A stretch of DNA of 64,000 nucleotides. Source: Achromobacter pulmonis. Its GTDB lineage: Bacteria; Pseudomonadota; Gammaproteobacteria; Burkholderiales; Burkholderiaceae_B. This document shows positions 1 to 64,000 of this stretch, piece after piece; within the stretch, counting starts at the first letter, position 1; each line of letters starts with the position of its first letter. The notes under the pieces are model-generated. The model was not told the origin of the DNA, ran no database searches, and worked only from the letters and a program-made list of their open reading frames with translations. The position numbers and the translations under genes are program-made. The DNA is taken from positions 1 through 64,000 of the forward strand of contig NZ_CADIJV010000008.1 in the NCBI RefSeq assembly GCF_902859765.1. The letters run 5' to 3'.

Positions 1-1544
1 CGAGGCCGCGCCACGCCGGCGCGGCGCCAGCGCTGCTCGGCCAGGGCCGCGGCCAGCTCATCGGCCGTGCCGGGCCGGAAGAACAGGAAGCCTTGCAGCA
101 GGTCGCAGCCGGCTTCGCGCGCGGCGCGGCAATGCGCCTCGGTCTCGATGCCCCCGCCCACAGTGGTGATGTCCAGGTCCCGCGCCAGCCGGCAGATCGA
201 CGCCAGCACCTTCTGCGCCTCCGCCTGCCGCGCGGCGCTCCAGATGATCGACTTGTCCAGCTTCAGGCCCGCCAGGGGCAGCGTCGACAGCCACTCGAGG
301 TTGTTGTAGCCCTTGCCGAAATCATCGAGCCACACCTGTATGCCGCGGCTGGTGAAGGCTTCCAGCATCGACCGGATGTCGGCGGACCCGGCGTGCAGCG
401 CCGCCTCTTCGGTCAGCTCGATGCGGATATCGCCGTACGCCAGGCCGCAAGCGGCGATGTCGCGCAGGATCGCGCCGACGAAATCGCGGCGGGCAAAGCT
501 CTGCGGCGAGATCTTGATGTTCACCGCCAGCCCTGAGCCGTGCGCCGCCTGCCGCCAGCGCGTCTGGTCACGGGCAATGGTGTGCAGGCCCCAACTGATC
601 AGGGCCTGCGCCGCCTCCGGGGCGCAGGTTTCGCGTAGCAGGCCATCGATGCCCATGGTTTCGCCGCCGGCCGCGCGCCAGCGCAACAGGGCTTCGGCGC
701 CGACGATCTCCAGATCCGTGGCGGTGACGATGGGTTGGTAATGGAACTGCAGCCGGTCGCCCTGGATCGCGGCCAGCAGCGGCGACACGGCGCCCTCCTT
801 GCGGGCGGCTGGGGTTTCCTGGGCCTCGCCGTCCTGGGACAGCGCGGCCGAGAACGCATAGCCCTTGCCGCGCAGGCTGCGGATCGGGATGGCCATGCCG
901 GCGGCGGCGCCCTTGCGCTTGAGGCGGCTGATGACCAGGTCCAGCGCGCGGCCGTTGCCGGCGATGTCCAGGCTGGCGACGGCAAAATCCGCGCGGCGGA
1001 TGAGCCGCTCGGGGTGATCATGCATGCCCTTGAGCACCGCGCGCTCCATGGGCGTGAGGGTGATGCCCTGGCCGCCCGGCGACACCAGCGTCCATTCGTT
1101 CTCGCACAGCCGCCAGCTTTGTTCCGCCACGGGCGCGCCGGCGACCACGTCCGGCCGGCGCGGCGCGGACGCCGCGGGGGGCTGGCACAAGGTCAGTTTG
1201 CGCTGCGCCGACTGGATCGCCGCCGCCACCTCGCTGTAGCTGATGTTGGCGCCGTAGCAGCTGTCGGCGCCGGCCAGCAGCGCATTGATCCGCACCGCCG
1301 GGCTTTCGATATGGCGGATGGCGATGATGGTCGAATGGGCGAAACGCGCGCGCAATTGGCCGATCGTGATGTCCAGGTCCCGTGGCAGGCACAGGTGCAC
1401 CTGGATTTCCCCAGCGTGACGCGCCGGCGCCGGTTCCTGGAGCGATACGGGATTCAGAACGAAGCCGATCTGCTGGAGCGAATCGGAAATGCCCTGCTTG
1501 GCGAATTCATTGTCGAAAATAAGGATAATGCGCGACCGATTCAT
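1..1544 (-). CDS. REC-like / OmpR-type winged helix / EAL-domain protein, C-terminus cut by window edge
   Basis: About 514 residues are visible, reading leftward from an ATG at 1544 and open at position 1. Residues 1-115 resemble a receiver domain, but the phospho-acceptor region (H50-L51-C52-L53-P54) has no Asp. Residues 145-232 fit an OmpR/PhoB effector domain, ending in SRLKRKG then IRSLRGKGYAF. Residues 255-500 are an EAL domain with EALLR (E284), N342, ELTE (E376), DDFGKGYNNL (D407-D408), K428 and Q484. The Glu of the usual AEGVE motif reads G-G-G-I-E (G464), so the likely general base is missing. Known: EAL domains hydrolyse c-di-GMP or act as degenerate binders. Inference: a non-enzymatic, DNA-binding c-di-GMP or signal sensor, perhaps analogous to Bordetella BvgR. 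The next gene upstream is queC, on the same strand 336 bases away. Confidence 0.85.
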   Translation of the reverse strand, partial: MNRSRIILIFDNEFAKQGISDSLQQIGFVLNPVSLQEPAPARHAGEIQVHLCLPRDLDITIGQLRARFAHSTIIAIRHIESPAVRINALLAGADSCYGANISYSEVAAAIQSAQRKLTLCQPPAASAPRRPDVVAGAPVAEQSWRLCENEWTLVSPGGQGITLTPMERAVLKGMHDHPERLIRRADFAVASLDIAGNGRALDLVISRLKRKGAAAGMAIPIRSLRGKGYAFSAALSQDGEAQETPAARKEGAVSPLLAAIQGDRLQFHYQPIVTATDLEIVGAEALLRWRAAGGETMGIDGLLRETCAPEAAQALISWGLHTIARDQTRWRQAAHGSGLAVNIKISPQSFARRDFVGAILRDIAACGLAYGDIRIELTEEAALHAGSADIRSMLEAFTSRGIQVWLDDFGKGYNNLEWLSTLPLAGLKLDKSIIWSAARQAEAQKVLASICRLARDLDITTVGGGIETEAHCRAAREAGCDLLQGFLFFRPGTADELAAALAEQRWRRAGVARP

Positions 1545-1880
1545 GATGATTGAGCCCTGGAGAAAAACGCTTTCCATCGAACGGTATTGAAATGTTTTTT
1601 TGCATCTCCATACCTTGAACAGGGTCGCAAAAAAAAAGCGCTCAACCCCCTGTGTTGCCGCGCAAAGTCAAAAATAATTGAATTTCACTCATTATTAAAT
1701 GAGTGGAATTCAATATATCGAAATAAAACTCACCGGTTGGTGAAACGTAGCGACACGCGCGCCGCTACGGTCCGCGCGGATTCTGACGCCATTGCGGCGT
1801 CAGTCGGCAACGCGTCCCGGCGGGCCGCCTGGCACATCCCGGCACGGGGATTCGTTGTTATTGCCTGGCCGGCGGACGGC
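1545..1880. promoter_or_regulatory. AT-rich intergenic region with two inverted repeats
   Basis: This 336-base gap lies between queC and the EAL gene, both leftward. Positions 1677-1693 and 1698-1714 form a 17-bp inverted repeat around a 4-base ATTA loop, with one T/G wobble. Read leftward it is followed by TATTTTTG, so it could end queC transcription or be an operator for the EAL gene. A second perfect 8-bp repeat, CTGACGCC/GGCGTCAG, lies at 1783-1803. No coding frame is convincing here. Confidence 0.6.
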
Positions 1881-2618
1881 TCAGGCTTCGCCCTGCGCCT
1901 GCCACTTGTCCCAGCCGGCCCGGCGCAGCTTGCAGGCAGGGCACTCGCCGCAGCCATAGCCCCAGGCATGGCGCGCGCCGCGCTCACCCAGGTAACAGGT
2001 GTGGCTTTCCTCGACGATGGTCTCGACCAGCGCGTCGCCGCCCAGTTGCCGGGCCAGCGCCCAGGTTTCGGACTTGTCGATCCACATCAGCGGCGTCTCG
2101 ATGGTGACGCGGCTGCCCAGGCCCAGGCCCAGCGCCACCTGCTGCGCCTTGATGGTGTCGTCGCGGCAATCGGGGTAGCCCGAGAAATCGGTTTCGCACA
2201 TGCCGCCCACCAGCACGTCCAGCTGGCGCCGGTAGCCCAAGGCGGCCGCCAGCGTCAGGAACAGCAGGTTGCGGCCGGGCACGAAGGTGTTGGGCAGGCC
2301 GTTGGCCTGCATCTCGATGGCGCGGTCGCTGGTCATGGCGGTGTCGCCCACCTGTCCCAGCACCTTCAGGTCCAGCAGATGGTCTTCGCCCAGGCGCGGC
2401 GCCCATTGCGGAAAGCGCGCGCGGATCTCGCGCAGCACGTTCAGGCGCGCGTCCAGTTCGATGCGGTGGCGCTGGCCGTAATCGAACGCCACGGTTTCCA
2501 CATGGGCATAGCGCTCCAGCGCCCAGGCCAGGCAGGTGGTGGAATCCTGGCCGCCCGAAAACAGCACGAGCGCGCGACGTTGGTGATTCAGCATAAAAGG
2601 GGGCTTCTGCAAAGACAA
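1881..2618 (-). CDS. queC: 7-cyano-7-deazaguanine synthase (PreQ0 synthase)
   Basis: QueC converts 7-carboxy-7-deazaguanine to preQ0 with ATP and ammonia, in the queuosine tRNA-modification pathway in the cytoplasm. The 245-residue frame has the PP-loop SGGQDS at residues 21-26 and the family's zinc-binding cysteines: C208 in SHTCY, then C223, C226 and C229 in CGECPAC. Length is normal for the family. The start could also be the Met nine codons in, right before [14 protein letters not shown]; the first ATG is kept because nothing visible excludes it. It is divergent from ppc across 149 bases, which must hold both promoters. Confidence 0.95.
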
Positions 2619-2767
2619 AGGGATAGGCCAGACTTTACCGCAGCCAGCGGCCTGGCCCGTAAGGAAGCCTGCGTAAAATCGATGCTGTTCTCGTTCACGG
2701 TTTACCCCGCAGTGCGCATCACCTGACCCTTCCTCTTTCTCCAGCAGCCCGACGGATCCCCCGCCCG

Positions 2768-5614
2768 ATGAATGCCAGCCGCCCGCAGTCCGACTCCGCA
2801 GAACCCTTGCGTCACGATATCCGGCTGTTAGGCCGGTTGCTTGGCGAAGTCATCGCCGAATGCGAAGGCAGACGGGTTTTCGACACCATCGAAACCCTGC
2901 GCCGCACCGCCGTCAAATTCCGCCGCGAAGGCAACAAGGCCGATGGCAAGCTGCTGGAACAGCGCGTCAAGCTCCTGCAGGGCAGCGACCCGAACTCGGT
3001 GGCGCGCGCCTTCAGCTATTTCCTGCATCTGTCCAACATCGCCGAGGACCGCGACCAGAACCGCAGCCAGCGGGCCCGCGCCCTGGCCGGCGACGCGCCC
3101 GCGCGCGGCAGCCTGCGCGATGCCGTGCAGACCCTGGGCCGCCACGGCGTGACGCCGGCGCGCATCCGCCGCCTGCTGGCCGAAGCCTGCGTCATGCCGG
3201 TGCTGACCGCCCATCCCACCGAAGTGCAGCGCAAGAGCACACTCGACCTGCACCGTGAAATCGCCGCCGCACTGGCGCAGCGCGACCAGCCACTGACGCC
3301 GGAAGAGCTGGCCGAACTCGACGCCGCCTTGCTCGGCCGCGTGGCCACGCTGTGGCAGACCCGCATGCTGCGCTACACCCGCCTGACGGTGGCCGACGAA
3401 ATCGAGAACGCGCTCTCGTACTACCGCAGCACCTTCCTGCAGGTCATCCCGCGCGTCTACGGCGACCTGTCCAAGCTGCTCAACCGCGATGCCAAGCCGT
3501 TCGGCGCCCCGCCGCCGCCGCTGGAACCTTTCCTGCGCATGGGCAGCTGGATCGGCGGCGACCGCGACGGCAATCCCAATGTCGACGCCGGCACGCTGGA
3601 ACGCGCCCTGCTGCGCCAGGCCACCGTGCTGTTCGAGCACTACCTGCAGGAAGTGCACGCGCTCGGCGCCGAGCTGTCCATCACCACGCTGCTGATCGCG
3701 GTCGATCCGGCGCTGCAGGCACTGGCCGAGCGCAGCGGCGACGACTCGCCGCATCGCAGCGACGAGCCCTACCGGCGCGCGCTGGTCGGCGTCTATGCGC
3801 GCCTGGCCGCCACCGCGCTGCGCCTGACCGGCCAGAACCTGGCGCGCCGCAGCACCGTCGCCGCGCAGCCCTACGACACGCCACAGGAATTGTCGGCCGA
3901 CCTGGCCGTCATCGCCGCCTCGCTGGCCGCGCACCACGGCGCGCCCGTCGCCCGGCTGCGGCTGGCCGGGTTGCAGCAGGCCGTCGAAGTGTTCGGCTTT
4001 CACCTCGCCACGGTCGACCTGCGCCAGAGTTCCGACGTGCACGAACGCGCGCTGGCCGAACTGTTCAGCCGCGCCGGCGCCACCCACGACGGCCGGCCGC
4101 TCGATTACCTGGCGCTGGACGAAGACGCGCGGGTGGCGCTGCTGCGCGCCGAGCTGGCGCAGGCGCGGCCGCTGGCCTCGCCCTGGATCGCCTACAGCGA
4201 AGACACCACGCGCGAACTGGCGGTGCTGCGCGCCGCCGCCGCCGGCCGCCAGCGCTACGGCAAACAGGCGGTGCGCCAGACCATCGTCTCGCACACGGAA
4301 ACCCTCAGCGACCTGCTCGAAGTGATGGTGCTGCAAAAGGAAGCGGGCCTGACCGCCCCTCCCGGCCAGGACATCCTGCCCGAGGATGGCCTGATGGTGG
4401 TGCCGCTGTTCGAGACCATCCCCGATCTGCAGCGCGGCGCCGGCATCATGGCCGCCTGGCTCGACCTGCCCGAGATCCGCGAGCGCGTGAAGCGCGCCCA
4501 GAACGGCGCCCAGGAAGTCATGCTGGGCTATTCCGACAGCAACAAGGATGGCGGCTTCCTGACGTCCAACTGGTCGCTGTACCAGGCCGAGCGCGCGCTG
4601 GTCGACGTGTTCTCCAGCCGCCACGTGCGCCTGCGCCTGTTCCACGGCCGTGGCGGCTCGGTGGGCCGCGGCGGCGGTTCCAGCTTCGATGCGATCCTGG
4701 CCCAGCCGCCGGGCACCGTGGCCGGCCAGATCCGCCTGACCGAACAGGGCGAGGTCATCCAGAGCAAGTACAAGGACGCCGAGGTCGGCCGCTGGCACCT
4801 CGAACTGCTGGTCGCCGCCGCCCTCGAATCGAGCCTGGCGCCGCGCGCCGCGGCCACCAGCGCCGAAGACGCGCACATGGCCCAGCACGGCCCGGCCATG
4901 TCGTTCATGTCGGAGGCCGCGCAGCGCAGCTACCGCGGCCTGGTCTATGACACGCCGCGCTTCGCCGAATACTTCTTCGCGGCCACCCCCATCGCCGAGA
5001 TCGCCGGGCTGAACATCGGCTCGCGCCCGGCCTCGCGCAAGAAGGGCCAGCGCATCGAAGACCTGCGCGCCATCCCGTGGGGCTTTTCCTGGGCCCAATG
5101 CCGCCTGATGCTGACCGGCTGGTACGGCATGGGCTCGGCCATCGAGGCCTACCTGGAAACCGGCGCGCCGGGGGCGCCGCGCTCGCGGCGCGCCCGCCTG
5201 GCCCAGCTGCGCGAAATGGCGCAGGACTGGCCGGCCTTCCGCACCCTGCTGTCGAACATGGAGATGGTGCTGGCCAAGTCCGACCTGGCCATCGCCGCGC
5301 GCTATGCGCAACTGGTGCCGCAACGCGCGCTGCGCGAGAAGATCTTCGGCATGATCAGCGCCGAACACGCCCGCACCCTGGCCATGCTGAAACTGCTGAC
5401 GCGGCGCGAACTGCTGGCCGACAATCCCGCGCTGCAAGCCTCGCTGCGCGAGCGTTTCGCCTATATCGACCCGCTCAACTACCTGCAGGTCGAACTGATC
5501 CGCCGCCACCGCGCGGCGCAGAAGTCGGCCGGCGGCGACGGCGACGAACGCGTGCAGCGCGCCATCCACCTGACCATCAACGGCATCGCGGCCGGGCTGC
5601 GCAACTCGGGGTGA
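2768..5614 (+). CDS. ppc: phosphoenolpyruvate carboxylase
   Basis: Ppc carboxylates PEP with bicarbonate to oxaloacetate, replenishing the TCA cycle. The 948-residue length fits the bacterial family. Visible signatures are [11 protein letters not shown] with catalytic H149, [25 protein letters not shown], the glycine-rich [13 protein letters not shown] loop and QGEVIQSKY. The C-terminus reads AAGLRNSG where most family members end in RNTG, a conservative change at the inhibitor/active-site tail. The gene is monocistronic, divergent from queC and followed by a strong hairpin. Confidence 0.98.
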
Positions 5615-5622
5615 AGATTGAA

Positions 5623-5661
5623 GGCCGGCAGGGGCGGGCGCGATGCCCGTCCCTGCCGGCC
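5623..5661 (+). terminator. GC-rich hairpin after ppc
   Basis: A 17-base arm at 5623-5639 pairs with 5645-5661 (16 of 17 pairs) around a 5-base loop, nine bases after the ppc stop. No T-run follows, so it may stop RNA decay rather than act as a textbook intrinsic terminator. Confidence 0.6.
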
Positions 5662-5770
5662 TGGTGCCCCGCCGCCGGCGCGTCACGCGCCATTACGTCC
5701 ACCAGACGAACATCTCAAATCGCGTATTTGTCCGCTCCCGGCAACTTTTAGTACTATCTTCGCCAGAAAT

Positions 5771-5802
5771 TCTATATACGCACAAATGTTCGTATATAGA
5801 AC
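5771..5802. promoter_or_regulatory. overlapping palindromes upstream of the 5921 operon; candidate IclR operator
   Basis: TCTATATACG at 5771-5780 and CGTATATAGA at 5791-5800 form a perfect 10-bp inverted repeat with a 10-base spacer; it extends to 11 bp with T5770/A5801. Overlapping it, GTTC-GTATATA-GAAC at 5788-5802 has the same GTTC-N7-GAAC layout as two sites before pcaI at 10203 and 10222. The stretch 5700-5830 is AT-rich against a GC-rich background, as expected of a promoter. The shared motif suggests the IclR protein at 9317-10099 controls both units. Confidence 0.6.
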
Positions 5803-5920
5803 ACAACGATTTTTCTGGCCCGCGCACAGGAAGACACCGACGGAAGAGACAGATCGCAGCTCCCTGGTTCCGCCCGTGCCCTTCTGCCGCACCGGCCTGT
5901 AAGGCTGCAAGCGAACCCTC

Positions 5921-6856
5921 ATGGATACTCCCCTCAAGCATCTGGCCGTCATCGGCGCCGGCGCCATGGGCAGCGGCATTGCCGCGCTCTTCGCGTCGAA
6001 GGGATTGGACGTAGTCCTGGTCGATCCCATGGACGGCGCGCTGGATCGCGCCCGCGCGGTCATCGAGCGCCAATTGAATGTCTACGCCCCCGGCCAGATC
6101 GACGCCGTGATGCAACGCATCCGCATGGCGCCCGGCCTGGACGCGGCCGCCGCCTGTGATCTGGTGATCGAGGCGGTGCCGGAGAACCTGGAACTCAAGC
6201 GCGGCCTGTTCGCTCAGCTCGACACGCTGTGCCAGCCCGAAGCGATCTTCGCTACCAACACCTCGGGCCTGTCGATCAACGCCATCGCCAGCGCCGTGGC
6301 GCGCCGCGACCGTTTCGTCGGCACGCATTTCTTCACCCCCGCCGACGTCATCCCGCTGGTGGAAGTGGTGCGCAACGACGCCACCTCGGAAGAGACCGTG
6401 GCGCGCGTCATGGCCACCTTGCGGCAGGGCGGCAAGCGCCCCGTGCTGGTGCGCCAGGACATCCCCGGCTTCATCGCCAACCGCATCCAGCACGCCCTGG
6501 CGCGCGAGGCGATCTCGCTGCTGGAAAAGGGCGTGGCCAGCGCCGAGGACATCGATGAAGTGGTCAAGTGGAGCCTGGGCATCCGCCTGGCGCTGTCCGG
6601 ACCGCTGGAGCAGCGCGACATGAACGGCATCGACGTCCACTACGCCATCGCCAGCTATCTCTACAAAGATCTGGAAAACCGCACCGAGCCGTCCGAGCTG
6701 CTGAAAAGCAAGGTCGAAAACGGCCAGCTCGGCGCCAAGAGCGGCCAGGGCTTCTATGCCTGGAGCCCCGAGCGCCGCGAACAGGTGCTGCGCGAAAAGA
6801 GCGCGGCGCTCGGCGAGTTGGCCGCGTGGCTCAACGCCAAGGCCGGCGACTCCTGA
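5921..6856 (+). CDS. 3-hydroxyacyl-CoA dehydrogenase (HCDH family)
   Basis: The 311-residue protein has an N-terminal Rossmann motif IGAGAMGSGIA (residues 11-21), then DLVIEAVPE and the catalytic-His segment THFFTPAD. This is the layout of 3-hydroxybutyryl-CoA dehydrogenase, which oxidises the 3-hydroxyacyl-CoA with NAD. The usual HFFNP reads HFFTP, which may reflect a different acyl group. A C-terminal dimerisation domain with NGQLGAKSGQGFY is present. It opens an AT-rich promoter region carrying the GTTC-N7-GAAC site and is followed by a transporter and an SDR, so a short-chain or dicarboxylyl hydroxyacyl-CoA is likely. The exact substrate cannot be read from sequence. Confidence 0.8.
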   Translation: MDTPLKHLAVIGAGAMGSGIAALFASKGLDVVLVDPMDGALDRARAVIERQLNVYAPGQIDAVMQRIRMAPGLDAAAACDLVIEAVPENLELKRGLFAQLDTLCQPEAIFATNTSGLSINAIASAVARRDRFVGTHFFTPADVIPLVEVVRNDATSEETVARVMATLRQGGKRPVLVRQDIPGFIANRIQHALAREAISLLEKGVASAEDIDEVVKWSLGIRLALSGPLEQRDMNGIDVHYAIASYLYKDLENRTEPSELLKSKVENGQLGAKSGQGFYAWSPERREQVLREKSAALGELAAWLNAKAGDS

Positions 6857-7038
6857 CGCGGCGACCACTGCACCGAATACCTACACCATAAGGCGCGCGG
6901 CGACCCGCCCGACGCGCCAGCGGGCCACCGGCCCAACCACGCAAAGAAACCGACCGTCCCGCCACCGCGCCCCCACCCGGCGCGCCACGGCGCAAGACAC
7001 CAGAGCAATAGGCCTTACCGGAGTTCGTTGGAGGCACC

Positions 7039-8379
7039 ATGAATAAATTGGCATCTTTTTTCACTGAGCTGATGCGCAAGTATCTGCCCGATCCCTTTGT
7101 CTTCGCGATCGCGCTGACCTTGCTCACCGTGCTGCTGGCCATGGGCATCGAAGGCCAGAGCATCGGCGACGTGACCCGCGCCTGGGGCAAGGGCTTCTGG
7201 AGCCTGCTGGCCTTCACCACCCAGATGGCCGTGATCCTGGCCATGGGCTACGTGCTGGCCACCGCGCCGCTGACCGACCGCCTGCTCAACCGCATCGTCA
7301 GCCATGTGCACAAGCCGCACACCGCCATCATCGTCGCCACCCTGGTCGGCGGCATCGGCAGCTACCTGAACTGGGGCTTCGGCCTGGTCATCGGCGGCAT
7401 CGTCGCCAAGAAGCTGGCGCTCAAGGTCAAGGGCGTGCACTACCCGCTGATCATCGCCGCGGCCTACAGCGGCTTCACCATGTACGGCCTGGGCCTGTCG
7501 GCCAGCATCCCGGTGCTGGTGGCCACCCCCGGCCACCCGACCGCCAAGCAGATGGGCACCATTCCGCTGACGGAAACCATTTTCTCGGTGCCGATGCTGA
7601 TCACCAGCCTGGTGATCATCGTGACGCTGCCGCTGCTGAACGCCTGGCTGCATCCGAAAAAGGGCGAGAAGATCGTCGAAGTGGACCCGGCCATCGACCG
7701 CGACACCCACGCCGCCGGCGGCGCCGACGACCTGCTGGAAAAAGGCACGCTGGCCTCCAAGCTCAACAACAGCCGCCTCCTGAGCCTGCTGATCGGCGCG
7801 CTGGGCGTGGCCTATGTCGTCTTCCATTTCATGGATGGCGGCTCGCTCGACCTGAACCTGATCAACTTCATCATCCTGTTCCTGGGCATCATCCTGCTGG
7901 GCACGCCGGCCGCTTACGTGGCCAAGCTGACCGAAGGCATCAAGACCATCTCCGGCATCATCCTGCAATACCCGTTCTACGCCGGCATCATGGCCATCAT
8001 GGCCGCCTCGGGCCTGGTGACGTCGATCTCCAAGGTGTTCGTCGACGTGGCCACGCCGGCCACGCTGCCGTTCTGGGGGCTGATCAGCTCGTTCGTCATC
8101 AACTTCTTCGCGCCCTCGGCCGGCGGCCACTGGGTCATCCAGGGGCCGTTCATGATCGACGCCGCCCGCGAGATCGGCAGCGCGCTCAACCAGACCACCA
8201 TGGCCGTGATGCTGGGCAACGCCTGGAACGACCTGGTGCAGCCGTTCTGGATCCTGCCGGCGCTGGCGCTGTCCAAGCTCAAGCTGCGTGACGTGATGGG
8301 TTATACGGTCATCATGATGCTGTGGGTCGGGGTGATCCACATCACCGCCGTCCTCGCTTGGGGTTATTTGACTCATTGA
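7039..8379 (+). CDS. short-chain fatty acid transporter, AtoE-like
   Basis: This 446-residue polytopic membrane protein has about a dozen hydrophobic segments and AtoE-family features: LPDPFVFAIALTLLT near the start, SYLNWGFGLVIGGI around residues 110-125, and NFFAPSAGGHWVIQGPF around 355-372. AtoE carries short-chain fatty acids into the cell. GGAG of TTGGAGGCACC gives a good ribosome-binding site before ATG 7039. It sits 180 bases after the hydroxyacyl-CoA dehydrogenase and before an SDR. In this cluster its cargo may be a short-chain hydroxy or oxo acid feeding beta-oxidation or the 3-oxoadipate branch; that part is inference. Confidence 0.85.
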   Translation: MNKLASFFTELMRKYLPDPFVFAIALTLLTVLLAMGIEGQSIGDVTRAWGKGFWSLLAFTTQMAVILAMGYVLATAPLTDRLLNRIVSHVHKPHTAIIVATLVGGIGSYLNWGFGLVIGGIVAKKLALKVKGVHYPLIIAAAYSGFTMYGLGLSASIPVLVATPGHPTAKQMGTIPLTETIFSVPMLITSLVIIVTLPLLNAWLHPKKGEKIVEVDPAIDRDTHAAGGADDLLEKGTLASKLNNSRLLSLLIGALGVAYVVFHFMDGGSLDLNLINFIILFLGIILLGTPAAYVAKLTEGIKTISGIILQYPFYAGIMAIMAASGLVTSISKVFVDVATPATLPFWGLISSFVINFFAPSAGGHWVIQGPFMIDAAREIGSALNQTTMAVMLGNAWNDLVQPFWILPALALSKLKLRDVMGYTVIMMLWVGVIHITAVLAWGYLTH

Positions 8380-8384
8380 GAGGG

Positions 8385-8458
8385 CCCCCCCGTACGCGCT
8401 GCGCGCGCCCCCCAGGGGGCGACACCTGCAGACCGGCAGCGCCGGATCTGGCGGTGTC
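8385..8458. repeat. REP-like palindromic intergenic element
   Basis: Between the AtoE-like gene and the SDR lies a GC-rich block: runs CCCCCCC and CCCCCC-A-GGGGG, then a near-perfect hairpin at 8421-8458. Its arms are GACACC/GGTGTC, CAGA/TCTG and CCGGC/GCCGG around an AGC loop. The layout resembles the extragenic palindromes scattered through Alcaligenaceae genomes. No second copy was spotted in this window. Confidence 0.5.
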
Positions 8459-8537
8459 CTCGCTGGGGAGGCAGATGGAATGGTGAAAGGCGGTGTTCTT
8501 GAGAATGTCGCGATTGAGAATTGAATTGGGAGCTGAG

Positions 8538-9266
8538 ATGAGCAAACCTACCGCGTATCTGGTGACCGGCGGCAGCGCCGGGATCGGCGCCGCCATCATC
8601 CGCATGCTGCTGGATGCCGGGCACAAAGTGGTCAACATCGACTACCGCCTGCCCGAGCACCCGCCGGCCGGACTGGTGTCGTACCAGGCCGACCTGACCG
8701 ACGAGGCGCGCACCAGGGAAGTGGCCGCCGAAGTGACCGCCGCCTACGACATCGTCGGCCTGGTCAACAATGCCGGCGCCACCCGTCCGGGCACCGCCGA
8801 CACCGCCACGCTGGCCGACCTGGACTACGTGGTCAACCTGCACCTGCGCACCGCGCTGATCCTGGTGCAGGCCGCGCTGCCGGCGATGCGCGCGGCCGGC
8901 TTCGGCCGCATCGTCAACATGTCGTCACGGGCGGCGCTGGGCAAACCGGAGCGCGTGGTCTATTCGGCCACCAAGGCCGGCCTGGTCGGCCTGACGCGCA
9001 CGCTGGCGATGGAACTGGGCGGCGACGGCATCACCGTCAACGCCATCGGCCCCGGCCCCATCGCCACCGATCTGTTCACCAAGAGCAATCCGGCCGGCGC
9101 GCCGCAGACCGAACGCATCATCAACAGCATCGTGGTCAAGCGCCTGGGCACGCCCGAGGACGTGGCGCGCGCCGCCATGTTCTTTCTGTCGCCCGACAAC
9201 GGCTTCGTCACCGGCCAGATGCTGTATGTCTGCGGCGGCACGACGCTGGGCGTCGCCCCGATCTGA
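8538..9266 (+). CDS. short-chain dehydrogenase/reductase
   Basis: This is a classical SDR of 242 residues. The cofactor motif is TGGSAGIG near residue 9, the structural NNAG follows, and the catalytic Ser and Tyr-Lys are in MSSRA and YSATKAG. ATG 8538 is chosen because GGGAGC lies eight bases upstream and it puts the glycine motif at the usual depth; the open frame extends 15 codons further without a better signal. It follows the hydroxyacyl-CoA dehydrogenase and transporter, so it probably oxidises or reduces a hydroxy/oxo intermediate of the same route. Substrate unknown. Confidence 0.8.
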   Translation: MSKPTAYLVTGGSAGIGAAIIRMLLDAGHKVVNIDYRLPEHPPAGLVSYQADLTDEARTREVAAEVTAAYDIVGLVNNAGATRPGTADTATLADLDYVVNLHLRTALILVQAALPAMRAAGFGRIVNMSSRAALGKPERVVYSATKAGLVGLTRTLAMELGGDGITVNAIGPGPIATDLFTKSNPAGAPQTERIINSIVVKRLGTPEDVARAAMFFLSPDNGFVTGQMLYVCGGTTLGVAPI

Positions 9267-9316
9267 GGCCCGCCGCCATGTCCGCCCGCTTGGTCGCCCC
9301 CACCCGCCCGCGCCGC

Positions 9317-10099
9317 CTAACGGCGCAACAGCGCGTGGTTGATCTGGTCGGCGGCGTGGCGCAGCGGCGGCAGGAAGGCCGCCAGCATTTCCTCGCGCGT
9401 AAAGCGGTTGGCATGGCCGCTGACGTTCATCGCGGCGATCACGCGGCCGCTGCGATCGACGATCGGCACCGCCACGGATTGCAGGCCGGGTTCCAGTTCC
9501 TGCGCCACGCAGGCGTAGCCGTCGGCGCGCACGCCGGCCAGGATGGCCTTGAGCGCGGCGATATCGGTAACGGTGTCCTTGGTGTAGGCCCGGATCTGGC
9601 TCATCGCCAGCGCCCGGTCCAGTTCGGCCGCGGGCAATCCGGCCAGCAGCACCCGGCCCATCGACGTCACCCAGGCCGGCAGGCGGCTGCCCACCGCCAG
9701 GTTGATGGTCATGACCTTGTGAGTCGACAGCCGCAGGATGTAGACGATGTCGGGGCCTTCCAGCACCGACACCGAGCACGACTCGCGCGTCTGCTCGGCC
9801 ACTTCTTCCATGTAGGGCAGCGCCAGGTTCCACAACGGCGTGCCCGACAGGTAGGCGTAGCCCAGTTCGAGGATGCGCGGGGTCAGCGCGAACTTGCGGT
9901 CCTCGACCGTGACGTAGCCCAGGTGTTCCAGCGTCAGCAGGATGCGGCGCGCGCCGGCGCGGGTCAGCCCGGTCACGGCCGCCACCTCGGACAGCGTCAT
10001 CTGGGAACGTTCCGGGCCGAACGCCCGGATCACGGACAGGCCGCGCGCAAAAGATTGAACGTAGCTGTCGCTGGGTTGCTGGGTTGCTTGCTCGGCCAT
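9317..10099 (-). CDS. IclR-family regulator, PcaR/PcaU-like
   Basis: A 260-residue regulator. Residues about 14-70 hold the winged helix (SFARGLSVIRAF, then LSEVAAVTGLTRAGARRILLTLEHLGYV), and the rest is the IclR effector domain. Family members such as PcaR and PcaU activate beta-ketoadipate genes on binding a pathway intermediate. ATG 10099 is preferred over an upstream GTG at 10159 because IclR proteins start shortly before the winged helix. It is divergent from pcaI. Two GTTC-N7-GAAC palindromes lie between them and a third lies before the 5921 gene. Inference: it controls both units and itself. Confidence 0.85.
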   Translation of the reverse strand: MAEQATQQPSDSYVQSFARGLSVIRAFGPERSQMTLSEVAAVTGLTRAGARRILLTLEHLGYVTVEDRKFALTPRILELGYAYLSGTPLWNLALPYMEEVAEQTRESCSVSVLEGPDIVYILRLSTHKVMTINLAVGSRLPAWVTSMGRVLLAGLPAAELDRALAMSQIRAYTKDTVTDIAALKAILAGVRADGYACVAQELEPGLQSVAVPIVDRSGRVIAAMNVSGHANRFTREEMLAAFLPPLRHAADQINHALLRR

Positions 10100-10202
10100 C
10101 CGTCTACCGCGAGAAAAAACGTTGCCGCTGCCGGCAACCCTGAACGGGGGGGATCGCACCGCGCCGGCTTGCCTTGACGGTCGACCATCCCCATGAAACG
10201 AT

Positions 10203-10236
10203 GTTCTTCAGAAGAACGAAAGTTCTAATTGAGAAC
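10203..10236. promoter_or_regulatory. tandem GTTC-N7-GAAC palindromes, candidate IclR operator
   Basis: GTTC-TTCAGAA-GAAC at 10203-10217 and GTTC-TAATTGA-GAAC at 10222-10236 are two 15-bp palindromes whose starts are 19 bp apart, close to two helical turns. They lie about 105 bases before the regulator start and 33 bases before pcaI. A third copy is at 5788-5802. Confidence 0.65.
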
Positions 10237-10268
10237 AAATTATGACACGCCACCTATGAGCGAACACC

Positions 10269-10958
10269 ATGATTTCTAAGCTTGTTGCAAGCGCGGCGGC
10301 CGCCCTCGCCGACGTCCCCGACGGCGCCACCGTCATGATCGGCGGCTTCGGCACCGCCGGCCAGCCCATGGAACTGATCGACGCCCTGCTCGAACAAGGC
10401 GCCAAGGACCTGGTCATCATCAACAACAACGCCGGCAACGGCACCACCGGCCTGGCCGCCCTGCTGGGCGCCAACCGCGTGCGCAAGATCATCTGCTCGT
10501 TCCCGCGCCAGGTGGACTCGCAGATCTTCGACGGCCTGTACCGCAGCGGCAAGATCGAACTCGAACTGGTGCCGCAGGGCAACCTGGCCGAGCGCATCCG
10601 CGCCGCCGGCGCCGGCATCGGCGCCTTCTACTCGCCCACCGGCTACGGCACCCCGCTGGCCGACGGCAAGGAAACCCGCGAGATCAACGGCCGCCAGTAC
10701 GTGCTGGAATATCCGCTGCACGCCGACTACGCGCTCATCAAGGCCGAGCGCGGCGACCGCTGGGGCAACCTGGTGTACCGCAAGACCGCGCGCAACTTCG
10801 GCCCCATCATGGCCAGCGCCGCGCGCGTGGCCGTGGCCCAGGTGCGTGAAGTCGTCGAACTGGGCGCCCTCGATCCGGAAACCGTCGTCACCCCCGGCAT
10901 CTTCGTGCAGCGCGTCGTGCAGATCGACGCCGCCCAGGCCGCCAAGGAGCAGCAATGA
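10269..10958 (+). CDS. pcaI: 3-oxoadipate CoA-transferase subunit A
   Basis: PcaI with PcaJ moves CoA from succinyl-CoA to 3-oxoadipate, the penultimate step of the beta-ketoadipate pathway. The 229-residue protein has the alpha-subunit signatures MIGGFGTAGQPMELID, NNNAGNGTTGLAALL, CSFPRQ, ELVPQGNLAERIRAAG and YGTPLADGKETREING. From memory these match Pseudomonas PcaI block by block, which favours PcaI over acetoacetate-transferase AtoD. Its stop overlaps the pcaJ start (ATGA at 10955-10958), so the subunits are translationally coupled. Confidence 0.93.
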   Translation: MISKLVASAAAALADVPDGATVMIGGFGTAGQPMELIDALLEQGAKDLVIINNNAGNGTTGLAALLGANRVRKIICSFPRQVDSQIFDGLYRSGKIELELVPQGNLAERIRAAGAGIGAFYSPTGYGTPLADGKETREINGRQYVLEYPLHADYALIKAERGDRWGNLVYRKTARNFGPIMASAARVAVAQVREVVELGALDPETVVTPGIFVQRVVQIDAAQAAKEQQ

Positions 10959-11599
10959 GCACCAAACTGACCCGCGACCAGATCGCCGCCCGCGTCGCCC
11001 AGGACATTCCTGAAGGCGCCTACGTCAATCTCGGCATCGGCCTGCCGACGCTGGTGGCCAACCACCTGCCGGCCGACCGCGAAGTCATCCTGCACACCGA
11101 GAACGGCATGCTGGGCATGGGCCCGGCGCCGGCCAAGGGCGAGGAAGACTACGACCTGATCAACGCCGGCAAGCAGCCCGTCACCGAGCTGCCCGGCTGC
11201 TCGTTCTTCCACCATGCCGACTCGTTCGCGATGATGCGCGGCGGCCACCTGGACATCTGCGTGCTGGGCGCCTTCCAAGTGTCGCAGCACGGCGACCTGG
11301 CCAACTGGCACACCGGCGCGCCCGACGCCATCCCCGCCGTCGGCGGCGCGATGGACCTGGCCATCGGCGCCAAGGACGTCTTCGTCATGATGGAACTGCA
11401 GACCCGCGAAGGCCAGAGCAAGCTGGTCGACGCCTGCACCTACCCGCTGACCGGCGTGCGCTGCGTGTCGCGCGTGTACACCGACGTCGCGGTGTTCGAC
11501 ATCCGCGCCGACGGCGTCACGGTGATCGACATGTTCGGCGACATCACCGCCGACGAGCTGCTGCGCCTGACCGGCCTGCCGCTGAAGTTTTCCAACTGA
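10955..11599 (+). CDS. pcaJ: 3-oxoadipate CoA-transferase subunit B
   Basis: The beta subunit carries the catalytic Glu that forms the CoA thioester: LHTENGMLGMGP, with E49. Other signatures are VNLGIGLPTLVANHL, FFHHADSFAMMRGGH, ISC-type LGAFQVS and GDLANWHTG, all typical of PcaJ. At 214 residues its length is normal. It overlaps pcaI by four bases and is followed after 51 bases by muconolactone isomerase. Confidence 0.93.
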   Translation: MSTKLTRDQIAARVAQDIPEGAYVNLGIGLPTLVANHLPADREVILHTENGMLGMGPAPAKGEEDYDLINAGKQPVTELPGCSFFHHADSFAMMRGGHLDICVLGAFQVSQHGDLANWHTGAPDAIPAVGGAMDLAIGAKDVFVMMELQTREGQSKLVDACTYPLTGVRCVSRVYTDVAVFDIRADGVTVIDMFGDITADELLRLTGLPLKFSN

Positions 11600-11650
11600 T
11601 CCCCCCCGCGCCCCGGCCGTGCCGGGGCCGCTTTCCTGGAGACACCCATC

Positions 11651-11926
11651 ATGTTGTTCATGGTTCAAATGCAGGTCAATCTGCCCGTCGATATGCCGGC
11701 TGCGCAAGCCGACAAGCTCAAGGCCGACGAAAAGGCCCTGGCGCAGCAACTGCAACGCGACGGCAAGTGGAAGAGCCTGTGGCGCGTCGTCGGCCGCTAC
11801 GCCAACGTCAGCATCTTCGACGTGCAGGACAACGACGAACTGCACACGCTGCTGTCGTCGCTGCCGCTGTTCCCCTACATGGACATCCAGGTGACGGCGC
11901 TGGCGCGCCATCCCTCGGCCATCTGA
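11651..11926 (+). CDS. catC: muconolactone delta-isomerase
   Basis: CatC moves the double bond of muconolactone to give 3-oxoadipate enol-lactone in the catechol branch. The 91-residue frame is full length for this ferredoxin-like decamer subunit. It matches the family at MLFMVQMQVNLP, KWKSLWRVVGRYANVSIFDV and LPLFPYMDIQVTALARHPSAI. CCTGGAG precedes the ATG by about ten bases. With PcaD downstream and PcaIJ upstream, the operon can take muconolactone to 3-oxoadipyl-CoA. No catA (catechol dioxygenase) or catB (muconate cycloisomerase) lies in the window. Confidence 0.92.
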   Translation: MLFMVQMQVNLPVDMPAAQADKLKADEKALAQQLQRDGKWKSLWRVVGRYANVSIFDVQDNDELHTLLSSLPLFPYMDIQVTALARHPSAI

Positions 11927-11938
11927 ACGGAGCCGCCC

Positions 11939-12235
11939 ATGCCCTACATCATCGAGACCTTCGACAAGCCGGACCACCAGGCCGTGCGCCAGCAGCACCG
12001 CGCCGCGCACCTCGAATACCTGGACGCCAACAAGCACCTGCTGCTGGCCTGCGGCGCCAAGCTGCAGGATGACGGCACGGACCTGGGCGGCGGCCTGTAC
12101 ATCGTCGACCTGGACACGCGCGAGGCCGCGCAGCAGTTCATCGACGCCGACCCCTTCGCCCAGGCGCAGCTGTTCCAGCGCGTGACCATCACGCGCTGGC
12201 GCAAGGCCTACGTCGACGGCACCTGCCACCTGTAA
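11939..12235 (+). CDS. YciI-like (dimeric alpha-beta barrel) protein inside the beta-ketoadipate operon
   Basis: This 98-residue protein has the YciI pattern. It starts MPYIIETFDKPDH, has RAAHLEYLDANKH in the region of the family's conserved His, and has FIDADPFAQAQLFQRVTITRW, matching the DPF...G motif area. It begins 12 bases after catC with ribosome-binding ACGGAG. YciI proteins share the ferredoxin-like fold of muconolactone isomerase; one studied relative, TftG, eliminates HCl from a chlorinated hydroquinone. In this position it may isomerise or dehalogenate substituted muconolactones. Family assignment is good; function is inference. Confidence 0.8.
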   Translation: MPYIIETFDKPDHQAVRQQHRAAHLEYLDANKHLLLACGAKLQDDGTDLGGGLYIVDLDTREAAQQFIDADPFAQAQLFQRVTITRWRKAYVDGTCHL

Positions 12236-12290
12236 TCGCCACGCGGCCGCCCGCGGGCGGCCGCGCCTTCATTCCCCGAGGATTTCCCGC

Positions 12291-13070
12291 ATGTCTTACG
12301 CCGATCTCAGCCAGGCACGGCTGTACTACGTCATCGATGGCCCCGCCGACGCGCCGGTGCTGGTGCTCTCCAATTCGCTGGGCACCTGCGCCGACATGTG
12401 GGCGCGCCAGATTCCCGAACTGAGCAAGCACTTTCGCGTGCTGCGCTACGACACCCGCGGCCACGGCAAATCCTCGATCCCCGACGGCGAATACAGTTTC
12501 GCGCAGCTAGGCAACGACGTCGCCGAACTGCTGGCGCACCTGGGCATCGAACGCGCGCACTTCTGCGGCCTGTCGATGGGCGGCCCCACCGGCCTGTGGC
12601 TGGCGCTGAACCGCCCCGAACTGATCGGCAAACTGATCCTGTGCAACACCGCCGCGCGCATCGGCTCGGCCGAAGGCTGGAGCGCCCGCATCGCCGCCGT
12701 GGCCGAACAGACGCTGGAAAAAATGGCGCCCACCCTGGTCGAACGCTGGCTCACCGACGGCTACCGCGCCGCCGAGCCGGGCCTGGCGCAAGTGCTGGTG
12801 GACATGCTGCGCCGCACCTCGGACGCCGGCTACTCGGGCAACTGCGCCGCGCTGCGCGACGCCGATTTCCGCGAGCAGGTGTCGGCCATCAAGGCCCCGA
12901 CGCTGGTCATCGGCGGCACCCACGACCTGGCCGCCACGCCCGCGCAGGGCCAGGAACTGGCCGGCGCCATCCCGGGCGCGCGCTACCTCGAACTGAACAC
13001 CTCCCACATCTCCAACTGGGAACAACCGGAAGCCTTCACCCGCGCGGTGCTCGACTTCCTCACGCAATAG
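12291..13070 (+). CDS. pcaD: 3-oxoadipate enol-lactonase
   Basis: PcaD hydrolyses 3-oxoadipate enol-lactone to 3-oxoadipate. It is an alpha/beta-hydrolase of 259 residues: oxyanion segment LSNSLGTCADMW, nucleophile elbow GLSMGG with S95, the acid in GGTHDLA and the base in TSHISNWEQP. The cap and these motifs fit the enol-lactonase family rather than general esterases. It is the last gene of the operon, 55 bases after the YciI-like gene, and is followed by a strong bidirectional hairpin. Confidence 0.93.
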   Translation: MSYADLSQARLYYVIDGPADAPVLVLSNSLGTCADMWARQIPELSKHFRVLRYDTRGHGKSSIPDGEYSFAQLGNDVAELLAHLGIERAHFCGLSMGGPTGLWLALNRPELIGKLILCNTAARIGSAEGWSARIAAVAEQTLEKMAPTLVERWLTDGYRAAEPGLAQVLVDMLRRTSDAGYSGNCAALRDADFREQVSAIKAPTLVIGGTHDLAATPAQGQELAGAIPGARYLELNTSHISNWEQPEAFTRAVLDFLTQ

Positions 13071-13170
13071 GCCATGCAGCGCGGCCGATGAGCGGCCCGC
13101 CGCTGCGCCTGCCGCGCGCGATCGGCTCGCCGGTCACGCCGATCGCCACGGCGTGACCAGCGGCGCAAAC

Positions 13171-13205
13171 AAAAGCGCCGGTCCGAATGCACGGCCGGCG
13201 CTTTT
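13171..13205. terminator. bidirectional intrinsic terminator
   Basis: AAAAGCGCCGG at 13171-13181 pairs perfectly with CCGGCGCTTTT at 13195-13205. The A/T-run flanks serve both the pcaD operon and the convergent PsiF-like gene. Confidence 0.85.
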
Positions 13206-13220
13206 CGCATGAGGCGGTAT

Positions 13221-13553
13221 TCAGCCTTTCAGGCAGGTGCTCATGAAGGTCTTGCGCTTGTCGCCGGTCAGCTTCTGCTCGCTGGCCTTGGCGTTGCAGT
13301 CCTTCATCTTCTGCTGCTGCGGCGTCAATTGCTTGGCGGGCGGCGGCGCCTCGCCCTTGAGACAGGCGCTCATGTACGCCTTGCGCTCGTCACCCTTCTT
13401 GCCTTCGGCCGACTTGTTGCAGTCGGCCATGCGTTGCTGCTGCGCGGTCGGTTTCTTGGCCGGCGCGGGCGCGGAGGTCTGGGCGTTGACGGCGCCAAAG
13501 CAACAGGCGGACAACACGATGGCCGAGGCCAATTGGCTGGTACGGGAAAGCAT
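13221..13553 (-). CDS. PsiF-repeat exported protein
   Basis: This 110-residue protein has a signal peptide (MLSRTSQLASAIVLSACCFGAVNA, cut before QTSA) and two copies of the PsiF repeat. Each copy follows the pattern T-x-QQQ-x-M-x-DCN, K/R-x-(Y/F)MS-x-CLKG. The repeats pair two cysteines each, suggesting periplasmic disulfides. PsiF was named as phosphate-starvation inducible in E. coli; its role is unknown. ATG 13553 is chosen because AGGGAGGAA sits just upstream and it creates a proper signal peptide. The open frame runs about 73 codons further but without such signals. Confidence 0.85.
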   Translation of the reverse strand: MLSRTSQLASAIVLSACCFGAVNAQTSAPAPAKKPTAQQQRMADCNKSAEGKKGDERKAYMSACLKGEAPPPAKQLTPQQQKMKDCNAKASEQKLTGDKRKTFMSTCLKG

Positions 13554-13939
13554 GAGTTCCTCCCTTGAGCGCCCATGGACGCCACCCTGGCGCGCAACCG
13601 GGCCGCAAGATCCACCGGCCACATTGCCGGCGTGGTCATCATCGAACAAAGCCGGGCACGACGCAAGCGTCGAAAAGACAATAAATGCCAACGCCGGCGC
13701 GCCAGGGGCAGCCAGGCGCCCGCCCCCCGCCAACCCCCACAAATTGGAGACATTCCGACGCATTTGTGGCATCCGCGGAAGAATCTGCGGCTATCCCCTG
13801 CAACCTGTTACCCATTCATCCATTTGAGCCGTTGTGCGGCGGGCGGGAAAGGTGTGAGATAGGCACATGTCCCCGGACACGCGGCCCGCAGAGGCCGCGG
13901 CGCGGACAACCCGGTACCCGGGTCCCACAGGAGACCGCC
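13554..13939. promoter_or_regulatory. divergent intergenic region with an 8-bp inverted repeat
   Basis: This 386-base gap separates the PsiF-like and FxLYD genes. CCACAAAT (13737-13744) and ATTTGTGG (13762-13769) form a perfect inverted repeat with a 17-base spacer, a possible regulator site. The rest has no convincing gene. Confidence 0.4.
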
Positions 13940-14275
13940 ATGAGAACCGCTCTTGCCTCCCTTGCACTGCTGGCCGGCCTGACTGGCGCGGCCGGTGCGC
14001 AGAGCCTGTACGGCATCACGCTGGGCAACATCCAGGCCATCCGCGACACCAACGAAAACCTGTCGACCATCACCGGCTCGCTCGCCAACCAATCGATGCG
14101 CGCCGTCAACTACGTCATGCTCACCTTTGTCCTCTACGACGAACAGGGCCGCGAAGTCGGCCGCGTGCGCGACGACGACATCGGCCCGCTGGCGCCGGGC
14201 CAGATCAAGACGATCCGCGCCATCACGCCACTGCGATTCGCCAAAGTCACCGCCCTGGACATTCGCGCCCGGTGA
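13940..14275 (+). CDS. small exported FxLYD-domain protein
   Basis: An 111-residue protein with a clear signal peptide (MRTALASLALLAGLTGAAGA). The beta-rich body has the FxLYD hallmark LTFVLYDEQGREVGRV and the following PGQ turn (GPLAPGQIKTIRA). This domain is common in small exported proteins of unknown function. CAGGAGA nine bases upstream supports ATG 13940. A weak hairpin (AAACCCTTAT/ATAGGGTTT, 14282-14303) follows the stop. Confidence 0.75.
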   Translation: MRTALASLALLAGLTGAAGAQSLYGITLGNIQAIRDTNENLSTITGSLANQSMRAVNYVMLTFVLYDEQGREVGRVRDDDIGPLAPGQIKTIRAITPLRFAKVTALDIRAR

Positions 14276-14356
14276 CCAAAAAACCCTTATCTGGATAGGG
14301 TTTAGTCAAGCGGGCGGCCGCCCAATTGTGGGAAAATTCGGCAGCCGACTCGACAA

Positions 14357-14381
14357 AAGGGGCTTCCACACGAAGCCCCTT
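14357..14381. terminator. hairpin between the FxLYD gene and carbonic anhydrase
   Basis: AAGGGGCTTC (14357-14366) pairs perfectly with GAAGCCCCTT (14372-14381) over a CACAC loop. It lies 58 bases before the carbonic anhydrase start, so it may end the upstream transcript or sit in the can leader. Confidence 0.5.
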
Positions 14382-14439
14382 GTTGCGTCCGCCGGCACGC
14401 CGGCATGCCCGGCCTCGTTACCAAGGAAGTGAAAAGATC

Positions 14440-15090
14440 ATGTTTCCCAAAAGACTCACCGAAGGCTATCAATCCTTTCTCGCCGGCCGCTTCCATTCCG
14501 AACGCAGCCGCTACGAAAAACTGGCCGAAACTGGGCAAAGCCCGGAAATCCTGATCATCGGCTGTTGCGACTCGCGCGTCTCGCCCGAAGCCATCTTCGA
14601 CGCCGGCCCCGGCGAGATGTTCGTGGTGCGCAACGTCGCCAACCTGGTCCCGCCCTGTGATCCCGATTCCGAATCCTCGTACCACGGCACCAGCGCCGCC
14701 ATCGAGTTCGCGGTCAACGGCCTGAACGTCAAGCACATCGTCGTCCTCGGCCACGCCTCCTGCGGCGGCATCCGCGCCTTCTTCGACGACGCCAAGCCGC
14801 TCACCAAGGGCGACTTCATCGGCAAGTGGATGTCCCAGATCGCCCCCGTCGCCGACGAACTCGGCCCCGGCGGCGACGACCGCGCCACCGACCTCAAACG
14901 CCTCGAACTCGCCGTCATCGGCCACAGCCTGAACAACCTGATGACCTTCCCCTCCATCCGCCGCCGCGTCGAAAACGGCGACCTGGAGCTGCACGGCACC
15001 TACTTCGGCGTCGCCACCGGCGTCCTGTTCCTGCGCGACCCCGCCACCGGCGAATTCAGCCCCTGCCTGGAAACCGGCCTGCCCGGCTGA
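14440..15090 (+). CDS. can: beta-class carbonic anhydrase
   Basis: This enzyme interconverts CO2 and bicarbonate in the cytoplasm. The 216-residue protein has the zinc-site motif C42-C-D44-S-R46 and the second ligand pair GHASCGG with H105 and C108. The D-R dyad of the active site is intact. AAGGAAG upstream favours ATG 14440 over an earlier in-frame ATG at 14326. Bicarbonate supply matters for Ppc, but the two genes are not linked in an operon. Confidence 0.93.
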   Translation: MFPKRLTEGYQSFLAGRFHSERSRYEKLAETGQSPEILIIGCCDSRVSPEAIFDAGPGEMFVVRNVANLVPPCDPDSESSYHGTSAAIEFAVNGLNVKHIVVLGHASCGGIRAFFDDAKPLTKGDFIGKWMSQIAPVADELGPGGDDRATDLKRLELAVIGHSLNNLMTFPSIRRRVENGDLELHGTYFGVATGVLFLRDPATGEFSPCLETGLPG

Positions 15091-15242
15091 TCGCTCCGCG
15101 AACGCGGCGGCCCGGCCAGCGCGCAGCGCCACCGCCCCGACGCCAGCCCCCCAAACGCCAAAGGCGGCCGCCCCCCACGATTGCCGACAAAAACGCCAAG
15201 CAGCCAGCCCGCCTCAACGGCCGCCGTTAAGTCTCATCGCGA

Positions 15243-15320
15243 GCGGGTGACGGGGCCGGCGGGGGATGGCGGGGCGTGTAGATGCGCCCGAGGGAATCTG
15301 AAGGAACAGCCGTCACCCGC
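15243..15320. ncRNA. 78-nt structured intergenic element, possible RNA
   Basis: GCGGGTGACGG (15243-15253) and CCGTCACCCGC (15310-15320) form a perfect 11-bp closing stem. The 56 bases between contain an inner hairpin GGGCG/CGCCC and a purine-rich GAGGGAATCTGAAGGAACA strand. It lies in the 275-base gap between convergent genes can and the GntR regulator. It matches no RNA family I can name; it could be a small RNA, a terminator or a repeat. Confidence 0.35.
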
Positions 15321-15365
15321 GCCTAAAGAACCCAACAGCCCCGCCCACAGCGACAACAATCCCCC

Positions 15366-16043
15366 TCAAACCCGATAGGCCTGCGCCAACCTCTCGTAAT
15401 TCCCCTTGAGAATGATCCCCGCGTAGTAGACATGCTCGCGCATCAGATCCTCGGCCCGCGCCCCATCCCGCGCAATGATGGCATTGACGATCCGGTGATG
15501 ATCGTCATGCGACCGCAGGATGATCCCGTGATCTTCCCAAAGGATGATCCGATCCGACGCATAAGGAATCGCCTGCGCCTGCGTCGCGAACCGCTTCACC
15601 CACGGATTGCCCGCCGCCTCCAGGATGCCGTTGTGCAGCGTGATGTTGACCTGCTGGTAAGGCAGATGATCCTCCGCCAGCAACACCCCCTTGCCGAGAA
15701 TCCGATCGCCTTCGTCCAGGCAATTCTTCAGCACCGCCACCGCGTCGTTCGATAGTCCGCGCAGCGCCGCCTGCCGGCAGGCCAGCCCCTCCAGCGCCGC
15801 GCGCACCTCATAGGCCGCCACGATCTCCGCCAGGTCATAGGCCCGCACCGTATAGCCGCGCTTGGGCAAATGCTCCAGCAGCCCTTCATTGCCCAGCGTC
15901 GCCAGGGCCGCCCGCACCGGCGTGCGCGACACCCCCAGCTTCTCGGCCAACGGGATTTCCTCCAGGCGGGCGCCCGGGCTGAATTTGCCATGCAGCACCC
16001 AGTCCCGCAGCGTATCGGTCACGTGTTGAGATAGCGTATCCAT
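15366..16043 (-). CDS. GntR-family regulator, FadR/FCD subfamily
   Basis: A 225-residue repressor-type protein. The N-terminal winged helix (residues 10-70) has ARLEEIPLAEKLGVSRTPVRAALATLGNEGLL. The C-terminal all-helical FCD domain has YEVRAALEGLACRQAA and the metal/ligand-binding His positions in LHNGILEAAG and HHRIVNAI. ATG 16043 gives the usual start; the frame extends 27 codons further without a better signal. It is divergent from the 16249-25775 operon, and two TGTATACA palindromes lie between them, so it probably represses that operon and itself until the substrate is present. Confidence 0.88.
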   Translation of the reverse strand: MDTLSQHVTDTLRDWVLHGKFSPGARLEEIPLAEKLGVSRTPVRAALATLGNEGLLEHLPKRGYTVRAYDLAEIVAAYEVRAALEGLACRQAALRGLSNDAVAVLKNCLDEGDRILGKGVLLAEDHLPYQQVNITLHNGILEAAGNPWVKRFATQAQAIPYASDRIILWEDHGIILRSHDDHHRIVNAIIARDGARAEDLMREHVYYAGIILKGNYERLAQAYRV

Positions 16044-16050
16044 GCCCGCA

Positions 16051-16060
16051 TTGTATACAT
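16051..16060. promoter_or_regulatory. GntR operator candidate 1
   Basis: TTGTATACAT contains the palindrome TGTATACA, eight bases upstream of the regulator's start codon. It matches the second site at 16171. GTATAC cores are typical of FCD-type GntR operators. Confidence 0.6.
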
Positions 16061-16170
16061 GAAGAATACATGCGATACCGCTCCTTACCACCCCGCTAGG
16101 GCTTTCCCCAATGAGAACAATCAAAGCCAGCGCACCACTACGGGAAAGCCCCTATACCTGCACCATGCTC

Positions 16171-16180
16171 ATGTATACAT
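16171..16180. promoter_or_regulatory. GntR operator candidate 2
   Basis: ATGTATACAT is a perfect 10-bp palindrome 69 bases before the first SDR of the operon. It shares TGTATACAT with the site at 16051. Confidence 0.65.
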
Positions 16181-16248
16181 AATCGCCAAAAATTCAGATC
16201 GACGGACGCCTACTCCAAGGCAGGCGAATCCGTGCAATAGGAGACAGC

Positions 16249-17040
16249 ATGTCCAATGTATCCACGCCGGCCGCGGGCCCGGCCGCGCGGCTCGCGCTCG
16301 TCACCGGCGGCGGCGGCGGCATCGGCGCCACCATCTGCCAGGAGCTGGCCCGCGCCGGCTATCGCGTGGTGGCCTCCGACCTGGACGCCCGCCGCGCCGC
16401 CCGCGTGACCGACGAACTGGGCCCGCCGCACAGCGCCCACGCCTTCGACGTCAGCGACGAAAACGCCGTCGAAACCGCGTTCGACCAGATCGAACAGGCC
16501 CACGGCCCCATCGCCGTGCTGGTCAGCGCCGCCGGCCTGCTGCTGTTCCAGCCCAACGGCGAACGCCCGCTGATCAAGGACACCCCGCTCGACATCTGGG
16601 AACGCAGCTTCGCCGTCAACGCGCGCGGCGTGTTCCTGTGCGGCCGCGCCTACCTGCGCCGGCGCGAAGCCGCGCCGCTGCGGCATGGCCGCATCGTCAC
16701 CTTCACTTCGGTCGCCGCGCAGTTGGGCGGCTACCGCTCCAGCGCCTCCTACATCGCCGCCAAGTCGGCCGTGCTGGGTCTGACCAAGGCCATGGCGCGC
16801 GAGTCCGCGCACCTGGGCGTCACCGTCAACGGCATCGCGCCCGGCCTGATCGACACCGACATGCTGCGCAGCACCGTCACCAGCAGCGGCGCGCTCGCGG
16901 CCGCCGCGCAGGCGATTCCGCTGGGGCGCATCGGCACCGTGGACGACGTGGCCGCCGCCGTGCGTTTCCTGGCCTCGGAAGAAGCGGGCTACATCACCGG
17001 CAGCGTCATCGACGTCAACGGTGGCTACCGCATGCAGTGA
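16249..17040 (+). CDS. short-chain dehydrogenase/reductase, first gene of the GntR-controlled operon
   Basis: A 263-residue classical SDR: TGGGGGGIG cofactor loop near residue 19, S-A-A-G in place of NNAG, catalytic Ser in FTSVAA, and Y-I-A-A-K. An acidic residue after the second strand (SDLDA) suggests NAD preference. TAGGAGACAGC precedes the ATG. It leads an operon with an ABC importer and two further SDRs, so it probably oxidises an alcohol of the imported compound. Substrate unknown. Confidence 0.82.
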   Translation: MSNVSTPAAGPAARLALVTGGGGGIGATICQELARAGYRVVASDLDARRAARVTDELGPPHSAHAFDVSDENAVETAFDQIEQAHGPIAVLVSAAGLLLFQPNGERPLIKDTPLDIWERSFAVNARGVFLCGRAYLRRREAAPLRHGRIVTFTSVAAQLGGYRSSASYIAAKSAVLGLTKAMARESAHLGVTVNGIAPGLIDTDMLRSTVTSSGALAAAAQAIPLGRIGTVDDVAAAVRFLASEEAGYITGSVIDVNGGYRMQ

Positions 17041-17119
17041 ACCCAATCCGGCGGCTCCGCCGCCCTCGCAGCAACGCGCCATGGATAAAGGCGCGCACAC
17101 ATAAAACGGGAGACAAACC

Positions 17120-18331
17120 ATGAAGCACCTTCGCCGCCATGCGGCTGCCGCGCTATGCGCCCTCGCCCTGGGCGCCTCCGCCCAGGCCCAGCAGGAACCC
17201 GGCATCACCGACAAGACCATCAGGATCGGCCTGTTCGCCCCGCTCTCGGGCAGCGGCATGGCCTATGGCTTCGACGTGCTCAACGCTGCCAAGATGTGGT
17301 ACGCCAAGGTCAACAAGGAAGGCGGCATCAACGGCCGCCAGATCGAACTGGTGATCGAGGACGACCGCTGCAACGCCAACGACCTGGTGGCCGCGGTCAA
17401 GAAGCTGACCGAGCAGGACAAGGCGTTCCTGCTGAACGGCGGCTCATGCTCGGCCGCCGTCGTGGCCGCGCGCGAATACGTCGAGCGCGAGAAGGTGCCG
17501 CTGGTCATGCTCAACGCCTCCGGCGACGGCGCGCTGTACCCGCCGTCCAAGTACATCTACGGCGCCTTCTCGATCTCGCAACACGCCGTGGGCGGCTCGA
17601 TGGTGCAGTTCGCCGCCGAGCACCTCAAGGGCAAGAAGATCGGCTACATCAATCACGACGACGCCTACGGCGGCTGGAACCTGGAGGCCGCCCAGGCCCA
17701 GGCCAAGCACCTGGGCGGCGTGAGCCTGCAGGTGCAGTCGGTCAATCCCAACATCACCGACGTTACCGCGCCGATGCTGAAGATCCGCGCCGGCAACCCC
17801 GACGTGCTGCTGCTGACCACCTACGCGCGGCCCGCCGCGCTGATCATCAAGAAGGCGCAGGAACTGGGCTGGAACAAGCCCATCGTGCTGGCCGTCAACG
17901 GCACCGCCGACCTGAAGCAACTGGTCGAGAACGTCGGCAACAAGGACGCCTTCAAGAACGTCTACATCCAGGAAGTATTGAGCGACATGCCTGGCGGCGC
18001 CAAGCTGAGCTGGGTCTACGACATGTACAAACAGGCCTATCCGGACCTGGCCTCCAAGCCCGGCCATCCGCAGACCTATATGCCCTACGGGCTGCCGTCG
18101 GCGATGGCGGTGGTCAACGCGCTCAAGGCCGCCGGCCCGCAGCCCACCCGCGAGAAGGTGCTGGCCGCGCTGGAGACCATGAAGTTCGATTCCGGCGTCA
18201 TGGCCGGCCCGATCGAATTCGGCCCGAACGACCGCGCCGCGCAGGAGTCGGCCATCTACATCAAGTTCGACGGCAGCAACATGTCGCTCGTGCCGGGCGC
18301 CTTCAAGAGCGTCTGGCAGTACCAACCGTAA
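17120..18331 (+). CDS. Liv-type ABC transporter periplasmic binding protein
   Basis: A 403-residue LivJ/LivK-family protein. It has a signal peptide cut near ASAQA-QQEPG, then IRIGLFAPLSGSG, the N-terminal lobe entry of branched-chain amino-acid-type receptors. The cysteine pair in DDRCNAND and GGSCSAA fits the family. Proteins of this family in catabolic operons often bind aromatic or organic acids rather than amino acids. It is separated from the permease genes by a 222-base gap holding a palindromic repeat. Confidence 0.87.
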   Translation: MKHLRRHAAAALCALALGASAQAQQEPGITDKTIRIGLFAPLSGSGMAYGFDVLNAAKMWYAKVNKEGGINGRQIELVIEDDRCNANDLVAAVKKLTEQDKAFLLNGGSCSAAVVAAREYVEREKVPLVMLNASGDGALYPPSKYIYGAFSISQHAVGGSMVQFAAEHLKGKKIGYINHDDAYGGWNLEAAQAQAKHLGGVSLQVQSVNPNITDVTAPMLKIRAGNPDVLLLTTYARPAALIIKKAQELGWNKPIVLAVNGTADLKQLVENVGNKDAFKNVYIQEVLSDMPGGAKLSWVYDMYKQAYPDLASKPGHPQTYMPYGLPSAMAVVNALKAAGPQPTREKVLAALETMKFDSGVMAGPIEFGPNDRAAQESAIYIKFDGSNMSLVPGAFKSVWQYQP

Positions 18332-18346
18332 CCGCCGCCACAGGCA

Positions 18347-18506
18347 GTGTGCTGTCCCGTAGATACGTGCGCATGACGAAATTCATCCATTGGCGTCAGG
18401 GCTAGGCGCAAACCGCAGTGCTACCCGTAGGTAGCGCGAGGATTTGCAACGACGCCATGGCGTCAAGGGGTGGATTTCGTGCGGGCGTATCTGCGGGACA
18501 GCACAC
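18347..18506. repeat. 160-nt long imperfect palindrome (MITE/BIME-like element)
   Basis: The ends are 21-base inverted repeats (18347-18367 and 18486-18506) starting GTGTGCTGTCCCG, with one mismatch that becomes G-U in RNA. A second arm pair (ACGAAAT...GCGTCA against its complement) and a third (GCAAA...GCTACC) lead to a perfect GCTACC-CGTA-GGTAGC centre at 18420-18435. The whole block therefore folds as one long hairpin, with several paired differences. It lies inside the operon between the binding-protein and permease genes. No transposase is present, so it is non-autonomous. Confidence 0.75.
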
Positions 18507-18508
18507 CC

Positions 18509-18540
18509 GGTCCGCGCCGCGGCGCAGCGCCGCGCGGACC
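18509..18540. terminator. GC hairpin just before livH
   Basis: GGTCCGCGC and GCGCGGACC flank an inner GGCGC/GCGCC stem, ending 13 bases before the livH start codon. Its place inside the operon suggests RNA processing or attenuation between the binding protein and the permeases. No T-run follows. Confidence 0.45.
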
Positions 18541-18553
18541 GCCGGAGACCATC

Positions 18554-19456
18554 ATGAGCTTTGCCGATATCTGGTTGTTCCTGCAGCAGGGGGTGCTGTC
18601 GGGACTGGTGACGGGCAGCGTGTACGCGCTGCTGGCGGTCGCCGTCGTCATTATCTTCAAGACCACCGACGTGCCCAATTTCGCCCAGGGCGAGATCTTC
18701 ATGGTCGGGGGCTACATCGCCCTGTTCCTGACCCTGGTGATGGGCTGGCCCTACCTGGTGGTCATTCCGGTGACGCTGGCCCTGGTGGCCGTGGTCTCCG
18801 GCCTGTTCCAGCGCGTGGTGATGGAGCGCGTCATCGCCTCCAAGGGCGTGGGCGTGCAGATGGTGATCGCCACGCTGGGCCTGGCCTACGCCCTGAAGGG
18901 GCTGGTGCGCCAGAGCGGGCTGGGCGACACGCCGCGCTCGCTGCCGCCGCTCGCCCCCACCGACGCCATCCTCATCGGCGACGCGGTGCTGACACAGCTG
19001 GACCTGGTGATCTTCGCCGTGGCCGTGGCCGTGATGCTGCTGCTGTACGCGATGTTCACCCATACCCGCGTGGGCAAGGCCATGCGCGCCGTCGGCATGA
19101 ACCCCAAGGCCGCGCGCCTGGTGGGCGTGAACCTGACGCGCATCCGCATGATGGTGTGGGCGCTGTCCGGGCTGATCTCGGCCGTGGCCGCGCTGCTCAT
19201 CACGCCCAAGATCCTGATCACGCCGGACATCGGCCACATCGCCATCCTGGCCTACGCGGCCGCCATCGTCGGCGGCATCACCAGCCTGCCCGGCGCGGTG
19301 GTCGGCGGCTTCGTGATCGGCGTGGCCGAGAACCTGGTGGGCCTGTTCATTTCGACCAACGCCATCGTCGTGGCGCCCTTCGTCGCCATCATGGTGGTGC
19401 TGCTGCTGCGCCCGCAAGGCCTGCTGGGCGGCAAACTGCAGGTGAAAAAAGTATGA
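18554..19456 (+). CDS. Liv-type ABC transporter permease, LivH family
   Basis: A 300-residue inner-membrane permease with about eight hydrophobic segments. LivH features are GLVTGSVYALLAVAVVIIF at the start, DVPNFAQGEIFMVGGYIAL, RAVGMNPKAARLVGVN (the EAA-like coupling region) and LLLRPQGLLG at the end. ATG 18554 is used; an upstream in-frame ATG at 18470 would place the start inside the palindromic repeat and add a non-family extension. It overlaps livM by four bases (ATGA). Confidence 0.88.
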   Translation: MSFADIWLFLQQGVLSGLVTGSVYALLAVAVVIIFKTTDVPNFAQGEIFMVGGYIALFLTLVMGWPYLVVIPVTLALVAVVSGLFQRVVMERVIASKGVGVQMVIATLGLAYALKGLVRQSGLGDTPRSLPPLAPTDAILIGDAVLTQLDLVIFAVAVAVMLLLYAMFTHTRVGKAMRAVGMNPKAARLVGVNLTRIRMMVWALSGLISAVAALLITPKILITPDIGHIAILAYAAAIVGGITSLPGAVVGGFVIGVAENLVGLFISTNAIVVAPFVAIMVVLLLRPQGLLGGKLQVKKV

Positions 19457-20448
19457 AATCCAAGACCGACCGCGCCGTGCTGGCGCTGATGGCCGTGGTG
19501 CTGGCGGCCCTGCCGTTCATGGCCAGCGGCTACGTGATCTATGTCGTCAACCTGCTGATGGTGTTCGTGGTGCTGGCCCTGGGCCTGCATATCGTCATCG
19601 GCGAGACCGGGCAGTTCGCGCTGTCGCACGCCGCGTTCTACGGCGTCGGCATCTATACCGCCGGGCTGATCAACAACCTGTGGCATCCGCCCTTCTTCGT
19701 CTCGATCGTGGCGGGTGGACTGCTGGCCGCGCTGCTCGGCTACGTCATCGGCGCCCTGGCGCTGCGCATGCGCGACATCTACCTGGCGCTGTCGACCTTT
19801 GCCTTCGGCGAGGCAATGCAATGGGTGTTCCTGAACTGGCAGTCGGTGACCAACGGCTCGAACGGTTTTCGCATCTCGCCGGCCACGCTGTTCGGCTATG
19901 AACTGGTGTCCGACATCAAGGCCTACCCCTTCGTGGTCGCGATCGCCGCGCTGCTGCTGTGGGTCACCGTGGCGCTGTCGCGCTCGCAACTGGGCTCGGC
20001 CTTGCGTGCCGTGCGCGAAAGCGACGTGGCGGCGCAGGCGATGGGCGTGAACGTCAACGCCATCAAGCGCACCGCCTTCACGCTGTCGGCCGCCTACGCC
20101 GGCATTGCCGGCGGCATGTACACCACCTTCGCCTCGTTCATCCATCCGGAAAGCCTGGGGTTCCAGACCACCATCCTGATCCTGACCATGGTGGTGGTCG
20201 GCGGCATCGGCTCGGTGCGCGGCGCCATCGCCGGCGCGATCGGCTTCGGCCTGATCTCGGAACTGCTGCGCCAGGCGCTGTCGTTCCAGGAAATCATCTA
20301 CGGCGTGATTCTGATGGGCTTCATGATGTTCGCGCCCAAGGGCCTGTTCGCCGGCCGCGAGGCCCGCCGCCGCGCGCCGCCCCCGGCCGCGCCGTTGCCC
20401 GCGCGCCAGGACGCCGCCGCCAAACCGACGCAAAGGAGCGCCGCATGA
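19453..20448 (+). CDS. Liv-type ABC transporter permease, LivM family
   Basis: The second permease, 331 residues. It has LGLHIVIGETGQFALSHAAFYGVGIYT near residue 45 (the LivM signature), LALSTFAFGEAMQW, and RAVRESDVAAQAMGVN as coupling region. The C-terminal tail after FAPKGLFAGREARRR is a disordered Ala/Pro/Arg extension. ATG 19453 overlaps the livH stop; its own stop overlaps livG by four bases. Open reading frame continues upstream of 19453, but that part overlies livH. Confidence 0.88.
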   Translation: MKSKTDRAVLALMAVVLAALPFMASGYVIYVVNLLMVFVVLALGLHIVIGETGQFALSHAAFYGVGIYTAGLINNLWHPPFFVSIVAGGLLAALLGYVIGALALRMRDIYLALSTFAFGEAMQWVFLNWQSVTNGSNGFRISPATLFGYELVSDIKAYPFVVAIAALLLWVTVALSRSQLGSALRAVRESDVAAQAMGVNVNAIKRTAFTLSAAYAGIAGGMYTTFASFIHPESLGFQTTILILTMVVVGGIGSVRGAIAGAIGFGLISELLRQALSFQEIIYGVILMGFMMFAPKGLFAGREARRRAPPPAAPLPARQDAAAKPTQRSAA

Positions 20449-21201
20449 GCGCCCAACCCTATCTCGACGTCCAGGACCTGACGGTGAAGTTCGGCGGCCT
20501 GACCGCCATCAACGGCCTGTCGATGCAGGTCGAGCGCGGCCGCATCCATGCGCTGATCGGCCCCAACGGCGCCGGCAAGTCCACCACCTTCAACTGCGTC
20601 TCGCGCTACTACCGGCCGACCCAGGGCCGCATCGTTTTCGACGGCGTCGACATCACGAAAAAGAAGCCGCACGAGATGGCCGCGCTGGGCGTGGCCCGCA
20701 CCTTCCAGAACCTGGAGCTGTTCAGCGCCCTGAGCGTGCGCGAGAACGCCTTGCTGGGCACCTATGCCCACGGCGCCAACACGGCCGCGCGCCTGCTGCG
20801 CCCGGCCAATGCCGAGGCGCGCGAGCGCGTCGAACACCTGCTGGAGCGCGTCGGCCTGGCCGACTTCCTCGACACACCGGCGTGCAGCCTGGACTTCGGC
20901 CGCCAGAAGATGCTGGAGCTGGCGCGCGCCCTGGCCATCTCGCCCAAACTGCTGTTGCTGGACGAGCCCGCCGCCGGCCTGCGCAACCGAGAAATCGAGA
21001 CGCTCGACCGCATCCTGACCGAACTGTGCCAGCGTGACGGCATCACGGTGCTGCTGGTCGAACACGTGATGCAGCTGGTGATGTCGATCTCGGATCGCAT
21101 CACCGTCATGTCGTTCGGCGAGAAGATCGCCGAAGGCACGCCCGCGGAGGTGCGCAGCAACCCCCGCGTCATCGAAGCCTATCTGGGCAAGGGAGCCGCC
21201 G

Positions 21202-21209
<8 letters not shown>
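20445..21209 (+). CDS. Liv-type ABC transporter ATPase, LivG family
   Basis: The 254-residue nucleotide-binding subunit. Walker A is GPNGAGKST, the Q-loop follows in ARTFQNLELF (LivG hallmark), Walker B is LLLLDEPAAGL, and the switch His is in LLVEHVM. The ABC signature is degenerate, SLDFGRQ instead of LSGGQ, which LivG proteins tolerate (often AYGQQ). It overlaps both neighbours, by four bases with livM and eight with livF. Confidence 0.9.
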
Positions 21210-21921
<712 letters not shown>

Positions 21922-21931
21922 GGAGAACACC

Positions 21932-22684
21932 ATGGGCATGATGCAAGACAAGCGGGTTCTCGTCACCGGCGCCGGCCGCGGCCTGGGCGCCACCATCGCG
22001 CAGGGCTTCGCCCGCGAAGGCGCCACGGTGATCGTGGCCGACCTCGACCCCGCGCTGGCGCGCGCCAGCGCCCAGGCCATCGCCACGGCGGGCGGCCGCG
22101 CCGTCGATGCCGCGCTGGACGTGACCGATGCGCAGGCAGTGCGCGCCTTCGCCGCCGAATGCGAAGCGCGCCATGGCGCCCTCGACGTGCTGGTCAACAA
22201 TGCCGGCATCTCGGCGCGCGCGCCGTTCGACGATCCCCAGACCCCGCAGATCTGGGAACGCGTGATGAACGTGAACCTGCAAGGCACCTTCAACGTCACC
22301 CACGCCTTCGTCGAACAGCTCAAGGCCAGCCGCGGCGCCATCGTCAACCTGTGCTCGATCGTGGCCTATGGCTGCGGCATCTCGACCGCCGGCTACGTGG
22401 TGTCCAAGGGCGGCGTGCGCTCGTTCACCGAAGTGCTGGCGCGCGACCTGGCGCCGCACGGCGTGCGCGTCAACGCCGTCGCCCCCGGCCTGATGGAAAC
22501 CGAGATGACCGCCGGCCAGCGCGCCCAGGCCCACGGCACCGACTGGTACCTGCGGCGCGCGCCGATGGCGCGAACCGGACGCGCCGACGAAATCGTCGGC
22601 CCCGTGCTGTTCCTGGCCTCGGACATGGCCAGCTATGTCAATGGCGTGGTGCTGCCGGTGGACGGCGGCTACCTGGCCGTATAG
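21932..22684 (+). CDS. short-chain dehydrogenase/reductase, second in the operon
   Basis: A 250-residue SDR: TGAGRGLGATIA cofactor loop, VADLD acid for NAD, NNAGIS, catalytic Ser in NLCSIVAYG and Y-V-V-S-K. GGGAGAACACC precedes ATG 21932, ten bases after livF. Three different SDRs in one operon argue for successive or stereo-specific alcohol oxidations of one multiply hydroxylated substrate. Confidence 0.82.
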   Translation: MGMMQDKRVLVTGAGRGLGATIAQGFAREGATVIVADLDPALARASAQAIATAGGRAVDAALDVTDAQAVRAFAAECEARHGALDVLVNNAGISARAPFDDPQTPQIWERVMNVNLQGTFNVTHAFVEQLKASRGAIVNLCSIVAYGCGISTAGYVVSKGGVRSFTEVLARDLAPHGVRVNAVAPGLMETEMTAGQRAQAHGTDWYLRRAPMARTGRADEIVGPVLFLASDMASYVNGVVLPVDGGYLAV

Positions 22685-22692
22685 GAATCGAA

Positions 22693-23433
22693 ATGGAACC
22701 TCTCACCTCCCCCGGCACCGCGCTGGTCACCGGCGGCGCCAGCGGCATGGGCCTGGCGATCGTCGAACGGCTGGCGCGCGACGGCTTTCGCGTCGTCATG
22801 GCCGACCGCAACGCGGCCCTGGCCGACCAGGAAACCCAGGCGCTGCGCGCGCAAGGCCTGGACGTGGACTACCGCGTGGTCGACCTGGCCGACGAGCACG
22901 CCACCCGCGCCCTGGCGCGCGAACTGGCGCCGCTGGCGGCGCTGATCAACAACGCCGGCCTGTTCGACGAGCGCAAGTTCTTTGACGTCACCAGCGACGA
23001 CTACCGCCGCATGTACGACGTCAACCTGCTGGCGGTGGCCACACTGACGCAGGAGGCCGCGCGCGACATGCCCGCCGGCGGCAGGATCGTCAACATCGCC
23101 TCGCGCGCCTACCTGGGCGCCCGCAATCATCCCCATTACGTGGCCTCGAAGGCCGCGCTGGTGGGCTACACCCGCGCCTCGGCCATGGAACTGGCGCCGC
23201 GCGGCATCCTGGTCAACGCCATCGCTCCCGGGCTGATCGACACGCCGCTGCTGCGCAACCTGAGCGCCGAGCGCCTGGCCGCCCAACTGGCGCTGCAGCC
23301 CACGGGCCGCGCCGGCCGGCCGCAGGACGTGGCCAACGCGGTGGCGTTCCTGGCCTCGCCGCGCATGGATTTCATCACCGGCCAGGTCATCTTCGTGGAC
23401 GGCGGCAAATCGCTGGGCGGGTCGGGAGCATAG
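22693..23433 (+). CDS. short-chain dehydrogenase/reductase, third in the operon
   Basis: A 246-residue SDR with TGGASGMGLAIVE, VMADRNAA (Asp then Arg after the second strand), INNAG, catalytic Ser in NIASRAYLG and Y-V-A-S-K. The start lies eight bases after the previous stop with AGGAATCG as ribosome-binding site. The active-site Ser region (IASRAY) differs from the other two SDRs, so the substrates probably differ. Confidence 0.82.
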   Translation: MEPLTSPGTALVTGGASGMGLAIVERLARDGFRVVMADRNAALADQETQALRAQGLDVDYRVVDLADEHATRALARELAPLAALINNAGLFDERKFFDVTSDDYRRMYDVNLLAVATLTQEAARDMPAGGRIVNIASRAYLGARNHPHYVASKAALVGYTRASAMELAPRGILVNAIAPGLIDTPLLRNLSAERLAAQLALQPTGRAGRPQDVANAVAFLASPRMDFITGQVIFVDGGKSLGGSGA

Positions 23434-23438
23434 GCGGC

Positions 23439-25145
23439 ATGGACAGCATCAAGTGGGACAAGGAAGTCGACGCGCTCGTGGTCGGCTCGGGCGCCGGCGG
23501 CATGAGCGCCGCGCTGACCGCCAGCGTGGCGGGGCTGGACGTACTTCTCATCGAAAAGACCGGCCGCATCGGCGGCTCGACGGCTATCTCCGGCGGCGCG
23601 CTATGGATACCGCTTAACTCGCAGACCGAGGCCGCCGGCCATCCGGACAGCTTCGACAAGGTTTGGACCTATCTGACGGAGACCGTCGGCGACGGCGCTG
23701 CCGACGCCATGAAGCGCGCCTACCTGGAGGCCGGCCCGCGCATGCTGGACGACCTGGTCGCGCGCGGCTTCCTGCAAGTGGCCGCGCGCACCGCCTCGCC
23801 CGACTATTACCCCGACCGGCCCGGCGCGGCCATGGGCGGCCGCTCGCTCGATCCGGTGGAATTCGACGGCCGCAAACTGGGCCGCCATTTCAAGACGCTG
23901 CGCGATCCGCTCAAGGAATTCACGGTGCTGGGCGGCATGATGGTCAGCATCACCGACGTGCGCCATCTGCTGCGCGCCACCCGCGCGTTTGCGTCCTGGC
24001 GCCATGCCATGAAGCTGGTGCTGCGCTACGGCGCCGACCGCCTGCGCGGTTATCACCGCGGCACCCGCCTGCTGCTGGGCAACGCGTTGGCCGCGCAGCT
24101 GTTCCACGCCATGCTGACGCGCCAGGTGCCGTACTGGCTCAACACGCCGGCGCTGACCCTGCTGCGCGACGCTGGCGGCGCGGTGCTGGGCGCCACCGTC
24201 GAACACCAAGGCCGGCGCCTGAACATCCGCGCGCGCCGCGGCGTGGTGCTGGCCACCGGCGGCTTTCCCTGGGATTCCGCCCGCCGCCGCCAAACCTACC
24301 CGCATCCCACCGGCGACTGGTCGATGGCGCCGCGCGACAACACCGGCGACGGCATCCGCCTGGCCGAAGCCGCCGGCGCGACGCTGGGCCAGGGCTATTC
24401 CAGCCCCGCCTTCTGGGCCCCAGTCTCCATCCTGGAGCAGCCCGGCGGCAAGCGGCTGCATTACCCCCACCTGGTATGGGACCGCGCCAAGCCGGGACTG
24501 ATCGCCGTCAACGGCGCCGGCCGCCGCTTCGTCAACGAATCGACCTCGTACCACGCCTTCGTGCAGGCCATGTACCGCAGCCACGAACAGGCGCCGACAG
24601 TGCCCGCCTTCCTGCTGTGCGACCAGCGCTTCATCGACACCTGGGGCCTGGGCCTGGCGCTGCCGGGCGGACGCCCGCGCCAGCACCTGATCGACGCTGG
24701 CTACCTGTTGCAGGCGCCAACGCTGGAAGCACTGGCGCAGAAGCTGGGCGTGCCGGCCGACGCGCTGCGCGCCACCGTGGCGCGCTACAACGAACACGCG
24801 GCGCTGGGGCAGGACCCCGACTTCGGCAAGGGCGGCACCGCCTACAACCGCTACCTGGGCGACCCGGAACACCAACCCAACCCCTGCCTGGCGCCGCTCG
24901 GCGCCGGTCCCTACTACGCGGTCAAAGTCTATGCCGGCGACATCGGCACCGCCTGCGGCATCGCCGCCAACGGCAACGCGCAGGCCCTGGATGCCACGGG
25001 CCAGGTCATCGCCGGCCTGTACGTGGCCGGCAACGACATGCACTCGGTCATGGGCGGCGCCTACCCCGCGCCCGGCATCACGCTCGGACCCGCGCTGACG
25101 TTCGGCTGGGTCGCTGGACAACATCTGGCTCATGGCCAACACTGA
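23439..25145 (+). CDS. FAD-dependent dehydrogenase, 3-ketosteroid-delta1-dehydrogenase / fumarate-reductase-like family
   Basis: A 568-residue flavoprotein. The dinucleotide-binding motif VVGSGAGGMSAALTA lies at residues 14-28, followed by LLIEKTGRIGGSTAISGGALWIP, typical of the FAD_binding_2 family including KstD. The C-terminal FAD segment has AGNDMHSVMGGAYPAPGITLGPALTFG, close to the KstD/fumarate reductase pattern. Such enzymes introduce a double bond next to a carbonyl. It starts five bases after the third SDR. Inference: desaturation of a cyclic ketone made by the SDRs. Steroid specificity is not shown. Confidence 0.82.
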   Translation: MDSIKWDKEVDALVVGSGAGGMSAALTASVAGLDVLLIEKTGRIGGSTAISGGALWIPLNSQTEAAGHPDSFDKVWTYLTETVGDGAADAMKRAYLEAGPRMLDDLVARGFLQVAARTASPDYYPDRPGAAMGGRSLDPVEFDGRKLGRHFKTLRDPLKEFTVLGGMMVSITDVRHLLRATRAFASWRHAMKLVLRYGADRLRGYHRGTRLLLGNALAAQLFHAMLTRQVPYWLNTPALTLLRDAGGAVLGATVEHQGRRLNIRARRGVVLATGGFPWDSARRRQTYPHPTGDWSMAPRDNTGDGIRLAEAAGATLGQGYSSPAFWAPVSILEQPGGKRLHYPHLVWDRAKPGLIAVNGAGRRFVNESTSYHAFVQAMYRSHEQAPTVPAFLLCDQRFIDTWGLGLALPGGRPRQHLIDAGYLLQAPTLEALAQKLGVPADALRATVARYNEHAALGQDPDFGKGGTAYNRYLGDPEHQPNPCLAPLGAGPYYAVKVYAGDIGTACGIAANGNAQALDATGQVIAGLYVAGNDMHSVMGGAYPAPGITLGPALTFGWVAGQHLAHGQH

Positions 25146-25169
25146 CGCTCCACCCTGACAAGGACTCCC

Positions 25170-25775
25170 ATGAAGATCTACTTCTCGCCCGCCTCGCCCT
25201 TCGTGCGCAAATGCATGGTCATCGCCCATGAGCTGGGGCTGGCCGACCGCATCGAAAAGCTGCCCAGCGCCGCCGGCCCCGTGGCGCGCGACCAGACCAT
25301 CATCCCCGACAACCCGCTGGGCCAGGTGCCGACGCTGATCACCGACGACGGCCAGCGCCTGTTCGACAGCCGCGTCATCTGCGAATACCTGAACGACCTG
25401 GGCAAAGGCGCGCTGTTCCCGGCCGGCGCCGCCCGCTGGCACGCGCTGACCGAGCAATCGCTGGGCGACGGCATGCTGGGCGCGGCGCTGCTGGCGCGCT
25501 ACGAAACCGCGCTGCGGCCCGAGCCGCTGCGCTGGGACGGCTGGTACGAAGGCCAGATGGGCAAGGTGCGCGACGGCCTGGCGCTGCTGGAAAAAACCGC
25601 CGCCAGCCTCGAAGGCCGCCTCGACATCGGCACCATCACCATCGGTTGCGCGCTGGGCTACCTGGACTTCCGCTACCCCGATTTCGACTGGCGCGCCGGC
25701 CACCCCGCCGTCGCCGCCTGGTTCAAGGCGTTCAACCAGCGCCCGTCGATGCAGGCCACGTTGCCGCCCGCCTGA
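25170..25775 (+). CDS. glutathione S-transferase, YibF-like
   Basis: A 201-residue GST. The thioredoxin-like domain begins MKIYFSPASPFVRKCM (the S-P-F-V-R-K active-site loop), has PLGQVPTLI (cis-Pro) and FDSRVICEYL (the D-S glutathione contact). The helical domain ends with TITIGCALGYLDFRYPDF, typical of E. coli YibF relatives. As the last gene of a catabolic operon it may cleave an ether or halogen bond or isomerise an intermediate. A perfect terminator follows. Confidence 0.85.
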   Translation: MKIYFSPASPFVRKCMVIAHELGLADRIEKLPSAAGPVARDQTIIPDNPLGQVPTLITDDGQRLFDSRVICEYLNDLGKGALFPAGAARWHALTEQSLGDGMLGAALLARYETALRPEPLRWDGWYEGQMGKVRDGLALLEKTAASLEGRLDIGTITIGCALGYLDFRYPDFDWRAGHPAVAAWFKAFNQRPSMQATLPPA

Positions 25776-25867
25776 ACCGATTTTGGGTCGGCGCCACGCC
25801 TGGAGAACCCGCCGGGCTCCCGGCCGGGCGCCGGGCCGGTACGGCGCCCCCTTTGGGTTCGCCGCTC

Positions 25868-25896
25868 GCCCCTGGCTTTTGCCAGGGGCTTTTTTT
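25868..25896 (+). terminator. intrinsic terminator of the 16249-25775 operon
   Basis: GCCCCTGGC pairs perfectly with GCCAGGGGC around a TTTT loop and is followed by seven T residues. Confidence 0.93.
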
Positions 25897-26181
25897 AGGT
25901 TCATCGCGAAATAGCCTGAACCGATCACGCGAGTTTTCAGAAAGATATCGCGGCGATCAACGCTCGATTCCTTGAAACTTATTGCGGCGTTTTTCCGACT
26001 TACAGCATGACTCATCAGTTTCAGACTGAGTGAAGGGTGAATAGGGAACTCACCCCTGTCATACATATTGATTTCACGATGCCGGATCGGTAACCATGTT
26101 GATCAAACAGCGGTGGCTCGATGCGCGCATTGCCGCTGGGCCAGATCAATCGTTTTGCTGTAAGCGTTGCACCACCGATTC
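25897..26181. other. lower-G+C intergenic stretch before the methyltransferase
   Basis: No gene or strong repeat is seen. Base composition drops visibly relative to the flanking operons and continues into the next gene, marking the left side of a possible acquired segment. Confidence 0.5.
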
Positions 26182-27003
26182 ATGAGCAAGCCTGTTCCAA
26201 AATTTCCCACCAGCGGCATCTATCCCTGGGTCAAGCAATACATCCAATCAATGCCGGCACTACATGGCAAGGTTGCTCTTGACATCCCCTGCGGCGATGG
26301 CCGTGCAACCGCCGTTTTGCGCGAATCCGGGGCCAACGTATTGGCCTACGATCTTTTTCCCGAGAGCTTTTTGCTGGACGGCCAAGCCCAATTCGCGGAT
26401 CTGGCCGAACGCCTGCCTCTTCCGGATGACTCGGTCGATCTCGTCGTATGCCAGGAAGGCATCGAGCATCTGCCGAATCAATTGCTCGCCTTGCAGGAAT
26501 TCCACCGTGTGCTGAAACCCGGCGGCACGCTGATCATCACGACGCCCAACATTTCCAACCTGGTCGGCAGATTGGCCAACCTGGTATTCGAGTCGCAACT
26601 GTTGCGTGATACGCCGTATGCCGCCGAAGAATCCGCCTGGCGCATGGAGCATGCCGGTCCGGACGGAGCCTCTCAGGCGCGGACGTATTACGGCCACATT
26701 TTCCTGGCCGGCGTCCAGCGCCTGCGCACGCTACATCGCTTGGCCGGCTTCACTGACATTCGTGAGCTGCCGACACACAAGAGCACTTCTTCCTTGCTGC
26801 TCGTTCCATTTCTGCTTCCCATCATTGTCCTGCTCAATCTCAAATCCATGTGGAGAGCGAAAGGGCGGCTGCGAAACAACCCCGTCCTCTGGGCGGAAAA
26901 ACAAGCGCAGTTCCGGACCAACCTGTCACGCCCGACATTGTTCAATCGGAATCTCTTCCTGGTGAGCCAGAAAGGTTCTTTGGCATGCAGCGATTCGGCC
27001 TGA
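26182..27003 (+). CDS. class I SAM-dependent methyltransferase (Methyltransf_11)
   Basis: A 273-residue protein. The SAM pocket is seen in KVALDIPCGDGRATAVL (motif I), the acidic AYDLFP, and DSVDLVVCQEGIEHLPN (motif IV), then RVLKPGGTLIITTPN. Near residues 205-222 a long hydrophobic stretch (SSLLLVPFLLPIIVLLNLK) suggests membrane contact, as in lipid or cell-envelope methyltransferases. ATG 26182 is chosen over an in-frame TTG at 26167. By hand count one 60-base line of it (26221-26280) is 29 G+C, against 43 of 60 for a line in the preceding operon (22201-22260). Substrate unknown; likely acquired. Confidence 0.75.
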   Translation: MSKPVPKFPTSGIYPWVKQYIQSMPALHGKVALDIPCGDGRATAVLRESGANVLAYDLFPESFLLDGQAQFADLAERLPLPDDSVDLVVCQEGIEHLPNQLLALQEFHRVLKPGGTLIITTPNISNLVGRLANLVFESQLLRDTPYAAEESAWRMEHAGPDGASQARTYYGHIFLAGVQRLRTLHRLAGFTDIRELPTHKSTSSLLLVPFLLPIIVLLNLKSMWRAKGRLRNNPVLWAEKQAQFRTNLSRPTLFNRNLFLVSQKGSLACSDSA

Positions 27004-27140
27004 CCGCACAGGCTGATTTGAATCGGTTGCGGTTTTTCTCTTACAGATGGAAATGCGGCCGCGCGCGGCGCCGTCTATATTGAACTTTCGAGATACCGGC
27101 CAGACCAACCTGTAACCCTCATCGAACCGGGAGCCCACGC

Positions 27141-27725
27141 ATGAACGTGTCCGCCGTCTCCCCCATCGCCCGAGTCGCCGCGCCGTATGCCGCGCGCATT
27201 CCGCTGCTGGACGATACCCGCCCCGTCTGGGAGGCCGAATGGGCCGCCCGCAATGCCGCCACCCGCCGGGCCCAACGCAGCGCGCAGGCGCAGGCCGCCT
27301 GGCAGGCCCAGCGCATCGCCCGTGCTGGCGCCTCGCCGCAGGCAGAAGACGCCGATGCCGGCCGCGCCGTCACCAACACGCCATCCCGGACGGTTGCCCT
27401 CGCGGCCGCGGCGCCCGCCGCCGTCAACGTCGACCAGTTGCGCGAGCTGTACGCCGATGCCCGCCTGCGCCGCGCCGTCGACGAATTTGCGGCGCGCCCC
27501 GACCCGGTGGCGCTGCGCGCCGATAGCGCCAACGATCTCGGCACCATCGCGGGCCTGGCGCCGCTGCAGCCCTATCGCGTGGCCATGGGCAACCCGCAAG
27601 TGCAGGATTTACAGACCACCGTGGCCTTGAAGGCCGCCGGCCTCGGCATTCCCAAGGTCCAGAACATCGGCCCGACCGAGAACGTCACCGACAACGCGCG
27701 CTACCGGCCCAACGCCCGCACTTGA
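27141..27725 (+). CDS. protein of unknown function
   Basis: A 194-residue protein I do not recognise. The first half is rich in Ala, Arg and Gln (long RRAQRSAQAQAAWQAQRIARAG stretch, split here by family-neutral residues, probably helical). The second half is mixed and ends GPTENVTDNARYRPNART. There is no signal peptide or membrane segment. Its G+C content returns to the genome norm. It stands alone, between the methyltransferase and the convergent DUF3100 gene. Coding status is supported by the strong third-position GC bias only. Confidence 0.55.
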   Translation: MNVSAVSPIARVAAPYAARIPLLDDTRPVWEAEWAARNAATRRAQRSAQAQAAWQAQRIARAGASPQAEDADAGRAVTNTPSRTVALAAAAPAAVNVDQLRELYADARLRRAVDEFAARPDPVALRADSANDLGTIAGLAPLQPYRVAMGNPQVQDLQTTVALKAAGLGIPKVQNIGPTENVTDNARYRPNART

Positions 27726-27830
27726 CTGAACCGCGCGGGCGCAACCCGCGCCTTATGGCCGCTCGGCGCCGTACACGAAGGGCTCGTGCAGAAACGCCTC
27801 GTGCGCGCCACTCCCGCCGATGCAAGCAAG

Positions 27831-27855
27831 AAAAAGCCGCCCACAGGGGCGGCTT
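27831..27855 (-). terminator. intrinsic terminator of the DUF3100 gene
   Basis: Read leftward, AAGCCGCCC pairs with GGGCGGCTT and is followed by a T-run (TTTTTCTTG). It lies 27 bases past the DUF3100 stop codon. Confidence 0.85.
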
Positions 27856-27881
27856 ATCGCTTGCCGGACGGCGACATCCGA

Positions 27882-29216
27882 TCAGTGGAAGAACTCGGCG
27901 ATCATCGTCGCGCCCATGAAGGTGCCGGCGTTGGCCGCCAGCGACACCACCACGATCTTCCAACCCAGCTTGCGGAAGGCCGGCAGGTCCTTCAGGATCG
28001 ACAGGCCGGCCATCGCCAGGATCACCGTGGTGAACGGCAGGAAGTTCACCTTGTTGACGGCGGCGATGATCTGGTCCGAATACGGCACCACGCCAGGGCA
28101 GCCCACGGTCATCGCGATCAGCGACAGCACCGCCACGGCCGGCAACTTGGGCACCACGCGCAGCAGCAGGTCGGCAATGACAACCAGCAGGATGATGATG
28201 AGCATGCCGGGCAGCGCGTCCAGGATCGGCACCTTGTAGCCGAACTGGTTGCCAACCAGCGCGAACAGGCCGCACACGGCATAGGCCGTCAGGCGGTCGC
28301 CGAAACCCATCTTCACCGCGTGCGACGGCGCATCGGTCGCCGCCGAAGGCTCGGCGGCGGCGTCGGCCTTGCCGCGCGTGAAGCGGCCCAGCACCGGCTC
28401 CAGCTTGCCATACAGGAAGACCGTGGTCGGCAGCGAAATGAACAGCGTGAAGTACACGCCCACCACCGTGGTCAGCAGGTTGGCGGCGGCGGCCAGCGCG
28501 GCCACCTGGTGCGCCACTTCCGGCGTCTGCTGCGAAGCGATCGCGCCCACGCCAGCGGCCATCATGCTGCCCGAGCCCACGCCGGCGCCCATGGCGAGCG
28601 AACGCGGGTCGAAGATGTTCAGGCTGGTGATGAAGCCGGCCATCAGCGCCACGAACAGCGCGCCGATCACGGTGCCGGTGATGTACTCGGCCATCACGCC
28701 GCGGCCTTCGGGCGAATTCATGCCGTAGCGCTCGCCGATGATCGCCAGGCTGGGCTCGCGGCCCACCGAGAACGTCGCGCCAATGGCTTCGCGCTTGATG
28801 CCCAACAGCAGCGCCAGCGGCAGGCCGATGGCCATGGTGCCGAAGAAGTGGCCGAATTCCTGGAACACCAGCGCCCAGCCGGCCTCGCGCACCTGCGGCA
28901 GCGAACCGCCGACCATCAGGCCGAGTTTGGCCAGGAACGGCAGCAGCGCGTATTGCAGGTAGCCGCTGATGCGGGTCTGCATGGCGGTGTCGATGCCAGC
29001 GCCGGCCGGCATGCGCTGGCCGACGGCGGCCACCACCGCGCCGATGAAGATGGCCCAGAGCATGGGTTGCAGAACGATCTTGCCCGGGCCCACCGCGAAG
29101 GTGGCGCTGCCGATCGCTTCGGACACGAGTACCACCAGCAAGATGGCGACAAGCATGCGGATGCGGCTGGACAACGACATGGCGGGCATGGCCAGGCTGG
29201 CGCTGGCATGAGACAT
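27882..29216 (-). CDS. DUF3100 family inner-membrane protein
   Basis: A 444-residue polytopic protein with roughly ten hydrophobic segments. Landmarks are LQPMLWAIFIGAVVAA, REPSLAIIGERYGMNSPEGRGVMAEYITGT, MGAGVGSGSMMAAGVGAIAS and AANAGTFMGATMIAEFFH at the C-terminus, all typical of DUF3100. It looks like a secondary transporter; no substrate is known. ATG 29216 has AGGGGAA upstream. An ATG-initiated frame reaches 29408 but would cover the LysR-type palindrome. It is divergent from a LysR regulator, which is the usual way such transporters are controlled. Confidence 0.82.
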   Translation of the reverse strand: MSHASASLAMPAMSLSSRIRMLVAILLVVLVSEAIGSATFAVGPGKIVLQPMLWAIFIGAVVAAVGQRMPAGAGIDTAMQTRISGYLQYALLPFLAKLGLMVGGSLPQVREAGWALVFQEFGHFFGTMAIGLPLALLLGIKREAIGATFSVGREPSLAIIGERYGMNSPEGRGVMAEYITGTVIGALFVALMAGFITSLNIFDPRSLAMGAGVGSGSMMAAGVGAIASQQTPEVAHQVAALAAAANLLTTVVGVYFTLFISLPTTVFLYGKLEPVLGRFTRGKADAAAEPSAATDAPSHAVKMGFGDRLTAYAVCGLFALVGNQFGYKVPILDALPGMLIIILLVVIADLLLRVVPKLPAVAVLSLIAMTVGCPGVVPYSDQIIAAVNKVNFLPFTTVILAMAGLSILKDLPAFRKLGWKIVVVSLAANAGTFMGATMIAEFFH

Positions 29217-29391
29217 CGGATTCCCCTGAGTGCGTGAATAGGTATTAGGCGCGGCCCTCTCGTCGCATCCACGGCGGCCGCCTCCGGCGGCAGGGCCAGT
29301 GCGGGACGGCTCGCGGCGCGGGCGGGCGGGCGGCAGCGGCGATTTTCGCCCGGGGGCCGGCGCGCCAACCATGACAGCGCTGGGGCTAATG

Positions 29392-29410
29392 TGTTGCGTA
29401 AAATGCAACA
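29392..29410. promoter_or_regulatory. LysR-type operator candidate
   Basis: TGTTGC-GTAAAAT-GCAACA is a perfect 6-bp inverted repeat with a 7-base spacer containing a T-N11-A core. It lies in the 300-base gap between the divergent DUF3100 and LysR genes. The rest of the gap is GC-rich and holds no gene. Confidence 0.6.
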
Positions 29411-29516
29411 GATGCCCCTGGACGGGGAATTTTTTGCAAGAACCGACCGTCCACCAGGGTAAACCCTTTATCTATTGCAAGCCGAATCGACGCTTCTGCG
29501 CCACGGAGCCACCGCC

Positions 29517-30440
29517 ATGGACGAAAAACTCGACGCCCGCCGCACCCACTACTTCATGCAGGTCATGAGCCGGGGTTCGGTGCGCGGCGCCGCCGAAGTG
29601 CTGAACATGGATCCGTCCGCCGTCAGCCGCGCCATTGCCGCGCTGGAACGCGACTGCGGCATGGCCCTGTTCGAGCGGCGCGGCCGCGGGGTGGTGCCGA
29701 CCGACGCCGGCCACATCCTGGCGCGCTACGTCAAGCGCCAGCAGAACATCCAGGAAAGCTTCTTCTCGGAAATCGACAGCCTGCGCAAGGCCGAACGCGG
29801 CCACATCGACCTGGTGCTGGGCGAGGGCTTCGTCGAAATGATGTTCGACCAGGTGCTGCCCGGCTATTGGCGCCACCATCCCGAGGTGACGCTGGACATC
29901 GACGTGGCCCGCACCTCGGAGATCGTGCAGCGCATCGTCGACGACCTGGCCTATATCGGACTGGTGTTCCAGCCGCCCAACGACGCCCGGCTGCGCACGC
30001 ACTACTCGCGGCCGGAGCCGATCCGCGCCATCGTGCGCCAGGACCATCCGCTGACGCGCCTGCAACGGCCGCTGCTGCTGACCGACCTGGTCGAGTATCC
30101 CGGCGCCTCGATGCAGGAAGGCTTCGGCGTGCGCCAGCACATCCAGGCCGCCGAGATCAGCGAACAGGTGCGCCTGCGCAACGTGCTGACCACCTCCTCG
30201 TTCAAAGCGCTGTGGCAGTTCGCCGCCACCGGCATCGGCTACGCCCTGACGCCCCCCATCGCCGTCACCGCCGACATGGCCGCGATGCGCCTGGCCAGCC
30301 TGCCGCTGGCCAACCCGATCCTCAACCAGGGCAGCCTGCACGTGCTCAGCCGCGCCGGCCGCCATATTTCGCCGGCCGCGCGCGAACTGCTGGACCACAT
30401 CGTGCGCGGCATCGGCACGCCCGGGAGCGGCGCCATCTGA
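29517..30440 (+). CDS. LysR-family transcriptional regulator
   Basis: A 307-residue regulator. The helix-turn-helix at residues 6-65 has MSRGSVRGAAEVLNMDPSAVSRAIAALE and LFERRGRGVVPTDAG. The rest is the two-lobed LysR substrate-binding domain. ATG 29517 is preferred over 29475 because LysR proteins begin about ten residues before the helix-turn-helix. It probably controls the divergent DUF3100 gene through the TGTTGC-N7-GCAACA site. Confidence 0.88.
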   Translation: MDEKLDARRTHYFMQVMSRGSVRGAAEVLNMDPSAVSRAIAALERDCGMALFERRGRGVVPTDAGHILARYVKRQQNIQESFFSEIDSLRKAERGHIDLVLGEGFVEMMFDQVLPGYWRHHPEVTLDIDVARTSEIVQRIVDDLAYIGLVFQPPNDARLRTHYSRPEPIRAIVRQDHPLTRLQRPLLLTDLVEYPGASMQEGFGVRQHIQAAEISEQVRLRNVLTTSSFKALWQFAATGIGYALTPPIAVTADMAAMRLASLPLANPILNQGSLHVLSRAGRHISPAARELLDHIVRGIGTPGSGAI

Positions 30441-30526
30441 TACGGTCGCGCGGGACCAAACTGCATCTGCCCCGGCCGCGCCGGGCCGGCTACAGTGGTC
30501 CCATCCCCTGTCAGGAGACCTTCGCC

Positions 30527-30718
30527 ATGCTCAGCTTCCTGCGCACGGTCAAATCCGTCCTGTGGGGCTTTTTCGGCGTGCGCCGCGGCCGTGGCTACGA
30601 CGCCGACATCGCCCACAACAAGCCCGCCCCACTGATTCTCACCGGCCTGTTGATGGCCGCCTGCCTGGTGGCAATCCTGGTGCTGGTGGCCCGCTGGGCG
30701 GTCACTGCGGCCCTGTAG
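30527..30718 (+). CDS. DUF2970 small membrane protein
   Basis: A 63-residue protein with the DUF2970 pattern: LRTVKSVLWGFFGVRRGRGYDADI followed by one transmembrane helix (LILTGLLMAACLVAILVLVARW). CAGGAGACC is a strong ribosome-binding site. The family is common in betaproteobacteria and of unknown function. It stands alone between LysR and the sulfite reductase genes. Confidence 0.8.
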   Translation: MLSFLRTVKSVLWGFFGVRRGRGYDADIAHNKPAPLILTGLLMAACLVAILVLVARWAVTAAL

Positions 30719-30859
30719 GCGCCGCGGGGGCATACCGTTATTACCAGAATGACTTAGACGGTCGGAACGGCTGCCTGTTACGGTTATGAATCCCCCGTCC
30801 CCGTCCGCGGTGGACCGTGCTCCCGGGACCAGACCGAGAAGACCTCAAGGGCAGTAGAC

Positions 30860-32599
30860 ATGTACGTGTATGACCCCGTCGACCAGCAGCTCGTCGAGCA
30901 GCGCGTGGCGCAGTTCGCCGACCAGACGCGCCGCTTTCTCGACGGCCAGCTCACCGAAGATGAATTCCGCGTCCTGCGCCTGCAGAACGGCCTGTACATC
31001 CAGCGCCACGCGCCGATGCTGCGGGTGGCCATCCCCTACGGCATCCTGGCCTCGCGCCAGCTGCGCACCCTGGCGCACATCGCGCGCAAGTGGGACCGCG
31101 GCTACGGCCACTTCAGCACGCGCCAGAACATCCAGTTCAATTGGCCCAGGCTGGAAGACGTGCCGGACATCCTGGCCGAACTGGCCACGGTGCAGATGCA
31201 CGCCATCCAGACCAGCGGCAACTGTATCCGCAACACCACCACTGACCACTTCGCCGGCGTTGCGCCGGACGAACTGATCGACCCGCTGGTGTGGTGCGAG
31301 ATCATCCGCCAGTGGTCCACGCTGCACCCCGAATTCGCGTTCCTGCCGCGCAAGTTCAAGATTGCCGTCAGCGGCGCCGTGCAGGACCGCGCCGCGGTCG
31401 GCGTGCACGACATCGGCCTGCAGGCGGTCGAGCGCGACGGCAAGCTGGGCTTTCGCGTCTGGGTCGGCGGCGGCATGGGCCGCACGCCGATCGTCGGCAA
31501 GCTGATCAACCCCTTCGTGCAGTGGCAGGACCTGCTGACCTACCTGCAGGCCGCGCTGCGCGTCTACAACCTGCATGGCCGCCGCGACAACAAGTACAAA
31601 GCGCGCATCAAGATCCTGGTGAAGGACCTGACGCCGGAAGTCTACGCGCAGCAGGTCGATGAACAGTGGCAATTGATCAAGGGCGGCCCCGACACCATCA
31701 CGCAGGAATTCGTCGATTCCATCGCCGCGCGTTTCATCCGGCCGCAATACGATCCGGCCGCCGCCAACGACACCGACGACACCGCCGCGCTGGCCGCGGC
31801 CGACCCGCGCTTCGCGCGCTGGGTCCGCACCAACGTGCATGCCCACAAGGCCCCGGGCTACGCCGCCGTCACGGTCTCGCTCAAGGCCACAGGCGTGCCG
31901 CCGGGCGACATCACCGCCGACCAGATGGACGCGGTGGCCGCGCTGGCCGATGAATACGGCTTCGGCGAACTGCGCGTGTCGCACGAGCAGAACCTGATCC
32001 TGGCCGACGTGCGCCGCGCCCGCCTGCACGAACTGTGGGGCAAGCTGCAGGCGCTGAACCTGGCCACGCCCAACGTCGGCCTGCTGACCAACATCATCGC
32101 CTGTCCGGGCGGGGATTTCTGCGCGCTCGCCAACGCCGTGTCGATCCCCGTGGCCGAGGCCATCCAGCGCCAGTTCGACAACCTCGACTACCTGTTCGAG
32201 ATCGGTGAACTGGACCTGAACATCTCCGGCTGCATCAACTCCTGCGGCCACCACCACGTCGGCCACATCGGCATCCTGGGCGTGGACAAGGCCGGCGAGG
32301 AGTGGTACCAGGTCACCATCGGCGGGCGCCAGAACGGCGCCGCCAAGCCGCTGCCCGACATCGAATCGACGCGCGGCGGCGGCGCGGCCATCGGCCGCAT
32401 CATCGGCCCCTCGTTCGCGCGCGACCAGGTGCCGGGCGTGGTCGACCGCCTGATCCGCACCTACCTGGGCCTGCGCGACAGCGAGGAGGAACGCTTCATC
32501 GACGTGGTCGACCGCGTCGGCATCGAGCCCTTCAAGCAAGACGTGTACGCCGATCCGGCCTTCGCCAAACCCCAGGCGCAGGAGGCCGCCCATGTCTGA
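30860..32599 (+). CDS. cysI: sulfite reductase hemoprotein (siroheme / 4Fe-4S)
   Basis: This enzyme reduces sulfite to sulfide in the cytoplasm for cysteine synthesis. The 579-residue protein has both nitrite/sulfite reductase repeats. The siroheme-iron-sulfur cysteines are C415 and C421 (CPGGDFC) and C458 and C462 (CINSC), with siroheme contacts in GHFSTRQNIQFN and NCIRNTT. DUF934 overlaps its end by eight bases, a pairing typical of betaproteobacterial assimilatory sulfite reductases. No cysJ flavoprotein is adjacent, so electrons may come from ferredoxin. Confidence 0.92.
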   Translation: MYVYDPVDQQLVEQRVAQFADQTRRFLDGQLTEDEFRVLRLQNGLYIQRHAPMLRVAIPYGILASRQLRTLAHIARKWDRGYGHFSTRQNIQFNWPRLEDVPDILAELATVQMHAIQTSGNCIRNTTTDHFAGVAPDELIDPLVWCEIIRQWSTLHPEFAFLPRKFKIAVSGAVQDRAAVGVHDIGLQAVERDGKLGFRVWVGGGMGRTPIVGKLINPFVQWQDLLTYLQAALRVYNLHGRRDNKYKARIKILVKDLTPEVYAQQVDEQWQLIKGGPDTITQEFVDSIAARFIRPQYDPAAANDTDDTAALAAADPRFARWVRTNVHAHKAPGYAAVTVSLKATGVPPGDITADQMDAVAALADEYGFGELRVSHEQNLILADVRRARLHELWGKLQALNLATPNVGLLTNIIACPGGDFCALANAVSIPVAEAIQRQFDNLDYLFEIGELDLNISGCINSCGHHHVGHIGILGVDKAGEEWYQVTIGGRQNGAAKPLPDIESTRGGGAAIGRIIGPSFARDQVPGVVDRLIRTYLGLRDSEEERFIDVVDRVGIEPFKQDVYADPAFAKPQAQEAAHV

Positions 32600-33137
32600 G
32601 CCCTATGCCCACGACGCCCCCGGCCCGCACCTGATCCGCAACGGCCGGCTCGAAGCCGACGATGCGCGCCCCTTCGTGCCTGACCCGGAAGTCGCCGCCG
32701 AAGGCCAGGTGCCTGCCGACGCGCCCGGCTGGATCGTGCCGCTGGCCACCTGGAAAGCCTCGCACGCCACGCTGCGCCGCCATCGCCACCCGGTCGCAAT
32801 CCTGCTGGAGCCGGACGCCGACCTGCGCGACCTGCTGGAAGCCGACGGCACGCTCGACCCGGCCGGCATCGCCTTCATCGCGGTGGACTTCCCGGTCTAC
32901 ACCGACGGCCGCGGCTATTCGCTGGCGCAGCTGCTGCGCACCCGCTACCAGTGGACCGGCGAACTGCGCGCCGTTGGCGACGTGATGATCGACACCATCC
33001 ACTACCAGGCGCGCGTCGGTTTCGACAGCTTCCTGGTCAAGCCGGGCCACGATCCGCGCAAGGCGCTGGACGCGTTCAAGACCTTCACCGTGCATTACCA
33101 GAAGACCTACCGCGCGCCGGCGCCGGCCCAGGCCTGA
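32592..33137 (+). CDS. DUF934 protein, sulfite reductase partner
   Basis: A 181-residue protein. DUF934 landmarks are the central FIAVDFPVYTDGRGYSLAQLLR and C-terminal GFDSFLVKPGHDPRKALDAFKTFTVHYQ. It starts inside the last codons of cysI, so the two are translationally coupled. The family is found almost only next to CysI and is thought to support sulfite reduction, but its biochemistry is unresolved. Confidence 0.88.
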   Translation: MSEPYAHDAPGPHLIRNGRLEADDARPFVPDPEVAAEGQVPADAPGWIVPLATWKASHATLRRHRHPVAILLEPDADLRDLLEADGTLDPAGIAFIAVDFPVYTDGRGYSLAQLLRTRYQWTGELRAVGDVMIDTIHYQARVGFDSFLVKPGHDPRKALDAFKTFTVHYQKTYRAPAPAQA

Positions 33138-33143
33138 CGCGCA

Positions 33144-33174
33144 GCGCCGGCCTCGATGCGATCGGGGCCGGCGC
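33144..33174. terminator. hairpin between DUF934 and the convergent IclR gene
   Basis: A 14-base arm (33144-33157) pairs with 33161-33174 with one G-U-type mismatch, around a GCG loop. It lies in the 43-base convergent gap, so it can serve both strands. Confidence 0.65.
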
Positions 33175-33180
33175 GTTCCC

Positions 33181-33984
33181 TCAATCCGCCTCGTCCGCCG
33201 CGCCCGGCAGGCTCCAACGCTGGCGCCTGACCTCGTCCTGCGCCAGCTGGCCGCGGATCAATTCGGCGATCGCACGCTGGCGCGGCGCCTGCATGCGGTC
33301 GATCAGGCTCGATACGCTGACCGCCAGCCGCGGGTAACCGCCAGCGTCGCACAGCGCCACGCCCACGCCCAACACCCCCGGCACGGCGGCGTTGCCCACC
33401 ACCGCCCACCCTCGGTCACGCGTGTTCTCCGCCAGCCGCCGCATCTGCGCCACCGTCATGCCGCCATAGGCGCGCAAGGCCTGTTCGTTCTGCGCGATCA
33501 CCTCGTCGGCCTCGGCCGTCGGCAAGGCGCCCAGCAGCGCCAGGCCGGCCGCGCCCACCCCCAGCGGCTGGCGATGGCCGATCGTCACCGCCAGCACCTG
33601 CACCGGGTAATTGCCCACCTCGCGGTGCAGGCAGAGCGAATCGCCGCCGGCGCGGCAGATCAGGAACGCCGAATCGCCGCTCACGTCGCTGATCTGCCGC
33701 AGCACCGGGCGCAGGCTGCGCACCGCCTCGGCATGCGGATCGCCGGCCAGCATCACGCCCAATTCCGCCATGCGCCAGTGCGGCGCGTCCGGCTCACGCA
33801 GCGCATAGCCTTCCTGCGCCAGCACATCCAGGTAGCGGTACACGGTGGAACGCTGCATGCCGGCGGCGCGCGCGATGTCGGTGACATGCATGCCGGCCGC
33901 GCCCGCCCGGCGCAGCACGCCCAGGACCCGCAACCCGCGCCGCAGCACCCGCGGGCCGCCATCGTCGTTTTCCGGCTTGTTCAT
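33181..33984 (-). CDS. IclR-family regulator of the Bug/ligase/lyase operon
   Basis: A 267-residue IclR protein. The winged helix (residues about 10-70) has VLRRGLRVLGVLRRAG, IARAAGMQRSTVYRYLDVLAQEGY; the effector domain follows. ATG 33984 fits best, with AAGG 13 bases upstream; a much longer in-frame opening reaches back over the neighbouring gene and is not real. It is divergent from the 34087-38190 operon, and an imperfect palindrome between them is the probable operator. Confidence 0.87.
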   Translation of the reverse strand: MNKPENDDGGPRVLRRGLRVLGVLRRAGAAGMHVTDIARAAGMQRSTVYRYLDVLAQEGYALREPDAPHWRMAELGVMLAGDPHAEAVRSLRPVLRQISDVSGDSAFLICRAGGDSLCLHREVGNYPVQVLAVTIGHRQPLGVGAAGLALLGALPTAEADEVIAQNEQALRAYGGMTVAQMRRLAENTRDRGWAVVGNAAVPGVLGVGVALCDAGGYPRLAVSVSSLIDRMQAPRQRAIAELIRGQLAQDEVRRQRWSLPGAADEAD

Positions 33985-34051
33985 TTTCTGGACACCTTGC
34001 ATTGATGAGGCGCTTATCAAAGCCCAATATGAAGTCGGGCAGGCATAGATC

Positions 34052-34068
34052 TGTCCAAATATTAGACA
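34052..34068. promoter_or_regulatory. IclR operator candidate
   Basis: TGTCCAAATATTAGACA is a near-perfect palindrome (TGTC/GACA ends, AA-ATA-TT core) 19 bases before the Bug gene start and 68 bases from the regulator start. Confidence 0.55.
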
Positions 34069-34086
34069 AACAGGACGGAGACAACC

Positions 34087-35076
34087 ATGCAGACATTCAG
34101 CAAGCGGCTGGCCGCGAGCGTCGCGGCCCTGGCGAGCGCCCTGGCCTTCAGCACCCCCGGCCATGCCGCCGGGGCCTACCCCGACCGCCCGGTGACCCTG
34201 GTGGTCGGCTATGCCGCGGGCGGCGCCACCGACATCGTCGCGCGACTGGTGGCCAAGTCGCTGGCCGAGGAACTGGGGCAGACCTTCGTGGTCGAGAACA
34301 AGACCGGCGCCAACAGCAATATCGGCGCCGAAATCGTCTCGCGCGCCGCGCCCGACGGCTACACCTTGTACGTCGGCTCGATCGCCAACACCATCAATCG
34401 CTCGCTCTACAGCAAGCTGAACTACGACTTCGTCAAAGACTTCAAGCCCATCGGCCTGCTGGCGACCATCCCGAACATCCTGGTGGTCAACCCCAAGCTG
34501 CCGGTCAAGACGGTGCAGGAGTACATCGACTACGCCAAGGCCCATCCGGGCAAGCTGACCTGCGCCTCGTCCGGCACCGGCTCATCCATCCACTTGTCGT
34601 GCGAGCTGTTCAAAATGCGCACCGGCACCGACATCCTGCATGTGCCGTATCGCGGCAGCGGCCCGGCGGTGGCGGACCTGCTGGGCGGCCAGGTGGACTC
34701 CATGTTCGACAACCTGCCCTCGTCGCTGCCGCACGTGCAGGGCGGCAAGCTGCGCCCCATCGGCGTGACCTCGCCGCAGCGCCTGGCGGTGCTGCCCGAT
34801 GTGCCGACGCTGGCCGAATCCGGGCTGCCCGGCTTCGACGTCGAATCCTGGTTCGGCTTGATGGCGCCCGCGGGCACGCCGCAAGCCGTCATTGACCGCC
34901 TGAACCAGGCCATGAACAAAGCGCTGGCCAGCGCCGCCTTGCAGGCGTCCTACAAACAGGCCGGCTTCTACGCGCCCAAACCGCCCAACACGCCGGCGAC
35001 CTTCTCCACGAAGATCGCCAGCGAAATCGACAAGTGGGGCGCGGTAGTCAAACGCGCCGATATCAAGGCCAACTGA
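34087..35076 (+). CDS. Bug/TctC-family periplasmic solute-binding protein
   Basis: A 329-residue extracytoplasmic receptor. It has a signal peptide cut after GHA-AGAYP, then YPDRPVTLVVGYAAGGATDIVARL, the Bug entry motif, with NKTGANSNIGAEIVSRAAPDGYT contacting the carboxylate ligand. Bug proteins bind small di- and tricarboxylates and related molecules. No TctAB membrane partners are adjacent, as is usual for this expanded family. Linked to a CoA ligase and lyase, it likely delivers the acid they degrade. Confidence 0.88.
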   Translation: MQTFSKRLAASVAALASALAFSTPGHAAGAYPDRPVTLVVGYAAGGATDIVARLVAKSLAEELGQTFVVENKTGANSNIGAEIVSRAAPDGYTLYVGSIANTINRSLYSKLNYDFVKDFKPIGLLATIPNILVVNPKLPVKTVQEYIDYAKAHPGKLTCASSGTGSSIHLSCELFKMRTGTDILHVPYRGSGPAVADLLGGQVDSMFDNLPSSLPHVQGGKLRPIGVTSPQRLAVLPDVPTLAESGLPGFDVESWFGLMAPAGTPQAVIDRLNQAMNKALASAALQASYKQAGFYAPKPPNTPATFSTKIASEIDKWGAVVKRADIKAN

Positions 35077-35087
35077 GGAGCCACAGG

Positions 35088-36593
35088 GTGTACCCGATCG
35101 ATTTCTTTTTCCGCGCCGCCGAGCAGTATCCGGACCGGGTGGCGCTGGACGCGCCCGAGGGCCAGGTCACTTATGCGCAACTGGCCGCGGACGTGCGCGC
35201 GCTGGCCGCGGCGCTGCAGGACCTGGACCCGGCGCCGCAGACCCGCGTCGCGCTCTGCGCCGGCAACACCCGCCGCCACATCCTGGCGCTGCTGGCGGTG
35301 CTGGCCAGCGGCAAGGTCTGGGTGCCGCTCAATACCCGCAGCACCGCGCGCGAGATCGGGCGCATCCTGGAGGCCACCGAGCCGTCCATCGTCATGGTGG
35401 ACGGCGCCGGCGACGCGCTGGTGGCGGCGGGCGCGCCGCACCGCGTCAGCCTGTCGGCCGAGGCCGCCGGGCTGCAGGTCGAGCGCCTGTTGCAGCGCGG
35501 CGCCGGACGCGAACCGGTGCGCCACGCGCTGCCGCGCGACGCCACCCAGGCCATCAAATTCACCGGCGGCACCACCGGCCTGCCCAAGGGCGTGATGCAG
35601 CCCTATCACGCCTGGAACGCCGCCATCATCAACCAAATCCACAGCTGGGGCCTGACGCACGAGGACCGCTACGTGGTCGCCGCCCCGGTGACGCATGGCA
35701 CCGGCACCTACCTGCTGCCGGTACTGGCGCGCGGCGGCGCGCACGTGCTGCTCGACAGCGCCACGCCGGCCAGCATCACCGCCGCCTTCCGCGAGCGCGG
35801 CGGCACGCTCAGCTTCATGCCGCCGACCCTGATCTACATGATCATGGCCCAGCCCGGCGTGTCGCGCGCCGATTTCCCGACCCTGCGCAACCTGATCTAC
35901 GGCGGCGCGCCCATGCCGCCCGAGAAGATCGACCGCGCCCGCGCCTTCTTCGGCCCGGTGCTGGGCACCACCTACGGCCAGACCGAAGCGCCGCAGATCG
36001 TCACGGTGCTGCGCCCCGGCGATCTGGAATCCCCCGAGAACCGCGCCTCGGTCGGGCGCGTCACCTGGCTGTCGGACGTCGCCATCATGGACCCGGCCGG
36101 CGCCCTGCTGCCGCGCGGCGCCATCGGCGAAGTGGTGGTGCGCGGCGACCTGGTGATGTCGGGCTACTGGCGCCTGCCCGAGAAGACCGCCGAGACCATC
36201 GTCGACGGCTGGCTGCACACCGGCGACACCGGCCTGATCGACACCCGCGGCTATCTGTTCCTGAAAGACCGGCTGCGCGACGTCATCATCACCGGCGGCT
36301 TCAACGTGTACCCCGTGGACGTCGAGAACGCGTTGTCGGCCCACCCGGCGGTGTACGAATGCTCGGTCTTCGGCCTGCCCGACGACAAATGGGGCGAGGC
36401 GGTGCACGCCGCCGTGCAACTGCATCCCGGCATGGCCGCGGATGCGGAAGCGCTCAAGGCCCATGTGCGCGGCCTGCTCGGCCCGGTCGCCACGCCCAAG
36501 CAGATCCATATCCACGACAGCCTGCCGCGCTCGCCCGTCGGCAAGGTGCTCAAGAACGCCGTGCGCGACGCGGCCCTCCAGGAATCCCCATGA
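35088..36593 (+). CDS. AMP-forming acyl-CoA synthetase
   Basis: A 501-residue ANL-family ligase starting at GTG 35088, with GAGGAG eight bases upstream; an earlier ATG would overlap the Bug gene. Motifs in order: P-loop KFTGGTTGLPKG, TTYGQTEAP, GWLHTGDTG and the hinge LKDRLRDVIITGGFNVYP, with the catalytic Lys in SPVGKVLKN. It activates a carboxylic acid to its CoA thioester. The following lyase-like gene overlaps it by four bases. The specific acid cannot be told. Confidence 0.88.
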   Translation: MYPIDFFFRAAEQYPDRVALDAPEGQVTYAQLAADVRALAAALQDLDPAPQTRVALCAGNTRRHILALLAVLASGKVWVPLNTRSTAREIGRILEATEPSIVMVDGAGDALVAAGAPHRVSLSAEAAGLQVERLLQRGAGREPVRHALPRDATQAIKFTGGTTGLPKGVMQPYHAWNAAIINQIHSWGLTHEDRYVVAAPVTHGTGTYLLPVLARGGAHVLLDSATPASITAAFRERGGTLSFMPPTLIYMIMAQPGVSRADFPTLRNLIYGGAPMPPEKIDRARAFFGPVLGTTYGQTEAPQIVTVLRPGDLESPENRASVGRVTWLSDVAIMDPAGALLPRGAIGEVVVRGDLVMSGYWRLPEKTAETIVDGWLHTGDTGLIDTRGYLFLKDRLRDVIITGGFNVYPVDVENALSAHPAVYECSVFGLPDDKWGEAVHAAVQLHPGMAADAEALKAHVRGLLGPVATPKQIHIHDSLPRSPVGKVLKNAVRDAALQESP

Positions 36594-37378
36594 ACACGCC
36601 CGAAACCCGTCTCTGCGCCCATCACCTCACCGGCATGTCGTACCGCGACGTCGACCTGGTCGATGACCTGATCGGCAAGAAGACCTTCACCGAAGTCATG
36701 ATCATGCAGATCCTGGGCCGCGAGGCGCGCCCGGTGGACATGCGCATCGTCGACGCCGTGCTGGTGACGCTGATGGAGCACGGCCTGACGCCCAGCGCCA
36801 TCGCCACCCGCCTGATCTACATGAGCGCGCCCGAGAACCTGCAGGGCGCGGTGGCGTCCGGCCTGATGGCGGTCGGCAGCCAGTTCGTCGGCACCATGGA
36901 AAACTGCTCGCGCCTGCTGGACCGCATCCGCCAGGCCGCCGACGGCCGCGCCGAAGCGCTGGCGATCGCGCGCGAATTCCGCGCCGGCCGCCAGGCGCTG
37001 CCGGGCTTCGGCCACCACCTGCACAAGCCCGACGACCCGCGTTCGATCAAGCTGCTGGCGCTGGCCGAGGCCGAGCCCGACCTGCCCGGCGATTCACTCA
37101 AGGCGCTGCGCCTGCTGGCGGCGGCCATCGACGAAACCTACGGCAAGCACATCACCATCAACGCCACCGGCGCGGTCGCCGCGCTGCTCAGCGAGATCGG
37201 CGTGCCCACGGCGCTGATGCGCGGCTTCGCCGTCATCTCGCGCGCCGCCGGGCTGGTGTCGCACGTGGCCGAGGAACAGCAGAGCCCAAGCGGCCGCTTC
37301 ATCTGGGAAACCATCGACCACGCCATTCCCTACGTCGGCAAGGGCAAATCGCACCAGCGCGACGGAGAACCGTCGTGA
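36590..37378 (+). CDS. citryl-CoA lyase / citrate synthase-like protein
   Basis: A 262-residue short citrate-synthase-fold protein, similar to stand-alone citryl-CoA lyases. APENLQGAVASGLMAVGSQFVGTMENC corresponds to the first substrate-binding block, and GFGHHLHKPDDPR to the catalytic-His block. Where ATP-citrate lyase-type domains have the catalytic Asp (NVDG), this protein reads N-A-T-G, so ordinary citrate chemistry is doubtful. Likely reaction: carbon-carbon cleavage of a hydroxyacyl-CoA made by the upstream ligase. It overlaps both neighbours. Confidence 0.78.
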   Translation: MNTPETRLCAHHLTGMSYRDVDLVDDLIGKKTFTEVMIMQILGREARPVDMRIVDAVLVTLMEHGLTPSAIATRLIYMSAPENLQGAVASGLMAVGSQFVGTMENCSRLLDRIRQAADGRAEALAIAREFRAGRQALPGFGHHLHKPDDPRSIKLLALAEAEPDLPGDSLKALRLLAAAIDETYGKHITINATGAVAALLSEIGVPTALMRGFAVISRAAGLVSHVAEEQQSPSGRFIWETIDHAIPYVGKGKSHQRDGEPS

Positions 37379-38190
37379 TTCCGCCCGTGCCGGGTGCGCG
37401 GCTGGCCGGCAAGGTCGTGCTGGTGGCCGGCGCCGGCTCGTCGGCCGCCGGCTGGAGCATCGGCAAGGCCAGCTGCGTGACGCTGGCGCGCCAAGGCGCG
37501 GCCATCATCGCGCTGGACGCCGACCTGGCGGCGGCCGAGGATGCCGCGCATGAAGTCGAACGGGCCGGCGGCAAGGCGCTGCCCGTGCAGGCCGACGTCG
37601 CCGACGCCGACGCCATGCAGGCCGCCGTGGACACCGCGCGGGGCCACTACGGCCGCATCGACGTGCTGCAGGCCAATGCCGGCATCGGCAAGGTCGGCGG
37701 CCCCGAAGACATCGACCTGGCTGACTGGGACCGCATCCAGCGCGTCAACGTCACCAGCCTGCTGATCGCCACGCGCCTGCTGGCGCCGCTGATGCGCGCG
37801 CAGGGCGGCGGCGCCATCGTCACGGTGTCGTCGATCGCCGGCATCCGCTATACCGGTTATCCCCATCTGGCCTACAGCGTCAGCAAGGCCGCGGTGATCC
37901 ACTTCGCGCGCATGGCGGCGCAGCAGTATGCGCCCGACGGCATCCGCGTGAACACGGTGATCCCGGGCCTGATCGACACGCCGCGCGTCGCCAGGAACGT
38001 GGCGGGCATGTTTGCCAAGGATGATCTGGAGGCGGCGCGCGCCGCGCGCGACCGGCAGGTGCCGATGGGCCGCATGGGCACGCCCTGGGAAGTGGCGAAC
38101 GCGGTGGCGTTCCTGGCGTCGGATGAAGCGTCGTACATCACCGGCACGGAACTGCTGGTCGATGGCGGGCTGACGGGCAAGTATGCGTAA
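37375..38190 (+). CDS. short-chain dehydrogenase/reductase, last gene of the IclR-controlled operon
   Basis: A 271-residue SDR starting at GTG 37375, overlapping the lyase stop by four bases. The cofactor loop is unusual, VAGAGSSAAGWSIGKA (an expanded glycine loop), followed by IALDAD (NAD type), QANAG, catalytic Ser in TVSSIAGI and Y-S-V-S-K. It probably oxidises a hydroxyl of the substrate or product of the lyase step. A bidirectional hairpin follows. Confidence 0.82.
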   Translation: MIPPVPGARLAGKVVLVAGAGSSAAGWSIGKASCVTLARQGAAIIALDADLAAAEDAAHEVERAGGKALPVQADVADADAMQAAVDTARGHYGRIDVLQANAGIGKVGGPEDIDLADWDRIQRVNVTSLLIATRLLAPLMRAQGGGAIVTVSSIAGIRYTGYPHLAYSVSKAAVIHFARMAAQQYAPDGIRVNTVIPGLIDTPRVARNVAGMFAKDDLEAARAARDRQVPMGRMGTPWEVANAVAFLASDEASYITGTELLVDGGLTGKYA

Positions 38191-38203
38191 GGGCCTCGGC
38201 CCG

Positions 38204-38231
38204 GCGGTCATGGCCCCCGGGCCGTGACCGC
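38204..38231. terminator. bidirectional hairpin between the SDR and ubiX
   Basis: GCGGTCATGGCCC (38204-38216) pairs with GGGCCGTGACCGC (38219-38231) with one wobble. It separates convergent transcripts. Confidence 0.7.
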
Positions 38232-38236
38232 GCCTA

Positions 38237-38797
38237 TTACATGCCTTCCCAGTGCGGGCCGGGGACGTGGATGTCGAACAGCTCCAGCACCCGGGCCACG
38301 GTGTGGTCCACCATTTCCTCGATGCTGGCGGGCCGGTGATAGAACGCCGGCAACGGCGGAAACACGATGCCGCCCATCTCGGTGACGGCGGTCATGTTGC
38401 GCAGGTGCGCCAGATTGAAGGGCGTTTCGCGCACCAGCATGACCAGGCGGCGGCGCTCCTTGAGCGTGACGTCGGCCGCGCGCGTGATGAGATTGTCGGA
38501 CAGGCCATGGGCCACCGCCGCCAGCGTGCGCATCGAGCACGGCACGATGACCATGCCGGCCGTCTGGAACGCGCCGCTGGCCAGCGTGGCGCCCACATCG
38601 CGCACGCTGTGCACGTGATCGGCCAGCGCGTAGACATCATGGCGGCCGACATCGAGCTCGTGCTTGATGTTCAGCACGCCCGAGGCCGACACCACCAGGT
38701 GCGTCTCGACATCGTCCACGCCGCGCAGCGCCTGCAGCATGCGCACCGCGTACAGGGAGCCGGTGGCGCCCGTGATGCCGATGACCAGTCGCCGCAT
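38237..38797 (-). CDS. ubiX: flavin prenyltransferase
   Basis: UbiX makes the prenylated FMN cofactor used by UbiD-type decarboxylases in ubiquinone synthesis. The 186-residue protein has the family motifs VIGITGATGSLYAVRML at the N-terminus, VIVPCSMRTLAAVAHGLSDNLITRAADVTLKERRRLVMLVRE, NMTAVTEMGGIVFPPLPAFYHRP and DHTVARVLE. It ends the hemA-to-ubiX run. No ubiD is nearby. Confidence 0.95.
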   Translation of the reverse strand: MRRLVIGITGATGSLYAVRMLQALRGVDDVETHLVVSASGVLNIKHELDVGRHDVYALADHVHSVRDVGATLASGAFQTAGMVIVPCSMRTLAAVAHGLSDNLITRAADVTLKERRRLVMLVRETPFNLAHLRNMTAVTEMGGIVFPPLPAFYHRPASIEEMVDHTVARVLELFDIHVPGPHWEGM

Positions 38798-38801
38798 GGA
38801 A

Positions 38802-39128
38802 TCAGGCCGTGGCGCCGGATTGCTCCAGCAGGGTCTTCAGTTCGCCGGACTCGTTCATCTCGTTCATGATGTCCGAGCCGCCGATGAACTCGCCGGCCAC
38901 GTACAGCTGCGGAATCGTCGGCCAGTTCGAGAATTCCTTGATGCCCTGGCGGACCTCGTCGTCCTCCAGCACATTCACGGTGACCAGCTTCTTGACGCCA
39001 CAGCCCTTGAGGATCTGGATGGCCTTGCCGGAAAAGCCGCACTGCGGGAATTGGGCGGTGCCCTTCATGAACAGCACGACGGGGTGCTGGGTCACGGTTT
39101 CGCGGATGAATTCTTGAACGTCGCTCAT
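38802..39128 (-). CDS. grxD: monothiol glutaredoxin Grx4
   Basis: A 108-residue monothiol glutaredoxin with the CGFS active site (C30), WPTIPQLYV (cis-Pro) and GGSDIMNEM for glutathione binding. It carries and delivers 2Fe-2S clusters. ATG 39128 gives the normal start; the frame extends 13 codons further without need. It follows prmC on the same strand after 121 bases and precedes ubiX by four. Confidence 0.95.
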
Positions 39129-39249
39129 GGTGGTCTCTTGGACAGGAGGCATAACGGAATACGCCAATTATAGGTACAGGCGGGATTTCGTCCCGGATTC
39201 CCCGTGGCCGTTCCGGGGAATCGGCCAGTTACAAATCGTTGACCCGGCG

Positions 39250-40077
39250 TCAGCCGCGCCCCGGCCAGCGCCCGCCGGAAACGCGTTCGATGCCGGCCAG
39301 ATCGCGCCGGCTGTGGACGTCGGCGAAGCCCGCGGCGGCCAGCAGGCCGCGCACCGCCTCGGCCTGATCCCAGCCATGTTCCATCCACAACGCGGCCCCC
39401 GCCTTCAGGTGGCCAGGGGCGCCGGCCACGATGCGGCGCAGGTCTTCGAGGCCGTCGGCGCCATCGGTCAGCGCGCCGCGCGGCTCGAAGCGCACGTCGC
39501 CCCGGCCCAGGTGCGGGTCGTCGCTGGCGACATACGGGGGATTGGACACGATCAGGTCGAAACCCTCGCCAGCCGGCACCGCGCCGTACCAGCTGCCTTC
39601 GACAAAGCGCACCGAAGCGGTCAAGGCCCAGGCATTGCCCGCCGCCACGGCCAGCGCCGCGGCGCTGACGTCGCTGGCCATCACGCGGGCGTCACGGCGC
39701 GCCAGGGCGATCGAAATGGCGATGGCGCCGCTGCCGGTGCCCAGGTCCAGCACCGCAGGCGCGGATTGCCCCGCCACGCATTCCAGCGCCGTTTCCACCA
39801 GCACCTCGGTGTCCGGCCGCGGGATCAGCACGTCGGGCGTCACGCGAAACACATGCCCCATGAACTCGCGCTGCCCCAGCAGATAAGCCATCGGCTCGCC
39901 GGCCAGGCGGCGCTGCGCCAGCGCCTCGTAGGCCGTGGCCACTTCCGGCGCCAGCGGGTCGGTGTCGTGCGCCAGCAGCCAGGCGCGCGGCTTGCCCAGC
40001 ACGTGTTCGAGCAGCATGCGCACCTCGAGCCGCGGCAGGCGCGTATCCAGCAGCAGGTTCTTGATCTGGGCGGTCAT
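39250..40077 (-). CDS. prmC: release factor glutamine methyltransferase
   Basis: PrmC methylates the Gln of the GGQ motif in release factors 1 and 2. The 275-residue protein has the N-terminal helical domain with LGQREFMGHVFRV and IPRPDTEVLVE, motif I VLDLGTGSGAIAISIAL, and the signature NPPYVASDD that binds the Gln side chain. It lies directly downstream of its substrate gene prfA (46-base gap), the classic arrangement. Confidence 0.95.
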   Translation of the reverse strand: MTAQIKNLLLDTRLPRLEVRMLLEHVLGKPRAWLLAHDTDPLAPEVATAYEALAQRRLAGEPMAYLLGQREFMGHVFRVTPDVLIPRPDTEVLVETALECVAGQSAPAVLDLGTGSGAIAISIALARRDARVMASDVSAAALAVAAGNAWALTASVRFVEGSWYGAVPAGEGFDLIVSNPPYVASDDPHLGRGDVRFEPRGALTDGADGLEDLRRIVAGAPGHLKAGAALWMEHGWDQAEAVRGLLAAAGFADVHSRRDLAGIERVSGGRWPGRG

Positions 40078-40123
40078 GGGCGCGGAAAGCTCGACAATCG
40101 GATGCCTGGGAGTCGCCCGCGAC

Positions 40124-41206
40124 TCAGACGTCGTCGCCCAGCGCCGCCAACTGCTCGGCCTGGTGCTCGGCGATCAGGGCGCCGGTCAGTTCTTCCAGAT
40201 CGCCTTCCATGATCTGCTGCAACTTGTACAACGTCAGGTTGATGCGATGGTCGGTGACCCGGCCCTGCGGGAAGTTGTAGGTGCGGATGCGCTCGGAACG
40301 GTCGCCCGAACCGATCAGACTCTTGCGCTCGGCCGCCTCCTTGCTCTGGCGCTCGCGGGTTTCCTTGTCCTTCAGGCGCGCGGCCAGCACCTGCATGGCC
40401 TTGTCCTTGTTGCGGTGCTGAGAACGGTCGTCCTGGCACTCCACCACCAGTCCGGTCGGCAAGTGCGTGATGCGCACGGCCGAATCGGTCTTGTTGATGT
40501 GCTGGCCGCCCGCGCCGCTGGCGCGGAAGGTGTCGATGCGCAGGTCGCTCGGGTTGATGACGATCTCCGACATCTCGTCGGCTTCGGCCATGACGGCCAC
40601 CGTGCAGGCCGAGGTGTGGATGCGCCCCTGCGCCTCGGTGGCGGGCACCCGCTGCACGCGATGCGCGCCGGATTCGAACTTCAGCCGGCCATAGGCGCCA
40701 TCGCCCTCGATGCGCGCGATCACTTCCTTGTAGCCACCCAGCTCCGACGGACTCTCCGACATCAATTCGACGCGCCAGCCGCGCTGTTCGGCGTAGCGCG
40801 TGTACATGCGCAGCAGGTCGCCCGAGAACAGCGCGCTTTCATCGCCGCCGGTGCCGGCGCGGATTTCCAGGAACACGCTGCGGCCGTCGTTGGGATCGCG
40901 CGGCAGCAGCAGCAACTGCAACGCCGCCTCCAGCGATTCCAGCCTGGCCCGGCCGGTCTTGATCTCATCCTCGGCCATCGCCTTCAGCTCGGGATCGGCC
41001 AGCATCTCCTGCGCGGTCGCCAGGTCTTCCTCGCTGCGCACGAACGCGGTGAACGCCTCCACCACCGGCTCCAGCTCGGCGCGCTCGCGCGACAGCTTGC
41101 GAAAGCGATCCATGTCGCCCGCGGTTTCCGGTTCGGCCAGCAGCGCGTCCACCTCGATCAGGCGGTGACACAGATGCTCCAGCCGGCTGCGCATGGAAGA
41201 TTTCAT
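40124..41206 (-). CDS. prfA: peptide chain release factor 1
   Basis: RF1 ends translation at UAA and UAG. The 360-residue protein has the stop-codon reading P-A-T motif ([17 protein letters not shown]) and the catalytic GGQ in [26 protein letters not shown]. Length is normal. It follows hemA on the same strand (82-base gap) and precedes prmC. Confidence 0.97.
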
Positions 41207-41288
41207 GATGGGGATTCAGCAAAGGAAAACAGGGATGGCGGGCGCTCGGTCCGGGCGCCCGCCGCAAGGCGGGGCGGAGGCAGCGCCG

Positions 41289-42563
41289 CTAACGGCGCGA
41301 GTCGCGGCCGGGGAACAGGCGCGGCATCCAGGCAAGCAGTTGCTTGCGGTCGTCGCCTTCGCTGCGGTTCAGCGCCGCCAGCGGGCCATGCAGGTATTTC
41401 TGGGTCAGGCCGTGCGCCAGTTGTTCGAGCACGGCTTCCGGCGATTCGCCGCGCGCCAGCAGGCGGCGGGCGCGTTCGAGTTCGGCGGCGCGGACATCCT
41501 CGGCGGCCTGGTGCAGGTCGCGGATGACGGGCACCACTTCACGCGATTGCATCCAGTGCATGAAGCCCTGGACGCGGGTCTCGATGATGGCCTCGGCCTG
41601 CACCACGGCGGCGCGGCGCGCATCGGTGCCGGTCTGGACCAGGCGGCCCAGGTCATCGACGGAATACAGGTAGACGTCGTCCAGGCGGCCGACCTCGGGT
41701 TCGATGTCGCGCGGCACGGCCAGGTCGATCATCACCATGGGGCGGTGACGGCGCAGGCGCGTGGCCCGTTCCACCATCCCCAACCCGAGGATGGGCAGGG
41801 AGCTGGCCGTACAGGAGACGACCACGTCGAATTCGGACAGGCGGTCGGTCAGGTCCGACAGCTTCATGGTGCTGGCCGAGAACCGGTTGGCCAGCAGCTC
41901 GGCGCGTTCAGCCGTGCGATTGGCCACCACCATGCTGCGCGGACGCTGCGCGGCGAAGTGGGTGGCGCACAGTTCGATCATTTCGCCCGCGCCGATGAAC
42001 AGCGTGCGGGCCTGGTCCAGGTTGCCGAACACGCGTTCGGCCAGGCGCACCGCGGCGGCGGCCATCGACACCGACTGCGCGCCGATGGCGGTCTGCGAGC
42101 GGACTTCCTTGGCCACCGAGAAGGTGCGCTGGAACATCTGGTGCAGCAGCGTGCCGAGCGAACCGGCCTCGCCAGCCGCGCGCACCGCGTCTTTCATCTG
42201 GCCGACGATCTGGGTTTCGCCCAGCACCATGGAGTCGAGCCCGCTGGCCACGCGGAAGGCGTGGCGCACGGCGTCGTCCTGCTGGTGGCGGTACAGGTGC
42301 GGGTGCAGCGTGCCGGCATCCAGGCGGTTGTGTTCGGCCAGCCACGCGGGCAGCTTGTCGGCCACGTGGCCGTCGGCGGCGCAATAGATTTCGGTGCGGT
42401 TGCAGGTCGACAGGATGGCGGCTTCGCGCACCGATCCGCCGAACGCCGAACGCAGGCCTTCCAGCGCCGGCTTGACCAGATCGACGGGCATGGACACGCG
42501 TTCGCGGACCGACACCGGCGCGGACGTGTGATTCAGACCGAAGGCTAGAACAGCTACCGACAT
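41289..42563 (-). CDS. hemA: glutamyl-tRNA reductase
   Basis: HemA reduces glutamyl-tRNA to glutamate-1-semialdehyde, the first step of tetrapyrrole synthesis. The 424-residue protein has the catalytic Cys in [10 protein letters not shown] (C54), the [13 protein letters not shown] block, the NADPH fold around [10 protein letters not shown] and the C-terminal dimerisation helices. It heads the hemA-prfA-prmC-grxD-ubiX run. Siroheme made from this pathway is also needed by the CysI protein at 30860. Confidence 0.97.
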
Positions 42564-42803
42564 GTAAGGACAAGGCCGTGAGTATTAGAGCTGTGGTCCC
42601 CGCCAAGCACCACGTTGTACAGCGTGCATGTAACAGCGGACCGGCCATGATTATACTCCCGCGGGTTATCCCCACGCCATCCGGGACCCCGGCCGCGACC
42701 TTGCGTCGCACCCCATGCAACAGCCGTTTGCGGTAGTATGCGCGCCTTGCCCCTTGCCGCATGGAAAGGCGCACCGAAAATTCTTCAGACTTTTTCGGCG
42801 CGA

Positions 42804-42833
42804 CTGGCACAAGTCCAAAAAATTGTGTATAGT
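42804..42833 (+). promoter_or_regulatory. tRNA-Phe promoter candidate
   Basis: CTGGCA (42804-42809) and TATAGT (42828-42833) with an 18-base spacer fit a sigma-70 promoter just before the tRNA. The remainder of the 42564-42846 gap must hold the leftward hemA promoter. Confidence 0.6.
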
Positions 42834-42846
42834 TGCGGACTTCGTT

Positions 42847-42922
42847 GGCCTGGTAGCTCAGTTGGTAGAGCAGCGGATTGAAAATCCGCGTGTCGGTGGT
42901 TCGATTCCGCCCCAGGCCACCA
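42847..42922 (+). tRNA. tRNA-Phe (anticodon GAA)
   Basis: The 76-base cloverleaf closes with GGCCTGG/CCAGGCC, has TAGCTCAGTTGGTAGAGCA (D arm), anticodon stem GCGGA/TCCGC with loop TTGAAAA (anticodon GAA), GGTTCGATTCC (T arm), and an encoded CCA end. Confidence 0.98.
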
Positions 42923-42928
42923 GAATTA

Positions 42929-42958
42929 AAAAGCCCGGCTCCTAGGAGCCGGGCTTTT
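42929..42958. terminator. intrinsic terminator after tRNA-Phe
   Basis: AAAAGCCCGGCTCC and GGAGCCGGGCTTTT form a perfect 14-bp hairpin around TA. The symmetrical A/T flanks also serve the convergent LysE-family gene. Confidence 0.93.
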
Positions 42959-43016
42959 GCATGGATGGGTCAGAAAGTGGGGGCCAAACCCAGGCGGTGG
43001 CTCAAGCCCACTCGCC

Positions 43017-43625
43017 TCAAGACCCCGGCAACGCCGCCCCCATCGCCGCGAACAATCCCCCGCACACCTTGTTGAAGCGCCGTCCCGCGCGTTCCAGCCA
43101 CGGACGCACGCGGTGCGCCAGACGCGCCAGCACGTACTCCACCAGGAACTCGATGGCCACGAAGGTGGCGGCCATGATCATGAACTGCGTGAACAGGCTG
43201 CGCGCCGGATCGATGAACTGCGGCAGGAAGGCGCCGTAGAACAGCAGCGCCTTGGGATTGGCGATCGCCGACAGGAAGCCCTGGCTGAACATGCGCGTGC
43301 CGCGCAGGCGCGGCATGTCGGGCGCCGGACGCAACTGCACGCCGGGCGAGCGCCACAGCTGGACGCCGAGCCAGATCAGGTAGGCGCCGCCGGCCCATTT
43401 CAATACCGTCAGCGCCGGCCCCCAGGCCTTGAGCAGCGCGCTGATGCCCAGCATCGACAGGGCGATCAGGGCGATGAAACCGACCGCGCCGCCGGCGATG
43501 GTGCACAGCGCCTTGCGATGCCCGTGCAGCGCGCCATGGGTCAGCGCCAGCAAGGTGTTGGGGCCGGGCGTGATCGACAGGCCGATCACGGCAACCAGAT
43601 AGATGAGCCAGCTATGCAAGGCCAT
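43017..43625 (-). CDS. LysE/RhtB-family amino-acid exporter
   Basis: A 202-residue membrane protein with six hydrophobic segments. The family's N-terminal signature is GLSITPGPNTLLALTHGALHG, followed by GGAYLIWLGVQLWRSP and QGFLSAIANPKALLFYGAFLPQFI. These exporters remove amino acids such as lysine, threonine or homoserine. It lies 12 bases after an Lrp-type regulator on the same strand, which likely controls it. Confidence 0.9.
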   Translation of the reverse strand: MALHSWLIYLVAVIGLSITPGPNTLLALTHGALHGHRKALCTIAGGAVGFIALIALSMLGISALLKAWGPALTVLKWAGGAYLIWLGVQLWRSPGVQLRPAPDMPRLRGTRMFSQGFLSAIANPKALLFYGAFLPQFIDPARSLFTQFMIMAATFVAIEFLVEYVLARLAHRVRPWLERAGRRFNKVCGGLFAAMGAALPGS

Positions 43626-43637
43626 GTGGTTTCCTTT

Positions 43638-44114
43638 CTATTCTTCGTCCGGCCGCGCCGTCGGCACGGCCAGCCCGTATTTCACGCGGTTCATCACCAC
43701 CAGCGTCGAGAAGCGCTTCACATTCGGATCACCCCAGAAGTGGCGCTGCGCGAAGGCATCGTACTCCGCCATGTCGCGCACGGTCATGGTGACCACGAAA
43801 TCCACTTCGCCCGTCACCGCCAGGCACTGCATGATCTCCGGCGCGCCGCGCATGGCGCGCTTGAAGCTGTCCAGCTTGTCGGCGCGCTCGCTTTCGAGCG
43901 ACACCAGCACCATCATCATGATGTCGCGTCCTACCGCCGCCGGGTCCACTACCGACACGTCGCCCAGCACCGCGCCGGATTCACGCAGGCGCTTCATGCG
44001 GCGCAGGCACGATACCGGCGACAGGTTGACGCGCTCGGCCACCTCCTGGCTGGTGCGCTGGTTGTCTTCCTGCAGGCTCTGCAGGATCTGAAGATCGAAA
44101 TCGTCTAGTTCCAT
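43638..44114 (-). CDS. Lrp/AsnC-family regulator
   Basis: A 158-residue protein. The helix-turn-helix (ELDDFDLQILQSLQEDNQRTSQEVAERVNLSPVSCLRRMKRL, read in pieces) is at residues 2-45 and the C-terminal RAM effector-binding domain has APEIMQCLAVTGEVDFVVTM. It is followed by the LysE-type exporter and divergent from an RhtA-type exporter across 189 bases, so it is placed to control both in response to an amino acid. Confidence 0.92.
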   Translation of the reverse strand: MELDDFDLQILQSLQEDNQRTSQEVAERVNLSPVSCLRRMKRLRESGAVLGDVSVVDPAAVGRDIMMMVLVSLESERADKLDSFKRAMRGAPEIMQCLAVTGEVDFVVTMTVRDMAEYDAFAQRHFWGDPNVKRFSTLVVMNRVKYGLAVPTARPDEE

Positions 44115-44303
44115 GGGGTGTCTCGGACTGCGGCGGGCCAGGCCCGATGGGCCGGTTGAACGATTCTAAACGTCCCGCGCCGCGATCCGCCCCCCGAACT
44201 TGACGGGAAACTTCATTTGCAGCCCCCTCACCGCAGAAAATAATCAGGCGCCTTGCTTACACTGGGAAGCCGTCGCCCCTGATTTTCCTGTAGCCGCAAC
44301 ACC

Positions 44304-45200
44304 ATGACCGCCACCGCCCTGCCCTCCGCACGCGACGCCTCCGTCTCCACCCTGATGCCGACCCTGTCGCTGATCGGCGCCATGGCCTCGCTGTGCATCG
44401 GCACCTCGTTCGCCAAGTCGCTGTTTCCCGAAGTGGGCGCCCAGGGTACGACGGCCTATCGCATCGTCATCGGCGCCATCATCCTGATCGCGTTCTGGCG
44501 CCCGTGGCGCTTTCCGCTGACGCGGCGCAACGCCGCCAAGATCGCGCTGTACGGCGTGACGCTGGCCTGCATGAACCTGCTGTTCTACATGGCGCTGCGC
44601 ACCCTGCCGCTGGGCGTGGCCATCGCCATCGAATTCACCGGGCCGCTGACCCTGGCGGTGGCGCTGTCGCGGCGCGCCATCGACTTCGTCTGGATCGCCT
44701 GCGCCCTGGCCGGGCTGCTGCTGCTGATCCCGACCGGCCAGTCGATGCACGACCTCGACCCCGTCGGCATCGCCTACGCGCTGGGCGCGGCGGTGTGCTG
44801 GGCGCTGTACATCATCTTCGGCAAGAAGGCCGGCAACGTGCATGGCGGCCAGGCCACCTCGCTGGGGTTGCTGGCGGCCACCATGGTGGCGCTGCCGGTG
44901 GGCGCGGCCCACGCCGGCATGGCGCTGCTGGACCCGAAGCTGATCCTGGCCGGCATCGCCGTCGGCATCCTGTCCAGCGCCCTGCCCTATTCCCTGGAAA
45001 TGGTCGCCCTGCGGCGCCTGCCGCAGAAGACCTTCGGCGTGTTGCTGAGCATGGAGCCCGCCATGGGCGCGCTGGCCGGCGTCATCGTGCTGCACGAGCA
45101 CCTGTCCGGCACGCAGTGGCTGGCGATCTGCGGCATCATCATCGCCTCGGCCGGCTGCGCCGCCACCGCGCGCCGCCAGAACCGCGCCGCCTCGGCGTAG
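44304..45200 (+). CDS. EamA-family amino-acid exporter, RhtA-like
   Basis: A 298-residue, ten-helix protein of the drug/metabolite transporter superfamily. RhtA-like features are GTSFAKSLFPEVGAQGTTAYRI near residue 32, FYMALRTLPLGVAIAIEFTGPLTLA around residue 100, SSALPYSLEMVALRRLPQKTFGVLLSMEPAMGALAG near the end. RhtA exports threonine and homoserine. It is divergent from the Lrp regulator; two exporter types around one Lrp gene argue for overlapping amino-acid efflux. Confidence 0.88.
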   Translation: MTATALPSARDASVSTLMPTLSLIGAMASLCIGTSFAKSLFPEVGAQGTTAYRIVIGAIILIAFWRPWRFPLTRRNAAKIALYGVTLACMNLLFYMALRTLPLGVAIAIEFTGPLTLAVALSRRAIDFVWIACALAGLLLLIPTGQSMHDLDPVGIAYALGAAVCWALYIIFGKKAGNVHGGQATSLGLLAATMVALPVGAAHAGMALLDPKLILAGIAVGILSSALPYSLEMVALRRLPQKTFGVLLSMEPAMGALAGVIVLHEHLSGTQWLAICGIIIASAGCAATARRQNRAASA

Positions 45201-45217
45201 ACCGCGCCTCCGTCACG

Positions 45218-45245
45218 CCAAGCCCCGCCACCGGCGGCCTTGGCC
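45218..45245. terminator. weak hairpin between the RhtA-like and Bug genes
   Basis: GCCAAG...CCGCC pairs with GGCGG...CTTGGC across an ACC loop, with one bulge, in the 71-base convergent gap. Confidence 0.45.
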
Positions 45246-45271
45246 CGGCAGGCGAAGCGGCGCGCGCGGCC

Positions 45272-46255
45272 TCAATCCACCGAGATATTCTTCTTGCGGA
45301 TGACCACGCCCCAGTTCTCGTACTCGCGGCGCGCGTAATCGTAGAAGTCGTTCGAGGAACTGCCCATCGGCTGCATGCCTTGCAGCCTGAGCTGCCGGGC
45401 CACCTCGGGCGCTCGCAGCGCCGCCTGGATCGCGCCGCTGAGCTTGTCGACCACCGCCTTCGGCGTGCCCGCCGGCGCCACCACGCCCTGCCAGGCGGTG
45501 GCCTCCAGCGGCGGCCCGCCGGCCTCGCCGAAAGTCGGCACATCCGGCAACTGTTCCGAACGCGCGTTCGCGGGCACCGCGATGGCGCGCAGCTTGCCCG
45601 CCTGGATCAAAGGCCGCGCGGCCGCCAGGTCGGCCATCATCAGCGGCACCACGCCCGCCGCCACGTCCTGCAAGGCCGGCGGCGTGCCTTTGTACGGAAT
45701 CGCGGTGGCCTTGGCGCCGAACAGCGACAGGAACAGCTCCATCGCCAGGTGGTGCGGACTGCCCACGCCCAGCGAGGCGTAGCTGGCCGACTTGTCGTCC
45801 GACAGGTACGCCATCACCTCCGGCAGGTTCTTCAGATCGGAAGCCGGCGAGGCCACCAGCACGATCGGCAGTGCCACCAGCGTCGAGACCGGCCTCAGAT
45901 CCTTCCAGGGGTCATAAGGCAGTTGCTTGTACAGCCACGGGTTCAAGGCCAGCGTGCTCATGCCCGCAGTCATCAGCGTATAGCCATCGGGCGCGGCGCG
46001 CGCGGTTTCCTGGGCCGCCACGATGGTGGCCGCCCCGGGCCGGTTCTCCACCACCACCGGCTGGCCCAGCGTCTGGCTCACATGTTTGGCGACGATGCGG
46101 GTGGCCAGATCGCTGCCGCCGCCGGCGCTGAATGGCACCAGCCAGCGGATCGGACGGTCGGGGAATTCGCCGGCCAGCGCGGGCGCGGCGTGCGCGGCGA
46201 ATGCCGCCACGGCCGCGGCGCCCAGCACGCGGCGCATGAAGCCTCTTCTGGACAT
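45272..46255 (-). CDS. Bug/TctC-family periplasmic solute-binding protein with a Tat-like signal
   Basis: A 327-residue receptor. The N-terminus MSRRGFMRRVLGAAAVAAFAA has a twin-arginine pattern (S-R-R-G-F-M), so export may be by Tat. The body begins EFPDRPIRWLVPFSAGGGSDLATRI and has ENRPGAATIVAAQETARAAPDGYT, both Bug hallmarks. ATG 46255 is preceded by AGGAGA. Directly upstream on the same strand is a hydroxypyruvate-isomerase-like gene, so the ligand may be a sugar acid or hydroxy acid. Confidence 0.87.
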   Translation of the reverse strand: MSRRGFMRRVLGAAAVAAFAAHAAPALAGEFPDRPIRWLVPFSAGGGSDLATRIVAKHVSQTLGQPVVVENRPGAATIVAAQETARAAPDGYTLMTAGMSTLALNPWLYKQLPYDPWKDLRPVSTLVALPIVLVASPASDLKNLPEVMAYLSDDKSASYASLGVGSPHHLAMELFLSLFGAKATAIPYKGTPPALQDVAAGVVPLMMADLAAARPLIQAGKLRAIAVPANARSEQLPDVPTFGEAGGPPLEATAWQGVVAPAGTPKAVVDKLSGAIQAALRAPEVARQLRLQGMQPMGSSSNDFYDYARREYENWGVVIRKKNISVD

Positions 46256-46373
46256 GGGGTTGTCTCCTGGTGTTCTTGATTTAATTAACATATTAACTAT
46301 ATTTTTGGCGCGACGCGACAGCCGCGATCACGGTCATGACGCGCCGGCACGAAAGCGACCGGAACCCACGCGC

Positions 46374-47159
46374 TCAGGCGCGCGCCGCGGCCAGCCAGCC
46401 CAGGCCGGCGCGGGTGCCGGCGGCGGGACGGTACTCGCAGCCGATCCAGCCGGTGTAGTCCAGCTCGCGCAGCACCTGGAAAATCCAGCCGTAATCCAGC
46501 TCGCCCCGATCGGGTTCCTGGCGCAGCGGCACGCCGGCGATCTGCAGGTGCCCAACCCGCCCGGTGGGCAGGTACTGACGCAAGCGGGCGGTGACATCGC
46601 CCTCGACGATCTGGCAGTGGTACAGGTCCATCTGCACTTTCAGGTTGGGCGCGTTGACCGCCTGCACCACCTGGTGGGCCTCGTCCTGACGATTGAGGAA
46701 ATAGCCGGGAATGTCGCGCGTGTTGATGGGTTCGATCAGCAGCGTCACGCCCGCCGGGCGCGCCTGGCGCGCGGCCCAGTCCAGGTTCTCGCGGTAGCAG
46801 TCCAGCATGGGCGCGCGCGCCACGCCCTCGGGCGCCACGCCGGCCATCACATGCACCTGGGCACAGGCCAGCGCGGCGGCATAGTCCAACGCCTGCTCGA
46901 TGCCGGCGCGAAATTCGGCCTGGCGCCCGGGCAAGGCGGCCAGGCCCCGCTCGCCGCGCGCGGTCACGCCGGGCGGCGCGTTGAACAATACCTGCGACAC
47001 CCCCGCGTCATCCATGCGCGCGCGCACGGAAGCGGCGGGCGCTTCGTAGGGAAACATGCATTCAACCGCCGCGAAGCCATCGGCGGCCGCGGCCGCATAG
47101 CGGTCCAGGAACGCATGTTCCTGGTACATCATCGACAGATTGGCGGCGAACTTCAGCAT
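46374..47159 (-). CDS. hydroxypyruvate isomerase / 2-oxo-tetronate isomerase family protein
   Basis: A 261-residue TIM-barrel isomerase. Motifs are [18 protein letters not shown] at the start, [41 protein letters not shown] (Glu metal ligand), [13 protein letters not shown] and HLQIAGVP with GELDY, and [14 protein letters not shown] at the end. It is a clear paralogue of the OtnI protein at 56939-57730; both share the same block order. It is upstream of a Bug receptor after 118 bases, with an AT-rich TTAATTAACATATTAAC stretch between. Hyi or OtnI activity cannot be separated by eye. Confidence 0.85.
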
Positions 47160-47232
47160 GGCGCACTCCGGGGCGGGCGGGATGGCGGGAACTTAGCACA
47201 TCCCTCGGCCCGCGCAGTCCGGCCGCGCCGCC

Positions 47233-49362
47233 TCAATAGGTCAGGCGCATACCCAGCATCACGCTGCGCCCGGGCAGCGGCGCCACCGACGAAATGAACG
47301 AGGCGTGGTTGTAGGCCAGCTTGTTCAGCAGATTGGTGCCGCGCAGGTAGACCTCGTAGCCCGTGGCGCCATAGCGGCCGCGATAGGCCACCACCGCATT
47401 GACCATGTTGTAGCCCGGCGTGCTGCTTTCATAGGCAGCGATATCCTTCTGCGAAAACACGCGCGCATACTCGACGCCGCCCGACCACTGCTGCCACTTG
47501 ACGTTGCCGCGCAGACCGGCGCGCGCCGCCGGGATGCGCGGCAGGTTGCCGTCGCCGCCGGTCAGCTTGCCGCGCACGTAGTCGCCGAACACCGCCGCCG
47601 AAAACACCGGCGTGAACTGGTGCCGCAGCTCGCCTTCGACGCCGGTGAACTCGGCGTCGCGCTGGGTGTACTCGATCAGGCGGAAGTCCTCGTAGCGGTC
47701 CAGCGTATTGGCGTAGATGTAGTTCTTGACGCGATTGTGGAACACGCTGGCCGAGAAGGTCGTGTCGCCCGCATGCTTGCGCAGGGTCAGGTCGATATTG
47801 TGCGAGGTCTCGCGGCCCAGGCCCGAGTTGCCCAGTTCATAGGTATTGGTGGCCAAGTGCACGCCATCGGCGTACAGCTCCTGCGCGGTCGGCAGGCGCT
47901 GCGAACGCGACAGCGACAGGGCCACGGAGTACTGCGGCGCGAAGTCCCAGATGGCGGCAGCCGACAGCGAGGTGCCCGACAGGCTGCTGCGCGAGGCGCC
48001 GCCGGACGGCGCGATGCGCTGCCAGTCCTGGCGCGCACCGACCTCGAAACGCCAGTCGTTCAGCTGGTACTCCTCCAGCACGAACAGGCCGTTCGAACGC
48101 GTGCGGCTGCGCGGCAGGAAGGCTTCCTCGCCGTCGGCGCGGAAGTCGCTGTAGGCGTTCTGCAGCCCGATTACGCCGCGCCAGCCGGCCACCGGCTTGT
48201 GCTGCAATTCCACGCGCAGGTCGTAGCCCTTGTTCTTGAAGCGGGTGCCGACCTGGCCGCCCTCGATCTCGTCGTGCTGGTAGTCGGTCAGGCCGCCGCG
48301 CACGCGGATCTTCTCGAAACCGGCGAACGGGTCCTGGTATTCGGCGCGCAGGTCCAGGCGGTTGCTGCGCAGTTTGACGTAGGGCACGCCGCCATGTTCG
48401 TGATCGTGGTCATGGTCGTGGCCTTCCTCGCCTTCTTCGTCATGATCATGGTCATGGCCGCCGCAATGCAGGTGCGTGCCGTGCGGATGGCAGCCTTCGT
48501 ATTCGTGATTGTGGCCGGGCAGGCCGTACTTGCTTTCCAGGTGCGTGAAGGCCAGGCCGACATAGCCGCGCGGCGTGATCCACGACATACCGACCGTGCC
48601 CTGCGAGGACTCGCTGTACGACCCCGCCAGTTTGCCGCCGGGCCAGTCCGGCACGTCGTAGTCGCTGGTGCGCCGCTTCATGCCCTCGACCCGCACCGCA
48701 AACTGCCCTTGGCCGGCGGTAATGCCGACCGCGCCCGCGCGCTCCTTGGTGCCGGTGGCGCCGCGCAGCTCGGCTTCCATCTCCACGCCCTTCTCCGGCA
48801 CGGCGGTGGGAATCTTCTTGTCCACCACGTTCACCACGCCACCGATCGCGCCGCCGCCGTACAGCAGCGTGGCCGGGCCGCGCAGCACCTCGATGCGCTC
48901 GGCCAGCAGCGGCTCCACCGTCACCGCGTGGTCGGGCGAAATGCCGGACGCGTCCATCACCTCGGAACCGTCGGACAGCACCTTGACGCGCGGCGCGGTC
49001 TGGCCACGGATCACGGGCCGGCTGGCGCCGCCGCCGAAGGTATCGCTGTTCACGCCCGGCAGGCTCTTGAGGGTCTCGCCCAGCGTGCCGGCGCGGCGCT
49101 CGATCAGTTCATCGCCTTCCAGCACGGAAGCCGGCAGCATGGTGCTGTTCAGGTCCAGGCCCAGCGGATTGGCCGACACCGTGATCGGCGCCAGCGTGCG
49201 GCTGCGCGATGCATCGGCTTCGGTCTCGGCCTGCGCCACCGGCGCGGCCAGCATCAGGGAACAAACCAGGGGTTTGAGCGCCCGCGTGCCGCGCATCCCC
49301 CCTGCCCGCGCCGTGCCACGCCTTCCCCGCCACCCCTGCTTTCCCTGCATCTTGCTTGCCAT
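47233..49362 (-). CDS. znuD: TonB-dependent outer-membrane receptor, ZnuD-like, with His-rich loop
   Basis: A 709-residue receptor. After a signal peptide ending AQA-ETEAD come the plug domain (LPGVNSDTFGGGASRPVIRGQ, ERIEVLRGPATLLYGGGAIGGVVNVVD) and a beta barrel ending in the aromatic-terminated GMRLTY. Residues 284-324 form a loop with about seventeen His and many Asp/Glu residues plus two Cys, a metal-catching segment typical of the zinc receptor ZnuD. A 12-bp inverted repeat lies 15-54 bases upstream, suggesting Zur control. GAGGT precedes the ATG; Met23 is an alternative start. Confidence 0.87.
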   Translation of the reverse strand: MASKMQGKQGWRGRRGTARAGGMRGTRALKPLVCSLMLAAPVAQAETEADASRSRTLAPITVSANPLGLDLNSTMLPASVLEGDELIERRAGTLGETLKSLPGVNSDTFGGGASRPVIRGQTAPRVKVLSDGSEVMDASGISPDHAVTVEPLLAERIEVLRGPATLLYGGGAIGGVVNVVDKKIPTAVPEKGVEMEAELRGATGTKERAGAVGITAGQGQFAVRVEGMKRRTSDYDVPDWPGGKLAGSYSESSQGTVGMSWITPRGYVGLAFTHLESKYGLPGHNHEYEGCHPHGTHLHCGGHDHDHDEEGEEGHDHDHDHEHGGVPYVKLRSNRLDLRAEYQDPFAGFEKIRVRGGLTDYQHDEIEGGQVGTRFKNKGYDLRVELQHKPVAGWRGVIGLQNAYSDFRADGEEAFLPRSRTRSNGLFVLEEYQLNDWRFEVGARQDWQRIAPSGGASRSSLSGTSLSAAAIWDFAPQYSVALSLSRSQRLPTAQELYADGVHLATNTYELGNSGLGRETSHNIDLTLRKHAGDTTFSASVFHNRVKNYIYANTLDRYEDFRLIEYTQRDAEFTGVEGELRHQFTPVFSAAVFGDYVRGKLTGGDGNLPRIPAARAGLRGNVKWQQWSGGVEYARVFSQKDIAAYESSTPGYNMVNAVVAYRGRYGATGYEVYLRGTNLLNKLAYNHASFISSVAPLPGRSVMLGMRLTY

Positions 49363-49376
49363 TTTTTACCTCTTGG

Positions 49377-49416
49377 ATGTTATATCATTACAAAAAACTG
49401 AAAGATGATATAACAT
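49377..49416 (-). promoter_or_regulatory. candidate Zur site of znuD
   Basis: ATGTTATATCAT (49377-49388) and ATGATATAACAT (49405-49416) are perfect inverted repeats 16 bases apart in an AT-rich patch. GTTATA/TATAAC half-sites resemble proteobacterial Zur boxes. The site overlaps the probable promoter, as expected for zinc repression. Confidence 0.65.
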
Positions 49417-49467
49417 CTCAATGACAATGCAAGCCGATCCGTGGCGGATCGGCCCTGCCGGCCGGCG

Positions 49468-50559
49468 TCAGTCCGCCGCCAGGCCCAGCACGGCTTGCAG
49501 CACCGCCACGCGGCTCTGCCCGAGCACCGCGCCATGCCAGTCCGGCGCGTCGCAATAGAACGCCTCCAGCGTGGCGCGCAGGATCTGGTCACGCAATGCC
49601 GGCGGGGCATCGGGATGCGCGCGCAGCCAATTGCGGCCCCGCAACGCGTCCACCACCTGCTCGGACGGCTGTGTGCCGTATTCCAGCGCCATCAGCGTCG
49701 GCACCGCGTCCGGGCAGGCCTGGTACATCAGGCCCGCCAGGTGCCCGGTGATGTCCACCGAGGCCGACGTGCCCTGGTACGGCACGGCGATGTCGGCGCC
49801 CCACCATTGGCGCGCGCGCGCCACTTCGGCCTCGTCGCGGCGGCCGGCGTAGATCTTCTCGCCATGGCCGCGCGGCCCCAACCCCGTGTGCACGTCGATC
49901 CAGCCGATCTGCCTGTATGCGGCCGCATGCTCCTGGAGGATGCGGCGCAGGTTCGACAGCGAGGCGGCCGGGCGGTCGCCGCCATAGAACAGGCCATCGG
50001 CATGCGTGTATTGCCCGCGGGTGACGGCCTGCTTGAAGGCCGGCAGGCCGTTTCCGGCGATGTAGGCGGCGATCTGCTCGCGGTTGCTGTCCGACGGCGG
50101 CCACTGCTCGGGCAGCAGCAATTCGTGGATGCGCCCGTACTCCGGATTGGCCGGCAACGGCTGCCCGTCAAAGGGCTGCGCGTTGCGGTTCAGGTCGACA
50201 TTGCCTTCGTCGGTGCGCGCGAGCCACGAGAAGCCATGCGGATTCACCGCATGCACCAGCAGCAGCGCCACGCCGGCCAGGCGCGCGCGCTCCAGCATCT
50301 CGGCGTCATCCAACAGCGCCAGCTGGCAACCCGAACCACAGAAGCCTTCCACGCCGTGGGTCGCGGACGTCATGATCAGCAGCCGCGTGGCATCCTGGTC
50401 GCCGATCAGCGCCACATCGGTGGCAAGATCCTCGCCCTCGCGCCCCTTGGGCGCGATCGGATAGGACTCGAACTGCGTGGCCAGCGGCCGGGCCGCGGCG
50501 GCAAAGCGCGCCCGCGCCTCGGCGTAGCTGCGGGAAAAATAGGGCGTAGCGGATTGCAT
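49468..50559 (-). CDS. DUF2817 / M14-like metallocarboxypeptidase family protein
   Basis: A 363-residue protein. The HxxE zinc motif is in SATHGVEGFCGSG (H68, E71), a second His lies in WIDVHTGLGPRG, and NPHGFSW plus DLNRNAQPFDG contain the conserved NPxG and NRN segments of the family. LMALEYGTQP may supply the catalytic Glu. No signal peptide is visible, so it is probably cytoplasmic. It overlaps the upstream transporter gene by one base (TGATG), so the two work together: uptake followed by hydrolysis of an amide or peptide. Substrate unknown. Confidence 0.78.
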   Translation of the reverse strand: MQSATPYFSRSYAEARARFAAAARPLATQFESYPIAPKGREGEDLATDVALIGDQDATRLLIMTSATHGVEGFCGSGCQLALLDDAEMLERARLAGVALLLVHAVNPHGFSWLARTDEGNVDLNRNAQPFDGQPLPANPEYGRIHELLLPEQWPPSDSNREQIAAYIAGNGLPAFKQAVTRGQYTHADGLFYGGDRPAASLSNLRRILQEHAAAYRQIGWIDVHTGLGPRGHGEKIYAGRRDEAEVARARQWWGADIAVPYQGTSASVDITGHLAGLMYQACPDAVPTLMALEYGTQPSEQVVDALRGRNWLRAHPDAPPALRDQILRATLEAFYCDAPDWHGAVLGQSRVAVLQAVLGLAAD

Positions 50560-51890
50560 CAGGCCTCCTGGTTGTCGATATCGTCGCCGGTGCGGTCGCG
50601 GATCCAGAACAGCACCACTGTGGAAAGCGCCACCGCCACCATCAGATACCAGGCGGGCGCCATGGGATTGCCGGTCACGTGCAGCAACCAGGTCACGAAG
50701 AACTGGGCAAAGCCGCCGAACACGGAAATCCCCAGGCCGTACACCACCGACATGCCGGTGGTGCGCACGGATTTCGGGAACAATTCAGGCAACATGGTGA
50801 TGCCGGGCGCCGATTGCAGCGCCAGCAGGATCGACAGCAGCGCCACCACCAGCATCAGCCGCGCGCTGCTGGGCGCGGCGATCAGCCATTCGAAACACGG
50901 CAGCAGCACCGCCACCGTCGTCACCCTCGACCAGAAGATCACGCGCTTGCGTCCCACCCGGTCGGCCAGCTTGCCGACCAGCGGCGCGAACAGGAAGCCC
51001 ACCGCCCCCACCACCACGCTGGCCGACAGGGTCGAGGTCGCCGGCAGCCCCAGTTCGCGGTGCGCGTACGACGGCATGTAGAAGCCGATGATCTGCGCGC
51101 ACACCATGCCGCCGATCATCAGCAGGATGCCTTTGGCGACTTCGGTCTTGTGTTCGGCGAAGATGCGGCGCAGCGGCTGGTGGCCGGCGGCGCGCGGCCG
51201 GCGCGCATCCGGCTCATCGGCGTGCAGCGTCTCTTCCAGATTGCGGCGGATATAGGCGCCCACCGGCACCGTCAGGATGCCGATCACGAACGGCACGCGC
51301 CAGCCCCAGGCCTGCATCTGCTCGGCGGTCAGCGCGGCGGTCAACGTCCCCACCACGACGGCGCCCAGCGCCACGCCAAGCGACTGGCTGCCGAACTGCC
51401 AGCTGGAATAGAACCCGCGCCGCGACGGCGGCGCATGCTCGACCAACAGCGTGGTCGAGGCGCCCACCTCGCCGCCGGCGGCAAAGCCCTGGATCAGCCG
51501 CGCCAGCACCATCATCACCGGCCCCAGCGCCCCCATTTGCGCATGGGTCGGCGCCGCCGCGATCAGCGCGCAGCCCAGCCCCATCAGCCACAACGTCAAG
51601 GTCATGGCGGCGCGGCGGCCGTGGCGGTCGGCGTAGGAGCCGATCAGCATGCCGCCCACCGGCCGCATCAGGAAGCCGACGCCGAAGGTGGCCGTGGTCA
51701 GCAGCAATTGCCCGTAGCTGGAGGCCGCCGGAAAGAACAGCGGCCCGATGACCAGCATCAGGAAGGTGAAGACGGTGAAGTCGAAGAACTCCAGCGCGTT
51801 GCCGATGGTGGTGCCGGCGATGACCCGCCGGCGCATGGATGGCGTATGCAGGCTGCGCGCGCTGGCGCCGGCCGCGATGGCGATGGACAT
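50559..51890 (-). CDS. MFS transporter, metabolite:H+ symporter (MHS) family
   Basis: A 443-residue, twelve-helix carrier. MHS-family signs are RRVIAGTTIGNALEFFDFTVFTF at the start, the GSYADRHGRRAAM loop (MFS motif A), RLIQGFAAGGEVGASTTLLVEHAPPSRRGFYSSWQFGSQ, and KLADRVGRKRVIF in the second half. Relatives carry shikimate, alpha-ketoglutarate or proline betaine. It is divergent from a LysR regulator 201 bases away and coupled to the DUF2817 hydrolase. Confidence 0.88.
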   Translation of the reverse strand: MSIAIAAGASARSLHTPSMRRRVIAGTTIGNALEFFDFTVFTFLMLVIGPLFFPAASSYGQLLLTTATFGVGFLMRPVGGMLIGSYADRHGRRAAMTLTLWLMGLGCALIAAAPTHAQMGALGPVMMVLARLIQGFAAGGEVGASTTLLVEHAPPSRRGFYSSWQFGSQSLGVALGAVVVGTLTAALTAEQMQAWGWRVPFVIGILTVPVGAYIRRNLEETLHADEPDARRPRAAGHQPLRRIFAEHKTEVAKGILLMIGGMVCAQIIGFYMPSYAHRELGLPATSTLSASVVVGAVGFLFAPLVGKLADRVGRKRVIFWSRVTTVAVLLPCFEWLIAAPSSARLMLVVALLSILLALQSAPGITMLPELFPKSVRTTGMSVVYGLGISVFGGFAQFFVTWLLHVTGNPMAPAWYLMVAVALSTVVLFWIRDRTGDDIDNQEA

Positions 51891-52091
51891 GTGTTCCCCT
51901 TGATATCGGATCTGTATGCCGGCCCGTGTTTCCGGAAGCCGTGCCAGGCCCGCCCATTCCGGAGCGGGCGCGGCCGGCGCGCCGCAGCCGGAAGCGGCGG
52001 GTGCTAGTGAATATACGGATGGCCGCCGAAACGCGAAAGACAGTATTTTTGCTGCGGTGATGACTTTTGCTTATACCCCTTGCCCGCGCCC

Positions 52092-53000
52092 ATGAACTTG
52101 CGCCAGTTGCGCGCCTTCGTGCTGATCGCCGAACACGGCAGCATCCGCGCCGCCGCGCGCGCCCTGTGCGTGACTCAGCCGGCGGCCACGCGCAGCCTGC
52201 GCGAACTGGAACAGAGCCTGGGCGCCGAACTTGTGCGGCGCAGCGCCAAGGGCGTCGAGCTGACGTCCTACGGCCAGGCCCTGCACAAACGCGCCGTGCT
52301 GATCCTGCAGGAAGCGCGGCGCGCGCAGGAAGACATCGACCAGATGCGCGACGGCGAAGGCGGCACGCTCAACCTGGCCATCAGCTCGTCGGTGCTGCCG
52401 ATCCTGCCGGCCGCGCTGGCGGCGTTCCGCGCCCGCATGCCGCGCGTCGCGGTGGCCTTCCATGAGGTCGCGCCGCCCTACAGCCACGAACAGCTGGAAA
52501 CAGGCCGCTACGACCTGGTGGTGCAGACCGAATACGACGGCGACATCTACGACGGCTTTGCCCGCACCACCCTGTTCACCTTGCCGCTGGCGGTGGGCGC
52601 GCGCGCCGACCACCCCCTGCGCCATGCCACCGATCTGGCCGAACTGCGCGACCTGCTGTGGTTGATGCCCGGCAATACGCAGACGCCCACCAACCTGCTG
52701 CGCCTGGCCTACACGGAACGCGGCCTGCCGCCGCCCGCAGACGTGATCCCTTGCCAGTCCATCGCCATCGCCCTGGCGATCCTGGGGCAGAGCGACGCCG
52801 TGGGTTTTTTCGTGCGCAATGGCCTGCACCGCGTGCTCGCGCCCACGTCCTTGTGCATCCTGCCGCTGGCGCACCCGCTGCCGGCGGCGCGGGTGTCGAT
52901 CCTGACGCGGGCCGATTCGCCGCCGACGCCGGCCGCGCAGTTTTTCATCGACTGCCTGAACCGCGCGCGCGCGGCGGCCGGAACCGGCGGGTTATCATGA
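52092..53000 (+). CDS. LysR-family regulator
   Basis: A 302-residue regulator. The helix-turn-helix is MNLRQLRAFVLIAEHGSIRAAARALCVTQPAATRSLRELEQ in the first 45 residues (read in pieces); the rest is the LysR effector domain. ATG 52092 is chosen over TTG 52080. It is divergent from the MHS transporter and DUF2817 hydrolase, which it probably controls. The 201-base gap has direct TTTTTGCT/CTTTTGCT repeats near 52048-52070 but no clear palindrome. Confidence 0.87.
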   Translation: MNLRQLRAFVLIAEHGSIRAAARALCVTQPAATRSLRELEQSLGAELVRRSAKGVELTSYGQALHKRAVLILQEARRAQEDIDQMRDGEGGTLNLAISSSVLPILPAALAAFRARMPRVAVAFHEVAPPYSHEQLETGRYDLVVQTEYDGDIYDGFARTTLFTLPLAVGARADHPLRHATDLAELRDLLWLMPGNTQTPTNLLRLAYTERGLPPPADVIPCQSIAIALAILGQSDAVGFFVRNGLHRVLAPTSLCILPLAHPLPAARVSILTRADSPPTPAAQFFIDCLNRARAAAGTGGLS

Positions 53001-53049
53001 AGCCCCTGTTCCGAGGCGGCGCCGCGCCCCGCTTTCACGGCCCCATGCC

Positions 53050-53757
53050 ATGGCCTTTCCCCGACTCCACACCCCCCCCACGCTGACCGACACGGTGGCC
53101 AAGCAGTTGCTCGCCGAGATCGACGCGGGCCGCGTGCAGCCTGGCGAAAAACTGCCCACCGAAACCCGCCTGGCCGAGCAGTTCGGCGTCAGCCGCACCG
53201 TCATCCGCGAAGCGGTGTCACGGCTGCGCCAGGACGGCATCGTCGAGGCGCGCCAAGGCAGCGGCGTGTTCGTCACCGGCCAAGGCGGCAACCGCGCGCT
53301 GCGCATCGACGCGGCGGAACTCGACTCGCTGGACGCGGTACTGCACATCGTCGAACTGCGCCGCGCGCTGGAAACCGAAATCGCGGCGCAGGCGGCGGCG
53401 CACCGCGGCAAACGCGACATGGCGGCCATCGACCAGGCGCTGGCCGCCATCACCACGGCGGTCGACAACGGCGGCGACGGCGTCACTGAAGACGTGGCCT
53501 TCCACCGCAGCATCGCCCGCGCCACCGGCAATCCGTATTTCCTCGCCACCCTGGCCTTCGTCAGCCAGTATCTCGAAGCCGCCACCCGCGTCACGCGCGG
53601 CAACGAGGCGCGTCACGCCGACCAGATGCGCGCGGTGCTGCGTGAGCACGAAGCCATTGTCGACGCCATCCGGCGCCAGGACGCGGAAGCGGCGCGCGAA
53701 GCCGCCCGCATCCACATGGTCAACGCCGCCAAGCGACTGCGCCAGGCGCATCGCTGA
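53050..53757 (+). CDS. GntR-family regulator, FadR/FCD subfamily, likely of the erythronate/threonate operon
   Basis: A 235-residue regulator. The winged helix (residues 15-75) has KLPTETRLAEQFGVSRTVIREAVSRLRQDGIVEARQGSGVFV; the FCD domain has ELRRALETEIAAQAA, VAFHRSIARATGNPYF and HEAIVDAIRRQD, supplying the metal-binding His residues. It is convergent with the otnK end of the otn operon. GntR regulators of this type usually accompany tetronate operons. Its binding site was not identified with certainty. Confidence 0.87.
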   Translation: MAFPRLHTPPTLTDTVAKQLLAEIDAGRVQPGEKLPTETRLAEQFGVSRTVIREAVSRLRQDGIVEARQGSGVFVTGQGGNRALRIDAAELDSLDAVLHIVELRRALETEIAAQAAAHRGKRDMAAIDQALAAITTAVDNGGDGVTEDVAFHRSIARATGNPYFLATLAFVSQYLEAATRVTRGNEARHADQMRAVLREHEAIVDAIRRQDAEAAREAARIHMVNAAKRLRQAHR

Positions 53758-53803
53758 ACACGCCGGCCCGCGCAGGCGCGGCGTCCGGACCAGCGGTCGA
53801 TCG

Positions 53804-55066
53804 TCAGGCGTCCTGAAGGAACGCCCGCGTGAAGAAATCGACGCCGCCGAAGTTGCCTGACTTCAAGGCGATGCTCATACGCGCTTGCACCGCCTGCGCA
53901 TCGCCGGCGCACCACGGCACCCCCGGGTCGATCTGCTCGCCGATCGCCAGTTGCGTCAAGCCCAACGCCTGCACCACCGCGCCCGAGGTCTCGCCCCCGG
54001 CGACGATCAGCTGCCGCACCCCGAGCCGCGCCAGGCCCGCCGCGATCCGCGCGATGGCGTCCTCGACCAGGGCGCCGACGCGCGCCGCGCCCAGGCTGGC
54101 CTGCGCCGCCTGCACTGCGTCGGGCCGGGCCGTCGAATAGATCAGCAGCGGGCCGCCGGACAGGCGCGGCGCGGCCCAGGCCAGCGCCTGCGCCACGACG
54201 TCCTCGCCCGCGGCGATGCGCAAGGGATCGAGCGCCAGCGCCGGCCGGCCCTGCGCGATGAACGCCGCCACCTGGCCCTGGGTCGCGCTCGAGCAGCTGC
54301 CCGCCACCACCGCCTGGGCGCCCGGCTCGCGCGGCAATGCGGCGGCCGCGCCCGGCGCCAGGCCCCAGTTTCCGGGCAGGCCGATCGCCACGCCCGACCC
54401 CGCCGTCACCAGCGGCATGTCCTTGAGCGCCGGCCCCAGCGCCAGCAGGTCGTCATTGGAGATAGCGTCGACGATGGCGATCTCCACCCCCTCCCGCCGC
54501 AGCGCGTCGATGCGCCCGCGTATCGCGCGGCTGCCGCGCGCCACCACCGCGTAGTCGATCAGGCCGACCTTGCGCCGGGTCTGCGCCGCCAACACACGCA
54601 CCAGGTTCGGATCGGTCATCGGCGTCAGGGGATGATGCTGCATGCCCGACTCGTTCAGCAGCACGTCGCCGGCGAACAGATAGCCCTTGAACACCGTGCG
54701 CTTGTTGTCGGGAAAGGCCGGCGTGGCAATGGTGAAATCCGTGTCCAGCGCCGTCATCAGCGCATCGGCGACCGGGCCGATATTGCCCTGCGCCGTGCTG
54801 TCGAAGGTCGAGCAATACTTGAAATAGATCTGCCCGGCGCCCTGCGCCCGCAGCCAGGCCAGCGCCGCCAGCGATTGCGCCACCGCCTCGGCGGCGGGCA
54901 GCGTGCGGGTCTTGAGCGCCACCACCACCGCGTCCGCCGGCGTCTCAAGCGCCCCGTCCGGCACGCCGATGGTCTGCACGCTACGCATGCCGGCGCGCAC
55001 CAGGTTGTTGGCCAGGTCGGTGGCGCCGGTGAAGTCGTCGGCGATGCACCCCAGTTTGATCGTCAT
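53804..55066 (-). CDS. otnK: 3-oxo-tetronate kinase
   Basis: OtnK phosphorylates 3-oxo-tetronate at the 4-position with ATP. The 420-residue DUF1537/FGGY-unrelated kinase has the N-terminal CIADDFTGATDLANNLVRAGM and FKYCSTFDSTAQGNIGPVADAL substrate blocks, TPAFPDNKRTVFKGYLF, and the C-terminal nucleotide block GGETSGAVVQALG with DPGVPW. It is the last gene of the operon; its start overlaps ltnD's stop by four bases. Confidence 0.92.
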   Translation of the reverse strand: MTIKLGCIADDFTGATDLANNLVRAGMRSVQTIGVPDGALETPADAVVVALKTRTLPAAEAVAQSLAALAWLRAQGAGQIYFKYCSTFDSTAQGNIGPVADALMTALDTDFTIATPAFPDNKRTVFKGYLFAGDVLLNESGMQHHPLTPMTDPNLVRVLAAQTRRKVGLIDYAVVARGSRAIRGRIDALRREGVEIAIVDAISNDDLLALGPALKDMPLVTAGSGVAIGLPGNWGLAPGAAAALPREPGAQAVVAGSCSSATQGQVAAFIAQGRPALALDPLRIAAGEDVVAQALAWAAPRLSGGPLLIYSTARPDAVQAAQASLGAARVGALVEDAIARIAAGLARLGVRQLIVAGGETSGAVVQALGLTQLAIGEQIDPGVPWCAGDAQAVQARMSIALKSGNFGGVDFFTRAFLQDA

Positions 55067-55968
55067 GCGGACTCCGGCAAAGTGATTCCGGGAAAGATCT
55101 TGATGACCGCGCTGTCGTCCTCGCGGCCGTGGCCGGCCGCAGATGCCTGCATGAACATCTGGTGCGCCGTGGACGCCAGTGGCAGCGGAAACTTGCTGTG
55201 GCGCGCCGTGTCCAGCACCAGCCCCAGGTCCTTCACGAAAATGTCCACCGCCGACAGCGGCGTGTAGTCGCCGGCCAGCACGTGAGCCATGCGGTTCTCG
55301 AACATCCAGCTATTGCCGGCGCTGTGGGTGATGACTTCATACAAGGCGTCGGCGTCGACCCCTTCGCGCAGGCCCAGCGCCATGGCCTCGGCGGCCACGG
55401 CGATGTGCACGCCGGCCAGCAGCTGGTTGATGATCTTGACCTTGCTGCCCGCGCCGGCTCGCTCGCCCAGCCGGTAGACCTTGCCCGCCATGGCCTCCAG
55501 CACGTTGCCGCAGGCGGCATAGGCAGCCGGGGTGCCGGCGGTCATCATGGTCATCTGGCCCGCCGCGGCCTTGGCCGCGCCGCCGGAAATGGGCGCATCC
55601 AGGTAGTGGATGCCCAGCGCCGCCAGGCGCGCCTCCAGCGCGCTCGACCAGGCTGGGTCCACCGTCGAGCACATCACGAACACGCTGCCGGGCCGCAGGG
55701 CGGCGGCAATGCCGCCCTCGCCGAACAGCACGCTCTCGGTCTGCTGCGCGTTCACCACCACGCTGACCACCACGTCGCAGGCGCCGGCCATGTCCGCCAG
55801 CGTCGCGCAGGCCACGCCGCCCTGCCCGGCGAACGCCGCCGCCACGCCCGGCCGGATGTCGTAGGCATGCACCCGGCAGCCGGCGCGCCGCAGGCTCTGC
55901 GCGATGCCCGCGCCCATCGCGCCCAGGCCGATCACCCCGACCGCGCGCGCTTCGTTGTCCTGGCTCAT
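55063..55968 (-). CDS. ltnD: L-threonate dehydrogenase
   Basis: LtnD oxidises L-threonate to 2-oxo-tetronate with NAD. The 301-residue beta-hydroxyacid dehydrogenase has VIGLGAMGAGIA, DVVVSVVVNAQQTE, DAPISGGAAKAAAGQM (substrate loop), the catalytic Lys in GSKVKIINQLLAGV and KDLGLVLDTARHSKFPLPLAS. It overlaps both neighbours by four bases. Naming over other family members rests on the operon context. Confidence 0.88.
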   Translation of the reverse strand: MSQDNEARAVGVIGLGAMGAGIAQSLRRAGCRVHAYDIRPGVAAAFAGQGGVACATLADMAGACDVVVSVVVNAQQTESVLFGEGGIAAALRPGSVFVMCSTVDPAWSSALEARLAALGIHYLDAPISGGAAKAAAGQMTMMTAGTPAAYAACGNVLEAMAGKVYRLGERAGAGSKVKIINQLLAGVHIAVAAEAMALGLREGVDADALYEVITHSAGNSWMFENRMAHVLAGDYTPLSAVDIFVKDLGLVLDTARHSKFPLPLASTAHQMFMQASAAGHGREDDSAVIKIFPGITLPESA

Positions 55969-56942
55969 ACCTTCCCCCGCAAGTCGTCAGCGATATAGGC
56001 GCGGATGATCTCGGCGAAATCGCCGTCGCCCGCCAGCCCCAGGCGCGCCGCGCGCGCCGTGTCCCAGCGCCCCGGCCAGCTGCCGACGATGGCCTGCACC
56101 CGCGCGTCCGCCTGCCAGCCGACACGGTCGGCCACCGCATCGCCCGCGATCTCGCGCAAGGCCTGCACCATTTCGGCCGCCGTCACCGACACCCCCGGCA
56201 AGTTGATGGGCCGGCGGTCCGCCACCGCCGCCGCGTCCAGCTCGCAGCCGGCGATCAGCGCCTGCACCGCGCGGCGCGGCGACAACAACCACAGGCGCGT
56301 ATCCGCATCCACCGGGCACGCCGCCGGCTCGCCGTTGAGCGGTTCGCGGATGATGCCGCTGGCGAACGACGAAGCCGCCGCGTTGGGCCGGCCCGGCCGC
56401 ACGCTGATGGTGGGCAGCCGCAGCGCGCGGCCATCGACGAAGCCGCGCCGCGTGTAGTCGGCCAGCAGCAGTTCGGCCATCGCCTTCTGCGTGCCATAGG
56501 AGGATTGCGGATTGAGCGCGGTGTCGTCGCGCACCGTTTCCGGCAGGGCGCCGCCGTACACCGCCACCGAACTGGTGAACACCACGCGCGGCCGGTGGCC
56601 GCGCTGGCGGCAGGCTTCCAGCAATGCGCGCGAAGCATCCAGGTTGATGCGCATGCCCAGGTCGAAATCGGCCTCGGCCTGGCCGCTGACGATGGCCGCC
56701 AGGTGGAAGATCACCGCCGTGTCGGCGCCGATCAGCGCTTGCAGGCAGGCCGGGTCCGCGACGTCGCCCTCGATCGACCGCACCCGCGTGTCGTTCAGGG
56801 CATCGGTCCGGGCCACATCGAGCAGGTCGATCTGGGTGATGGGCGCGGGCCCGCCCGCCAGCGCCAGGCGCCCCTGCTCCAGCAGCTTGCGCGCCAGGCG
56901 CTGTCCCAGGAAGCCGGCGCCGCCGGTGATCAGTATCTTCAT
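55965..56942 (-). CDS. denD: D-erythronate dehydrogenase
   Basis: DenD oxidises D-erythronate to 2-oxo-tetronate. The 325-residue extended SDR has [33 protein letters not shown], catalytic [10 protein letters not shown] with Y-G-T-Q-K, and [28 protein letters not shown], a block diagnostic of this group. Having both DenD and LtnD lets one operon take D-erythronate and L-threonate. Confidence 0.88.
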
Positions 56943-57730
56943 CGCTCGCCTCCCGCGAGATAGGGTTTGGCCCAGCCCAGCCCCGCCGTGGTGGCGCCCC
57001 GGGGCCGGTATTCGCAGCCGATCCAGCCCGCATAACCCAGCGCGTCGATCAGCGCCAGCAGATAGGGGTAATTCAGTTCGCCCAGGTCGGGCTCGTGGCG
57101 GTCCGGCACGCCGGCGATCTGGATATGGCCGATGCCCGGCATATCGCGCCGCAGCTTCACCGCCAGGTCACCCTCGACGATCTGGCAGTGGTAGCAATCG
57201 AATTGCACTCGCAGATTGTCGGCGCCAACCTCGGCGCGGATGACCTGCGCCTCGTCCTGGCGGGTCAGGAAATAGCCGGGCATGTCGCGTGGATTGATCG
57301 GCTCGATCACGATGGTCACGCCGGCCGTGGCGGCGGCGCGTGCCGCGCGTTCCAGGTTGCGCAGATAGACCTGGCGGTGCGCGTCGCGGTCCTGCCCGGC
57401 CGCAACCAGGCCCGCCATCACATGCAGGCTGCGGTTGCCCAGTGCCGCCGCATACGCCAGCGCCTGGTCCAGGCCGCGCTGGAACTCGTCTTCGCGGCCC
57501 GGCAATGACGCGATCCCGCGCTCGCCGCCGGCCCAGTCGCCCGGCGGCGCATTGAACAGCGCCTGCGTCAGTCCATGGCTGTCCAGGCGCGCGCGGATCT
57601 CGGCGGCCGGATGGTCGTAGGGAAACAGGAACTCCACGCCCTGGAAGCCATCGCGCGCGGCGGCGGCGAAGCGGTCCAGGAATGGGTGTTCCGCATACAT
57701 CATGCTCAGGTTGGCGGCCAGGCGCGGCAT
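56939..57730 (-). CDS. otnI: 2-oxo-tetronate isomerase
   Basis: OtnI converts 2-oxo-tetronate to 3-oxo-tetronate. The 263-residue TIM barrel has [18 protein letters not shown]-type start ([18 protein letters not shown] here), [41 protein letters not shown] and [20 protein letters not shown]. It is paralogous to the protein at 46374-47159. Start ATG 57730 lies 31 bases after otnC; its stop overlaps the denD start. Confidence 0.9.
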
Positions 57731-57761
57731 GTCGGCTCCTTCAGGTTGCGCGGGGCGCGGG

Positions 57762-58400
57762 TCAGTAGCGCGCCCCGAACACGGCGCGCAATTCCTCGAT
57801 GGCGGTCTCGGACAAGGGCGCCGGGCGCGGCTCGGACATCAGCCACAAGCGCGCGGTTTCTTCCAGTTCCTCCAGCGCGTAAGCGGCGTGCGACACCGAG
57901 CGTTCCCACACCACTGGCCCCAGGCGCTCGAACAGCACCCCGCGCACCTGGCCGGCCAGCGCCGCCACCTGCGCGGCCGCCGCGGGATCGCCGGGGCGGC
58001 GATAGGCTATCAGCGGAATGCGGCCCACCTTCATCACCTGATAGGGCGTGATCGGCGGCAGCACCTCGTCCTGGCGCCAGACACCGGCCAGCGTCAGCGC
58101 CACCAGATGCGTCGAATGCGTATGCACCACGCCGCGCGCGGCCGGATCGGCCTGGTAGATGCCCTGGTGCAGCGCCAGCGTCTTGGATGGCTTGCCGCCC
58201 GAGACCGGGTTGCCGGCCAGATCGACCTTGGCCAGCTCGGCCGGATCGAGCCGGCCCAGGCAGGCGTCGGTCGGGGTGATCAGCCAGCCGTCATCGAGCC
58301 GGGCGCTGATGTTGCCAGCCGCGCCGACGGTGTAGCCGCGCTGGTAAAGGCTGGCGCCGACGGTGCAGATTTCCTCGCGGATACGGGCTTCCGGCGTCAT
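57762..58400 (-). CDS. otnC: 3-oxo-tetronate 4-phosphate decarboxylase
   Basis: OtnC decarboxylates 3-oxo-tetronate 4-phosphate to dihydroxyacetone phosphate. The 212-residue class II aldolase-fold protein has [14 protein letters not shown] (phosphate loop), [23 protein letters not shown] (zinc His pair) and [10 protein letters not shown] at the end. Although last in the pathway it is first in the operon. Its ATG overlaps the stop of a short leader frame (ATGA at 58397-58400); otherwise its own ribosome-binding site is weak. Confidence 0.92.
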
Positions 58401-58450
58401 CGCGCACCGCCCGCGACACGCTCATGGGCAATGGAAGGAACTTGCGGCAT
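58397..58450 (-). CDS. 17-codon leader frame coupled to otnC
   Basis: The frame encodes [29 protein letters not shown] just before its ATG is the best ribosome-binding site in the region, and its TGA overlaps the otnC ATG. This arrangement would couple otnC translation to the leader. No amino-acid-run attenuator logic is visible. Real translation is unproven. Confidence 0.45.
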   Translation of the reverse strand: MPQVPSIAHERVAGGAR

Positions 58451-58718
58451 GCGAATCTCCCTGGAAATATTCATCGGGTCATCATACAAATTTTGCCGAA
58501 ATTCCCGGTAGCGGGATTACCCGGTAAGACGATGCGCCGTTCCCCCGGGACGGACGCTCATGGCGCGTAGCGGGAATCGCAGCGCAAGGACGCCTTGAGC
58601 GAGTCACTTCCCGGCCGGCGGCAGACAATGCCAGCGTTCGCATACAAGTCGTAATATGCGCCCGCCCCGCTCGGGCTAGGATGCCATCACCAATCCGTCC
58701 GCCAACCGGAGCCCGCCC
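58451..58718. promoter_or_regulatory. divergent promoter region of the otn operon
   Basis: The gap holds an AT-rich patch around 58465-58495 that probably contains the leftward otn promoter. Two direct repeats, ATTCCCGGTA (58501-58510) and ATTACCCGGTA (58516-58526), lie just upstream and may bind a regulator. A clean GTNNAC palindrome for the GntR protein was not found. Confidence 0.4.
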
Positions 58719-59153
58719 ATGTCCACCTTCCGATCCTTCGCATGCGCCGTCCTGCTGCTGGCCGCCGCCGCGTCCCACGCCGAAAGCGTGGCCCTGCGGG
58801 CGGAGAAGGCCACCGCCGGCGTGGACCCGCAAACGTCCACACGCTACGTCGACGTGGTGCTGCACCCCGACAGCCGCCAGGCCCTGGCCGACTTCACCCG
58901 CGATCGTGTCGGCAAACGCATCCAGCTGCGCTCCAATGGCGTGCTGCTGTCCTCGGCCACGCTGCAAAGCCCGCTCGAAGGCGATAGCTTCCGCATCGTC
59001 GCGGGCCAACACGGCTTTGCCGGCAAATCCGCCGACGAGATCGCCCGCGGCATCATGTCCGGCGGCGGCCTCACGGTGGACGACGAAAGCAGCACGCCGG
59101 GCGACATCCCCACCCGGTCCGTCAAACGGCCCGCTCGACCCTCTGGCGGTTAA
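58719..59153 (+). CDS. small exported protein with a SecD P1-head-like domain
   Basis: A 144-residue protein with a signal peptide (MSTFRSFACAVLLLAAAASHA). The body VDVVLHPDSRQALADFTRDRVGKRIQLRSNGVLLSSATLQSPL...IVAGQHGFAGKSADEIARGI follows the pattern of the head subdomain of SecD, seen also in small stand-alone exported proteins. The last 25 residues are low-complexity. Function is unknown; the resemblance to SecD does not imply a role in secretion. Confidence 0.72.
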   Translation: MSTFRSFACAVLLLAAAASHAESVALRAEKATAGVDPQTSTRYVDVVLHPDSRQALADFTRDRVGKRIQLRSNGVLLSSATLQSPLEGDSFRIVAGQHGFAGKSADEIARGIMSGGGLTVDDESSTPGDIPTRSVKRPARPSGG

Positions 59154-59202
59154 GCCGGCCCGCGCCCGATCGCGGCCAGGTCGATACGACGGACCTGAAG
59201 GC

Positions 59203-59219
59203 CATAACCAAAGGTTATG
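59203..59219. promoter_or_regulatory. LysR-type palindrome upstream of the transporter/hydrolase operon
   Basis: CATAACC-AAA-GGTTATG is a perfect 7-bp inverted repeat with a T-N11-A core, 219 bases before the transporter start. No LysR gene is adjacent; the nearest is at 52092. The rest of the 284-base gap holds no gene. Confidence 0.5.
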
Positions 59220-59437
59220 CCCGCACCCCGACCATGCATTTGAACCCGCCCCGCCTCGCGCCCACACTCTCACCGTCCGCGCCAGGCCATCCATTGCATG
59301 CCCGGCCGCTCGGACGGCAACCGCTGGAAACCCACGCCTGCAGCAATCGCAAGGCGGGGTCACAACAATAGGCCAACACCCGCCGGACGCGCAGCGCGCC
59401 ACGGCCAGGCCACAGAGACGATAGGGACGGAGAAGAC

Positions 59438-60883
59438 ATGACCTCATTGGCACAGACGGCGGCGGCGCCACGCCCGCCCGCCGGCAACCCGCTGCACCCG
59501 CGCCGACGCAATGCCGCCATCGCGGTATTCCTCGTGGGGCTGGCCATCGCGCTGTACACCCACTATGCCCTGCCCGGCCAGACCAGCCTGTGGGGCCTGA
59601 CGCCAGTGCTGGTGTTCGCCATCATCGCGCTGCTGGGCGTGGACATCGTGCTGTCCACCATTGCCGCCATCGTGCTCGGCGCCATCATGACGGGCACCAC
59701 GCCCATCGCCATGAGCAAGCTGCTGGCCGAATCGCTGGGCTCCTTCATCGCGGTGGTCGGCCTGATCATCGTACTGGGCGCGGGCGTGGGCGAAGTCGCC
59801 TCGCGCACCGGCGCCGCCGAACAGATGGTGCGCGCCATCGTGCGCCGCATCGGCCTGTCGAACCAGGTGCGCGTGCGCCTGGGCATCATGGTGACCTCGA
59901 CCCTGATCTGCGGCGCGCTGGGCACCCTGGCCGGCGGCAACGCCATCATCGCCGCGGTGGTCATCCCCATCGCCGCCGCCGTGCGCCTGTCGCCGCCCAC
60001 GGTTGCCGCCTTGTTCCAGACCGCCGGTTCCGCCGGACTGGTACTCGGCCCCTTCACGCCCAACGTGGTCACGGTCACCGGCCTGACCGGACTGAGCTAC
60101 CCGCAGTACCTGATGGTGGCCGGCATCCCGATGGCCGTGGCCACGCTGCTGGCCGGCTGGTTCATGTCGGGCCGCATCCAGAAAAAGACCGAGGCCCGCC
60201 ACCAATACGAGGAGGCCGGCGCCGGCGCGGCCGCCTTCGACCTCGATGCCGCGCCCTCGCGCGGCGCCCTGCGGGCGGCGTGGGCATTCTGCCTGACCAT
60301 CATCCTCCTGGCGGTCGTCGGCGTGCTCGCCAAGGCGGGCTATGCCTTCGCCATCATCGTCATGGTGGCGCTGGCCACCACCACCGGGCTGGCCGGCGGC
60401 ATGGGCCCGCGCGCGATACTGCAAGCCATGTACGCGGGCGCCGGCAAGCTGATCTGGATCTTCTTCCTGTTCTGGCTATTCAACCCGGTGCTGGTGCTGG
60501 TGGACCAACTCAACGCCTATCACGCCGTGCTGGACCTCGCGACGCCGTACCTGGCCGGCATCAGCGGCGCCATGCTTTGCGTCATCGTGCTGTGGTTCAA
60601 CGTCATCGGCCACATCCCCGGCGCGGCGGTCGCGCAGATGACCTTTACCGCCAAGATCTTCGGCCCGCTGCTGGCGGCCGCCGGCGTCGGCCCCGCGGCC
60701 ACCACGGCGGTCATTCTCGGCAGCTCGCAGATCGATTGGTTCGGCCCCTTCCCCACTTCCGACATGTTCGGCCAGATGGGCCTGGCGCGCTCCGGCGAAC
60801 TCAAATACATGCTCTACAACGGCTGGGCGGTGATCCTGGTGAACCTCTGCCTGTTCTCGTCGCTGTTCTTCTTCCTGGTCTGA
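59438..60883 (+). CDS. inner-membrane transporter, DcuC / NhaC-like ion-transporter superfamily
   Basis: A 481-residue polytopic protein with about twelve hydrophobic segments. Landmarks are [53 protein letters not shown] (a re-entrant-loop-like Gly-rich stretch), [25 protein letters not shown] and [25 protein letters not shown]. This fits anion or sodium-coupled carriers of the ion-transporter superfamily. It leads a tight operon (11- and 12-base gaps) with two hydrolases, so its cargo is probably their amide- or lactam-type substrate. Confidence 0.75.
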
Positions 60884-60894
60884 GGAGATCAACC

Positions 60895-61758
60895 ATGTTC
60901 CCCTTGGGATCGCAGCCGCTGGACCACGACGCCTTGCGCCAGCATCTCGACGCGACGCTGACGCCCTTGCTCGCGGCCACGCCCGCGCGGGTCTCGCTGA
61001 GCCTGCGCGATCTGGACGGCAGCGTCGTGCTCGCGCATCACGCCGAGCGCGCGCAACCGGCAGCCAGCATCATCAAGGTGCCCATCCTGCTGACGCTGCT
61101 CGCGGCGGTGGCCGAAGGCCGCTACACGCTCGAACAACCGCTGGCCCTGCCCGCGCGCGCCGACCGCGCCGGCGGCACCGGCATTCTTGCCCAGTTGCCC
61201 GGCGTCACCGCCCTGTCGCTGGCTGAACTGGCTCGCCTGATGATCGTGCTCAGCGACAACGTCGCCACCAACGCGCTCATCGATCTGCTGGGATTCGACG
61301 CGGTCAATCAATGGAACCCGGCCGCCGGGCTCACGGCCAGCCGCCTGCAGCGCCGCATGATGGACGCCGCTGCGCGCGAAGCCGGCCGCGACAATTTCAC
61401 CAGTGCCGGCGATGCCACCGCCGCGCTCTGCTGGTTGCTGCGCGACGGCGCGCTGCCCGCGCCCTTGCGCGCCTTCGCGCTCGATGTCCTGGCCGACCAG
61501 CGCGAACGCGCCCACTTCGGCGCCGCGCTCCCCGCCGCGGCCCATCTGGCCAGCAAGGCCGGCCAATTGCCCGGCCTGCGCCATGACGCCGGCATCCTCA
61601 CCGTCGATGACTGCAGCGTGGTGTTGGCGGTCCTGGCCGACGGCTTCACCGACTGGCAAACCGCGCACACGCTCCACGGCGGCGCGGGCGCCGCCCTGCT
61701 GGGCCAGATCGCGCGCGCGGTCGCGCTGGGGCTGAAGGCCCAGGCGCAGGCACACTGA
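60895..61758 (+). CDS. serine hydrolase of the class A beta-lactamase fold, probably cytoplasmic
   Basis: A 287-residue protein. It has the catalytic S58-I-I-K61, the S120-D-N loop and K221-A-G where class A beta-lactamases have KTG. No signal peptide is present, unlike true beta-lactamases. The omega-loop ExxLN motif with the deacylating Glu is not seen; that area reads [20 protein letters not shown] (W140-N141). The frame is therefore better viewed as an amide or ester hydrolase. It lies between a transporter and a nitrilase. TGAGGAGATC gives a strong ribosome-binding site. Confidence 0.8.
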
Positions 61759-61770
61759 CAAGGAACCCGC

Positions 61771-62586
61771 ATGTCCATCCGAGTCGCAGCCATCCAGCTC
61801 GACAGCCGCCAGGATCGCGCGGCCAATCTGGCCGCGCTGGAACGCGCAATTGCCGCCGCGGCCGACGACGGCGCGCAGCTCATCGTCACGCCCGAATACA
61901 GCGACTTGCGCGGCGTCACGCCCACGCTGCGCGCCGCCGCCAGCCCGATCCCCGGCGAAGTCACCGCGCGCATTGCGGCGCTGGCGCAACGCCACGCCTG
62001 CTGGATCCACCTGGGTTCGATGCATGAGCGCTTGGCCGGCGAGGACCGGCTCGGCAACACCGGTGTCACCTTCGCGCCGGACGGCGCCATCGCCGCCACC
62101 TACCGCAAGGTGCATCTGTACGACGCGGTGGTCGATGGCACGCCCTACCGCGAGTCCGCCGACTTCGCGCCCGGCGCGCACCTGCAAACGGTCGACGCGG
62201 CCGGACTGACGCTGGGCCTGAGCATCTGCTACGACCTGCGCTTTGCCGAGCTCTACCGCGCCCTGCGCGCGCGCGGCGCCAATGTGCTGGTGGTGCCGGC
62301 AGCCTTCAACCTGCACACCGGCCGCGACCATTGGGAACCGCTGCTGCGCGCCCGCGCCATCGAGAACCAGTGCTACGTGATCGCCGCCGCGCAGATCGGT
62401 GGCGACGGACCGGGCCTGCCGTGCCTGGGCCGCAGCATGATCATCGACCCCTGGGGCACAGTGCTGGCCTGCATGCCGGACCGCGCCGGCCACATCACGG
62501 CCGACCTCGATCCGCAGCGGGTGGCCACGCTGCGCGCCGCCCTGCCGGCCTGGGAACACCGGCGCATGGATCTCTACCCCGGTTGA
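61771..62586 (+). CDS. nitrilase-superfamily carbon-nitrogen hydrolase
   Basis: A 271-residue hydrolase with the full E-K-C triad: E42 in VTPEYSD, K113 in YRKVHLYD and C153 in SICYDLRF. This sequence group (VAAIQLDS start, [18 protein letters not shown]) contains omega-amidases and deaminated-glutathione amidases, which release ammonia from small amides. Being 12 bases after the beta-lactamase-fold gene, it may remove an amide nitrogen from that enzyme's product. Confidence 0.87.
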
Positions 62587-62648
62587 TTCGACGCCGGCCG
62601 CCGCGCCCGCGCGCGGCGCGTCCGCTCGACGGACCGCTGGCCCCCCCG

Positions 62649-63266
62649 TCAGCCAACCTTGCGGCAAAAGCAATAGATATGCCGGAAAGGGTCGTCCACC
62701 ATATGGCGCGACGCGTGCACCCCCTCGATGTCGGGCACGAACTCCTCGAACCCGCCATCCACCACCACCGGAAAGGGCGTGCGCTCGGGTAGATCGTTGT
62801 AGCCCAGCAGCAGCACGCCGCCGGGCTTGAGCACCGTATGGCATTGCGCCAGCAGGCGGCGTAGGCCCGCCTCGCCGTCAATGCCCGCGCCCAGCACACC
62901 GTTGGCGATCACCACGTCGAAGCGTTCCGCGCCGTAGTGCGCCGCCATCTCCAGCGCATCGCCGACCCAATGCCGCCCAGGGCGCCCGTAGACGGCGTTG
63001 CGCGGCAGGATGTCGAGCGAATGGAAGTTCGCGCGCAGCAGCCGCGGGTAGTGCCAGTTGTGCTTGTCCAGGCCGAGGAACAGCAGGTCCTGTGATCCGC
63101 CCGCGCCTTCGGCCAACCGGTTCAGGTAGCCGAAGATGCGCTGTTCCAGAAATACCCGGTTGGGCGCATCCAGCCGGAAGTCGACCCCGCAGCGTTCGGC
63201 CAGCGCGGGCGACAGTCTGAACAGTCCCCGCTTGCCGATGTACTTCACCTTGCGTATGCCTTTCAT
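62649..63266 (-). CDS. class I SAM-dependent methyltransferase
   Basis: A 205-residue protein with a SAM-binding core: DLLFLGLDKHNWHYPRLL (motif I-like, with an atypical loop), LDILPRNAVYG, then ERFDVVIANGVLGAGIDG (motif IV) and VLKPGGVLLLGYND. The first motif lacks the usual GxGxG, so SAM binding needs testing. ATG 63266 has GGGGGAAC upstream; a longer frame to 63398 lacks such support. No close functional neighbour is evident. Confidence 0.7.
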   Translation of the reverse strand: MKGIRKVKYIGKRGLFRLSPALAERCGVDFRLDAPNRVFLEQRIFGYLNRLAEGAGGSQDLLFLGLDKHNWHYPRLLRANFHSLDILPRNAVYGRPGRHWVGDALEMAAHYGAERFDVVIANGVLGAGIDGEAGLRRLLAQCHTVLKPGGVLLLGYNDLPERTPFPVVVDGGFEEFVPDIEGVHASRHMVDDPFRHIYCFCRKVG

Positions 63267-63545
63267 TGCGTTCCCCCATTGATTCTCAACAGACGTGGGG
63301 GACCATGTTTGCCGACCCGGCGCGGCGAAATCAATATGTTTGACAACAATGCGCCCGACATTCCCGCTCACTCCGTCCGACATAACGCAAGCGTGCAATA
63401 CGCAGCAAAAAGTGCGGCTGAAAGTTTCAATAGAGCCCGCTGCTATGGGTTCGCATCAAGATCGATTCAGTATCGGACTGATCTGCGGATTTTCCGTGCA
63501 TTAATGAGCATAGACTCACTTCTGCCGAAAAATCCTGGCCGTTCT
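63267..63545. other. AT-richer intergenic stretch, no gene recognised
   Basis: The composition falls well below the genome norm here and through about 63780. No start with a ribosome-binding site, repeat or palindrome of note was found on either strand. Confidence 0.5.
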
Positions 63546-63812
63546 TCAGCAACGTTGAACGCGCCCGGCCATCGGCGCCAATTGCCGTTCGGCGACCTCG
63601 CCAGACAAAAACCACTTCAATGGCTGAGCGGCAAATGTCCAACCGTGGATGATCAAATCCACCCAACCAAAAAAGATCACTTTGTCCGTCAGAAGGTGGA
63701 CCGGCACATGCATCAAGCCAATAGAAAAATACCTGGATGCAACCAGGAAAAAAAAGCGGTCCCATATCGGCGTCGTGATGATGTCTCGCGCTCTGAGTCC
63801 CTGATGGATCAC
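63546..63812 (-). CDS. possible small membrane-associated protein
   Basis: An 88-residue frame from GTG 63812. The centre is hydrophobic and aromatic (RFFFLVASRYFSIGL, KVIFFGWVDLIIHGW), which could form one or two membrane segments. The composition is AT-richer than the rest of the window. No family was recognised, and it overlaps the start of the next candidate by nine bases. Chance is a real possibility. Confidence 0.25.
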   Translation of the reverse strand: MIHQGLRARDIITTPIWDRFFFLVASRYFSIGLMHVPVHLLTDKVIFFGWVDLIIHGWTFAAQPLKWFLSGEVAERQLAPMAGRVQRC

Positions 63813-64000
63813 GCGCCGCGCCCCGCCCGGCCCCGCCGGCCTGGCGACCGGCTGTGCAAGTGGGCGTGCTGCGCGCGCATTCTGGCGGCGCTGTCCGCGT
63901 CGGCCGGCGCGTGCGCCGTCCACGCCACGCAACCGGCGCCCGCGGCCCACGCCGCGACAGCCACGGCATCCAAGCCCGCCGTTACCTTGCAGGCCCTGGT
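63804..64000 (+). CDS. N-terminus of a possible exported protein, cut by window edge
   Basis: The frame is open at the right edge. It begins with an Arg-rich n-region (MDHAPRPARPRRPGDR) and a hydrophobic stretch (ARILAALSASAGACAVHA), then an Ala/Thr-rich linker ending KPAVTLQALV. This looks like a signal peptide of an exported or TonB-type protein, but no ribosome-binding site is visible and only 65 codons can be read. Confidence 0.3.
   Translation, partial: MDHAPRPARPRRPGDRLCKWACCARILAALSASAGACAVHATQPAPAAHAATATASKPAVTLQAL

What the first reader, a model, noticed from the sequence alone, without database searches (positions are those of the whole stretch)
16249..25775. Unassigned catabolic operon: Liv importer, three SDRs, KstD-like flavoprotein and GST
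The gene set is complete for uptake and stepwise oxidation of one compound. The SDRs differ in active-site context, the flavoprotein should desaturate a ketone, and a GST could cleave an ether or isomerise. SDR plus GST recalls beta-aryl-ether (lignin dimer) cleavage; SDR plus KstD recalls steroid or alicyclic degradation. No known pathway I recall combines all of these under one GntR regulator.
Basis: inference. Interest (0 to 1): 0.75.

Follow-up and report, generated by a model that had tools for sequence, protein, structure and literature searches.

The report
Alicyclic-acid operon likely feeding homogentisate
This is a self-contained bacterial gene set that probably imports a non-aromatic ring acid and dehydrogenates it until the ring becomes aromatic (homogentisate, an intermediate of tyrosine breakdown), an entry route I did not find described; the actual food molecule is still unknown.

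Summary
The operon is real: a GntR-FCD regulator, three NAD-type SDRs, a Liv-type importer, a KstD-like flavoprotein and a YibF-like GST, ending at a terminator-like site. In 48 of 50 related loci all eleven slots keep one order; two are cut by contig ends; the SDR1 slot holds another SDR in 17 of the 48. Its operator motif occurs nowhere else in the genome. Lignin and steroid readings are not supported. The flavoprotein keeps the KstD catalytic residues in 60 of 60 operon sequences, but the genome shows no KshA_C match. The clue came from relatives: hmgA genes adjoin 3 of 9 alphaproteobacterial versions and start 75 bp after the GST in one Comamonadaceae version, 1 of 50. A Variovorax sister operon unites KstD, SDR, Liv, HmgA, FahA and CoA transferase. 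My reading: SDRs oxidise a hydroxylated cyclohexane-acetic acid to a 1,4-dione; one KstD-type desaturation makes homogentisate. Product fairly likely, substrate inferred. Against: 3 of 37 operon genomes lack an hmgA match, and pca genes lie upstream in Achromobacter.

The parts
15366..16043 (-). GntR-family regulator with FCD domain (divergent)
   Evidence: PF00392 + PF07729; kept in 48 of 50 related loci, the other two cut by contig ends
16052..16060 (.). operator-like site 1 (TGTATACAT)
   Evidence: 49 of 49 intergenic regions read (48 loci and the window) hold two GTATACA-type sites; the 9-mer occurs only here and at site 2 in the 5.67 Mb genome
16171..16180 (.). operator-like site 2 (palindrome ATGTATACAT)
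16249..17040 (+). SDR1, NAD-type (Asp after beta-2), Ser-Tyr-Lys present; slot filled by another SDR in 17 of 48 loci
17120..18331 (+). substrate-binding protein of Liv/HAAT type
   Evidence: PF13458 8e-60; 65-96% identical to 37 orthologues aligned
18343..18510 (.). 168-nt palindrome between binding-protein and permease genes
   Evidence: RNA fold -112.4 kcal/mol, z -12.4; single copy in own genome
18554..19456 (+). LivH-type permease
   Evidence: PF02653 3e-34; 74-98% identical in the operon loci that hold it
19453..20448 (+). LivM-type permease
   Evidence: PF02653
20445..21209 (+). LivG-type ATPase
   Evidence: PF00005 + PF12399
21202..21921 (+). LivF-type ATPase
   Evidence: PF00005
21932..22684 (+). 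SDR2, NAD-type; 50% identical to the SDR of the Variovorax KstD-HmgA sister operon
22693..23433 (+). SDR3, NAD-type; recognisable orthologue (53-61%) in the Chelatococcus and Methylobacterium versions
23439..25145 (+). KstD-like FAD dehydrogenase; proposed ring desaturase/aromatase; Tyr123, Tyr371, Tyr542, Gly546 conserved
   Evidence: PF00890 4e-90; best solved relative 7p18, 5e-115; residues
25170..25775 (+). YibF-like glutathione S-transferase
25868..25896 (+). terminator-like site closing the operon

Best explanation
The operon is a peripheral catabolic route that turns a hydroxylated, non-aromatic cyclohexane acid into homogentisate (2,5-dihydroxyphenylacetate). Proposed steps: the Liv-type ABC importer brings in the acid; the NAD-type SDRs oxidise ring alcohols to a cyclohexane-1,4-dione; the KstD-like flavoprotein removes two hydrogens next to a ketone; the resulting ene-dione tautomerises to the hydroquinone. 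Only one desaturase is needed because a 1,4-dione becomes a hydroquinone after one desaturation. The GST handles the electrophilic ene-dione or quinone, or speeds the tautomerisation. Homogentisate then enters HmgA/FahA, encoded elsewhere in this genome. The GntR protein represses the operon through two TGTATACA sites and is lifted by the substrate or an intermediate. Shown: gene content, conserved order, operator-like motif, catalytic residues, hmgA and fahA in the genome. Inferred from neighbours in relatives: product homogentisate. Inferred only: the exact substrate (my candidate class is dihydroxycyclohexyl-acetates or their lactones), the order of steps, repression and effector, and the GST's role.
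For: Homogentisate genes adjoin orthologous operons in four arrangements. Chelatococcus plasmid: GntR, GST, hmgA, maiA on one strand. Paracoccus plasmid: hmgA, fahA, maiA beyond the KstD, with MarR-like genes between. Genome G1322: fahA and a second hmgA convergent with the GST, the other hmgA being on another contig. Comamonadaceae MAG L039, Liv type like the window: hmgA starts 75 bp after the GST stop, same strand, cut by the contig end. HmgA, MaiA and FahA pass NCBIfam cut-offs where full length; the L039 HmgA and the G1322 FahA are fragments below them. Control: of 116 flank ORFs from 9 alphaproteobacterial operons (two of them with one flank only), HmgA is the only family shared by 3; three others are shared by 2. 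Independent parallel: a sister operon in V. paradoxus ISL-79 has KstD, SDR, binding protein, LivHMGF, HmgA, FahA and CoA transferase on one strand (FahA by tblastn only). KstD catalytic residues kept in 60 of 60. The three window SDRs have Asp at the NAD-selecting position and Ser-Tyr-Lys (rule recalled). 34 of 37 operon genomes have an hmgA match (33 over cut-off) against 29 of 120 (19 over cut-off) of its order; leaving out the six alphaproteobacterial genomes it is 28 of 31 (27 over cut-off). Own genome: hmgA with fahA on contig C18. No other TGTATACAT site in the genome.
Against: Three of 37 operon-bearing genomes have no hmgA match: those of L033 Caenimonas soli, L041 Acidovorax sic0104 and the MAG of L047. 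Only 1 of 50 loci of the Burkholderiales-type operon has hmgA adjacent; most hold only about 2 kb upstream and 9.3 kb downstream, and 15 kb upstream stretches of six Achromobacter and two Variovorax genomes held no homogentisate genes. KstDs of the TRAP-type operons form their own clade; one clade with the Liv type is neither shown nor rejected (p-AU 0.22). The SDR2 slot and the importer differ between the two types. In the window a pcaI/pcaJ/pcaD cluster lies upstream, kept in 5 of 6 further Achromobacter genomes and absent in 2 of 2 Variovorax, which would suit a protocatechuate product in Achromobacter. No natural 2,5-dioxygenated cyclohexane-acetate is known to me as an abundant substrate. 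HmgA adjacency was noticed after the fact.
Confidence: 0.55

Rival explanations
1. Same chemistry on a quinol-type plant acid (rengynic acid or jacaranone type, oxygen at ring carbons 1 and 4): SDR oxidises the 4-OH, KstD desaturates twice to the quinol-acetate, and a 1,2-shift of the side chain, perhaps GST/GSH assisted, gives homogentisate.
For: Rengynic acid, rengyol, jacaranone and cornoside appear in plant-chemistry papers (search listing only; structures recalled); they would explain an acid importer, the GST and homogentisate as product.
Against: Needs a rearrangement for which no gene is evident; the Variovorax sister operon shows no GST among the genes read.
Confidence: 0.15
2. Aromatisation of a C6-C1 carbocycle (hydroxycyclohexanecarboxylate or shikimate/quinate type) to 4-hydroxybenzoate, protocatechuate or gentisate, feeding the pca genes upstream in Achromobacter.
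For: pcaI, pcaJ and pcaD at 10269-13070, kept upstream in 5 of 6 other Achromobacter genomes looked at; more distant KstD relatives sit with AroE/AroQ-like genes (judged by eye) and, in Azospirillum, near gentisate dioxygenase; ChcC2 model gives 442 bits.
Against: pca genes are absent from the upstream stretch in 1 of 6 Achromobacter and 2 of 2 Variovorax genomes and are separated from the operon by other genes; ChcC1/ChcC2/ChcB2 cut-offs missed; a mono-ketone would need two desaturases, and there is one; does not explain hmgA beside four operons.
Confidence: 0.15
3. Steroid or bile-acid modification (three hydroxysteroid dehydrogenases plus Delta1-dehydrogenase).
For: KstD catalytic residues present; best solved relative is an oxosteroid 1-dehydrogenase.
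Against: No KshA_C match in the own genome; among 20 operon genomes 6 have marginal matches of 25.4 bits or less, 4 of them just over the 23.3-bit cut-off; KstD cut-offs missed by about 280-440 bits; hmgA beside related operons.
Confidence: 0.05
4. Beta-aryl-ether (lignin dimer) cleavage by SDR plus GST.
For: SDR and GST genes together.
Against: GST is YibF-like; a ring-ketone desaturase has no role there.
Confidence: 0.03

Closest known systems
Cyclohexanecarboxylate aromatisation (chc) of Sinomonas cyclohexanicum
   Same: Ring alcohol oxidised by a dehydrogenase, then desaturases aromatise the ring (passage read in PMC9795900); ChcB2 and ChcC models in NCBIfam match SDR2, SDR3 and KstD below cut-off
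   Different: Starts with a P450 and uses two desaturases to reach 4-hydroxybenzoate (same passage); here no P450, one desaturase, three SDRs, a GST, and homogentisate genes beside some related operons
3-Ketosteroid Delta1-dehydrogenase (KstD1; 7p18)
   Same: Family by sequence, catalytic Tyr/Tyr/Tyr/Gly
   Different: Context and curated cut-offs speak against a steroid enzyme
Homogentisate (HmgA-MaiA-FahA) central pathway
   Same: Proposed entry point; its genes adjoin four orthologous operons and form part of a sister operon
   Different: The entries to homogentisate that I recall start from aromatic compounds; this would start from a non-aromatic ring
Liv/HAAT ABC importers
   Same: All five subunits and gene order
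   Different: Binding protein far below the LivJ/K-type model (61 against 477 bits)

Membership tests
KstD-like flavoprotein dehydrogenase | FAD_binding_2 domain and catalytic Tyr, Tyr, Tyr, Gly | tested here: met
   (Tyr123, Tyr371, Tyr542, Gly546 in 60 of 60; residue roles recalled)
Steroid catabolic system | KstD equivalog score and 3-ketosteroid 9alpha-hydroxylase in the genome | tested here: not met
   505.6 of 789, 456.2 of 788 and 356.6 of 793 bits; PF19298 no match in own genome
chc cyclohexanecarboxylate aromatisation | ChcC1, ChcC2 and ChcB2 equivalog scores | tested here: not met
   318.6/1000, 442.5/900 and at best 174.7/350 bits
Beta-aryl-ether (Lig) system | LigE/LigF/LigG-type GST | tested here: inconclusive
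   GST is closest to YibF (E 2e-59); none of 21 matched solved chains is named a beta-etherase, but names alone do not exclude one; NCBIfam lists only PRK10357 at 1e-10
Homogentisate-feeding operon | homogentisate genes in or beside orthologous operons | tested here: met
   4 of 59 operon loci (1 of 50, 3 of 9 alphaproteobacterial); absent from the 64-kb window's operon surroundings as annotated here
Homogentisate-feeding operon | hmgA present in operon-bearing genomes | tested here: inconclusive
   34 of 37 searched have a match, 33 over cut-off; 3 have none; L018's genome was not held
Homogentisate-feeding operon | enzymes form homogentisate | not testable with these tools
   needs assay
Liv branched-chain amino acid importer | LivJ/LivK-type binding-protein model (PRK15404) | tested here: not met
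   61.2 of 477 bits

The most novel reading that the evidence does not exclude
A previously undescribed, self-contained route from a non-aromatic ring acid to homogentisate, shared by Alcaligenaceae, Comamonadaceae and several Alphaproteobacteria, in which a single KstD-type desaturation of a cyclohexane-1,4-dione makes the aromatic ring and the GST handles the ene-dione. Together with the Variovorax sister operon and the AroE- and gentisate-linked relatives it would mean that much of the 'KstD-like' protein family aromatises small carbocyclic acids and has nothing to do with steroids.
Probability: 0.42. Interest if true: 0.72.

Novelty: new variant of a known kind. Interest (0 to 1): 0.55.

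Why it matters
Proteins of this kind are named after 3-ketosteroid dehydrogenases although the genome here shows no other steroid gene that I tested for (KshA_C). If this reading holds, one branch of the family aromatises small alicyclic acids, giving a testable function to an operon whose KstD occurs in 28 of 43 genomes of the window's genus and whose full gene order recurs in Variovorax, Xenophilus, Acidovorax and others. It would also add an entry to the homogentisate pathway that, unlike the entries I recall, does not start from an aromatic compound.

Tried and rejected
Steroid and lignin readings: see rivals. Regulon mining: the operator 9-mer has no further exact site in the genome, so it gave no extra pathway genes but suggests that the operon stands alone. 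Literature: eight searches that ran showed no description of this operon in their listings; the library lacks most subscription journals. SBP and SDR3 searches over evenly drawn genomes gave few hits: 1 of 369, 3 of 399, 3 of 398, 1 of 318; useful relatives came, plasmid records, the phylum search and a search of 199 genomes of G977's family. Other SDR3-like hits lie in loci where the search found no KstD (L098, L127, L129-L133) and were not counted as operons. hmgA copies in other Variovorax contigs (L146, L147, L148) are not beside operon genes; the HmgA of L148 is split over two frames. Solved-structure matches of SDR1 and SDR3 are generic, and the two closest to SDR2 (5ha5, 5er6) carry no named function. 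Structure prediction never ran. On checking the draft I found that I had claimed without a test that pca adjacency is confined to Achromobacter; searches then tested it (5 of 6 Achromobacter, 0 of 2 Variovorax), and my statement on flanking genes was recounted.
Full report
Observation. The window belongs to an Achromobacter-like genome (the six closest KstD relatives, 89-94% identical, are all Achromobacter). The last gene is followed by the terminator-like site with the longest stem in the region, 25868-25889.

Conservation. A scan of public genomes with the flavoprotein gave 79 loci (the best 80 of 122 matches were kept). Fifty of them (L001-L049, L052) carry the operon; in 48 of these all eleven slots occur in the same order, and the other two (L001, L044) are cut by contig ends. 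Hosts are Achromobacter, Bordetella genomosp. 2, Variovorax, Pseudacidovorax, Xenophilus, Acidovorax, Caenimonas and several MAGs. The SDR1 slot holds an orthologue (69-96%) in 31 of the 48 and a different SDR (33-38%) in 17. Flanks: the loci mostly hold 2 kb upstream and 9.3 kb downstream of the operon; of 31 flank families shared by at least three loci, 12 are confined to Achromobacter, 18 to the other loci, and one joins Achromobacter with Bordetella; none joins Achromobacter with Comamonadaceae. The unit shared between families of bacteria is thus GntR to GST. In the window's genus 28 of 43 genomes have a close KstD (77-100%).

Regulation. Each of 49 GntR-SDR1 intergenic regions read (48 loci and the window) holds two GTATACA-type sites, about 62, 73 or 119 bp apart in most and 106 bp in two loci. 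TGTATACAT occurs in the 5.67 Mb genome only at these two sites (three hits because one site is a palindrome; reversed-pattern control 0). The operon is therefore probably the regulator's only strict target.

Enzymes. The flavoprotein matches FAD_binding_2 and, among solved structures, best the oxosteroid 1-dehydrogenase 7p18 (5e-115). The KstD catalytic residues (roles recalled) are conserved in 60 of 60 operon sequences; in 32 other relatives three of the four are kept in all and the first Tyr in 29. It falls well below the curated KstD and ChcC cut-offs. The three SDRs have the Ser-Tyr-Lys set and Asp after beta-2, read as NAD preference, hence oxidation (rule recalled). The GST is YibF-like; homologues (53%) on Klebsiella plasmids lie beside a quinone oxidoreductase gene, a weak hint at quinone-like electrophiles.

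Steroid and lignin tests. The own genome has one full-length KstD-like gene and no match to KshA_C; of 20 operon genomes searched, 6 show marginal matches of at most 25.4 bits, 4 of them just over the cut-off of 23.3. For lignin only the GST was tested: none of 21 matched solved chains is named a beta-etherase.

Where the product goes. Plasmid searches with SBP, KstD and SDR3 led to a full Liv version in Methylobacterium currus and to versions in which a TRAP transporter replaces Liv in Chelatococcus and Paracoccus. A phylum-wide search gave G977, a search of 199 genomes of its family more, and region fetches brought six further operons (L096, L119, L121, L123, L125, L128). Of these nine alphaproteobacterial operons, three adjoin homogentisate genes in three different arrangements: Chelatococcus (hmgA, maiA), Paracoccus (hmgA, fahA, maiA) and G1322 (fahA, hmgA); in the stretches fetched the other six do not. 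NCBIfam confirms HmgA, MaiA and FahA (the G1322 FahA is a fragment below its cut-off). G1322 has another hmgA on a different contig, so the adjacent one is extra. Among 116 flank ORFs of the nine loci, HmgA is the only family shared by three; three further families are shared by two. In a Comamonadaceae MAG with the Liv-type operon (L039), hmgA begins 75 bp after the GST stop on the same strand and is cut by the contig end (390.7 bits as a fragment, cut-off 510.75).

A second, more distant operon in Variovorax paradoxus ISL-79 (contig G1365:C75) carries a KstD (43-44% to ours), an SDR (50% to SDR2), binding protein, LivHMGF, two further genes, HmgA, FahA (tblastn, 43%) and a 3-oxoacid CoA transferase on one strand. 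That is import, alcohol oxidation, desaturation and the homogentisate pathway down to acetoacetate activation in one run of genes.

Mechanism. A cyclohexane-1,4-dione needs only one desaturation to become, by tautomerisation, a hydroquinone, whereas a mono-ketone needs two to become a phenol; in the chc pathway two desaturases are used (passage in PMC9795900). One desaturase plus several alcohol dehydrogenases therefore suits a hydroquinone product, and homogentisate is a hydroquinone. This is inference. The substrate is not determined; a carboxylate is likely because TRAP transporters (carboxylate importers, recalled) replace Liv in seven operons.

Contrary evidence. Three of 37 operon-bearing genomes searched (those of L033, L041, L047) have no hmgA match, and one more (L039's) only fragments; L018's genome was not held. 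The order-wide rate is 29 of 120, 19 over cut-off, the own genome included, but genome size and genus confound the contrast. Only one of 50 loci has hmgA adjacent, and 15-kb upstream stretches of six Achromobacter and two Variovorax genomes hold no homogentisate gene. The KstD tree puts TRAP-type and Liv-type enzymes in separate clades; one clade for all (L050 and L051, which lack the operon, included) is not rejected (p-AU 0.224, or 0.108 with L125). In the window a pca cluster lies upstream, kept in 5 of 6 other Achromobacter genomes and in neither of two Variovorax. The adjacency to hmgA was found, not predicted.

Verdict. No published description was seen in the listings of eight full-text searches, which do not cover most subscription journals. 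I call it a new variant of a known kind: alicyclic aromatisation with a new combination of parts and a new entry point.

Noticed in passing
window 18343-18510: A 168-nt near-perfect palindrome sits between the binding-protein and livH genes (RNA z-score -12.4). It is single-copy in the own genome; A. dolens (L013) has a shorter version at the same place, A. insuavis (L010) has none; the six Achromobacter gaps printed share a smaller hairpin just before livH.
   Followed up: partly
window 10269-13070: pcaI, pcaJ and pcaD (beta-ketoadipate pathway) lie upstream of the operon, also in 5 of 6 other Achromobacter genomes but in neither of two Variovorax looked at.
   Followed up: yes
L086 3045-11269: On the Methylobacterium currus plasmid a second cluster (FAD oxidoreductase, Liv importer, two SDRs) lies next to the orthologous operon, pointing the other way.
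   Followed up: no
L057 8234-13734; L059 6806-16210: In Pseudomonas and Crenobacter two KstD-like genes cluster with AroE-like genes, small NIPSNAP- or EthD-like genes and an IclR-like regulator (AroQ-like too in Crenobacter); names judged by eye from sequence. They may aromatise shikimate-type acids.
   Followed up: no
L091 7286-18989: Azospirillum plasmid: KstD-like gene, SDRs and a Liv importer run into 3-hydroxybenzoate 6-monooxygenase and gentisate dioxygenase genes, a possible C6-C1 parallel.
   Followed up: no
GntR-SDR1 intergenic regions: Operator spacing takes values near 62, 73, 106 and 119 bp in different groups; several are close to whole helical turns, so looping is possible.
   Followed up: no
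L051 4910-21006: Azoarcus MAG: KstD (60%) and an SDR1-like gene (47%) lie with enoyl-CoA hydratase-like, CoA-ligase-like and ferredoxin-like genes (judged by eye), so a close KstD relative also occurs in a different setting.
   Followed up: no
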